A DNA stretch of 38,198 nt from an uncultured Ruminococcus sp. GTDB lineage: Bacteria; Bacillota; Clostridia; Oscillospirales; CAG-382. Below, piece after piece: positions 1 through 38,198 of this stretch. Location: positions 1 to 38,198 of the forward strand of contig CACYCI010000025.1 of the NCBI GenBank assembly GCA_902772845.1, in the 5' to 3' direction. The position numbers were made by a program, and so were the translations under genes. Position 1 is the first letter of the stretch; each line of letters opens with the position of its first letter. Below the pieces are notes generated by a model, which did not search any database, was not told the origin of the DNA, and worked only from the letters and a program-made list of their open reading frames with translations.

Positions 1-1
1 G

Positions 2-42
2 GATACTTTGCCCCATATCGGGGCAAAGTATCTTCATTTTTA
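2..42 (+). terminator. Strong hairpin, probable terminator at window edge
   Basis: A perfect 13-bp stem (2-14 with 20-32) closes a 5-nt loop and is followed by TTCATTTTTAT. It would end a plus-strand transcript entering from the left. No gene for it is visible in the window. Confidence 0.6.
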
Positions 43-45
43 TAT

Positions 46-88
46 AAAAAACGGCTTGCCGCCCGTAAACGGGCGAAAAGCCGTTTTG
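46..88 (-). terminator. Rho-independent terminator of the minus-strand lipoprotein operon
   Basis: The arms AAAACGGCTT (48-57) and AAGCCGTTTT (78-87) pair, and an inner stem (60-65 with 70-75) extends the hairpin. On the minus strand it ends in a T-run. It lies just past the lipoprotein stop codon at 101. Confidence 0.75.
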
Positions 89-100
89 ATCGTTTATTGT

Positions 101-886
101 TTATTCATCGGTTATGTCTTCGCCGCGTATCCTTTTCTGAAGCATATAAACGTAATGGAGATCGCCGTTCGCGTATTTTTCGACCAAAACCGAATAGTCT
201 TCCAGCCCGCCTTTTTCTATCATTTCATTGAACAAGGCGTCGTCCACAAATACAAGTTCGTAAACCGTATACACGCGGCCGTTATAATAGTACGTGGTAA
301 TTTTTTTTAGCTTTTGCTTGATCTCGTTTTCGTCATAGTCGCCGAACATATACTCTATCTGCTCGTCGGTATATACTTCTTTTACCGCCGGTGAATGTTC
401 CGCGTTGAATTTTTTATGTTCCTCATTAACGCGAACAAAATCCTCACGGCTGATATTCAGCCATTTGACGGCTTGATACATATAAGGGAGCTGTTCCTGT
501 TCTTCATAGGGAACGTCGGATTTTGAATCCGACCACGCGTATATTTCATCCCATGTGCGCAATTCGGCTAACAGTATGATGTTCCATAAATTATCGGGAT
601 AATGTCTGTCTAAGTCGCCTTTCCAAAGATAGCTCTCATCTTCACTCGTTCCTTCGTTCGGATCGTCAGAAGGCACATCAGACTGTTCTTCCGACGATTC
701 CTCGGAGGATTCCTCCGATATATCCGGAACACTTTCGTGAGTGGACGTATTATCCGGTCCGGAGGTCTGATCGTCCGAAACGCTATTAATAACAGAATTG
801 TCATCCGAGGCGTTTTCGTCAACGTTCGCGCAAGCGCATAGTATCATGAATACGAGTGCCAAGAATAAACAGATGGTTTTTTTCAT
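101..886 (-). CDS. Ser/Glu-rich lipoprotein of unknown function
   Basis: This 261-residue protein has a lipoprotein signal peptide: KK at residues 2-3, a hydrophobic core, and a lipobox LCAC with the lipidated cysteine at 19. It should therefore be anchored on the outer face of the membrane. Residues 24-85 are a disordered, acidic Ser/Glu/Asp linker with SEESSEE-type repeats. The remaining 175 residues form a mixed charged and aromatic domain that I do not recognise. The ATG at 886 is preceded by AGGAGG. The upstream M23 pseudogene stops only 11 bases away, so this ribosome site sits in the intergenic gap and the two were probably co-transcribed. The linker resembles those in the neighbouring M23 gene and in the second pilin-like protein (18737-19945). 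Confidence 0.8.
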   Translation of the reverse strand: MKKTICLFLALVFMILCACANVDENASDDNSVINSVSDDQTSGPDNTSTHESVPDISEESSEESSEEQSDVPSDDPNEGTSEDESYLWKGDLDRHYPDNLWNIILLAELRTWDEIYAWSDSKSDVPYEEQEQLPYMYQAVKWLNISREDFVRVNEEHKKFNAEHSPAVKEVYTDEQIEYMFGDYDENEIKQKLKKITTYYYNGRVYTVYELVFVDDALFNEMIEKGGLEDYSVLVEKYANGDLHYVYMLQKRIRGEDITDE

Positions 887-897
887 ATTCTTTCCTC

Positions 898-1920
898 CTA
901 ATAAAGCTGATCGAAAACAATATTCGGATAAAACGCCAACGGATCGGTGACGCTTGTGGTGCCGTAATTTAATGTGCCGTCGATCAGAATACTTAAGTGT
1001 AAGTGATTTCCCGTGGCAGCTCCTGTTTGTCCGACCTTACCGATTAAAGTTTCTGTAGTAACGTGCTCTTGTTCTCGGACAGCGGAATTGGTTTGAGTCG
1101 GACTTTCTATTAGGTGGGCGTAAAGTACATATATTTTAATATTTGAATCGTACACGTTATTATAGTCGTAATCAGCTTCAACGATAATATAGTTGCCTCT
1201 GCCGTCGTCTTCGTAGCCGATTTTTACCACCGTACCATCAACGGCGCTATACAAAGGCGTTCCTCCACTCGCTTTGATATCAATACCTTTGTGCATTTTA
1301 AGATTACCGGATATAGGATGTATCCTGTATCCGAATCCGGAAGTAATTTCGAGCGGTACCGTAGAGCCTCTGAACGGATAAGCAAGTTCCATGGAGCCGT
1401 AATAATGCATTTTGCCGGTCGTTGCAGTCGGTTCCAACAACCATTTCTGATTGTTCGAACCGGTGTAGGTCGATACAAATACGTTGCCGGTGGAAGTTGC
1501 GCTTCGCCCATCGTTAGAGCCGTTGCCGCTGCCATACGACGTGATGGCTAAATCGGTATTATATTTTAAAACTATTTTGTATTGACCGTTTCCTAAAGGA
1601 ACGAAATTAAATAACTGCGCGATATTGTCTGTTGGCGTCCAGGTTTGTATGTTGCAGCCCGAGGTCAAACCGGAAATACCACTGCCTGATTTTTTAACGT
1701 CTAATGTTCGATATGTACCGGCTCTGCTGCACATTATCAGATTCATTAGAGCGATCATCTTTGCTGTCCGTATCGGAAATATGTTCTTCTTCGAATGATA
1801 ACTCTGGCGCTGATTCCGGATCAATCGACGTTATATCTGATGTTTGAGGATTATCGACGTGTGAACACGCGCACAACAACACCAGCAGAACTGCAAATAA
1901 TAAACATAAGGTCGTATGGT
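898..1920 (-). pseudogene. Broken lipoprotein with ricin-type domain and M23 metallopeptidase
   Basis: The M23 part is intact in one frame (898-1824). It has HKGID (zinc His and Asp), a further His in YAHL, and HLH near the end, all typical of LytM-like endopeptidases that cut peptidoglycan cross-links. Before it lies a ricin-type beta-trefoil-like segment (IQTW and QKW repeats). The lipoprotein signal ending LLCAC and its acidic linker are in a different frame (about 1694-1920), which stops at 1694 inside the ricin-like segment. The signal frame has no ATG, GTG or TTG at the expected start; the first conventional start lies inside the hydrophobic core. I infer a lost start codon plus an indel between about 1700 and 1750. 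A GTG or internal start making only the cytosolic M23 part is possible but would be unexported. Sequencing error cannot be excluded. Confidence 0.65.
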
Positions 1921-1980
1921 TATGCGCAGATGATACACGTGAACGTCGCTGAAACGGGCGTTGTTATTTCTTTCAATAAT

Positions 1981-2009
1981 AACCTACCATATTTTGTCGC
2001 AGTTGTCAA
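1981..2009 (-). promoter_or_regulatory. Possible weak sigma-A promoter for the M23/lipoprotein pair
   Basis: TTGACA (2009-2004) is followed after 17 bases by TAGGTT (1986-1981), a poor -10. The flanks resemble the pyrR promoter at 23764-23792 (a shared GACAAAATAT run). A better -10 (TATTAT) is 22 bases away, which is too far. It may be a decayed promoter of the pseudogene. Confidence 0.35.
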
Positions 2010-2034
2010 CCCGGAATTCTAGAGTTTTTGCGTT

Positions 2035-3108
2035 TTATCTCTTTACTCTTGCGTTGCCTTTCCATATTGACCAGACCTGGTCTTCGTCGGCGGGCTGCGC
2101 GTAGTCGGTCAGCATAGTCACTGCGAGCGCGCCGCACGACCAGCCGAACTGCAGGCATTTTTCCATGTCCCAGCCCTTTATCACGCCGTAAAGCAGCCCG
2201 CCCACAAATCCGTCGCCGCCGCCTATGCGGTCGAGCACGTCTATCTGGCGCGCGGGCGCTGTGAACCATTCGCCGTTTGCGTTGAGTATGGCGCCCCAAA
2301 GATGTTTTTCCGCCGAGATCACTTCGCGCAGAGTCGTGGCAAACACCGAAGCGTTGGGAAATTCGCGCTTAGCTTCTTCTATAAGGGCGCGGAAAGACCC
2401 CATCTTGCTTTCTATATCTTTTCCGCCGGCTTCGGGGCCTTTTATCCCAAAGCAAAGCTGAAAATCTTCTTCGTTGCCCACAAGGATATCGGCGTTTTGC
2501 GCTATGGTCCTGAACACCTTTTCAAGCTCCGCGCGTCTGCCCTGCCAGAACGATTCCCGGTAGTTCAGATCAAAAGATATCACGGTGCCGTGCTTTTTCG
2601 CCGCTTTTGCAAGCGCAACGCAAAGCTCGCCCGTTTCCTCGGAAAGCGCGGCTATCAGCCCCGAAAGGTGCAGTATTTTTACCCCTTCTTCGCCGAAAAT
2701 GCGTTCCGCGTCGAAATCTGCGGCGCAAAGCGTCCGGCCTACCTCGCCGGCGCGGTCGTTGTGTACGCGCGGGCCGCGCGCTCCGGCGCCGCTGTCGGCT
2801 ATGTTGAACTGATGCCGGTAGCCCCACGGGCCGCCCTGCTCCACTTCTTTGGCGCAGAAAGTCATCCCGCGTGAGCGGAGATTTTGCTTGATGAACGCCG
2901 CTATGGGCGAGTTTTTAACAAAAGCCGTAAGCACCAGCGCCGGTTCGCCCAGGTACGAAGCCACGCTGGCCACGTTGGTTTCGGCGGAAGTCGCCTGCAT
3001 AAAGAACTTGTCCGACGCCTGTACTGGCTGACGGTCAGCGGGCGTTATCCGCACGCCCATGCTGGTGGGGACTGCTATAGACCATTTTGCTTTTTGCCTC
3101 AGTTCCAT
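2035..3108 (-). CDS. PfkB-family sugar kinase, 2-keto-3-deoxygluconate kinase-like
   Basis: This 357-residue ribokinase/PfkB kinase is the last gene of the thyA operon. The C-terminal anion-hole motif reads IGGGDGF (295-301), a variant of the usual GAGD, with D299 as the predicted catalytic base. FDLNYR in the middle is typical of KDG-kinase-like members, which phosphorylate 2-keto-3-deoxygluconate to KDPG. The ATG at 3108 has a GGAGG site and lies 12 bases after the gnd stop. Next to 6-phosphogluconate dehydrogenase and a LarA-like domain, a sugar-acid substrate is likely. Fructokinase or another sugar kinase remains possible because the substrate cannot be read from motifs alone. Confidence 0.8.
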   Translation of the reverse strand: MELRQKAKWSIAVPTSMGVRITPADRQPVQASDKFFMQATSAETNVASVASYLGEPALVLTAFVKNSPIAAFIKQNLRSRGMTFCAKEVEQGGPWGYRHQFNIADSGAGARGPRVHNDRAGEVGRTLCAADFDAERIFGEEGVKILHLSGLIAALSEETGELCVALAKAAKKHGTVISFDLNYRESFWQGRRAELEKVFRTIAQNADILVGNEEDFQLCFGIKGPEAGGKDIESKMGSFRALIEEAKREFPNASVFATTLREVISAEKHLWGAILNANGEWFTAPARQIDVLDRIGGGDGFVGGLLYGVIKGWDMEKCLQFGWSCGALAVTMLTDYAQPADEDQVWSIWKGNARVKR

Positions 3109-3120
3109 AAATGCCTCCGT

Positions 3121-4578
3121 TTAAGCGTTGTATCCGCCGGATACGGTGCTGCCGCCCTCTCCGGTCCAGTTGGTGTGGAAGAATTCGCCGCGCGGCGAAT
3201 CCGTGCGTTCATAAGTGTGCGCGCCGAAATAGTCGCGCTGGGCCTGAAGCAGGTTCTGCGGAAGGCGTTCGTTCCTCCAGCCGTCGAACCACGCGAGCGA
3301 CGCCGAAAAAGCAGGAACGGGTATGCCGCATTCCACCGCGGCGGATACCGTCTTTCTCCAGCCGGCGGTGAGCGTTTGCATCTTCTCTTTGAAATATTCG
3401 TCCAAAAGCAGGTTTGGCAGATCCGGCGCTCTGTCGTACGCTTCTTTTATCTTGCCCAAAAAGACCGACCTTATTATGCAGCCGCCGCGCCACATAAGCG
3501 CTATGCCGCCGTAATTCAGGTCCCAGCCGTATTCCCTGGCGGCTGCGCGCATAAGCGTGTATCCCTGCGCGTACGAAACTATTTTGGAAGCGAGCAGCGC
3601 ACAGCGGATGTTTTCTATGAACGCGGCGCGTTCTTCGGCTGTGAACGCGCGTCTTCCGGTGCCGCCGAATATCGCCGCCGCGCGCACCCTTTCTTCTTTC
3701 ATTGCCGAAAGGCAGCGCGCGAACACCGCCTCGCCTATCAGCGTAAGCGGTACGCCGGCGTCTAACGCCGCCGTCGCGGTCCATTTGCCAGTGCCTTTCT
3801 GCCCCGCGGCGTCAAGTATATGCTCTACAAGCGGCTCGCCGTCTTTGTCTTTGTACGCGAGTATGTCGGCGGTTATTTCTATAAGGTAGCTCTTAAGCTC
3901 GCCTCTGTTCCATTCGGCAAATACGTCGTGCATTTCGTCGCAGCTCATGCCCAGCAGGTCTTTCATAAGCATGTACGCTTCGCAGATTATCTGCATATCG
4001 CCGTACTCTATGCCGTTGTGCACCATTTTTACAAAATGGCCGGCGCCGCCTTCGCCCACCCAGTCGCAGCAGGGCGAGCCGTCTTCGACGTGCGCGCAAA
4101 TGGAAGTGAACAGCGGTTTTACGTACTGCCACGCTTCCGGCGAACCGCCGGGCATCATGGAAGGACCTTTAAGAGCGCCTTCCTCCCCGCCCGAAACGCC
4201 CGTGCCCACATAAAGCAGCCCCTTGGATTCGACGTATGCGGTGCGGCGCGCCGTGTCGGGGAAATGCGAATTCCCGCCGTCTATTATTATGTCGCCTTTT
4301 TCAAGCAGCGGTATCAGCCGTTCTATCATGTCGTCTACCGGCTTGCCGGCCTTTATCATAAGCATAACGCGGCGCGGCTTTTTCAGCGTTGCCACAAGCT
4401 CTTCCGGCGAATACGTGCCGACAATGTTTTTGCCGGCGGCTCTGCCGTTTATAAAATCCGTCACTCTCTGCGTCGTCCGGTTGAATACCGAAACGGTAAA
4501 GCCGTGGCTTTCCATGTTCATAACAAGGTTTTCGCCCATCACGGCGAGCCCTATAAGACCGACGTCGCTTTTTTTCAT
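3121..4578 (-). CDS. gnd: 6-phosphogluconate dehydrogenase, decarboxylating
   Basis: The enzyme oxidises and decarboxylates 6-phosphogluconate to ribulose 5-phosphate, making NADPH in the oxidative pentose phosphate pathway. At 485 residues it is full length. The N-terminal nucleotide fold has GLIGLAVMGENL and NRT at 33-35, which favours NADP. The substrate loop SGGEEGA (129-135) and the catalytic segment with K184, N188 and E191 (FVKMVHNGIEYGDM) are intact. The C-terminal all-helical domain is present. The start ATG overlaps the upstream PHP stop as ATGA, indicating translational coupling. Its NADPH could feed the DHFR domain encoded two genes upstream, which is an inference from operon membership. 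Confidence 0.95.
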   Translation of the reverse strand: MKKSDVGLIGLAVMGENLVMNMESHGFTVSVFNRTTQRVTDFINGRAAGKNIVGTYSPEELVATLKKPRRVMLMIKAGKPVDDMIERLIPLLEKGDIIIDGGNSHFPDTARRTAYVESKGLLYVGTGVSGGEEGALKGPSMMPGGSPEAWQYVKPLFTSICAHVEDGSPCCDWVGEGGAGHFVKMVHNGIEYGDMQIICEAYMLMKDLLGMSCDEMHDVFAEWNRGELKSYLIEITADILAYKDKDGEPLVEHILDAAGQKGTGKWTATAALDAGVPLTLIGEAVFARCLSAMKEERVRAAAIFGGTGRRAFTAEERAAFIENIRCALLASKIVSYAQGYTLMRAAAREYGWDLNYGGIALMWRGGCIIRSVFLGKIKEAYDRAPDLPNLLLDEYFKEKMQTLTAGWRKTVSAAVECGIPVPAFSASLAWFDGWRNERLPQNLLQAQRDYFGAHTYERTDSPRGEFFHTNWTGEGGSTVSGGYNA

Positions 4579-5435
4579 ATCTGTTTACCCTTCCTTTCGG
4601 CGTATGCTTTTTTCATGTTTTCCAGCACGGAATACGGTATTGCCATGTTCCCCAGCCCTTTTCCAATGCTTATGTGCGGCTTGAACGCGCCGTGAAAATC
4701 CGTGCCGCCGCTGATGCACAGCCCCAGACGCGCGGCGAGCGACTGATATTCTTCCTGCATCTGCGGGGTGTATTCGGTATAATATCCCTCAACGCCCGCC
4801 AGACCTTCCGCTTTTAAGCGGAGCAGGAACTCTTCGAGCTCGGCGCCCGTCTTTCGGGTCAGATGCAGGTGAGCGCAGAACGCCATACCGCCCGCGCCGT
4901 TTATCAGCCGCACCGCTTCGGCGTCCGTAAGCGCCTCGCGGCCCGAAAAAGCTGGCCGCCCGTTGGCGAGATATTCGTCGAACGCCTGCTTTACCGAACC
5001 TACATAGCCCTTCTTTACCATAAGCCGCGCAAAATGCGCTCTGCAGAGTATGTCGCTGCCGGCAAGCTCGCGCACCTCGTCCATGGATACCGCAAAGCCC
5101 AGCCCGTTCAGCTTTTGGCAGATCTCGTTCTGCCGTTCGTCGCGCACGGTCCGCGCGTAGCGCAGCTTTTCGCGCAGGGCGGGGTTTTCGGTATCTATAA
5201 AATAGCCGAGTATATGCGTTTCGGTGTTTGACTGAGCCGAAAGCTCTATGGCGGGTATCACTTCTATGCCTATGCGTTTGCCTTCGTCAAGCGCGTCGGC
5301 AACGCCGTCCACACTGTCGTGATCCGAAACCGCCACGGCGGAAAGCCCGCTTTCCTTGGCGTGGCGTACCAGTTCGCGCGCGGTCATGGATCCGTCCGAG
5401 CAGACAGTATGAGTGTGCAGATCTATTGTTTTCAT
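4575..5435 (-). CDS. PHP-domain phosphoesterase, RNase AM/YciV-like
   Basis: This 286-residue PHP-family metal-dependent phosphoesterase begins with HTH (H7, H9) and continues with SDHD (37-40), E64, H74 and the terminal GGTDFHG (about 243-249). These are the metal ligands of the trinuclear centre. Characterised relatives hydrolyse 3',5'-nucleoside bisphosphates such as pAp or trim 5' ends of RNA, and either activity would be cytoplasmic nucleotide recycling. Its start overlaps the end of the DHFR-LarA gene by four bases, and its stop overlaps the gnd start in the same way. The family is clear; the substrate is not. A histidinol-phosphatase role is less likely because no his genes are near. 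Confidence 0.85.
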   Translation of the reverse strand: MKTIDLHTHTVCSDGSMTARELVRHAKESGLSAVAVSDHDSVDGVADALDEGKRIGIEVIPAIELSAQSNTETHILGYFIDTENPALREKLRYARTVRDERQNEICQKLNGLGFAVSMDEVRELAGSDILCRAHFARLMVKKGYVGSVKQAFDEYLANGRPAFSGREALTDAEAVRLINGAGGMAFCAHLHLTRKTGAELEEFLLRLKAEGLAGVEGYYTEYTPQMQEEYQSLAARLGLCISGGTDFHGAFKPHISIGKGLGNMAIPYSVLENMKKAYAERKGKQI

Positions 5436-7210
5436 TTTTCTTCACCGTCAAACGTCCAAAGCCCCAGCGCGGGGTTGGAAACGTAAAAGATCTCTTCGCC
5501 GTCGACCTCGTTCCAGCCGTCTCTAAGCGAATCAACGCGGTATTTCCGCGCCGCCTCTTCGGGCGGCATATATTCAAAGCCGGCGCTTTCCACTTCGGCG
5601 CGCGTCAGTCCGCCGGCGCAGTAGACCACGCGGAACCTGCCGTCCGCAGAACCGTGTATAAGGTGCGCCGCCGCCGAAAGGTTGGCGCGCAGCTCCGATT
5701 CGGTTTTTACAAGCTCAAGCACTTTTTCGCGCCCGCAGTAGCCGTATTTGCGTATGAGCCGGTCGTTTTCGCCGTCTTCGCCGAAACGGCGTACGCCCGG
5801 GGCTATAATTATCAGCCTGCCGCCTTGCGCCATGGCCATGCGCAGACGGTAGATCGCTTTGTTGCCCAGCCAGGTCGAACGGAATTCGCCTGCGTCGAGC
5901 ATCACCACGGCGGTCTTCACCGGCTTTTGCAGGCGGTCCAGATTTATTTTTTGGCTTTGCGCCACGGCGTGTTCAAACAGCTTGCGGTCACGGCCTATAT
6001 ACAGCCCGCGGATATCGGTCTTGCCGCCGCCTGCGCATACCGTGAGCACGTATACTATGGGCAGCCCGGCTATAAAATTCCGTTCGGCGTAGTCAAAGAC
6101 TTTTCTTACCGGCGAAAAGTCGCGGCCCATTATCCGTTCCATGCCGTAGAACGCGCCCAGCGAATGCGAAGCGTTTATCATCCCGCTGCCGCCGCAGCCG
6201 ACGAATATGTTTTTGGAATAGTTTGCCATTCCCACCACTTCGTGCGGGACGACCTGCCCCACGGAAATTATCAGGTCGTACGACGTATCGAGCAGACGCC
6301 GGTTTATTTCTACGGGGACGGGCTCGTCCATAACGCCTTCCGAAACTTCTTTCACGAACTCCGCGGGGACTTCACCCACGCGGACCACGTCGGTGCGCCA
6401 GTTGTGGATCGTCATTTTTTCAAACGGCACGTCGCCGAAAAACTCTTCCCATTCGTCTTTTGTCATCGGGGCGTGCGTTCCCAGCGCAGGCATTATATCC
6501 ACCTCGCACCTGTCTTTAAGCTTGTGCCACAGCATATTCGTTATCATGCCGCCGCCGGAATAAAGCCGGGTGTGATCGGGCGGCAGAATAAGCGCTTTGC
6601 GCGGATTTCTGCTTGCAATAAGCCCGTCCAGCGCCGCGCTTACCGCGCTGCGTGTTATCGGGAACGTGCATCCCAGCTCGGTCGTTCCGTCCCTGCGCGC
6701 GCTTACGCGGCGGTATTCGGTAAAGTAAAATTCAAGCCCGCTTTCGGTGTCTGTGGCGGGATCGCTCGTGAACGTTTCGCTTTGGCTGACGCGCCGCCAT
6801 TCCGGGTCGGAATCGAGATCGGGTATGTAAACGTCTTTTTCGTAAGACTTGTTAAAAAACGTGATATATCCCGTGTCGCAGTAAGGGATCAGCTGGCGGT
6901 ACATGCTCGCGCCGCCTATTACGAAAACGTCGTCCGTGTCGTACGCTTTAAGGATATCAAAAAGTTCGTCCAGCGAATGCGCCACCGTTGCGCCTTCGGG
7001 ATGATAATCCTTATCCCAGTTCAGCACTATGTTGGTGCGTTTGGGCAAAACTTTCCCTCCGGGGAAAGTGGCAAGAGTGTTGGAGCCGTACACTACCACC
7101 TTGCCCGCCGTCACGCGGCGGAAATTGGCAAGATCTGCGCGGACGCGCGCCAGAAGATCGCCCTTGTTGCCTATGCCCCATTCTTTATCGACCGCGACAA
7201 TGAATTTCAT
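5432..7210 (-). CDS. Dihydrofolate reductase fused to LarA-like nickel racemase/epimerase domain
   Basis: One uninterrupted 592-residue frame holds two enzymes. Residues 1-168 are a complete DHFR (dihydrofolate plus NADPH to tetrahydrofolate): IVAVD and GIG at the start, catalytic acid D26 in RADL, and VIGGASMY near 97-104. The usual Trp and Arg of the PW and GR motifs are replaced. Residues about 170-592 match the LarA/DUF2088 family, with DHTR (212-215), H246 in GTH, H323, K333 and H349. The H323-K333-H349 spacing (10 and 16) equals that of Lactiplantibacillus LarA H174-K184-H200, where the Lys carries the nickel-pincer cofactor and the last His binds nickel. The LarA domain seems N-terminally short. 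There is no in-frame start between the domains. AAGGA precedes the ATG, 17 bases after thyA. LarB, LarC and LarE are not in the window. Confidence 0.88.
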   Translation of the reverse strand: MKFIVAVDKEWGIGNKGDLLARVRADLANFRRVTAGKVVVYGSNTLATFPGGKVLPKRTNIVLNWDKDYHPEGATVAHSLDELFDILKAYDTDDVFVIGGASMYRQLIPYCDTGYITFFNKSYEKDVYIPDLDSDPEWRRVSQSETFTSDPATDTESGLEFYFTEYRRVSARRDGTTELGCTFPITRSAVSAALDGLIASRNPRKALILPPDHTRLYSGGGMITNMLWHKLKDRCEVDIMPALGTHAPMTKDEWEEFFGDVPFEKMTIHNWRTDVVRVGEVPAEFVKEVSEGVMDEPVPVEINRRLLDTSYDLIISVGQVVPHEVVGMANYSKNIFVGCGGSGMINASHSLGAFYGMERIMGRDFSPVRKVFDYAERNFIAGLPIVYVLTVCAGGGKTDIRGLYIGRDRKLFEHAVAQSQKINLDRLQKPVKTAVVMLDAGEFRSTWLGNKAIYRLRMAMAQGGRLIIIAPGVRRFGEDGENDRLIRKYGYCGREKVLELVKTESELRANLSAAAHLIHGSADGRFRVVYCAGGLTRAEVESAGFEYMPPEEAARKYRVDSLRDGWNEVDGEEIFYVSNPALGLWTFDGEEK

Positions 7211-7227
7211 TCCTTGTTTTCCTTTCG

Positions 7228-8058
7228 TCAGACCGCAACGGGGAAGCGCGGTATCTTTTCGCCGTGGAGGTAGTTTTCCACTTTGAAGCTTTCGGGTGTG
7301 AAATCGTAAAAATCGGTTATGCTTTTATCCAGCGTGACCGTGGGCGCGGGGTAGGGCTCGCGCTTAATAAGCTCTTCTACAATGGGTATATGCCTGTCGT
7401 AGATATGGCAATCGGCGATAACGTGCACGAACTCGCCCGGCTCCAGCCCCGATACCTGCGCGAACATATACACCAGCGCCGCGTACTGCGCAACGTTCCA
7501 GGCGTTTGCCGCCAGCATATCCTGCGAACGCTGGTTGAGTATGGCGCAGAGCTTTCCGTCGGTGACGTTGAAAGTCATGGAATATGCGCACGGGTACAGC
7601 GCCATTTCGTGAAGATCGGCAAAGTTATAGATGTTGGTCATTATCCGGCGCGAGCAGGGATTGTTTTTAAGGTCGTAAAGCACGCGGTCGACCATGTCGA
7701 ATTCGCCCTCTTTGTATTTGTGCTTGACGCCCATTTGATACCCGTACGCCTTGCCTATGGATCCGTTTTCGTCCGCCCACGCGTCCCAGATATGGCTGCC
7801 CAGGTCGTGTACGTTGTTGGATTTTTTTTGCCAGATCCACAGGATCTCGTCTACTGCGGCTTTCAGCGATATGGGGCGGATCGTTATGAGCGGGAATTCT
7901 TTGGAAAGATCGTAGCGGTTCACCACGCCGAACACCTTTTTGGTGTATGCGGGCGTGCCGTCGTCCCATTTCGGACGCACCCGCTCGTCGCGGACCCAGC
8001 TCCCGTTATCTATTATGTTGCGGCAAGTTGCGATAAAAGCGGTGTCTGCGCTGCTCAT
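7228..8058 (-). CDS. thyA: Thymidylate synthase ThyA
   Basis: ThyA methylates dUMP to dTMP with methylenetetrahydrofolate, releasing dihydrofolate for the DHFR domain encoded 17 bases downstream. The 276 residues include the SHIWDAWADE segment, the RR phosphate-binding pair (137-138), catalytic C157, QRSQD (176-180), N188 and the terminal PVAV. The His that normally follows the catalytic Cys is replaced: LYPCAY instead of PPCH. From memory this PCAY form is usual in clostridial ThyA and is not damage. The ATG at 8058 has a GGAGG site. It is the first gene of the five-gene minus-strand operon. Confidence 0.95.
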   Translation of the reverse strand: MSSADTAFIATCRNIIDNGSWVRDERVRPKWDDGTPAYTKKVFGVVNRYDLSKEFPLITIRPISLKAAVDEILWIWQKKSNNVHDLGSHIWDAWADENGSIGKAYGYQMGVKHKYKEGEFDMVDRVLYDLKNNPCSRRIMTNIYNFADLHEMALYPCAYSMTFNVTDGKLCAILNQRSQDMLAANAWNVAQYAALVYMFAQVSGLEPGEFVHVIADCHIYDRHIPIVEELIKREPYPAPTVTLDKSITDFYDFTPESFKVENYLHGEKIPRFPVAV

Positions 8059-8091
8059 TGCGTTTTCCTCCGTGCAAAAATGTATTTTTAT

Positions 8092-8119
8092 ATTGTAAAA
8101 TCAAAACTAATGTTGTAAA
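8092..8119 (-). promoter_or_regulatory. Predicted sigma-A promoter of the thyA operon
   Basis: On the minus strand, TTTACA (8119-8114) and TACAAT (8097-8092) are 16 bases apart. It shares its bases with the divergent promoter of the RACE gene, so the two cannot be occupied together. Confidence 0.55.
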
Positions 8120-8121
8120 AT
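8093..8121 (+). promoter_or_regulatory. Predicted sigma-A promoter of the RACE operon
   Basis: TTGTAA (8093-8098) and TAAAAT (8116-8121) are separated by 17 bases. TTGTAAAAT occurs twice, 20 bases apart start to start (8093 and 8113), a possible operator for a dimeric regulator. Confidence 0.5.
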
Positions 8122-8142
8122 ATGTAGAGGCGGTGATATGTT

Positions 8143-9546
8143 GTGAAAGTGCGCGCCCGTGTGAACGGCACGGAATATCAAAAAGAATATACCGGCCCCG
8201 TCACGGCGGCGCAGGCGCTTGCCGATATGGGCGCGCCGTTTTATTCGCCCTGCGGCGGAAAAGGCGTCTGCGGCAAATGCCGCGTGCATATCGCCGGAGA
8301 ATATCGCCCTGAAAGCCCCGATGGCAGCGCGCTCGCCTGCCGGACGGTCCTCACCGGGGACTCTTATATAATTTATAACACAACGGCGGACAAAATTCAA
8401 GTGCTATCGTCGAACGGAGCTGCCAAAATTGCGCCGCTCGGCGGCGAAGACAAGGTCGGCTGCGCCGTGGATATAGGGACCACCACCGTGGCGTGTTCCG
8501 CGTATTCTCTGCGCGATGGCAGTCCGCTTTATACTTGCGGCGCGCCGAACCCCCAGGCGGCTCACGGCGCCGACGTCATAAGCCGTATAGAATTCGCCGC
8601 TTCCGGCGGCGCCGGGATCCTGCAAGACGAAATATCCGCCTGCGTCGGGGCGCTCGCTTGCGGCGAAAGACGCGTGGTAACAGGCAACACCGCAATGCTG
8701 TGCCTGCTCTGCGGCGAGGACGTTTCCGGCTTGCGCGTCTGGCCTTTTTCCGCCCCATCGCTTTTCGGCCACGAAAAGGACGGCGTATATTACGCGCCGT
8801 GCGCTTCGCCGTTTTTCGGCGCGGACGCGGTCTGCGCGGTCGCGGAATGTATGGTCCCGGGCGAGCCGTGCATAGTGGCGGATATAGGCACCAACGCCGA
8901 ACTGTTCTGCTATGACGGCGCCGATACGCTGCTTTGCACGTCCGCTTCCGCGGGGCCATGCTTCGAAGGCGGCGGCATGGCGTGCGGTATGCCCGCGTGC
9001 GAAGGCGCGGTGAACGCCGTGGTATCAAACGGCGGCGGACCCGAATATTCTGTCATCGGCGGCGGAAAGCCGCGCGGACTGTGCGGGACCGGTATCGCGG
9101 ACCTTGCCGCGTATTTGCTGAAATGCGGTCACATGGATCCGAGCGGCAGGATGGCGGGAACGTATTATCTTACCGAAGACGTGTTTTTTACCGCGCGGGA
9201 CGCGCGTTCGCTCCAGCTTGCAAAATCCGCCGTCAGGGCGGGGATCGAAACGCTGCTGGATATGTGTTCCGTGCGCGGAAAGATAAAAAAATTTTATATA
9301 GCGGGCGGTTTCGGCAGCGCGCTTTCGCCGCAGACCGCCGCTGATCTGGGCATTATCCCGCGGGAATTCCGCGATCTGTGCGTCACCGCGGGCAACGCCG
9401 CGCTGGCGGGCGCCGCGCGCGCGGTCACCGACGTCGGGTTCAGGCGGTATCTGGAAGAGACGGCGCGCAGATGCCGCTGTGTAGAGCTTGCAAACAGCGA
9501 CGGTTTTGAACGTAAATTTATTAAATATATGCAGTTCGGAGGTTGA
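8143..9546 (+). CDS. RACE-type corrinoid-enzyme activator (2Fe-2S plus ASKHA domains)
   Basis: The protein resembles RamA/RACE factors that reduce inactive Co(II) corrinoid proteins using ATP. Residues 1-75 form a 2Fe-2S ferredoxin-like domain with C37, C43, C46 and C66. From about residue 105 an ASKHA-fold ATPase follows, with VDIGTTTV (about 109-116), VADIGTNAEL and a late IAGGFGSAL. At 467 residues it is shorter than the classical proteins (over 500), mostly in the region between the domains. The GTG at 8143 is preceded by an AGAGGCGG site, and it starts a plus-strand operon with the M20 peptidase. No methyltransferase or corrinoid protein is encoded in this window, so its partner must be elsewhere. 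Confidence 0.85.
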   Translation: MKVRARVNGTEYQKEYTGPVTAAQALADMGAPFYSPCGGKGVCGKCRVHIAGEYRPESPDGSALACRTVLTGDSYIIYNTTADKIQVLSSNGAAKIAPLGGEDKVGCAVDIGTTTVACSAYSLRDGSPLYTCGAPNPQAAHGADVISRIEFAASGGAGILQDEISACVGALACGERRVVTGNTAMLCLLCGEDVSGLRVWPFSAPSLFGHEKDGVYYAPCASPFFGADAVCAVAECMVPGEPCIVADIGTNAELFCYDGADTLLCTSASAGPCFEGGGMACGMPACEGAVNAVVSNGGGPEYSVIGGGKPRGLCGTGIADLAAYLLKCGHMDPSGRMAGTYYLTEDVFFTARDARSLQLAKSAVRAGIETLLDMCSVRGKIKKFYIAGGFGSALSPQTAADLGIIPREFRDLCVTAGNAALAGAARAVTDVGFRRYLEETARRCRCVELANSDGFERKFIKYMQFGG

Positions 9547-9552
9547 TACGAT

Positions 9553-10707
9553 TTGCAAAAGCTGTTTTCCGCAATAGATTCTCTTGCGGAGGAATACAAA
9601 GATTTCCTTGTCAAAATATGCTCCATAGAAAGCAAATCCGAAGATAAGGCGGGCGTGGACGCGGTCTGCGATGCCGTGTGTGAAAAAGCGCGTTCGCTCG
9701 GCTTTGAAGTGAAACGCCGCAAGATCGAAAACGCCGGCGATGTTGCGAGCGTGACTTACGCAAACGGGGGCAAGCTCGCGCCGGCGTGTATTTCGGCGCA
9801 CATGGATACCGTCTTTGAAAAAGGTGAATTCGGCTATTCGCCGGTAAGGGAGGAAAGCGGCAGACTTATCGGCCCCGGAGTCATAGACTGCAAGGGCGGC
9901 ATAGCGGTGGGGCTTCTGGCGCTGGAAGCGCTCAAACGCACGGGTTATTCCGACCGTCCGGTCAAGCTCATACTTCAAAGCGACGAAGAGGTCGAATCGG
10001 TGCATTCGGGCGGAAAGACGCTTGATTTCATGCTCGAAGAGGCGGCGGGCGCCTGCGCGTTCTTCAACTGCGAATGCCGTGAACGCGGAAAGCTGACCAC
10101 CGGCAGAAAAGGCATTATCCGCCTGTATCTCGAAATCAGGGGACGCGCCGCGCACGCCGGCGATTATTTCGAAGGCCGCTCCGCCATACGCGAAGCCGCG
10201 TATAAGATAATAGAGCTCGAAGAAAAGAGCGTAAAGGACGGCATTACCTATAACTGCGGAGTAATAGAAGGCGGCACGGCGCTCAACGTCGTGCCGGATA
10301 TCTGCCGCGTGTATATAGACGTGCGCATTTCAAACACGGCTGAATTCGACACCGCCATGAACGTGCTGGAAGAAGTCGCGGCGCACAGCCGCGTGGAAGG
10401 CACGTCCTGCCGCGTCGTCCGCATAAGCGACCGCAAGCCAATGGAGCGTACCCCGGCGAACGTCCGCCTGTTCGGGCACATAAATTCCGTGGCTCAGAAA
10501 TACGGTATGGGCAAAATGGAAGAATTTTATTCCAACGGCGGCTCCGACGCCGCTTATACCACGCTGGCGGGCATCCCCACGGTAGACGACATTGGCCCGG
10601 TGGGCGACAACTACCACACCAAAAACGAATGGTGCGATATAGCTTCCATAGCGGAATCGGCAAAGCTTATCGCCGCGTCCGTATGCGAACTCGGAAAGGA
10701 AATGTAA
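9553..10707 (+). CDS. M20-family zinc peptidase/deacylase
   Basis: This 384-residue cytoplasmic metallohydrolase belongs to the ArgE/DapE/carboxypeptidase G2 group. It has HMD (H83, D85), the bridging D112 in IDCKGG, and the EE pair at 145-146 that supplies the general base and a zinc ligand. GRAAHAG in the dimerisation domain and a late His (NYHTKNEW) complete the set. The start is a TTG at 9553, supported by GGAGG 10 bases upstream. It follows the RACE gene by six bases and precedes a C26 hydrolase. Substrates of such pairs are often small peptides or gamma-glutamyl compounds, but none can be named here. Confidence 0.88.
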   Translation: MQKLFSAIDSLAEEYKDFLVKICSIESKSEDKAGVDAVCDAVCEKARSLGFEVKRRKIENAGDVASVTYANGGKLAPACISAHMDTVFEKGEFGYSPVREESGRLIGPGVIDCKGGIAVGLLALEALKRTGYSDRPVKLILQSDEEVESVHSGGKTLDFMLEEAAGACAFFNCECRERGKLTTGRKGIIRLYLEIRGRAAHAGDYFEGRSAIREAAYKIIELEEKSVKDGITYNCGVIEGGTALNVVPDICRVYIDVRISNTAEFDTAMNVLEEVAAHSRVEGTSCRVVRISDRKPMERTPANVRLFGHINSVAQKYGMGKMEEFYSNGGSDAAYTTLAGIPTVDDIGPVGDNYHTKNEWCDIASIAESAKLIAASVCELGKEM

Positions 10708-10712
10708 AATAA

Positions 10713-11399
10713 ATGAAACCTCTTATAGGACTCACCTGTTCTTTGGATAACGGTTCCCGCTGCGCGGTGAATCTCACATATTTCAACGCGCTGCGCGCTT
10801 CCGGGGCGCTCCCCGTGGCGCTGCCCTATGTAGTTACCGCCGAAGAAGCGGCGGAATACCTTGAAAAACTCGACGGCGTGCTCTTCACCGGCGGCGCGGA
10901 CATAGATCCCGCCGAATACGGCGAAGAAAGGCACGAAAAATGCGGCGAGATATGCGCCGCGCGCGACCTTGCCGAAAAGAGCTATTTTTCCGCGCTGCGC
11001 AAAATAAAGCTCCCCACGCTGGGCATCTGCCGCGGATTGCAGTCGCTCAACGTGTTCGCCGGCGGCTCGCTCTGGCAGGATATCCCTTCGCAGTACGGCG
11101 ATACTACAGCGCACAGCAACGCCGAACACGAAATAGAAATCGCGCCGGGCACGCTTTTCGCCCGCGTTATGGGCAGCGAACGCATAAAGGTGAATAGCTA
11201 CCATCATCAGGGCATAAAACGGCTGGCGCCCGGGTACGTCGCCTGCGCGCACGCTCCGGACGGGATCACGGAGGCGATCTGCGCACAGGGAAGAGACGAT
11301 TTTCTGGCGGTGCAGTATCATCCGGAAATGATCTGCACGCACGATGAAAACGCAAAGCGCATATTCGACTGGTTCGTCGGCGTCTGCGCCGGCAGATAA
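10713..11399 (+). CDS. C26-family glutamine amidotransferase-like hydrolase (PuuD-like)
   Basis: This 228-residue class I glutamine amidotransferase-type enzyme has its nucleophile C106 in GICRG and the His-Glu pair H203/E205 in QYHPE. TGGADIDP (59-66) is characteristic of the gamma-glutamyl-GABA hydrolase (PuuD) group, which cleaves gamma-glutamyl amides. It begins five bases after the M20 peptidase, so the two probably act on the same nitrogen-containing catabolites. No other Puu genes are present, so putrescine use is not implied. Confidence 0.87.
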   Translation: MKPLIGLTCSLDNGSRCAVNLTYFNALRASGALPVALPYVVTAEEAAEYLEKLDGVLFTGGADIDPAEYGEERHEKCGEICAARDLAEKSYFSALRKIKLPTLGICRGLQSLNVFAGGSLWQDIPSQYGDTTAHSNAEHEIEIAPGTLFARVMGSERIKVNSYHHQGIKRLAPGYVACAHAPDGITEAICAQGRDDFLAVQYHPEMICTHDENAKRIFDWFVGVCAGR

Positions 11400-11421
11400 T
11401 AAATCAGAAAGGGACGTATGT

Positions 11422-12267
11422 ATGAAATACTTTTTCGGCATAAACGTTACTGAAAACAAAGAAAACGAGATCCTCGACGGCGACAGGTTCATTTCGGAAC
11501 GCGCCGACGCGGAGCTCGAAGAAAAGATCGAACAGGCGTCTTCGCTCGCCGAACGCGCTGATTCGCTTTGTACGGTCTCGCCCTCGGCGCGCCGCATAGG
11601 TCAGACCTGCGCCGTGTTCGCGGTCGTTTGGGCTGTCCTGCTCGTGTTCGGGCTCGTGCGCGACGCGTCGTCCGTAAAGACTCTGCCCATGATAGTGACC
11701 GCCGTCATGGTCGTTATAAGCGCGGCGGTGGCGGTGATAATGCTTTCCCGAGCAAAAAAGCAATTGCAGTCCACGCCCGAACGCGACGAAGCGTGCGAGC
11801 GCGCCAACGCGGCGTTTGCCGAAGTGACTTCGCTTTCGGCGCAAAAGTTCGGCGTTCCCGCCGATTGCACCGATACTGACGTGCTCAACTGCGTATATAC
11901 CGTGAACAACGGAGTTGCCGAACCTTATACCATGTTCCGCACGGCGCTGTTCATGAACTATCCGCGCAAGGTGTTCGTAAAGGACGGGTATCTTTGCGTC
12001 AGCGATATCCGTTCGCTCTACCGCGTGCCTGTCGCCGCCTTGGGCGAATTCAAAACAGTCAGCCGCAAATGCGGTCTGGGGTTCTGGAACAAGAGCAAGC
12101 CGTATACTTCGGCGGAATACGCGCCTTACGGTATAAAGCGCGGCGGAAACGGAATACTTACGCTCGGCTCGTATATACAGGTCGACGCCGTGCTCGACGG
12201 TGAGACCTACGCGCTGCTTTTCCCGCCCTACGAAGAAGAAAAGCTCAAGACCATGCTCGGAAGATAA
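11422..12267 (+). CDS. Membrane protein of unknown function
   Basis: I do not recognise this 281-residue protein. Residues 20-56 are charged and probably helical or coiled. Two transmembrane helices follow at about 62-79 and 88-109, then a second charged helix and a compact soluble domain of about 150 residues rich in Tyr, Phe and Lys. The ATG at 11422 was chosen because AAAGGGACG precedes it; longer frames to the left run inside the C26 gene. It lies between the C26 hydrolase and the secreted RNase gene, only three bases from the latter, suggesting one transcript. The soluble tail resembles small PH-like membrane domains only in general character. Confidence 0.75.
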   Translation: MKYFFGINVTENKENEILDGDRFISERADAELEEKIEQASSLAERADSLCTVSPSARRIGQTCAVFAVVWAVLLVFGLVRDASSVKTLPMIVTAVMVVISAAVAVIMLSRAKKQLQSTPERDEACERANAAFAEVTSLSAQKFGVPADCTDTDVLNCVYTVNNGVAEPYTMFRTALFMNYPRKVFVKDGYLCVSDIRSLYRVPVAALGEFKTVSRKCGLGFWNKSKPYTSAEYAPYGIKRGGNGILTLGSYIQVDAVLDGETYALLFPPYEEEKLKTMLGR

Positions 12268-12270
12268 GCT

Positions 12271-13014
12271 ATGAAAGCCAAACGCTTTTTTAGACGCGTC
12301 TCCTGCCTGCTGGTGCTGCTCGTGCTGTTTGCAGCGGCCGTACGGCTCCCCGTGCGCGCAGAGCTTGCGCAATGGTACGACCTCGACGGCGACGGAAAAG
12401 TAGATTCCGCCGACGCGGTGTATCTGCTGCGGCACGCGCTGTTTCCAAGCGAATACCCGGTCGGCGCGGGGCTCGATCTCGACGCCGACGGAACGGTGGA
12501 TTCCGCCGACGCCGTCTACCTGCTGCGGCACGTTTTGTTCCCGGCTGAATACGCGCTTTGCGACCACGTCGAGTCCGGAAAAGTGACCGACCGCGAGCCC
12601 GACAGCGAAAGCGACGGCACGTGGCACACCGAATGCGCGCTTTGCGGCGCACGGCTCGGATCCGGCGTTATAGAGCGCATAGCCAAAGACGGAACGTACG
12701 TTGCAAAAGACGACGTGGCGCTGTATCTTCACGTTTACGGCGCGCTCCCGTCAAATTTCATCACCAAATCGCAGGCGAACGCGCTGGGGTGGAAGAGCGG
12801 CGATCTCTGGAAATACGCGCCGGGGAAATCGCTCGGCGGCGACGTGTTCTATAACCGCGAAGGACTGCTCCCCGCAAAAGAGGGCAGGATCTGGTATGAA
12901 TGCGACGTCGGGTATAACGGCGGCAAACGCAACTCGCTCAGGATCGTCTGGTCAGACGACGGACTTATTTATTACTCGTCCGACCATTACGCTTCGTTTA
13001 CGCGGCTATATTGA
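12271..13014 (+). CDS. Secreted barnase-family RNase with two dockerin-like repeats
   Basis: The 247-residue protein has an N-terminal signal peptide (basic RR, hydrophobic core, VRA near residue 30). Two calcium-loop repeats follow (37-56 and 69-88), each DLDxDGxVDSADAVYLLRH, as in type I dockerins. Residues 97-130 hold CDH...CALCG, a short Cys module common in secreted clostridial proteins. Residues 138-247 match barnase over its full 110 residues: ITKSQA, APGKSLGGD and the terminal DHY. All five catalytic positions are kept, with barnase K27, E73, R83, R87 and H102 corresponding to K166, E210, R220, R224 and H239. It should therefore cleave RNA outside the cell. No barstar-like immunity gene is seen nearby. 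A terminator follows at once. Confidence 0.92.
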   Translation: MKAKRFFRRVSCLLVLLVLFAAAVRLPVRAELAQWYDLDGDGKVDSADAVYLLRHALFPSEYPVGAGLDLDADGTVDSADAVYLLRHVLFPAEYALCDHVESGKVTDREPDSESDGTWHTECALCGARLGSGVIERIAKDGTYVAKDDVALYLHVYGALPSNFITKSQANALGWKSGDLWKYAPGKSLGGDVFYNREGLLPAKEGRIWYECDVGYNGGKRNSLRIVWSDDGLIYYSSDHYASFTRLY

Positions 13015-13034
13015 ACTGATCTTTCCGATAACGC

Positions 13035-13078
13035 AAAAACAGATCGGTCTTTACGACAGATCTGTTTTTTCTTTTTTT
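13035..13078 (+). terminator. Terminator after the RNase gene, likely bidirectional
   Basis: An 11-bp stem (AAAAACAGATC at 13035-13045 with 13059-13069) is followed by TTTTTTCTTTTTTT on the plus strand. Its A-rich left arm gives a T-run on the minus strand, so it may also end the NUDIX operon. Confidence 0.85.
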
Positions 13079-13085
13079 GCGGTAT

Positions 13086-13568
13086 TTATTCCATTGCTTT
13101 TCCGTTCAGCTCTGCGCGGGCGAGCGTTTCGCCGCGGTAGACCAGCTTTAACGAAAAGAACGGCGCGCCGGTCTGCAAAAGCTTCAAAAAAATACGGTCG
13201 CCCTCCCAGGCGGGCAGCGTGTTCACAAGCGGCACGGGGACCCATTCCAGCACGCCTTCGTCGCATTCGCGCAAGGCGCCTTCGAACCGCGATACCGTGA
13301 AAAGGTGCATATATTCGGTGCCGAATTCGTCGGAAACAAAAGTCACTATCCCGCGGTAGCTCCATTCGCAGGGCACAAGCCCCGTCTCTTCGTACACTTC
13401 GCGCTTCATGCAGTCTTCGGGCGATTCGCCTGCTTCAAAGTGGCCGCCCACGCCTATCCATTTGCCGCTGTTTTCGTCGTTTTGCTTTTTTACACGGTGC
13501 AGCATAAGGTAAGCGCCGTCTTTTTCTATGTAGCAAAGCGTGGTCATGTTCGCTTTGCTCATACGCAT
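13086..13568 (-). CDS. NUDIX hydrolase, MutT-like
   Basis: This 160-residue protein carries a full NUDIX box at about 41-63 (GGHFEAGE...REVYEETG), whose Glu residues bind the metals that hydrolyse nucleoside diphosphate derivatives. Its length and start (TLCYIEKDGAYLML) fit the 8-oxo-dGTP diphosphatase type, a nucleotide-pool cleaning enzyme, but NUDIX substrates cannot be deduced from the box. The start at 13568 overlaps the HAD stop by ten bases; a second ATG at 13562 is equally possible. It is the last gene of the minus-strand operon that starts with the Gfo/Idh gene. Confidence 0.85.
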   Translation of the reverse strand: MRMSKANMTTLCYIEKDGAYLMLHRVKKQNDENSGKWIGVGGHFEAGESPEDCMKREVYEETGLVPCEWSYRGIVTFVSDEFGTEYMHLFTVSRFEGALRECDEGVLEWVPVPLVNTLPAWEGDRIFLKLLQTGAPFFSLKLVYRGETLARAELNGKAME

Positions 13569-14242
13569 TTGCCCCCGAGCGCTCCGTATATTTCGCGCAA
13601 TGAATTTATGCGGATATCGCAGTCAAAATCCTTGTACGGCTTGCCGTTGGTCACATGGCAGGTCAGCACGCCCGCGTTCGCGCCGGAAAGGATATCCATT
13701 TCGCGGTCGCCCACCATCACGGTGCGGCTCTTATCCATGCCGTTGCGCTCTGCAAGCAGCTCTATCGCCTGCGGCGACGGCTTTGCGGCGACGCCGTCCG
13801 CCAGCGTGACTATGTCGGTAAAGTATTCAAGCGCTTCCCAATAGCCCATAAGCTCGTAGACGTCCGCCGTGCGGTGCGTGAACATAAAATTCCGCCGCCC
13901 GCTTTGGCAGATCAGCCGCAAAAGCTCACGCGCGTAGGGAAAAGGCCCGCCTTGCGACACGGGGTCCCACCTGTGAATACGTTTGTATTCGGCGTAAAGC
14001 AGAGCGGAATCCAGCTGCTGTTCTTCTATGTACCATTTGAACGCGGCGGGGATGCTGTTCATCATCAGCTCGTAGACTTTGGCTTCGTCGGCCGTTCCGC
14101 CCACGGCGCGCACTGCGGCGCAGAAGCACGGTACGGTGTAACTGTATGTGTCGAAAAGCGTGCCGTCGAAATCCCAAATGAAATCGCGCACATTTTTCAG
14201 CCCGCGCGCACTTTCAAAACCTTGCGGTACCATGGCGATCAA
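13559..14242 (-). CDS. HAD-superfamily phosphatase, phosphoglycolate phosphatase-like
   Basis: The catalytic motif DFDGTLFDT (nucleophile D24, acid D26 when numbered from 14242) and a late VGDREMD (motif IV) mark a Cof/PGP-type haloacid dehalogenase phosphatase of about 210-227 residues, with an alpha-helical cap between. The start is uncertain. A TTG at 14242 overlaps the Gfo/Idh stop, an ATG lies at 14233, and a GTG lies just before the motif; none has a strong ribosome site. The overlap with both neighbours favours translational coupling. The substrate is probably a small sugar or glycol phosphate. Confidence 0.82.
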   Translation of the reverse strand: MIAMVPQGFESARGLKNVRDFIWDFDGTLFDTYSYTVPCFCAAVRAVGGTADEAKVYELMMNSIPAAFKWYIEEQQLDSALLYAEYKRIHRWDPVSQGGPFPYARELLRLICQSGRRNFMFTHRTADVYELMGYWEALEYFTDIVTLADGVAAKPSPQAIELLAERNGMDKSRTVMVGDREMDILSGANAGVLTCHVTNGKPYKDFDCDIRINSLREIYGALGGKCV

Positions 14243-15162
14243 TGACCGTTTGCGGCTTTGTAGCCCAGATAGAATTTGAGCCCGTCAAAGCAGGGATCGT
14301 CTTCGGTGAGCTCGCACAAAAGCTGCGCTCCGCCGAATTTGCGCGATTTTATCCCGGCGAGCATGATGCGTACCGCGTAAAGCATGCTTTCAACGCTCGC
14401 CATGCTGTTTTGTTTGTGCTCAAAATAGTTGCAGACCTGTTTGAGCATGGCTTCGTACACCTTGCCGGAATCTATCTTATACACAAAGGTGGTCTTTTTT
14501 GTCATGACTATCGCCGTAGATGGCTGCCAGCCCTTTTTGCAGATGTGGTAATGAGCCGAAACGCCGTTTGCGAATATTACGCGGTAGGAATCGACCTCCA
14601 CTCCGCCGGCGTCGTTGGTGCCTATGTATTCCGTGGAAACGGGGAAGGTGTTGTTTACAAAACCCAATATTTCTTCCACGGCGTGGATCGCGTAGTTGAA
14701 TTCGTCAACGCCCACCGTCGCGGTCACCGAAATAATGTCGTCGGCACTGCTCTGCGCAAAGAAATCGTCGTGCTCGTAGGTGTAGCGCATGGCGGAAGTG
14801 CCCAAGATGACCTTGCCTTCGGCAGCCCACTGCTCTATTATCCGCGCGTCGTGCAGATTGCCTACGAGCGGCTTGTCTATGAACACGGGGACGTTCTTTT
14901 CTATAAACGGACGGCAGAGTTCTATGTGGCGGTCCCAGTCGCACGACTGTATGAACGCCACGTCTATATCGTCCGCCATTTCGGACAGATCGTAATAGCG
15001 CTTTTCCAGACCGTATTTCTTAATGAAAGCGTCGACCTCTTCGTCTGTGCGGAAGCCGTCGTTGTATATGGCGGTGTACCTTGCGCGGTCTTCTTTCAGC
15101 AGTATTTCCGCGAACGAAGGCGCGTGCGAAGTGTCTATGTTGACCGTTCCTATGCGTATCAT
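14239..15162 (-). CDS. Gfo/Idh/MocA-family oxidoreductase
   Basis: This 307-residue NAD(P)-dependent dehydrogenase has an N-terminal Rossmann fold starting IRIGTVNIDTSH and the family motif as DKP (VFIDKPLVGN) in place of EKP, followed by the C-terminal alpha/beta domain. Such enzymes oxidise or reduce sugars, inositols or related polyols in the cytoplasm. The ATG at 15162 is chosen over a frame 15 codons longer because AAAGGAGT sits just upstream of it. It is the first gene of a three-gene operon with a HAD phosphatase and a NUDIX hydrolase, with a near-consensus promoter upstream. The exact substrate is unknown. Confidence 0.87.
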   Translation of the reverse strand: MIRIGTVNIDTSHAPSFAEILLKEDRARYTAIYNDGFRTDEEVDAFIKKYGLEKRYYDLSEMADDIDVAFIQSCDWDRHIELCRPFIEKNVPVFIDKPLVGNLHDARIIEQWAAEGKVILGTSAMRYTYEHDDFFAQSSADDIISVTATVGVDEFNYAIHAVEEILGFVNNTFPVSTEYIGTNDAGGVEVDSYRVIFANGVSAHYHICKKGWQPSTAIVMTKKTTFVYKIDSGKVYEAMLKQVCNYFEHKQNSMASVESMLYAVRIMLAGIKSRKFGGAQLLCELTEDDPCFDGLKFYLGYKAANGH

Positions 15163-15197
15163 GATAATAACTCCTTTGCTCACCTTATTTCGGCAGT

Positions 15198-15226
15198 ATT
15201 TTACCACCGCGCGGGCAAAAAGTCAA
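15198..15226 (-). promoter_or_regulatory. Sigma-A promoter of the Gfo/Idh-HAD-NUDIX operon
   Basis: TTGACT (15226-15221) and TAAAAT (15203-15198) are 17 bases apart on the minus strand, 35 bases before the ATG. It starts directly behind the spoIIE stop at 15230. No terminator separates them, so read-through from spoIIE is possible. Confidence 0.7.
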
Positions 15227-15229
15227 TAG

Positions 15230-17365
15230 TCACACCGCCTTTATTACGCAGACAGACATATCGTCCGCGCTTTCTCCCCCGCGGCGCGAACCCAGGATTT
15301 CCGCCGCGTAGGCCGCCGCGGTCTCTTTTGCCGAAGGCGCGGGCGGAACGCCGCGGTCAGGGCAGGCGCCGTCCGAAAGCATTACGAAAATGTCGCCGCT
15401 GCGGAACGAAAGCGAAGTCTGCGTCACCTTCATGCCGCTGAGCACGCCTGCCGGCGGCGTGTCGGTTGCGATCTTCCAGCATTTGCCGGCGCGGAACAGG
15501 AACGACGGCGCCGCGCCCGCCTTGATTATGCACGCGTCGCCGGATATCCTGTCTACCTCCAGAAGGTCCACCGTGGTGAACACCTCGTCGCGCCGCGTAA
15601 GCAGCATGCGGTTCAGCATGGCGAGCGCCTCTTTTTTGTCGCCGCCCGCAAGTATCAGCTTTTCCATAAAAAGCGCCGCCAGGCGCGAAGAAGCCGCCGC
15701 GTCCGCGCCCGACCCCATCCCGTCGGCGAGCAGGGAATAGAACACGCACCCTTCGCTTTCAAAAGCCACGGCGGTGTCGCCGCTCACCGTTTCGCCGGTC
15801 TTCCCGGCGCACGCCTTGCCGTATTCTATGCGTATCCGCGGCAGCGCGCGCAGCGTTATTTCCCAGCCCGCGGCGGTCTTTGCTATTTCGGGCGCGGAAA
15901 AACGCGTTTTCAGCGCGCCCGCGACCGCCCGGCGCAGCTCTTCCGGCGTGGTTTTGCAGTTTTCCGCGTCGGCGCCGCATATTCGCACAAGCGGCGATCT
16001 TTCGCCGCGCACTTCAACGTCCGCGTAAGTCATGCCGATTTTGCCCAGCGCTTCTTTCACCGCGTTCGCGGAAGAAGCGTCGCGCACGGCGCGCGTTTCG
16101 GCTTTTTCGCCGGCGGAACACAGTATCCGGGCAAACGACATATAGTTTTCCGCTTTTTCGTCCGAACGCGCCGCAGCGTCGTTCGCCATGGAAGCCGATA
16201 TGGCGAACGCCTCTTTTGCAAGCCCGGCCGCGTGCGGGCATTGCGCGGCGATATGCCGCGGCAGCGGATCCCCGAACGCCGCAAGGGACGTAAGCTGGTT
16301 TACATAATCATATTTGTCTATGCGGCACGCCGCATATCCGCGGCATTTTTCGCATTTGGAAAACACCGCCGCTTTTGTGCGCGCGCACAGTTCGGAACGC
16401 TTTACCGCGGGCGGCTGTTCGGTGCAGAACGCTTCGGATATGGCGGCGAACGCCGCCGACATCTTTTTGAGCTCCGCCGCGCCGCCTGCCGCGCGTTCGG
16501 CCTGCTCGCGGACCGGCGCCGGCAGCTTGTCCTGCGCCGCCCCGAACGCCGCCGCCCCCGCTATAAGGTTGAAAAACTGCGGGAATGCGCCTTCAAACGT
16601 TGTAAGATATACTCCGGAAGTCAGCGAAAGCAGCGTGGAAAATATCAGCGCGAACCACTTGGAATCCGGGCGGAATATCCCGTACGCCATTCCCGCTATG
16701 CACATTACGGGGATATACGTTTCGCCGCAGGCGAGCCCCGCCGCAAAGCCGCACATCCCGCCGAAAAACGGGCTTTCGCGCCCTGCCGCCAGCGTGCAGA
16801 AAAAGCCGGCGGCGAGCGAAGGCATAAACGTGCCGATATCCGCGGCGCGGAACGCGCGCACCAGGCAAAACGCCCACGCCAGAAGCGCTATGCGGCGTTT
16901 CAGCTTACCCGTCTTCGCCGCGTCTTTCCCCGCAAAAGGCGTGTGGAACGATACCGTCACGGCGAACAGCGGCAGCAGAGCCAGCGTGCAACCGGCGCGC
17001 ACGGCGGAATCGTACAGCACGCTGCCGTTCGCCATTCCGTGCGCCGCCGTCATAAGGGTAGCCCCTGCCGAAAGCGCAAGCGCCGCGGCGGGCGTGATCT
17101 CTTTTCCGCACCGCCGCAGCATAAATCGGCAGGCGAATATCAGCATAGCCGCCGCCGCGCGCACATACCCCGCGCTCCCGCCGAGCAGCGAAGCGGCAAG
17201 CGTACCCAAAAGCACCGGCGTTTGGTATTTTCTAACTCCGCAGCACAGCGCAAGCCCAAATGGGAACACCCCGCAGCGCGCTTCAGAAAGCGCGCAGAAA
17301 AACGCGCCCGCCCCAAACGCCGCGTTAAGCGCCAAACGCGGCAGATCTTCATTTTTTGTCTTCAT
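15230..17365 (-). CDS. spoIIE: Stage II sporulation protein E phosphatase
   Basis: SpoIIE is the membrane PP2C-type serine phosphatase that dephosphorylates SpoIIAA, releasing sigma-F in the forespore. The first 300 or so of its 711 residues are strongly hydrophobic with many predicted membrane helices. A Cys cluster (CEKCRGYAAC, about 340) lies in the middle region. The C-terminal phosphatase holds LADGMGSG (Asp about 548) and MLSDGACPD (Asp about 664), the metal-binding aspartates. It is shorter than the Bacillus protein (827), mainly in the central part. The ATG at 17365 has a GGAGG site. The upstream region has a sigma-A -10 and a Spo0A-type box, as expected for this gene. Confidence 0.95.
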   Translation of the reverse strand: MKTKNEDLPRLALNAAFGAGAFFCALSEARCGVFPFGLALCCGVRKYQTPVLLGTLAASLLGGSAGYVRAAAAMLIFACRFMLRRCGKEITPAAALALSAGATLMTAAHGMANGSVLYDSAVRAGCTLALLPLFAVTVSFHTPFAGKDAAKTGKLKRRIALLAWAFCLVRAFRAADIGTFMPSLAAGFFCTLAAGRESPFFGGMCGFAAGLACGETYIPVMCIAGMAYGIFRPDSKWFALIFSTLLSLTSGVYLTTFEGAFPQFFNLIAGAAAFGAAQDKLPAPVREQAERAAGGAAELKKMSAAFAAISEAFCTEQPPAVKRSELCARTKAAVFSKCEKCRGYAACRIDKYDYVNQLTSLAAFGDPLPRHIAAQCPHAAGLAKEAFAISASMANDAAARSDEKAENYMSFARILCSAGEKAETRAVRDASSANAVKEALGKIGMTYADVEVRGERSPLVRICGADAENCKTTPEELRRAVAGALKTRFSAPEIAKTAAGWEITLRALPRIRIEYGKACAGKTGETVSGDTAVAFESEGCVFYSLLADGMGSGADAAASSRLAALFMEKLILAGGDKKEALAMLNRMLLTRRDEVFTTVDLLEVDRISGDACIIKAGAAPSFLFRAGKCWKIATDTPPAGVLSGMKVTQTSLSFRSGDIFVMLSDGACPDRGVPPAPSAKETAAAYAAEILGSRRGGESADDMSVCVIKAV

Positions 17366-17401
17366 AACATACGTCCTCCGGCTTTTTGATCGAGTGCGGA
17401 T

Positions 17402-17435
17402 ATTATAACGCCGGGTTTACGTAATGTGTGTCGAA
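17402..17435 (-). promoter_or_regulatory. spoIIE promoter with a 0A (Spo0A) box
   Basis: On the minus strand, TATAAT (17407-17402) lies 37 bases before the ATG. The position 17 bases upstream has only CACACA, no consensus -35. Overlapping it is TTCGACA (17435-17429), which is the 0A box TGTCGAA on the other strand. A weak -35 covered by a 0A box is the arrangement known for Spo0A-activated sigma-A promoters. Confidence 0.7.
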
Positions 17436-17564
17436 CCGGGGCTGAGTTTTTTTACTATTACTGCCGCCTTTTGGCGCGGAACGCACGTTTTGCTCAATTA
17501 AAGCGCGCCCATGTCAAAAAAACCGCATGCCGCCGCGCTGCGCCCAACAGTTAAAACAAACGGC
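17436..17564. other. Intergenic stretch between divergent promoters
   Basis: These 129 bases lie between the spoIIE promoter and that of the membrane-protein gene, within a 312-base gap without a gene. I see a short GCCGCC/GGCGCGG inverted repeat near 17462-17479 and no credible reading frame, terminator or RNA gene. Confidence 0.5.
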
Positions 17565-17593
17565 TTGACAAACGCCGCGGTACCGGTTATAAT
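17565..17593 (+). promoter_or_regulatory. Perfect-consensus sigma-A promoter
   Basis: TTGACA (17565-17570), 17 bases, TATAAT (17588-17593). It predicts a start near 17600 and a leader of about 78 bases before the small membrane protein, and may also transcribe the pilin genes. Confidence 0.85.
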
Positions 17594-17677
17594 AAATAGG
17601 AGTATAAAAAGGGAGCGTATACATTTTTTGCGCAGCCCGCTCATGTTTACGGAATTTAAGGGGAGGAGCTTTTCTGT

Positions 17678-18124
17678 ATGGCGTTCGTTTTGCTGTACGT
17701 TATCACCGGCGCCGCGGTCGCCCGCTGCCTTGAAAAACGCAATTACCGCTATGCGGTAGTTTGTCATGCGGTGGCGTTCACCGTGGGGCTCCTTTACATA
17801 TCGTTCATCCCCGGCTTTTCCGCCGGCGCTGAGCTTTGGTCGCGCGTCATCGGCGGCCCGGCGGCCGACGCCGTAAGGGGACTTCTGTTCGGCAGCGGCG
17901 ATACCGCCATGGCGGTGGTGTTCGCGCTCGCCGCGTTCACCCTGCTCCAGACTGTCGGCGTGGCGGCCATCCTCACCCGCAAGCTCAACGGACTGGCGGT
18001 AAAACTCGCCCGCCGTTGCCGCGCCGTTATTTCCGCGCGTTCCGCCGCCTGCACGGCGGAGCCCGTTACAAAGTATGTGTCCGCCGAAAGGCGTTATATA
18101 ACACTTTGCAGTTGGCTGTGCTGA
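17678..18124 (+). CDS. Small membrane protein of unknown function
   Basis: I do not recognise this 148-residue protein. It is largely hydrophobic, with likely membrane helices at about 1-16, 24-42 and 76-98, a Gly/Ala-rich loop between the second and third, and a basic Arg- and Cys-containing tail. GGGGAGGAG precedes the ATG and a perfect sigma-A promoter lies 85 bases upstream, so it is certainly expressed in vegetative cells. It is followed after 67 bases by two pilin-like genes in the same direction. A role in their assembly is possible but not shown by any motif. Confidence 0.7.
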   Translation: MAFVLLYVITGAAVARCLEKRNYRYAVVCHAVAFTVGLLYISFIPGFSAGAELWSRVIGGPAADAVRGLLFGSGDTAMAVVFALAAFTLLQTVGVAAILTRKLNGLAVKLARRCRAVISARSAACTAEPVTKYVSAERRYITLCSWLC

Positions 18125-18191
18125 ATATGTTCCATCCACCGTCAGCGCCCCGAAAACAAACAAAAAAACAAAAATGACAGGAGAAAACATC

Positions 18192-18581
18192 ATGAAAAAA
18201 ATGAATAAGAAGGGCTTTACGCTCGTTGAACTCGTTATCGTTATCGCAGTTATCGCAATCCTCGCCGCAGTGCTGATCCCCGTTTTCAGCAACATTATCG
18301 GCAAAGCTAATGAATCCGCTGCTCTCGCAGACGCAAGAACTGTTTACGAACAGTATGTAGTTGACACCGCTCAAGCAAAAGAAGAAATCCCTTCCGATCT
18401 TATAATCAAGGTTGATGACAAGCATTTCTTTGTTGTTAAAGACGGCGTTTTCAACACCGAGCCCAAAGACGATGAAGCCGCAGCAAAAGAGCTTTTTGGT
18501 GAGAACGTTACTACCGAAAATGTTAAAGAGTATAACGGCAAAATAGTTTATACGGTTAAGGCCGCTGAGTCTAACGGTTAA
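18192..18581 (+). CDS. Type IV pilin-like protein, short
   Basis: The 129-residue protein has a class III signal: KKMNKKG followed by FTLVE and a long hydrophobic helix to about residue 32. Cleavage after Gly by a prepilin peptidase, with Glu at +5, is expected. The rest is a small globular domain of about 95 residues rich in Asp, Glu, Lys and Val, with no Cys. The ATG at 18192 has AGGAG upstream; a start 18 bases earlier lacks one. It is followed by a second pilin with nearly the same N-terminus. The codon choice differs from the high-GC neighbours (more A/T-ending codons), which could mean high expression or transfer. No assembly ATPase, platform protein or peptidase lies in the window. Confidence 0.88.
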   Translation: MKKMNKKGFTLVELVIVIAVIAILAAVLIPVFSNIIGKANESAALADARTVYEQYVVDTAQAKEEIPSDLIIKVDDKHFFVVKDGVFNTEPKDDEAAAKELFGENVTTENVKEYNGKIVYTVKAAESNG

Positions 18582-18594
18582 AGCCGCTCAGTTT
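18552..18594 (+). repeat. Imperfect tandem repeat across the pilin stop codon
   Basis: Two copies of ACGGTTAARGCCGCTSAGTYT (21 bases, three mismatches) begin at 18552 and 18574, 22 bases apart. The second copy contains the stop codon of the short pilin gene, consistent with a small duplication at its 3' end. Confidence 0.6.
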
Positions 18595-18620
18595 GATACT
18601 TGATCTATTTCAACGCTATT

Positions 18621-18643
18621 TTCTGAAAAACAGAATTGTTTTT
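18621..18643 (+). terminator. Weak hairpin with T-run after the short pilin gene
   Basis: TTCTG and CAGAA pair around five A bases and are followed by TTGTTTTTA. The stem is only five base pairs, so at best it attenuates transcription between the two pilin genes. Confidence 0.3.
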
Positions 18644-18656
18644 ACCAACTGCAATG

Positions 18657-18712
18657 CACAGAGCCCGCACATCCGGCATTACGCCGGGTGTGCGGCGATC
18701 TCATGCTCTGTG
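18657..18712 (+). ncRNA. Structured RNA element upstream of the second pilin gene
   Basis: A 13-bp inner hairpin (18665-18677 with 18683-18695, one G-T pair, loop ATTAC) is enclosed by an 8-bp outer stem (CACAGAGC at 18657-18664 with GCTCTGTG at 18705-18712), leaving one nine-base bulge. No T-run follows, so it is not a terminator. The next start codon is 25 bases away. It could be a translation-control or RNA-processing element, or a small mobile repeat. Confidence 0.5.
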
Positions 18713-18736
18713 GATACGCCTTTTCAGGAGGAACAT

Positions 18737-19945
18737 ATGAAAAGAACGAACAAAAAAGGGTTCACCATAGTTGAACTCGTCATTGTTATAGCGGTAATAG
18801 CGATCCTTGCCGCCGTGCTGATACCCACTATCAGCAACGTGGTCAAAAAAGCCGAAGAGTCCGCGTACCTTCAGGACCGCACCAACAAACAGACCGAAGG
18901 TGTTATAGAAAAGATAGATAATCCCAATTACATGACGTGGGAAGATTTTGAAGGCAAGCTCAAGAGTATCTTTGATAAAGTGGGAAACGCTCCCACTGAC
19001 GACACAATAAAAGAAGCAATTTCTGAAGCGCTTGCTGATTACAATGATACTAATCTTAATGAAGATATCGTAAAAAAAATAGTTGAAAAAGAGCTTGAAG
19101 AAGCTGATAAATCGCTGACTGAAGAAGATATACAAAAAATAGCGGACGCAGTTATTGAACAGATCGACAGCAACGCTTCTGCCGAAGATAATTCGACCGT
19201 AAGTACGGAGCCCGCGATTTCTGCTGAAGAATCTTCGGAGATATCGGAAGAGAGTTCGGCCAACAGCTCGGCAGATGAAAGCTCTGATGAAGAATCCTCG
19301 GAAATATCTGAAGAGCTGTCTGAAGAGCCGTCGGAAGAAGCATTAGAAGAGTTGCTGCCTATAGCATATGTTGAAACGCTGGATCCTAACGATGAAAGGT
19401 TCGTCGGAATTCCCGTTTTCGGCGCGAGTTTCACCTCACCGTTCATGCCTGATGTCGCATACGCTTTCTATTCGTATCCGCCTGAAATCAGGGGTGACGA
19501 CAAAATAGATGAACGGGAAGAATTTAAGAACAAATTCACAAAATATCTTAAATGGCATGCCGACTATGAAATCGAGTCCGATAAGAACGTCGCGTCGTAC
19601 TCTATATATCTTGCAGGCAGCTATGCGGCATTTGGCGGAATGGGCATATTAAGTGATACGGAAGTCCCGGCAAATACGCCTATAAGACTGTTAAATATAG
19701 CGTTTCCGGATGGAGAAATATCCTATAATGATTTGTTTGACTTGGTTACGGAATTTGATTGCGGAATAGCAAATTTGATAGATGACAACATTGGAACGGT
19801 TATAAAAGTAAGACTTTGCCTATATCCTGTGGAAGACGGCGTGGAAACCGGCGAAAAGATGGTTGTTTGCGAATACGAGTATGTCTGTAAAACACCGTCG
19901 GAAATAAACGCTGCGGGTTATGCTTCGATGTTCGGCGGTAACTAA
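18737..19945 (+). CDS. Type IV pilin-like protein with Ser/Glu-rich linker and large C-terminal domain
   Basis: The 402-residue protein begins MKRTNKKG followed by FTIVE and a hydrophobic helix, the class III signal of type IV pilins and pseudopilins. After the helix come about 100 charged, probably coiled residues, then a disordered linker (about 150-210) of repeated SSE, ISEE and SEELSEE units. A C-terminal domain of about 190 residues rich in Tyr, Phe, Gly and Asp follows, and I do not recognise it. GGAGG is placed well for the ATG at 18737; a longer frame to the left would run through the hairpin. The layout suggests a tip or display protein that holds a domain away from the surface on a stalk. 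The linker matches that of the lipoprotein at 101-886. Confidence 0.85.
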   Translation: MKRTNKKGFTIVELVIVIAVIAILAAVLIPTISNVVKKAEESAYLQDRTNKQTEGVIEKIDNPNYMTWEDFEGKLKSIFDKVGNAPTDDTIKEAISEALADYNDTNLNEDIVKKIVEKELEEADKSLTEEDIQKIADAVIEQIDSNASAEDNSTVSTEPAISAEESSEISEESSANSSADESSDEESSEISEELSEEPSEEALEELLPIAYVETLDPNDERFVGIPVFGASFTSPFMPDVAYAFYSYPPEIRGDDKIDEREEFKNKFTKYLKWHADYEIESDKNVASYSIYLAGSYAAFGGMGILSDTEVPANTPIRLLNIAFPDGEISYNDLFDLVTEFDCGIANLIDDNIGTVIKVRLCLYPVEDGVETGEKMVVCEYEYVCKTPSEINAAGYASMFGGN

Positions 19946-19990
19946 GCAGGTATATCTGCTTATCGATATCAAACAAACACGCTGATACAG

Positions 19991-20028
19991 AACCGGCTGA
20001 GCAAAAATCTCAGCCGGTTTGCTTTTTA
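19991..20028 (+). terminator. Terminator of the pilin genes
   Basis: AACCGGCTGAG (19991-20001) pairs perfectly with 20009-20019 around CAAAAAT, followed by TGCTTTTTAT. It lies 46 bases after the stop of the long pilin gene. Confidence 0.88.
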
Positions 20029-20079
20029 TGTTAAAGCAAAAAGCAAACGCAAAAGTGGGTAAACGCACCCCGCGGGCGG

Positions 20080-21168
20080 TCATTCGGGCGTTCGCGTGCG
20101 GCGGAAAGAAAGTATCACGCCGCGGCACACCGCGGCTGCGGGCGGACCGAGTATCATCCCCGCCACGCCGAAAAGCTTCAGCCCCGCGTACATGGAAACC
20201 AGCGCCGGCAGCGGCGGAAGCCCCACGCTTTTCCCCACAAGGCGCGGCTCGGTTATTTCGCGCACGATCGTCATTACCCCAAACGTTATAAGCAGTGCGA
20301 AACCGCGCGCCGTGTCGCCCAGGATCAGCGCGCCCAGCCCCCACGGCACAAGTATCATCCCAGCGCCCAGCACGGGCAGTATGTCGAACGCCGCTATGAG
20401 GAACGCGCTCACCAGCGGATATTCCGTGCGTATAAGCGAAAAAGCCGCAAAAAGCTCGGCAAAAGTCATAAGGAACAGTATACCGTAAGCGCGCAGCATG
20501 GCGGGGAGCGTGGCGCGCAGCTCCGTGCGGCAGGCGGAAACGTATTTGCGGACCGGCGCGGGTATAAGCGAAGCCAGCGCGCGGTTGACGCGGTCGAATT
20601 CCACGGTCATGTAATACGCCGAAAGCGCCAGCACGAATCCGTACAAAAACGCCCCGGGCAGAAAAGATATCACACGCGCCAGCAGCGGCAGCACGGCAGA
20701 CGTCACCGCGGATATCACGTCGGTCGCGGCGGAACTGAGGCGTGCGTCAAGGTCGCGCCATACGCCGGTCAGCCAGCCCTCTATGTCGGCAAACGGAAAG
20801 GCGTCGTTTATGCGCTTTATTATACCGGCGGCAAAGCTTTCGTCTTCACGCGCGCGCCGTACCAGCTCGGCGGCGTTCTGCGCCAGCTCCGAAAGCTCGC
20901 GGTAGATCCGCGCCGCGGCGGCAAAGCAAACGTACCCCAAAAGTGCCGCCGCCGCTATCACAGCCGCCGCAGCTATAAGTTTGCGCGTCCCGCGGCCGCC
21001 GCGGATCCGCCGCATCAGCGGCTGAAGCGCCGCCGCCGCGATATACGCGGGTATAAAAGGAGAAAGCGCCGGCAGGGCGTATTTTACCGCCAGCCACAGT
21101 CCCGCAATGCCGGCGGCCGCGTAAAGCAATATGGCGGGTATTCGCTTGTAAAGCTCTTTCGGCAGCAT
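20080..21168 (-). CDS. AI-2E/PerM-family permease
   Basis: This 362-residue integral membrane protein belongs to the PerM/AI-2E family of small-molecule exporters. Two hydrophobic helices open it (about 10-45), then a charged periplasm-facing segment (about 70-150, with coiled-coil-like Glu/Arg runs), followed by five or six helices. The C-terminal region contains the family features ITEPRLVGKSVGL and the Gly-rich AGMILGPPAAA. The ATG at 21168 has GGAGG and was chosen over a much longer frame that lacks one and runs toward the tRNA promoter. It stands alone, divergent from the tRNA genes. The cargo of most relatives is unknown; AI-2 export is one of several suggested roles. Confidence 0.88.
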   Translation of the reverse strand: MLPKELYKRIPAILLYAAAGIAGLWLAVKYALPALSPFIPAYIAAAALQPLMRRIRGGRGTRKLIAAAAVIAAAALLGYVCFAAAARIYRELSELAQNAAELVRRAREDESFAAGIIKRINDAFPFADIEGWLTGVWRDLDARLSSAATDVISAVTSAVLPLLARVISFLPGAFLYGFVLALSAYYMTVEFDRVNRALASLIPAPVRKYVSACRTELRATLPAMLRAYGILFLMTFAELFAAFSLIRTEYPLVSAFLIAAFDILPVLGAGMILVPWGLGALILGDTARGFALLITFGVMTIVREITEPRLVGKSVGLPPLPALVSMYAGLKLFGVAGMILGPPAAAVCRGVILSFRRTRTPE

Positions 21169-21216
21169 TTTTACACTCCTCCCGCTTATTTTTGTGCAAA
21201 AAAATAAAATTTCGTA

Positions 21217-21245
21217 TTGACAAATCATCCGCCGTGTGATATTAT
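21217..21245 (+). promoter_or_regulatory. Promoter of the tRNA genes
   Basis: TTGACA (21217-21222) is followed after 17 bases by TATTAT (21240-21245), 20 bases before tRNA-Glu. It is near consensus, as expected for stable RNA. Confidence 0.8.
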
Positions 21246-21265
21246 AATTGAGCCAATCGGAACGT

Positions 21266-21340
21266 GGCCTGTTAGTCAAGCGGCTAAGACGTCGCCCTCT
21301 CACGGCGAAGACAGGAGTTCGATTCTCCTACGGGTCACCA
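21266..21340 (+). tRNA. tRNA-Glu (CTC)
   Basis: A 75-base cloverleaf: acceptor GGCCTGT pairs with ACGGGTC, the anticodon loop is CTCTCAC with anticodon CTC, and the T-arm loop is TTCGATT. The CCA end is encoded. It is promoter-proximal to tRNA-Gln. Confidence 0.95.
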
Positions 21341-21414
21341 CTTGTCAACAGTTATTTTTGCCGCATTGCATTTTATGTAATCGTCGGCGTAAAAATATTA
21401 TCATATATCCATTT

Positions 21415-21488
21415 TGCGGAATTGTGTAATGGCAGCACGACAGACTCTGACTCTGTTTGTGAGGGTTCAAATCCTTCTTCCGCAGCCA
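21415..21488 (+). tRNA. tRNA-Gln (CTG)
   Basis: A 74-base cloverleaf: acceptor TGCGGAA pairs with TTCCGCA, the anticodon loop is CTCTGAC with anticodon CTG, and the T loop is TTCAAAT. Discriminator G and CCA are encoded. A terminator follows directly. Confidence 0.95.
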
Positions 21489-21489
21489 G

Positions 21490-21518
21490 AAAAAAGCGCG
21501 CGTCAAGCGTGCTTTTTT
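21490..21518 (+). terminator. Terminator of the tRNA operon
   Basis: AAAAAAGCGCGC (21490-21501) pairs with GCGTGCTTTTTT (21507-21518) around GTCAA, with one G-T pair. The T-run is the right arm itself. Confidence 0.8.
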
Positions 21519-21581
21519 CAATGATGTTTGCCCTGCCGGGCAAATGACGGTATGAATACGTTCAGCCGCTTTTGCCGCGGC

Positions 21582-21629
21582 AAAAATAAAAAGCCATCGG
21601 GAAAAGCTTTTCCCGATGGCTGTTTTTAT
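21582..21629 (-). terminator. Bidirectional terminator after the uracil permease
   Basis: A 15-bp perfect palindrome (21592-21606 with 21607-21621) is flanked by A-rich and T-rich runs on both sides. It ends the minus-strand pyrR operon, and could stop plus-strand read-through from the tRNAs. Confidence 0.88.
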
Positions 21630-21645
21630 TTGCGTTTACGGCAGA

Positions 21646-23046
21646 TCAGCCGTTTTTCTGCTTGCGTCTTTTTATGTTGACGATCGCGTTGCAGATTATG
21701 CCGAGAATAAGCGCGCAGGCGACGCCGGTAAGGGTGATCTTACCGAACAGCAGTTTCATGCCGCCGACGCCGGCAATAAGGATTGTCGCAACGGTGAAAA
21801 GGTTGCCGCTGTCGTTGAGGTCGACTTTCTGTATCATCTTGAGGCCGGAAACGGCGATGAAGCCGTAAAGGGTGAAGCACACGCCGCCCATTACGCAGCC
21901 GGGTATGGTAGCAAGGAAGGTGACGAACGGAGCGATGAACGAAGCTATGATAGCTATGCACGCGGTGCAGGTGATGGTGATGACGGAAGCGTTACGGGTT
22001 ATCGCCACGCAGCCGATCGATTCGCCGTAGGTGGTGTTGGGGCAGCCGCCGAAGAACGCGCCGGCTATGGATCCAACGCCGTCGCCGAGCAGGGTCTTGT
22101 CGAGGCCGGGGTCTTTAAGCAGGTCTTTGCCGATTATGGAGGAGATGTTTTTGTGGTCTGCAAGGTGTTCTGCGAACACGACGAAAGCAACGGGGACGTA
22201 AGCCACGGCGATGGTGCCGAAATATGTCCAAAACGAGATCGCGTTGCCGGCGGTATCCGTGCCCCAGAAGAACGGTTCGTTAGAGAAGAACGCTTTGACG
22301 AACGTGAAATCGGGCACCCATTTCATATCTTTGAACAGGTTGAAGTTGATGATCTGGAGCGTGGCGTCGTTGTTAGCGTTGCCGATGAGAGTGAATATCG
22401 TCGCGACTATGTAGCCGGCGATTATACCGATAATGAACGGGATCAGTTTGGCCATCTTTTTGCCGAAAACCGAAGCGATTATGACGGTGAAGAGGGTAAC
22501 GAGAGCGCAGATCAGGCAGATGATCGCGTGAGTGTCCATTATGAACGAGCCGTTGCCGTCCTTGAGCGCACCGCCGACCGCGTCGCCCACTGCGTTGCCG
22601 GCGAGCGAAAGGCCTATGATGGAAACGGTCGGGCCGATGACCACTGCGGGCATGACTTTTTCGATCCAGTTGGTGCCGCAGAATTTAACGATTATCGAAA
22701 GGATGACGTAAACGAGTCCGGCGAGTCCTGCGCCGATGAGCAGTCCAACGTACCCGCTGGCAGCAGTGACGCCGCCTGCGAAAGCCGCGAACATGGAAGG
22801 CAGGAACGCGAACGACGAGCCCAGGAAAACGGGGCTGCGGAATTTGGTGAAGAGCTGATACACCAGCGTGCCTATACCGGCGCCGCAAAGGGCTGCCGAC
22901 TGTGACATCCCGTTGCCTACAATGGTGGGGACCGCTATGGTGGCGGCGATTATCGCGAGCAGTTGCTGCAGCGCGAACACCAGGGTAGAGAAGAAAGGCG
23001 GTTTGTCTTTGATCTGATAAATGAGGTTGTTTTGCGCTTTGTCCAT
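21646..23046 (-). CDS. uraA: Uracil permease, NCS2 family
   Basis: This 466-residue transporter with about 14 membrane helices belongs to the NCS2 nucleobase family. The substrate-binding glutamates of UraA appear in FAEHLADH (core helix 8) and in CPNTTYGESIG (helix 10). Its position 15 bases downstream of pyrR, sharing the PyrR attenuator, supports uracil rather than xanthine as the substrate, because purine permeases are not controlled by PyrR. The ATG at 23046 has a good AAGGAGAA site. The N-terminal half uses unusually uniform, A/T-richer codons, consistent with strong expression. Confidence 0.92.
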   Translation of the reverse strand: MDKAQNNLIYQIKDKPPFFSTLVFALQQLLAIIAATIAVPTIVGNGMSQSAALCGAGIGTLVYQLFTKFRSPVFLGSSFAFLPSMFAAFAGGVTAASGYVGLLIGAGLAGLVYVILSIIVKFCGTNWIEKVMPAVVIGPTVSIIGLSLAGNAVGDAVGGALKDGNGSFIMDTHAIICLICALVTLFTVIIASVFGKKMAKLIPFIIGIIAGYIVATIFTLIGNANNDATLQIINFNLFKDMKWVPDFTFVKAFFSNEPFFWGTDTAGNAISFWTYFGTIAVAYVPVAFVVFAEHLADHKNISSIIGKDLLKDPGLDKTLLGDGVGSIAGAFFGGCPNTTYGESIGCVAITRNASVITITCTACIAIIASFIAPFVTFLATIPGCVMGGVCFTLYGFIAVSGLKMIQKVDLNDSGNLFTVATILIAGVGGMKLLFGKITLTGVACALILGIICNAIVNIKRRKQKNG

Positions 23047-23061
23047 TTTTATTCTCCTTTT

Positions 23062-23595
23062 CTAACCTAAAATGACAACTTCTTTTTGCCCGTCGTATTC
23101 GGGGACGCGGACCGCGATTATCTCTTTGCGCGACGTGGGTACGTTTTTGCCCACGTAATCGCCCCTTATGGGGAGTTCGCGGTGACCGCGGTCGATCAGC
23201 ACCGCAAGCTGGATCTTCTGCGGTCTTCCCAGCGCCATCACGGCGTCCATGGCTGCGCGCGCCGTCCTGCCCGTGTAAAGCACGTCGTCGACAATTATCA
23301 CTGTCTTACCTTCGACGTCAAAATCCACGTTGGTGTGGTTCAGCGACGGGTCGCGCGCCTGCTTTCCCAGATCGTCGCGGTAAAAGGTGATATCCAGCGT
23401 GCCGGTGTAAAGTTTGACGTCCGAAAGCTTGCTCAGGTTTTCGGCGATCTGCGCGGCGAGCGTCGCTCCGCGGCGGAGCACGCCTACTATGCACAGCTCG
23501 GCGCTTTCCGGATTGCGTTCGAGTATCTCGTGCGAGATGCGCATCAGCGCGCGGTCGAACGATTCCGCGTTGAGGATACGGGATCTTTCTTCCAT
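23062..23595 (-). CDS. pyrR: PyrR, pyrimidine attenuation regulator and uracil phosphoribosyltransferase
   Basis: PyrR binds nascent pyr leader RNA when UMP is high and exposes a terminator; it also has weak uracil phosphoribosyltransferase activity. The 177 residues are the usual length, and VIIVDDVLYTGRT carries the PRPP loop. It lies behind a leader containing a PyrR-type hairpin and a strong terminator, so it regulates itself and the downstream uracil permease. The ATG at 23595 has an AAAGGAG site. No biosynthetic pyr genes are present here. Confidence 0.96.
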   Translation of the reverse strand: MEERSRILNAESFDRALMRISHEILERNPESAELCIVGVLRRGATLAAQIAENLSKLSDVKLYTGTLDITFYRDDLGKQARDPSLNHTNVDFDVEGKTVIIVDDVLYTGRTARAAMDAVMALGRPQKIQLAVLIDRGHRELPIRGDYVGKNVPTSRKEIIAVRVPEYDGQKEVVILG

Positions 23596-23644
23596 GATTT
23601 ACCGCTCCTTTCCGGGCGTGCCGGCGAATACTCCTGCGTCCGAC

Positions 23645-23676
23645 AAAAAACGCGCCCTTATCAATGCAAGGGCGCG
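23645..23676 (-). terminator. Attenuator terminator of the pyrR leader
   Basis: On the minus strand CGCGCCCTT and AAGGGCGCG (23676-23668 with 23659-23651) form a 9-bp stem followed by six T bases (23650-23645). It ends the leader about 50 bases before the pyrR start and so must be regulated. Confidence 0.88.
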
Positions 23677-23712
23677 GCAAAACGGCAGATATGTGCTGAA
23701 CAACGAATAACA

Positions 23713-23747
23713 TCTTGCCGGCGTCTCTGCACCTGCTTAAAGAATGT
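23713..23747 (-). promoter_or_regulatory. PyrR-binding hairpin in the pyrR leader
   Basis: On the minus strand GGTG and CGCC close the hexaloop CAGAGA (23733-23720), which is the hallmark of PyrR-binding loops. A lower stem (TCTT with AAGA) is separated by a purine-containing internal loop. The 3' side, CGGCAAGA, can pair instead with TTTTGCCG (23682-23675) next to the terminator, a possible antiterminator. Confidence 0.8.
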
Positions 23748-23763
23748 GTTTCAGGTCGTATGA

Positions 23764-23792
23764 ATGATACCATATATTTTGTCGGTTGTCAA
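23764..23792 (-). promoter_or_regulatory. Sigma-A promoter of the pyrR operon
   Basis: TTGACA (23792-23787) and TATCAT (23769-23764) are 17 bases apart on the minus strand. The transcript would start near 23757, giving a leader of about 160 bases. Confidence 0.85.
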
Positions 23793-23861
23793 GTTATTAT
23801 TTCGCTTTTTGGCAAGAATGTAAAAAATGTATAGCGAAAACCAAAAATCGGGTCTTTCGGC

Positions 23862-23890
23862 TTGACAAAATCAACTAAAAATGATAATAT
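23862..23890 (+). promoter_or_regulatory. Sigma-A promoter of the MinD-like gene and long downstream run
   Basis: TTGACA (23862-23867) and TAATAT (23885-23890) are 17 bases apart. It lies 34 bases before the GTG start at 23924. No clear internal terminator follows up to the window end. Confidence 0.8.
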
Positions 23891-23923
23891 AAACCGAATA
23901 TATGTAAGAAGGAGAAGTCTGCG

Positions 23924-24721
23924 GTGGGGCGAGTATTGTTCATAACGTCTTTTAAGGGCGGCGTGGGGAAAACCACGCTTGCCGCCAATATCGCAGCCGT
24001 GCTCGCACGCATGGGCAACCGCGTACTCGCTGTCGACGGCGACATGGGCATGTACTGCATGGACATGGCGCTCGGTCTGGAAAACGCCGCGCTTTACGAT
24101 ATTGCCGACGTGCTCGCAGGCGTATGCACCGTGGAACAGGCGACCGTGCGCTGCGATACGGTCAAAGGGCTTTCGTTCATAGCTTCTCCCTGCAAAAAAC
24201 CGGAAGTGATTCCCGCACGCGAACGGTTCCTGGAGCTTTTCCGCACCCTGCGCGGCGCCTACGATTACGTCGTCATAGATTCTTCCGCCGAAGAAACGCC
24301 GTATTATCTTTCGTTTGCCGCCTGCGCGGACGACGCAGTGGTGGTGTGTATGCATCAGTCCATATCAGTCCGCGCCGCCGAAAAGACCGGCCTCCGTTTG
24401 CAGGAACGCGGTTTCCGTTCGGTACGCCTGGCAGTCAACTGCTATCGCGCCGAGCTCGCGCGCGCGGGCGCGCTCCCGACCGTGGCGCAGATGATAGACG
24501 GCAGCGCCATACGGCTCATAGGCGTCGTCCCGCGTGACGACAACGCGGTCACGGACCAGGAACGCGGGGTCACCGCTTTCGGCTCCGGCCGCCGTACCGC
24601 ATCGCCGTACGAGGCGGCGGTGTATAACATTGCGTGCCGCATCGCCGGCGAAAATATCCCGCTCCTTCATAACGTAACAAAACCAAAAAGAATACGGCGC
24701 TACACACGCGTCAAGTTTTAA
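23924..24721 (+). CDS. MinD-like ParA-family ATPase
   Basis: The 265-residue protein begins with a deviant Walker A (KGGVGKTT) and has DGDMG as the second switch region. The sequence from DMALGLEN through YDIADVLAG closely resembles MinD, the ATPase that positions division inhibitors on the membrane. It lacks a recognisable MinD C-terminal amphipathic helix; the end is a basic tail (KPKRIRRYTRVKF) that might still bind acidic lipids. The GTG start is supported by AGAAGGAG. In Clostridia minD often lies near minE, rodA and mgsA; here an mgsA-like gene follows after 20 bases but minC, minE and rodA are absent, so its partners are unknown. Confidence 0.82.
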   Translation: MGRVLFITSFKGGVGKTTLAANIAAVLARMGNRVLAVDGDMGMYCMDMALGLENAALYDIADVLAGVCTVEQATVRCDTVKGLSFIASPCKKPEVIPARERFLELFRTLRGAYDYVVIDSSAEETPYYLSFAACADDAVVVCMHQSISVRAAEKTGLRLQERGFRSVRLAVNCYRAELARAGALPTVAQMIDGSAIRLIGVVPRDDNAVTDQERGVTAFGSGRRTASPYEAAVYNIACRIAGENIPLLHNVTKPKRIRRYTRVKF

Positions 24722-24741
24722 AATTTTTCCGGAGGTCAATT

Positions 24742-25155
24742 ATGGAAATAGCCATTATTTCAAGCGATACGAAAAAACTCTTAGTCACCGAATTCTGCAT
24801 GGCTTACTGCGGCATCCTCAGCCGCCACCAGCTTTGTGCTACCGCCACCACCGGAAAATACATCACCGACGCTACGGGGCTGGTCATAGAAAAGCTCCTC
24901 ACCGGTTCGCGCGGGGGGATCGATCAGATCGCTTCGCGTATCACTTATAACGAGATCGACCTGCTTCTTTATTTCGGGGACCCCACTCACGAGATGAGCT
25001 ATCTCGAAAACGAAATGAACATCATACGCCTGTGCGATATGAACAACGTCCCCGTCGCCACCAATATCGCAACTGCCGAAGCGCTTATTTTCGCGCTGGA
25101 ACGCGGCGATCTCGACTGGCGCGAAAACATACGGAAAGAAGGCCGCAGACAATGA
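24742..25155 (+). CDS. Methylglyoxal synthase-like protein with altered active site
   Basis: The 137 residues align along their length with MgsA, which converts dihydroxyacetone phosphate to methylglyoxal and phosphate. Shared parts include the TTG phosphate loop, EIDLLLYF.DP and PVATNIATAEALI. Several catalytic positions differ: AHD is SSD (His19 lost), GGDQQ is GGIDQ (Asp71 position holds Ile), and the PHDPD segment is SYLENE (His98 and Asp101 lost). Asp20 and Asp91 remain. An active synthase is therefore doubtful; it may be a phosphate-binding regulator. A GGAGG site precedes the ATG, and its stop overlaps the hisS start as ATGA. Confidence 0.8.
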   Translation: MEIAIISSDTKKLLVTEFCMAYCGILSRHQLCATATTGKYITDATGLVIEKLLTGSRGGIDQIASRITYNEIDLLLYFGDPTHEMSYLENEMNIIRLCDMNNVPVATNIATAEALIFALERGDLDWRENIRKEGRRQ

Positions 25156-26411
25156 ACGTTAAAAAACCGCGAGGAACTTCCGATATCCTGCCCGCCGAAA
25201 TGCCGGCGTGGCGGTTTGTGGAAGACACCTGCCGAAAGCAGGCGGCGATATACGGTTTCTCCGAAATAAGGTTCCCCACTTTTGAAAGCACCGAGCTTTT
25301 TGCGCGCGGCGTCGGCGGGACCACCGATATTGTGCAGAAAGAGATGTATACGTTTACCGATAAGGACGACCGCAGCATGACGCTCCGTCCCGAAGGTACC
25401 GCCTGCGTCTGCCGCAGCGTTGTGGAAAACGGGCTGTACGCCGCTTCTCTTCCTCTTAAATTATATTATCTTTCCAATTTTTTCCGTTACGAAAAACCGC
25501 AGGCGGGCAGAACGCGTGAATTTTTCCAGTTCGGCTGCGAATGCTTCGGGCCTTCCACGCCTCAGGCGGACGCCGAAGCGATATTGCTCGGCAGTTCTGT
25601 CATACGCGAGCTGGGCATAAAGGGCTGCACTCTGCATATAAACTCTATCGGTTGCGCGGATTGCCGTCCGCAGTACCGCGCCGCGCTAAAAGAATATTTC
25701 GCCGCGCATTACGACGAGCTTTGCGATACCTGCCGCGCGCGGCTCGAAACGAACCCGCTGCGCATACTCGATTGCAAGTCGCCGGTCTGTTCGGCGATCG
25801 CAGCCGGCGCGCCAAAGACCACAGATCACCTTTGCGATAACTGCCGCGCTCATTACGAAAGCTTAAAATCCATACTTGCAAACGCCGGCGTGGATTTTGT
25901 CGAAGATCCGCGCTGCGTCCGCGGCCTGGATTACTATACCGGCACCGTATTCGAATTCGTCCACGGCGGAATAGGCGCCCAGGCGGCGCTCGGCGGCGGC
26001 GGAAGATACAACGGGCTCATAGCCGAACTCGGCGGCCCGGAGCTCCCGGCGATCGGCTTTGCTTTAGGGCTTTCGCGCCTGATAATGGCTATGCAGACCG
26101 AAAACGTGCCGCTCCCCGGCAGCGCTGAAAATTCGCTGTATATCGCCCCGCTCGGCGCAGAAGCCGCCGAAGCGACCGCGTCCCTTTGCGAACGCCTGCG
26201 TGCACGCGGCGTCGTCTGCGAGACAGATATCACCGGCCGCAGCGCAAAGGCGCAGCTGAAATACGCCGATAAAAGCGGTCATACGTTCGTGGCGGTCATC
26301 GGCTCGGACGAGCTTGCGGCGGGGACGTGCGAACTCAAAAACCTGCGCAGCGGCGAAAAAAGCTCCGTCCGCATAGACGCAGACGAGCTCGCCCGCGTGG
26401 TAAAAGCGTAA
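25152..26411 (+). CDS. hisS: Histidyl-tRNA synthetase
   Basis: HisRS charges tRNA-His. The 419-residue class II enzyme has RGTSDILP at its start, motif 2 around FRYEKPQAGRTREFFQFG, the histidine-specific RGLDYYTG and the Gly-rich GGGGRYNGL of motif 3, then the C-terminal anticodon-binding domain. The Cys-rich insertion (CADC, CDTC, CDNC) is normal for this bacterial subtype. The start at 25152 overlaps the MgsA-like stop by four bases; a longer frame to the left is not supported. There is no room for a T-box. AspRS follows after 33 bases, a common order in Bacillota. Confidence 0.97.
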   Translation: MNVKKPRGTSDILPAEMPAWRFVEDTCRKQAAIYGFSEIRFPTFESTELFARGVGGTTDIVQKEMYTFTDKDDRSMTLRPEGTACVCRSVVENGLYAASLPLKLYYLSNFFRYEKPQAGRTREFFQFGCECFGPSTPQADAEAILLGSSVIRELGIKGCTLHINSIGCADCRPQYRAALKEYFAAHYDELCDTCRARLETNPLRILDCKSPVCSAIAAGAPKTTDHLCDNCRAHYESLKSILANAGVDFVEDPRCVRGLDYYTGTVFEFVHGGIGAQAALGGGGRYNGLIAELGGPELPAIGFALGLSRLIMAMQTENVPLPGSAENSLYIAPLGAEAAEATASLCERLRARGVVCETDITGRSAKAQLKYADKSGHTFVAVIGSDELAAGTCELKNLRSGEKSSVRIDADELARVVKA

Positions 26412-26444
26412 ATTTTTTCGTTTTTCGAAAGGACATATATCATC

Positions 26445-28220
26445 ATGGCAGAATTTTTAGGTAATTCCAGAAGAACAATATACTGCGGCGAAGTCCGCGA
26501 CGGCCGCGTGGGCGAAAAGCTCACCGTCGCCGGCTGGTGCCAGCGCCGCCGCGACCTGGGGCAGCTGATATTCATCGACCTGCGCGACAGGACCGGTATA
26601 GTCCAGCTCGCTTTCGACGACAGCACCGACCGCGCCGTTTTCGAAAAAGCGTCTTCGGTCAGAAGCGAATACGTGCTCGTAGCCGAAGGCGTCGTCCGCG
26701 AACGTTCTTCCAAAAACCCCAACATACCCACCGGCAACGTCGAGATCTTCGTCACCTCGCTCAAGATCGTGGGCGAAAGCGAAACTCCTCCGTTCGAGAT
26801 CCTTGATAACACCAACGTGGGCGAAGACCTGCGGCTCAAATACCGTTATCTCGACCTTCGCCGTCCGTCGCTGATGAACAATATCATCTTCCGTCACAAG
26901 GTCGCCAAGACCACGCGCGATTATTTCGATGAAAACGGGTTCATAGAGATCGAGACCCCCATGCTCATAAAATCCACGCCCGAAGGCGCGCGCGACTACC
27001 TTGTCCCTTCGCGCATACACAAGGGCTCGTTCTACGCGCTGCCGCAGTCGCCGCAGCTTTATAAACAGCTCTGCATGGTCGCCGGCTTCGACAGATACGT
27101 CCAGCTCGCCCGCTGCTTCCGCGACGAGGACCTCCGTGCCGACAGACAGCCCGAATTCACGCAGATAGACGTGGAGATGTCTTTTGTCGACGTGGCGGAT
27201 ATTCAGAATATGGCGGAAGGATACGTCAAGCGCCTGTTCAAGGAAACGCTCGGCGTGGAAATAGAAACGCCTATCCCCCGCTATACCTATAAAGAAGTAA
27301 TGGAACGTTTCGGCAGCGACAAGCCCGACCTCAGGTTCGGCATGGAGCTCATAGATCTTTCGGAAACGGTCAAAGGCACGGCGTTCCCCGTTTTCGCTTC
27401 CGCGCTGGCGGAAGGCGGCTCTGTCCGCTGCATCAACGCCAGGGGCGGCGCCGAAAAGCTCACCCGCAAAGAGCTGGATAAGCTCACCGAATACGCCAAG
27501 GGCTGCGGCGCTAAGGGCCTTTGCTGGCTCAAGTTCGGCCACGACGGCGTTTCGGGGTCGTTCCTCAAAGCGGTCACGCCCGAAGAAATCGAAGCCATAA
27601 AGCAAAAAGCCGAAGCTTCCGAAGGCGACGTGCTGCTCATACTCGCCGACGGCAACGACAACAACGTGCTCCCCACACTGGGACTCCTGCGCCTGCGCGT
27701 TGCGGAAAAACTGGAAATAGAACGCAAGGGCTACAAATTCCTGTGGGTGGTCGAATTCCCGTTCTTCGAATACGATAAGGAAGCGGGCGAATGGGTAGCG
27801 ATGCACCATCCGTTCACCGCTCCGCTCGATGAATGCATCGAATATCTCGAAACAGACAAAGGCAAGGTCCGCGCAAAGGCATACGACCTTGTGCTCAACG
27901 GCATAGAGCTTTCCAGCGGGTCTATCCGTATAACCGATCCCGTGCTGCAGGCAAAGATATTCCGCCTGCTGGGGCTCACGGATGAAGAGGCCAAAAAGAA
28001 ATTCGGCTATCTGCTCGAAGCGTTCCGCTACGGCGCGCCTCCTCACGGCGGATTGGCAATAGGGCTCGACCGTCTGGTGATGCAGATGCTCGGCGCCGGC
28101 AGTTTGCGTGACGTCGTGGCGTTCCCCAAAGTGCAGAACGCAAGCGAACTCATGACCGATAGCCCCGCCGAAGTCCCGCAGAAAGCGCTCGACGATCTGG
28201 GAATAACCGTAAAACGGTAA
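26445..28220 (+). CDS. aspS: Aspartyl-tRNA synthetase
   Basis: AspRS charges tRNA-Asp. The 591 residues match the bacterial type: an N-terminal OB-fold anticodon domain, motif 2 (FRDEDLRADRQPEF), a GAD insertion domain, and motif 3 (GLAIGLDRLV). The C-terminal end DVVAFPK is typical. An AAAGGAC site precedes the ATG. No tRNA-Asn or amidotransferase genes are in the window, so whether it is discriminating cannot be told. A gene for an ABC ATPase follows after 24 bases. Confidence 0.97.
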   Translation: MAEFLGNSRRTIYCGEVRDGRVGEKLTVAGWCQRRRDLGQLIFIDLRDRTGIVQLAFDDSTDRAVFEKASSVRSEYVLVAEGVVRERSSKNPNIPTGNVEIFVTSLKIVGESETPPFEILDNTNVGEDLRLKYRYLDLRRPSLMNNIIFRHKVAKTTRDYFDENGFIEIETPMLIKSTPEGARDYLVPSRIHKGSFYALPQSPQLYKQLCMVAGFDRYVQLARCFRDEDLRADRQPEFTQIDVEMSFVDVADIQNMAEGYVKRLFKETLGVEIETPIPRYTYKEVMERFGSDKPDLRFGMELIDLSETVKGTAFPVFASALAEGGSVRCINARGGAEKLTRKELDKLTEYAKGCGAKGLCWLKFGHDGVSGSFLKAVTPEEIEAIKQKAEASEGDVLLILADGNDNNVLPTLGLLRLRVAEKLEIERKGYKFLWVVEFPFFEYDKEAGEWVAMHHPFTAPLDECIEYLETDKGKVRAKAYDLVLNGIELSSGSIRITDPVLQAKIFRLLGLTDEEAKKKFGYLLEAFRYGAPPHGGLAIGLDRLVMQMLGAGSLRDVVAFPKVQNASELMTDSPAEVPQKALDDLGITVKR

Positions 28221-28244
28221 AATTGTAACAGGAAGGTTTTGAAA

Positions 28245-29237
28245 ATGGTCGAGATCTCTCATTTAAGTAAGAATTACGGCGACAAAAAAGCCGTCAACGA
28301 CATTTCGTTTTCGGTAGAAGAGGGCGAGATAATGGGGTTCCTGGGGCCTAATGGCGCCGGAAAATCCACTACGCTCAACATACTCACCGGGTTCCTTTCG
28401 GCCACGTCCGGCAGCGCGAAGATCGACGGCATAGATATACTCGAGCAGCCGCTCGAAGCCAAGCGGCTTATCGGCTTTTTGCCCGAGATCCCTCCGCTTT
28501 ACCAGGATATGACCGTTGCGGAATATATGAATTTCTGCTACGACCTTAAGGGATGCCGCCTTCCGCGCAAACAGCACCTGCGCGAAATATGCGAAGTCGT
28601 CAAGATAACCGACGTCAACAAGCGGCTCATCAAAAATCTTTCCAAGGGCTACCGTCAGCGCGTAGGCATAGCTCAGGCGCTCATCGGCAACCCCAAGGTG
28701 CTGATTTTTGACGAACCTACCATAGGGCTCGACCCCAAGCAGATAATAGAGATCCGCAACCTCATAAAGCATCTGGGCAAGAACCACACCGTCATACTTT
28801 CCACGCATATCCTGCCGGAAGTACAGGCGGTCTGCGACCGGATAGTCATAATCAACAAAGGGCGCCTGGTCGCCAACGAAAAGACCGAAAACCTCATCAA
28901 CGCGGTAGACGGCTCGCGCCGCCTCGTCGCAAAGATAGTCGGGCCGGAAGACCAGGTGCTCCAGCTGCTCCGTTCGACGCAGGGCGTGAAATTCGCCGAA
29001 AAGCTCGGCCGGCGCGACACCGATTCCGTCAGCTATCTTATAGAAAGCGAAGAAAACGTCGATATCCGCAAGCCGTTGTTCTATGCTCTGGCGCGCGCTT
29101 CGTATCCGCTAATTGGGCTGGAAGGCGACGAGCTCAATCTTGAAGACATATTCATGCGGCTGGTCGATCCGCAAAAGAAAGAAAAGAACGAAAAACGCAG
29201 AAGGAACGCCGCTCAGGCGCCCGAAGCGGGGAAATGA
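28245..29237 (+). CDS. ABC transporter ATPase, GldA-like
   Basis: This 330-residue ATPase couples ATP hydrolysis to an exporter. It has Walker A GPNGAGKST, the signature LSKGYRQRVG, Walker B VLIFDEP followed by TIGLD, and a switch His in STHIL. A C-terminal regulatory extension of about 100 residues ends in a Lys/Glu-rich tail. The ATG at 28245 is used; a TTG six bases earlier is possible. It is the first of five genes resembling the Gld/ABC-2 exporter set, with the permease gene 13 bases downstream. In Bacteroidota GldA-GldF-GldG serve gliding; in Clostridia the role is unknown. Confidence 0.92.
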   Translation: MVEISHLSKNYGDKKAVNDISFSVEEGEIMGFLGPNGAGKSTTLNILTGFLSATSGSAKIDGIDILEQPLEAKRLIGFLPEIPPLYQDMTVAEYMNFCYDLKGCRLPRKQHLREICEVVKITDVNKRLIKNLSKGYRQRVGIAQALIGNPKVLIFDEPTIGLDPKQIIEIRNLIKHLGKNHTVILSTHILPEVQAVCDRIVIINKGRLVANEKTENLINAVDGSRRLVAKIVGPEDQVLQLLRSTQGVKFAEKLGRRDTDSVSYLIESEENVDIRKPLFYALARASYPLIGLEGDELNLEDIFMRLVDPQKKEKNEKRRRNAAQAPEAGK

Positions 29238-29250
29238 GGGGCGAAACGTA

Positions 29251-29973
29251 ATGACTGCGATCTATAAACGCGAACTTCGCTCGTATTTCATAACGCCCAT
29301 CGGGTACATTTTCGCGGGGATGTTCCTCGCTGTTTCGGGCCTGCTGTTTTCGTGGCTCGTGCTTTCGGCGGATAATTCCGGCGCGTATTCCTACGCAAAG
29401 ATAAGCGATTATTTCGTGTATCTGCTCTTTGTGTTCTCGGTGCTTATCCCGCTGCTCACCATGAAGCTCCTTTCCGAAGAAAAAAAGCAGAAGACCGAAC
29501 AGCTGCTGCTCACGTCCCCCGTGTCGCTCACGGGAGTGGTCATGGCAAAATATCTCGCCGCGCTCACAATATTTGCGGCGACGCTGTTGGTGAATTCGCT
29601 CAACTATATACTGCTCTACGTTTACGGCAACCCCAACGTGGCGGTCATACTTTCAAATATCCTGGGGCTGTTCCTCATAGGCGCGTCGTTCGTCGCCATC
29701 GGGCTGTTCCTTTCGTCCATAACCGAAAATCAGCTCATCGCGGCGGTCTCTTCCATAGCGGTCATAGTCGCTCTGCTGCTCATTTCGCTGCTGGCGGATA
29801 CCATCGAATCGGAATTCATCCGCGTCGTGCTCAAATGGTTCTCGGTCGTCGACCGCTACACGCCGTTCACAAACGGATATTTTGATATCCCGGCTATAAT
29901 CTATTTTGTTTCTTTCACCGGGATTTTCCTTTTCTTAACGGTGCGCGTTTACGAAAAACGCCGCTGGTCGTGA
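29251..29973 (+). CDS. ABC-2 permease, GldF-like
   Basis: The 240-residue membrane protein has six predicted helices (about 20-42, 56-76, 100-125, 133-158, 165-185 and 217-235), with the conserved amphipathic start IYKRELRSYF. It should form the transmembrane channel with the ATPase encoded just upstream. The ATG at 29251 was chosen because its first residues fit the family; a longer frame runs inside the ATPase gene. The GldG-like gene follows after 16 bases, so the two form one exporter. Confidence 0.9.
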   Translation: MTAIYKRELRSYFITPIGYIFAGMFLAVSGLLFSWLVLSADNSGAYSYAKISDYFVYLLFVFSVLIPLLTMKLLSEEKKQKTEQLLLTSPVSLTGVVMAKYLAALTIFAATLLVNSLNYILLYVYGNPNVAVILSNILGLFLIGASFVAIGLFLSSITENQLIAAVSSIAVIVALLLISLLADTIESEFIRVVLKWFSVVDRYTPFTNGYFDIPAIIYFVSFTGIFLFLTVRVYEKRRWS

Positions 29974-29989
29974 AAGGAGGAGCAGGGAC

Positions 29990-31555
29990 ATGGCAAAAAA
30001 GACCAATGTTTTCAATTCCAAAAAGTTCAAATACGGCGCTTACGCCGTTGTATTCATAGCGGTGGTCGTGGCGCTCGTCATAGCGCTCAACCTCGTGGTA
30101 TCGTTTTTGGACCGTAAATACGACTGGCGCTTTGACCTGACCGAAAGCAAGCTCTATTCGCTTTCCGACGCCACCGACGAAACTCTTAAGACCGCGCTCA
30201 AAGACAAATACGGCAATTTTGATATTACAATAACCTTCTGCGCTTCGCGCGATCTGTTCGAATATTACGACACGCAGCGCAGGGACGCCGTCAAATACTA
30301 TTCGTCGGTGCGCGACATCGCCGAAGAATACGCCAAGCTTTACGACGGCACCGGCGGCAAGGGCAAAGTCACTGTCCGTTACGTCGATATCAATTCCGAC
30401 CCTGCCGAAGCCAACCGCTTGAAACAGCTGGCGCAGCTTTCTTCCATAACCTGGAAGAACATTATAATTCAAAACACCGCCAACACCGAATATTACCGCG
30501 TGCTCGCGTTCGACGCCTGCTATTTCACCGATGAAGACACCGGCGCGCTGTACCAGTTCCAGGCGGAAAACAAATTCACCGCCGCCATTATCCAGTGCGC
30601 GCTTGCCGAAAACATAACCGTGGCGTTCACTACCGGCCACGGAGAATCGCACAGCAGCCGTATGGAAGAGATATTCCAGCTTTCCACCATGAACGTGTGC
30701 GAGATCGATCTGGATAAACAGGATATCCCCTCCGACGTAAAGATACTCGTCATAAGCGATCCCAAATACGATTTCACTTACGGCGAAGGCGGTGCAATAG
30801 ATAAGATCACTCGTTTTATGGCGGAAAAAGGCACTTATAATTCGCTTATGGTGTTCGTCAACGCCGACACGCCCGATCTCCCCAACCTGCGCGACTATCT
30901 GCACGAACAGTGGGGGCTCGATTATTTGCCCAACCATAAACTGACCGATACCGAATCTTCGCTCAAGGGCTCGAACGGCGAAGATCTTGTGGCGGTTTAC
31001 ACCGGCAGCGAAAACGGCAACACCGCGGCTTACACCGTGGTCAGCCGCGCTTCGGAAGCAAAGATACCCACCGTGCTTCCCAACTGCACGGCGCTTAACG
31101 TCAAGACCGGCGGATACGGCGCGGGCAGCGTGAGCATAGGGCTGTACTCTTCGGCAAATTCCGTGGCTTCGTATAAAGACGAATCCGGCAACAAGACCGA
31201 AGACGCCGGCTCGTTCCCGCTCATGGCGATCTCAGTGGAGCACACCTACGGCAACGACGGCTTCAACTACAACTCCAATAAATATCAGTACGTGCTGCTT
31301 TGCGGCTCCACTGATTTCACCTCCAACGAATATCTCAACAATGCCTACGGCAACGAAAGCATAATGTATTCGGTCAACCGCGCAATGGCGACCGACCGCG
31401 TCACGCTCAATATCCGCGCCAAAAAGTTCGAAGAGACCGCGCTCACGCTGCAAAGCGGGACCGCAAAACGGCTCACCATAGCAATAACCGCAGCCATCCC
31501 CGCGGTCATAGTCATCATAGGCATAGCCGTATTCTTCAGAAGAAGACATCTGTGA
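29990..31555 (+). CDS. GldG-like ABC exporter accessory protein
   Basis: This 521-residue protein has one N-terminal helix (about 14-36) followed by DLTESKLYSLSD, typical of GldG/DUF7088 proteins. A large extracytoplasmic region (IVNSDP-type and FTTGHGE segments) follows, and a C-terminal helix ends at about 517 before a short basic tail. It is believed to work with the GldA/GldF-like pair as a substrate-binding or periplasmic subunit, though its cargo is unknown. It is 16 bases from the permease gene and 20 from the DUF4340-like gene. AAAGGAGGAG precedes the ATG. Confidence 0.88.
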   Translation: MAKKTNVFNSKKFKYGAYAVVFIAVVVALVIALNLVVSFLDRKYDWRFDLTESKLYSLSDATDETLKTALKDKYGNFDITITFCASRDLFEYYDTQRRDAVKYYSSVRDIAEEYAKLYDGTGGKGKVTVRYVDINSDPAEANRLKQLAQLSSITWKNIIIQNTANTEYYRVLAFDACYFTDEDTGALYQFQAENKFTAAIIQCALAENITVAFTTGHGESHSSRMEEIFQLSTMNVCEIDLDKQDIPSDVKILVISDPKYDFTYGEGGAIDKITRFMAEKGTYNSLMVFVNADTPDLPNLRDYLHEQWGLDYLPNHKLTDTESSLKGSNGEDLVAVYTGSENGNTAAYTVVSRASEAKIPTVLPNCTALNVKTGGYGAGSVSIGLYSSANSVASYKDESGNKTEDAGSFPLMAISVEHTYGNDGFNYNSNKYQYVLLCGSTDFTSNEYLNNAYGNESIMYSVNRAMATDRVTLNIRAKKFEETALTLQSGTAKRLTIAITAAIPAVIVIIGIAVFFRRRHL

Positions 31556-31575
31556 TTTTTCCGGAGCATTAAATT

Positions 31576-34188
31576 ATGGAAGAAAACAACAAAAACACCC
31601 CGGTGACTTCACCGGATACTGAAAATACCGGCGCCGGCGCCGGCGACACACAAAAAGAAGAACGCGATTATTACGAACGCGCGTATTTCGAAGGCGACTC
31701 GCTCAAGGAACTCGAAGGCGACGAAGAAAACGAATATCTTGCGTCGTTCGACGCCGTGGCCGAGACCGGCGAACGCAAAAAAATCGGTTCCGGCAAAAAG
31801 AAACTGATCACGCTCGTGTCGCTCGCGCTGGTCGCGGCGGTCATATTCGCGCTGTATTTTCTGGTGTTCCGCAAGCAGGAATCTCAGCAGGACCCCGACG
31901 CGGGCTACTACGCGATCTCGCAGACCGCGCGCGAAGCGCTCGCCGGGCTTGACAAGGACGTTACCATTCGCTTTGCCTCCCCGCGTGAAACGCTCGAAAA
32001 CGACCCCGAACTTCAGTACGTTTCGCATTATGCGCAGTCGTTTGCCCATTTTGCGGAACACGTTTCGGTCGAATACGGCGCAGGCGGCGATTTCTGCGCG
32101 GTCAGCTGCGGCGGCGAAAAAGTCACCTATGCGCAAAACGACTTTTTCGGCACGCTCGAAAACGGCGCGCGCTATATATTCTACGGCGAACAGCTTTACG
32201 GCAAAGCAGCGCTCAAGGTCGCCGGAATGCCCGCGTCCGACGAAAGCTTCAGCGTATGGGCCATGCCCGGCTACGACATAGACGGCGACGTAGTAAGCAA
32301 CACCAACCGTCCTTACGTTTATCCGCGCATTTCGCGCTCGGACGTGGATTCGCTGGTCATAACCAACGCTTACGGCAAGTTCAAAGTATACTGCGGCAAA
32401 AAGGCGGACGGCACTTACGGCACCGATTTTTATTTCGAAAATTCCGAACTGTGCAGTTACGACCAGGAGCGTTTCGCGTCGCTCATCGTCGATTGCACTT
32501 ATATGCTTTCGCTGGGCAAGATCCGTGAGCCCAACGACCTCGCCGATTACGGGCTCGCTTCCGACGAAGACGCCAACGCGGTCATAGAGGTCTACACTCG
32601 CGACGGCAAATATCACAAGATCCTTATAGGCGATCTCGTCCCCTCCGGAGGCGGTTTCTACGCAAAGTATTATAATAAAGATTTCGTGTACCTGCTCGAT
32701 ACCAGCTACGCTTCCAGCGTGATGCGCCCCGCGGAATCGTTCCTCAACGGCACGCTCGGCTATACCATATCGCAGACAAACGACGTGTATACCGTCAGTG
32801 ATCTGCTCATAAAGTATTTCGACGAAGAAACCGATATCTATATAGCGCGCAAGGTGGATCTCACCGTATCCAACGCGCAGCCGGTGAATTCCAAGCAGAC
32901 GCTTGCCACCGTCCTTCACGATAAGGTGCGCTTTTCCGGCAATTACGGCGGCTGGACTTCCGATACAGCGTCGTTCGCGGGGATGAAAGCTCCCAACGCT
33001 TCGGGCGATATCAATTTCAGCTTGCAGCTCACCAATTACGCATACAGGACCGGCGAATATTCCGTAAAATTCGGAATAGTGCGCGATTCTTCCACCAATG
33101 CCGCGCTGCCCTCTTCCGTCACCGCGTATTATTACGATCAGGACAGCTCCGAATGGGTGAAAGCGGCGACGCTGGGAACCTTCGATCAGGGCGACAGATC
33201 ATATAAACAGTACGAACTCACTTTCAATACCGAAAAGCAGGTGCGCTATATCCGCCTGCAGATCTCCGGGATCGGCGAAAATCTGCTCGTGCTCGACGAG
33301 ATCACCGCTTACGCCGACGGCAAGGACGCGATCCCCAACGAATCGGTCGCGGGCGCGTGGAAGATCGTTTCGCCCGAATCGTTCATCCAAAAAGGGTATA
33401 ACTACGCCATTCCGGATCTTTCCGCTTTTTCCGATATCCTTTATAAAATAGTAACGCTTGTGGGCGACGAAGTCGTCGAACGCAATATTTACGCCGGGAC
33501 CGAAGAAGAAGTGAACGCCCGCATGGCAAAATACGGGCTCGACGATCCGCACATGGCGGTCTCGTATATGTTCAACGGCTACCGTTCGTATATTTACGTT
33601 TCCCATATGTACGAAGAAAACGGCGAACGCTTCTTCTATGCCTTTTCGTCTATCAACGTCACCGACGAAGACGGCAACGTCTACAATGTTTCGCCGCAGA
33701 TAATAGCCAAGGTCAAATATACCACCGCCGCCTATTTCGACTGGGCGCCTTCCGATCTTCTCGACCGCTCGGCGTTTTCAATGTATATAGATAAGATCGA
33801 CACCATAGATATGAAGACCCGCGACGGCGCGTACCATTTCGACCTTCAGGACAACGACGGCAACGGCAAGCTTGACACCGTGCTTTGCGACGGCAGTCAG
33901 ATCGATACGTCGTCGTTCCGCACGCTGTACGTTTCGCTGCTGGAATGCTACCGCGCCGGGCTCTACACGCCTACCGAAAGCGATCTGACCGAAGAGAATC
34001 TGATACTCACTTTCACCATGCATTCGGAGCTCAAGGATACCGAGATCAAGTTCTACCGCGTGTCGTCTTCCAAGGTCATATATTCCACCAACGGCGAATA
34101 TTCCGAATTCTATGTGCTGTATTCCGACGTTTCCACCGTCATCAGCAACCTGGTCAAGCTCGTTAACGGCGAGCCGGTGACAAAATGA
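31576..34188 (+). CDS. DUF4340-like exporter protein with a discoidin-like insertion
   Basis: The 870 residues are well beyond the usual DUF4340 length (about 450-550). An acidic cytoplasmic N-terminus (1-70) precedes a single helix (about 75-95), and the rest should be outside the cell. DUF4340-like segments occupy about 100-440 and 590-870. Between them, residues about 445-580 look like a beta-sandwich of the F5/8 type C (discoidin) kind: SVTAYYYDQDSSEWVKA, then VRYIRLQISG and LDEITAYADG. Such domains bind glycans or lipids. The gene lies in the Gld-type exporter operon and its end overlaps the next gene by four bases. The discoidin reading is by eye and needs a profile search. Confidence 0.8.
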   Translation: MEENNKNTPVTSPDTENTGAGAGDTQKEERDYYERAYFEGDSLKELEGDEENEYLASFDAVAETGERKKIGSGKKKLITLVSLALVAAVIFALYFLVFRKQESQQDPDAGYYAISQTAREALAGLDKDVTIRFASPRETLENDPELQYVSHYAQSFAHFAEHVSVEYGAGGDFCAVSCGGEKVTYAQNDFFGTLENGARYIFYGEQLYGKAALKVAGMPASDESFSVWAMPGYDIDGDVVSNTNRPYVYPRISRSDVDSLVITNAYGKFKVYCGKKADGTYGTDFYFENSELCSYDQERFASLIVDCTYMLSLGKIREPNDLADYGLASDEDANAVIEVYTRDGKYHKILIGDLVPSGGGFYAKYYNKDFVYLLDTSYASSVMRPAESFLNGTLGYTISQTNDVYTVSDLLIKYFDEETDIYIARKVDLTVSNAQPVNSKQTLATVLHDKVRFSGNYGGWTSDTASFAGMKAPNASGDINFSLQLTNYAYRTGEYSVKFGIVRDSSTNAALPSSVTAYYYDQDSSEWVKAATLGTFDQGDRSYKQYELTFNTEKQVRYIRLQISGIGENLLVLDEITAYADGKDAIPNESVAGAWKIVSPESFIQKGYNYAIPDLSAFSDILYKIVTLVGDEVVERNIYAGTEEEVNARMAKYGLDDPHMAVSYMFNGYRSYIYVSHMYEENGERFFYAFSSINVTDEDGNVYNVSPQIIAKVKYTTAAYFDWAPSDLLDRSAFSMYIDKIDTIDMKTRDGAYHFDLQDNDGNGKLDTVLCDGSQIDTSSFRTLYVSLLECYRAGLYTPTESDLTEENLILTFTMHSELKDTEIKFYRVSSSKVIYSTNGEYSEFYVLYSDVSTVISNLVKLVNGEPVTK

Positions 34189-34895
34189 AACGTTTCATAC
34201 GCACCATAGCGCTTATAGCCGCCGCGGCGCTCGCGCTCTGCGCTTGCACAGCGCCCGCCGCCGAATACGGCCATGTAACTTCGGCTTGCGCGGCGCACGC
34301 GCAAAAAGACGCGTTTTCCGCCGCTTTCCGTCTTAATATAACTTTTGAAAACGGCACGCATACGTTGCTGTTTTCACAAGGGAACTACGAAGCGAGTACC
34401 GAAAACGGCGTTTACGTCCGTGTAAAAGCGGCACAGAATTACCTTGGCGAGCCCTCTTCGCTCGACGCCGAATATAAAGACGGCGTTTACGGAGCCACCG
34501 GCGAGCAGATGACGCCGGACAGATTTTTCGGCCAGCTGCTGTTCGCCCAGCCGTTCGTGCCGGAAAGCGCTTATATCGCTTCGGTAAAAGAAGCTTCCAC
34601 GGGCAGCGGCAGGGGAGTCGTCTTCGAACTCAAGGACGCCACCGGTCTGCTTTTCCCGTACCTGGGCGAAAGCATCTATTCCGCGGCCATGATCAACAAG
34701 CCGCGGCCGGAGCTCACCGCCGTAAAGGACGGCGTGCTCACGCTAGTCCCCGGACCGGACGGCGGGATCGCTTTTATGACCCTTAATTTCAAACTCATCC
34801 TCGCCGACACACCGCCTTACGTACCCGGCGGCGCCGACAATCAGGACGAATATACGCTCGAACTTTCCGTGGAATACGCGGTCAGCTTTGAGTGA
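34185..34895 (+). CDS. Lipoprotein of unknown function in the exporter operon
   Basis: This 236-residue protein starts with a lipoprotein signal (KRFIR, Ala/Leu core, lipobox LCAC near residue 21). The remaining 215 residues form one extracytoplasmic domain with alternating strands; no family is recognised. Its ATG overlaps the DUF4340-like stop as ATGA, so its translation is coupled to that gene. As the fifth gene of the set it is probably the surface component of the exporter. Its length and strand pattern resemble outer beta-sandwich lipoproteins in general. Confidence 0.78.
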   Translation: MKRFIRTIALIAAAALALCACTAPAAEYGHVTSACAAHAQKDAFSAAFRLNITFENGTHTLLFSQGNYEASTENGVYVRVKAAQNYLGEPSSLDAEYKDGVYGATGEQMTPDRFFGQLLFAQPFVPESAYIASVKEASTGSGRGVVFELKDATGLLFPYLGESIYSAAMINKPRPELTAVKDGVLTLVPGPDGGIAFMTLNFKLILADTPPYVPGGADNQDEYTLELSVEYAVSFE

Positions 34896-34922
34896 CACTT
34901 TCAAAGCAAAGGAGAATTGACC

Positions 34923-35789
34923 ATGTACAGACTGTTTTGCGATTCCGATTGCGACATCACGCCGGAAATAGCGGAAAAGTACGGCTATTTCATACTTCCC
35001 ATGCCTTACGAGCTCGAAGGCAAAATGGTGTATCCCTACCGCGATTTCAGGGAATTCGATTTCCACGCTTTTGCCGAAAAGCTCCGCGCAGGGGCCATGC
35101 CCACCACCAGCGCGCTTAACACCGCCGAATATATCGGCTTTTTCGAGCCGGTGTTCGCAAGCGGCGAAGATATTTTATACCTGCACTTTTCTTCGCAGAT
35201 GAGCGGCACGTTCAATAATATGAAACCGGCTGTGGACGAGCTGCTCAAAAAATACCCTGAACGCAAGTTCTATGCGGTCGACACGCTCGCCATATCGATA
35301 TGTGCGCTGAATATGCTGTACGAAGCGGGCGAAATGAAACTCGCCGGCGCCACCGCCGAAGAGATCGCCGCCTGGTGCGAATCCGAAAAATTCCATTTTG
35401 CAACTTATTTCTACGCGGACGACCTTTCGTTCTTCCGCCGCAGCGGAAGGGTGAACGGGATAACCGCTCTCATGGGCAATATACTCGGGCTCAAGCCCAT
35501 CATCACCATGTCCAAGGAAGGCAAGCTCGTAAGCATAGGCACCGAGCGCGGCAAAAACAGGTCGCACAGACGTCTTATGAATTATATGGAAACGCTGGGC
35601 GATAAGATCGAAGATCACCGCGTGCTGATAGCCCACTGCGACGCTCCCGAAGCCGCCGAGGAACTGAAAGCGCTCATTCTCGAAAAATATCCCAACGCGA
35701 ACGTGATCCTCGTGCCCACCAATCCCACCGTCGTGTGTCACGCCGGCCCGGGCACCGTGGGAGTGTGCTTCCATTCCGTCTCGAGATAA
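34923..35789 (+). CDS. DegV family fatty acid-binding protein (FakB-like)
   Basis: DegV/FakB proteins bind a fatty acid and present it to FakA kinase, so that acyl phosphate can enter phospholipid synthesis. The 288 residues show the family pattern: CDSDCDIT at the start, TTSAL in the middle, SSQMSGTFNN, a central RRSGR and GNILGLKPI, and a C-terminal AHCD. The ATG at 34923 was chosen over a TTG six bases earlier, since AAAGGAG is well placed. PlsX and ACP genes lie two genes downstream, which supports a lipid role. FakA itself is not in the window. Confidence 0.93.
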   Translation: MYRLFCDSDCDITPEIAEKYGYFILPMPYELEGKMVYPYRDFREFDFHAFAEKLRAGAMPTTSALNTAEYIGFFEPVFASGEDILYLHFSSQMSGTFNNMKPAVDELLKKYPERKFYAVDTLAISICALNMLYEAGEMKLAGATAEEIAAWCESEKFHFATYFYADDLSFFRRSGRVNGITALMGNILGLKPIITMSKEGKLVSIGTERGKNRSHRRLMNYMETLGDKIEDHRVLIAHCDAPEAAEELKALILEKYPNANVILVPTNPTVVCHAGPGTVGVCFHSVSR

Positions 35790-35812
35790 GGCGAAAAGGA
35801 GATATACATAAA

Positions 35813-36931
35813 ATGGTGACTATCGAAGAGGTAAAGACATCGCGTCAGCGCAAGGAGTTCCTGGAATTCCCGTTAAAACTGTATAAAGGCAATCCTTATT
35901 TCGTACCGCCGCTTTACGGCGACGAAAAAAAGATCTTCCGCGCCGACTACGTTTATCACGACACCTGCGAAGACTGCTTTTTCCTGGCGTACCGCGACGG
36001 CAAAGTCGTGGGCAGGATATCCGGCATACTCCAGAAAGCGAGCAACGAAAAGCACGGCGAAAAGCGCATACGCTTTACGCGGTTCGATTCAATAGACGAT
36101 CAGGAAGTCGCTTCGGCGCTGTTCGGCGCCGTGGAAGACTGGGGCAGAAAGCTCGGGATGGATACCGTCTGCGGCCCGCTCGGCTATTCCGATCAGGAAC
36201 GCGAAGGACTGCTCATAGAGGGCTTCGACGAACTTTCCACTTTTGAAGAACAGTATAATTACGATTATTATCAGCGCCTTATAGAAAACTGCGGCTACGC
36301 CAAGGAGATCGACTGGCTCGAACGCAAGATATATCCGCCCGCCGAGCTCGACCTCAAGTTCAAGCAGCTTTCGGAATTCATGCTCAAACGCTATAAGCTG
36401 CACGTCCCCAAGATGAAGAGCACAAAAGAATTCATCGGGCATTATAAGGATCAGATCTTCGATCTGCTCGACGCCACTTACGAAAACCTTTACGGCACGG
36501 TGCCGTTCACCGAAGGCGTCAAGCAAATGCTCATAGATAATTTCAACCTTATAATAGACGTCAAATACACCGCCGTCATCGTCGACGAAAACGACCGCGT
36601 GGTGTGCTTCGGGCTGATGATGCCTTCGCTGGCGAAAGCGGTGCAGAAATCGGGCGGCAAGCTCACTCCGGCCTGCCTCATCCGGCTGCTCAAGGCCATC
36701 AAAAAGCCCAGGATACTCGATCTCGCGCTCGTGGGCGTGCTGCCGGAATACCTCAACCGCGGCATAAGCTCGGCGTTCATGTCCGCGCTGCAGGAAATGC
36801 TTCTGCAGGACAACATAGAATACTGCGAAACGAACCTTAATATGGAAGACAATTATCACATACAAAATCAGTGGAAACACTTTGAAAACGTCATTCACAA
36901 ACGCCGCCGCGCGTTCGTGAAAAAGCTGTGA
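35813..36931 (+). CDS. GNAT-fold acyltransferase-like protein
   Basis: The 372-residue cytoplasmic protein resembles bacterial N-acetyltransferase-like proteins of the YghO type, with a first half containing FFLAYRDGKVVGRISG and a second GNAT-like part (ALVGVLPEYLNRGISSAFM), a plausible acyl-CoA pyrophosphate loop. No substrate can be given. The ATG at 35813 has AAAAGGAG; a longer frame to the left overlaps the degV end. It lies between degV and plsX, and plsX follows after nine bases, so an acyl-transfer job in lipid metabolism is plausible. Confidence 0.75.
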   Translation: MVTIEEVKTSRQRKEFLEFPLKLYKGNPYFVPPLYGDEKKIFRADYVYHDTCEDCFFLAYRDGKVVGRISGILQKASNEKHGEKRIRFTRFDSIDDQEVASALFGAVEDWGRKLGMDTVCGPLGYSDQEREGLLIEGFDELSTFEEQYNYDYYQRLIENCGYAKEIDWLERKIYPPAELDLKFKQLSEFMLKRYKLHVPKMKSTKEFIGHYKDQIFDLLDATYENLYGTVPFTEGVKQMLIDNFNLIIDVKYTAVIVDENDRVVCFGLMMPSLAKAVQKSGGKLTPACLIRLLKAIKKPRILDLALVGVLPEYLNRGISSAFMSALQEMLLQDNIEYCETNLNMEDNYHIQNQWKHFENVIHKRRRAFVKKL

Positions 36932-36940
36932 GGTGGCGTC

Positions 36941-37969
36941 ATGGTAAAGATAGTAGTAGATTGCCTTGGCGGCGACCACAGCCCGCAGGCAAACGTACAG
37001 GGCTGCATAGACGCGCTCGCCGCTAACGGCGATATAACGCTGGTGCTCACCGGCGGCAGAGAAGCCATAGAAAAAGAACTTGCCGGCAAGGAATACGACA
37101 AGGCCCGTATAGAAATAGTCGACGCGCCCGATACCGTCACCGGCGAAGACCGCCCGACAGACGTCATACGCACCGCAAAGCAAAGCTCTATGGTGCGCGC
37201 GGTCAATATGCTGCGCGAAGACGATTCGGTTTCCGCCATGGTAAGTCTGGGCGCAACGGGCGTATTGCTCACCGGCGCGGTGCTGCGCATAGGGCGCATC
37301 CCGGGCGTGGAACGCCCCGCGTTCTGCCCGGTCATGCCTACTATGGACGGCGGAGTCGTCGGCGTGTGCGACAGCGGAGCCAATGTGGAATGCACTCCGG
37401 ACAGACTGCTGCAGTTCGCTCTTATGGGCAGCTTGTATATGGAGCGCGTTTACGGAATAAAAAGTCCGCGCGTGGCGCTGCTCAACGTCGGCGTGGAAGA
37501 AGGCAAGGGCGACGACCTGCACAAAGAAGCTTACACGCTGCTTAAAAACTGCAAAGCGCTGAATTTTGTGGGCAATATGGAAAGCCGCGACGTGCTTTCC
37601 GGCAATTACGACCTTATCGTCTGCGACGGCTTCAGCGGCAACGTGCTGGTCAAGACCACCGAAGGGACCTGCATAGAGCTTTTGAAAATGCTCAAAGGGC
37701 AGCTTACTTCGTCGCTCGGCTCCAAGATCGGCGCGCTGTTCTTTAAAAACACGCTCAAAAAGAATTTCAAAAAGCTCAATTACCAGAATTACGGCGGCAG
37801 CGTGATGCTCGGCACTAAAAAAGTGGTCATAAAAGGCCACGGAAGCAGCAAAGCGCTGGCGGTCAGCAAGTGTATAGAGCAGGCGTACGCCGCGGTCAAA
37901 AACGACCTGAACCCCGAAATAGAAACCATTATAAATTCAAATACAAAAGGAGAAATGCAAAATGTTTGA
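36941..37969 (+). CDS. plsX: Phosphate acyltransferase PlsX
   Basis: PlsX makes acyl phosphate from acyl-ACP for glycerol-3-phosphate acylation, the first step of phospholipid synthesis in Bacillota. The 342 residues have the characteristic start VVDCLGGDHSP (usually AMGGDHAP), the middle SLGATGVL and the end GSSKALA. A GAGG site precedes the ATG. The acpP gene overlaps the plsX end by eight bases, the usual plsX-acpP pairing, so substrate and carrier are made together. Confidence 0.95.
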   Translation: MVKIVVDCLGGDHSPQANVQGCIDALAANGDITLVLTGGREAIEKELAGKEYDKARIEIVDAPDTVTGEDRPTDVIRTAKQSSMVRAVNMLREDDSVSAMVSLGATGVLLTGAVLRIGRIPGVERPAFCPVMPTMDGGVVGVCDSGANVECTPDRLLQFALMGSLYMERVYGIKSPRVALLNVGVEEGKGDDLHKEAYTLLKNCKALNFVGNMESRDVLSGNYDLIVCDGFSGNVLVKTTEGTCIELLKMLKGQLTSSLGSKIGALFFKNTLKKNFKKLNYQNYGGSVMLGTKKVVIKGHGSSKALAVSKCIEQAYAAVKNDLNPEIETIINSNTKGEMQNV

Positions 37970-38192
37970 ACAGATCCGTGAAGAACTCGCTAAACAATTC
38001 AAGCGCGATAAAGAATCCATAACGCTCGAGACCACCCTTTCCGAAGACCTGCGCGCTGATTCTCTCGACGTGATGGAGCTTCTTATGACGATGGAAGAGA
38101 ATTACGGGGTCGTCGTCCCCGACGAGGATATAATCAATTTCCAGACCGTGGGCGATATCGTTGAATACGTAGAAAGCCACAAAGAAAACTGA
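37962..38192 (+). CDS. acpP: Acyl carrier protein
   Basis: ACP carries growing fatty acids on a 4'-phosphopantetheine arm. The 76 residues include the attachment motif DSL with Ser at 34, followed by VMELLMTMEENYGV and the acidic helix that contacts synthase enzymes. A GGAG site lies inside the plsX end, and the ATG overlaps that gene by eight bases. The window ends six bases after the stop, so the neighbouring gene is not seen. Confidence 0.96.
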   Translation: MFEQIREELAKQFKRDKESITLETTLSEDLRADSLDVMELLMTMEENYGVVVPDEDIINFQTVGDIVEYVESHKEN

Positions 38193-38198
38193 TGTTTA

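Follow-up and report, generated by a model that had tools for sequence, protein, structure and literature searches.

A dihydrofolate reductase fused in frame to a LarA-type putative hexonate epimerase in Clostridia species lacking LarB, LarC and LarE matches

The window, i.e. the whole stretch of 38,198 nucleotides analysed here, from an uncultured Ruminococcus sp., raises the question whether a dihydrofolate reductase (DHFR) and a LarA-type enzyme are really produced there as one protein and, if so, what the joining brings to either of them. The original prediction placed both in a single frame. The open reading frame itself, devoid of internal stops (Table 1), the matches to Pfam and NCBIfam profiles and the occurrence of the same fusion in two more species confirm it. 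The proposed profile search matched both domains in the 592-residue protein: PF00186 over residues 2–168 (119.8 bits for a gathering cut-off of 25, profile positions 3–159 of 159, i.e. its full length) and PF09861 over residues 203–351 (5.4e-13). The LarA half further covers nearly the whole NCBIfam profile NF052594, “putative hexonate epimerase”, over residues 187–586, with 609.7 bits against a curated cut-off of 500. In a structure model of the fusion the LarA half is good and the DHFR half poor, probably because few sequences covered the DHFR.

Table 1. The fused gene, its parts and its neighbours (positions in the window)
Feature	Positions	Strand	Remarks
folA-larA fused gene	5432..7210	minus	592 codons and stop, ATG start; same length and frame in the two other fused species
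DHFR domain, residues 1–168	6707..7210	minus	PF00186, 1.2e-34
Junction/linker, residues 169–186	6653..6706	minus	Fast-evolving; no indel or stop between species
LarA-type domain, residues 187–592	5435..6652	minus	NF052594, 609.7 bits; group 18 putative hexonate epimerase
RBS-like AAAGGA	7220..7225	minus	9 bases before the ATG of folA-larA
thyA, thymidylate synthase	7228..8058	minus	PF00303, 1.9e-88; directly upstream, 17-base gap
php, PHP-domain phosphoesterase	4575..5435	minus	PF02811; start overlaps the folA-larA stop (ATGA); nearest NCBIfam NF041577, score below that family's cut-off
gnd, NADP-dependent 6-phosphogluconate dehydrogenase	3121..4578	minus	TIGR00873, 761 bits; start overlaps the php stop (ATGA)
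PfkB-family sugar(-acid) kinase	2035..3108	minus	PF00294; last gene of the larA-php-gnd-kinase order

A single frame might arise from an error of assembly or sequencing, in which an indel or the loss of a stop near position 6700 would have merged two genes. All three genomes bearing the fusion are metagenome assemblies—as are, so far as record titles tell, the Clostridia genomes compared here. However, the same full-length fusion, 86% identical, was recovered from separate assemblies of three of the four species of the genus: the window's species (G000) and two others (G001 and G002). The identical 592-codon frame persists despite a dS of 0.7–0.9 between the window and either sister, and these sisters show neither indel nor missed stop at the junction, so that an artefact is hardly conceivable. 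The frame had also been said to contain no internal start. This holds for the window, where no in-frame ATG, GTG or TTG lies between residues 151 and 221, but not for the sister species, whose fusions have possible start codons at residues 176 (GTG) and 185 (ATG), both without obvious ribosome-binding site.

Purifying selection acts on both halves of the fusion, as indicated by a dN/dS of 0.05 for the DHFR domain and 0.15 for the LarA domain, the latter being slightly less constrained than usual: the neighbouring genes range from 0.04 to 0.11, and the unfused LarA pairs tried from 0.025 to 0.135. As the LarA value exceeds those of all the unfused pairs tried, some relaxation or a change of role is possible for this half. 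The linker is only 44% identical between species; its length is nevertheless unchanged and its frame never broken. The domain order, which was to be sought in related genomes, is shared by the two sister species, and a scan of 63 genomes of the family and 394 of the order detected no further DHFR-LarA fusion. Three candidates were discarded: the longer N-terminal matches in G354 and G275 are ordinary upstream sequence, and a long open frame at locus L076 has no DHFR match. No DHFR-LarA enzyme was found in the literature searched, in agreement with the initial claim, and as far as could be checked the domain architecture appears to be new.

In the DHFR half, the lack of PW and GR motifs had raised the suspicion of degeneration. 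The motifs are indeed absent: the equivalents of Trp22 and Arg44 are replaced, while those of the catalytic Asp27, Arg57 and Thr113 are kept (E. coli numbering, aligned to the FolA sequence). Trp22 and Arg44 are common in DHFRs, not universal. In the nearest genera, unfused DHFRs do not possess the two motifs either, so that on these alignments their loss is a trait of the lineage and not decay; with a dN/dS of 0.05 in addition, the suspected degeneration finds no confirmation. The closest solved relatives of this half are bacterial DHFRs. Compared with a chromosomal FolA encoded beside thyA, it has the same DHFR profile, the catalytic Asp, the Arg57 and Thr113 equivalents and the thyA-folA order, and differs by the two replaced residues and by the LarA extension at its C-terminus. 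ThyA makes dihydrofolate. The fused DHFR is the only one found in the genome and adjoins thyA, so that its activity is very likely.

The LarA half keeps all the residues expected of its family. His323, Lys333 and His349 have the spacing (+10/+16) of H174, K184 and H200 of LarA, just as predicted, and with D212, R215 and H246 they make up the conserved residues that bind the nickel-pincer nucleotide, NPN (R, K and H), and those that act in catalysis (D, H and H). R215, K333 and H349 align with R41, K164 and H180 of Thermotoga maritima GntE2, which are the NPN ligands of that protein (PMC7583248). GntE2 (4nar) is also the best PDB match of this half both by sequence and by fold (Foldseek E 1.2e-25, with 5huq, 7s91 and 9eid also matched). 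For group 18 of the LarA family, hexonate epimerisation has been proposed only (PMC7583248). In marine Alteromonadaceae, the group 18 LarA adjoins or is fused to a gluconokinase, with larB, larE and either gnd or uxaC close by; that of Catenovulum follows a gluconokinase and precedes larC, larE and larB. These neighbourhoods, and the gnd and PfkB kinase genes of the window, make mannonate/gluconate our best guess of substrate, which the LarA half would probably epimerise if loaded with NPN. The fusion thus resembles group 18 proteins and GntE2 by passing the NF052594 cut-off, by its NPN-binding and catalytic residues and by its gnd/kinase context; it alone bears a complete N-terminal DHFR, and its host displays no LarB, LarC or LarE, a trait of the host rather than of the protein. 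Another LarA-like match in the window's species (contig C130) does not reach the Pfam cut-off and resembles a ferredoxin-domain protein.

How the two genes were joined is suggested by the organisation of related loci. The unfused larA-php-gnd-kinase operon is common among related Clostridia, and this order is kept in 27 of 50 scored loci, two of the 50 coming from the fused species. The genus has a fourth species, G003, whose syntenic locus comprises in this order thyA, a folA of 170 aa that ends with a stop of its own, a CvpA-like gene of 724 aa, php and gnd; the unfused DHFR stops at the position of the fusion's linker. The 724-aa protein, with a CvpA domain (PF02674; L119:2521-4695), occupies between folA and php the place of the LarA domain in the fused species. 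Upstream of thyA, G003 encodes corrinoid-binding-like and methyltransferase-like proteins, judging from their sequences, and in the window a short RACo-like ferredoxin/ASKHA protein (8143-9546), of the corrinoid-protein activator type, diverges from thyA. Farther away, the window encodes an M23 peptidase that weakly matches a ricin-type beta-trefoil lectin (901-1824).

We consider it probable that two operon neighbours fused to give one polypeptide of two independent enzymes. The route that we infer is the following: thyA-folA would have come to stand directly before the larA of a larA-php-gnd-kinase operon and, in the ancestor of the three species, both the stop of folA and the start of the larA next to it would have disappeared, yielding a 592-residue polypeptide with a short linker of variable sequence between its two enzymes. 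The DHFR half would then supply the ThyA encoded next to it with regenerated tetrahydrofolate. The LarA half, once loaded with an NPN that we infer to come from outside the known pathway, would epimerise a hexonate at C2, most likely D-mannonate to D-gluconate and back, and the kinase and Gnd could carry the hexonate into the pentose phosphate pathway. The joining would mainly lead to co-expression in equal amounts; channelling between the halves is not expected.

A closer link had nevertheless been envisaged, the fusion tying the nickel-pincer enzyme to the folate or NADPH supply, e.g. through NADPH from Gnd feeding DHFR, or through channelling. The presence of the NADPH producer gnd in the same operon and the maintenance of the fusion over a dS near 0.8, its linker staying free of stops, are in favour of it. 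At the opposite, the linker is not conserved, the fusion is restricted to three species of one genus of which the fourth does without it, and both DHFR and group 18 LarA have other fusion partners elsewhere. G010, of a related genus of the same family, has directly after thyA a 320-aa in-frame fusion of a DHFR with a GNAT acetyltransferase (L138:4220-5182 on contig C33). Here too folA is fused at its 3' end after thyA, but the partner domain is unrelated to LarA and this case is known from one genome. On a plasmid of Saccharobesus litoralis (NZ_CP026605.1, L170:8482-10251), a 589-aa protein annotated as gluconokinase only (WP_159084288.1) comprises a gluconokinase (residues 3-157) and a group 18 LarA (171-581); its operon contains larE, larB, a gene of the tagaturonate epimerase family and gnd. 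The same LarA group thus forms the C-terminal half, again within a gnd operon, but the partner is a consecutive step of the pathway and larB and larE are alongside, unlike the DHFR-LarA case. Taken together, these two fusions indicate that the C-terminus of DHFR and the N-terminus of LarA accept varied partners, the partner being seemingly whichever operon gene stood adjacent. As partners vary in this way, and given the narrow range of the fusion and the probable former vicinity of its two genes, the link to folate or NADPH supply is not upheld and functional coupling appears very improbable.

The source of the cofactor is more intriguing. The NPN synthesis proteins LarB, LarC and LarE gave no match over cut-off in the window's species nor in the two other fused species, whose genomes are 99% (G001) and 97% (G002) complete. 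A weak LarE match in G001 reads as a GMP-synthetase-like protein, and weak LarB matches in the fused species concern the AIR-carboxylase-like part only, consistent with PurE. G003 possesses all three proteins, with larE, larB and larA in one cluster, its LarA being distant. In the set of 50 genomes having a close LarA, which includes two of the fused species, LarC and LarE are both present in 19, both absent in 29 and dissociated in 2; this agreement in 48 of 50 genomes is weak if taken alone, since clustered genes are lost together. LarB, sought in 37 genomes, exceeded the cut-off only in G003, G068, G078 and G111, and is in two pieces in G066; no genome lacking LarC as well as LarE had it among these 37. 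LarC was detected in just 10 of the 30 genomes at least 90% complete that have a LarA of this kind, and the presence of NPN genes shows clustering over the LarA tree, with 9 changes for a shuffled mean of 17.6 (none of 500 shufflings being as low). The tree clustering, the LarC/LarE agreement and the rarity of LarC in these rather complete genomes together make a random loss of genes in metagenome assemblies unlikely. The PHP gene was tried as a marker of the missing NPN genes, without significant association (p 0.077). In several genomes without LarC and LarE we also noticed further LarA homologues, one or two per genome, of other subfamilies and with intact D-x-T-R and H-K-H motifs (G069, G072, G076, G077, G089, G092, G097, G102, G106, G109 and G110; loci L140-L144, L146-L150 and L152).

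The absence of LarB, LarC and LarE in the three fused species opens the way to a LarA half that is unloaded or uses something else: it might no longer be an NPN enzyme, but an apo-protein with another role (sugar-acid binding, structure or regulation) or one employing another cofactor. The somewhat raised dN/dS of this half would fit such a change. However, all the NPN-binding and catalytic residues are kept, and the active-site residues are the same in the LarA of genomes with and without NPN genes; in the latter, moreover, unfused LarA is strongly constrained (dN/dS 0.034–0.11). Besides, where NPN genes are present (19 genomes), this LarA is the sole one in 14 cases, so that it is the likely client of NPN there. 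We thus find a LarA half that has left NPN chemistry rather unlikely. That LarA of this kind, the DHFR fusion included, works in gut Clostridia without LarB, LarC and LarE we judge about evenly balanced: it might depend on NPN taken up from other members of the community, on NPN made by an undescribed route or on a different cofactor held by these residues. A LarA without LarB, LarC and LarE was not found described in the part of the literature covered.

In the DHFR-LarA protein an essential enzyme that is a drug target is linked to a member of an organometallic enzyme family; the fusion reads as a harmless evolutionary accident keeping both genes co-expressed. Published surveys have stressed the genomes with NPN synthesis and no LarA (PMC11796402). 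The reverse case is met here, an intact and conserved LarA in near-complete genomes without the NPN synthesis genes, and it matters more than the fusion itself: if it is confirmed in isolates, one could test directly whether the cofactor is shared or NPN is made by a second pathway.
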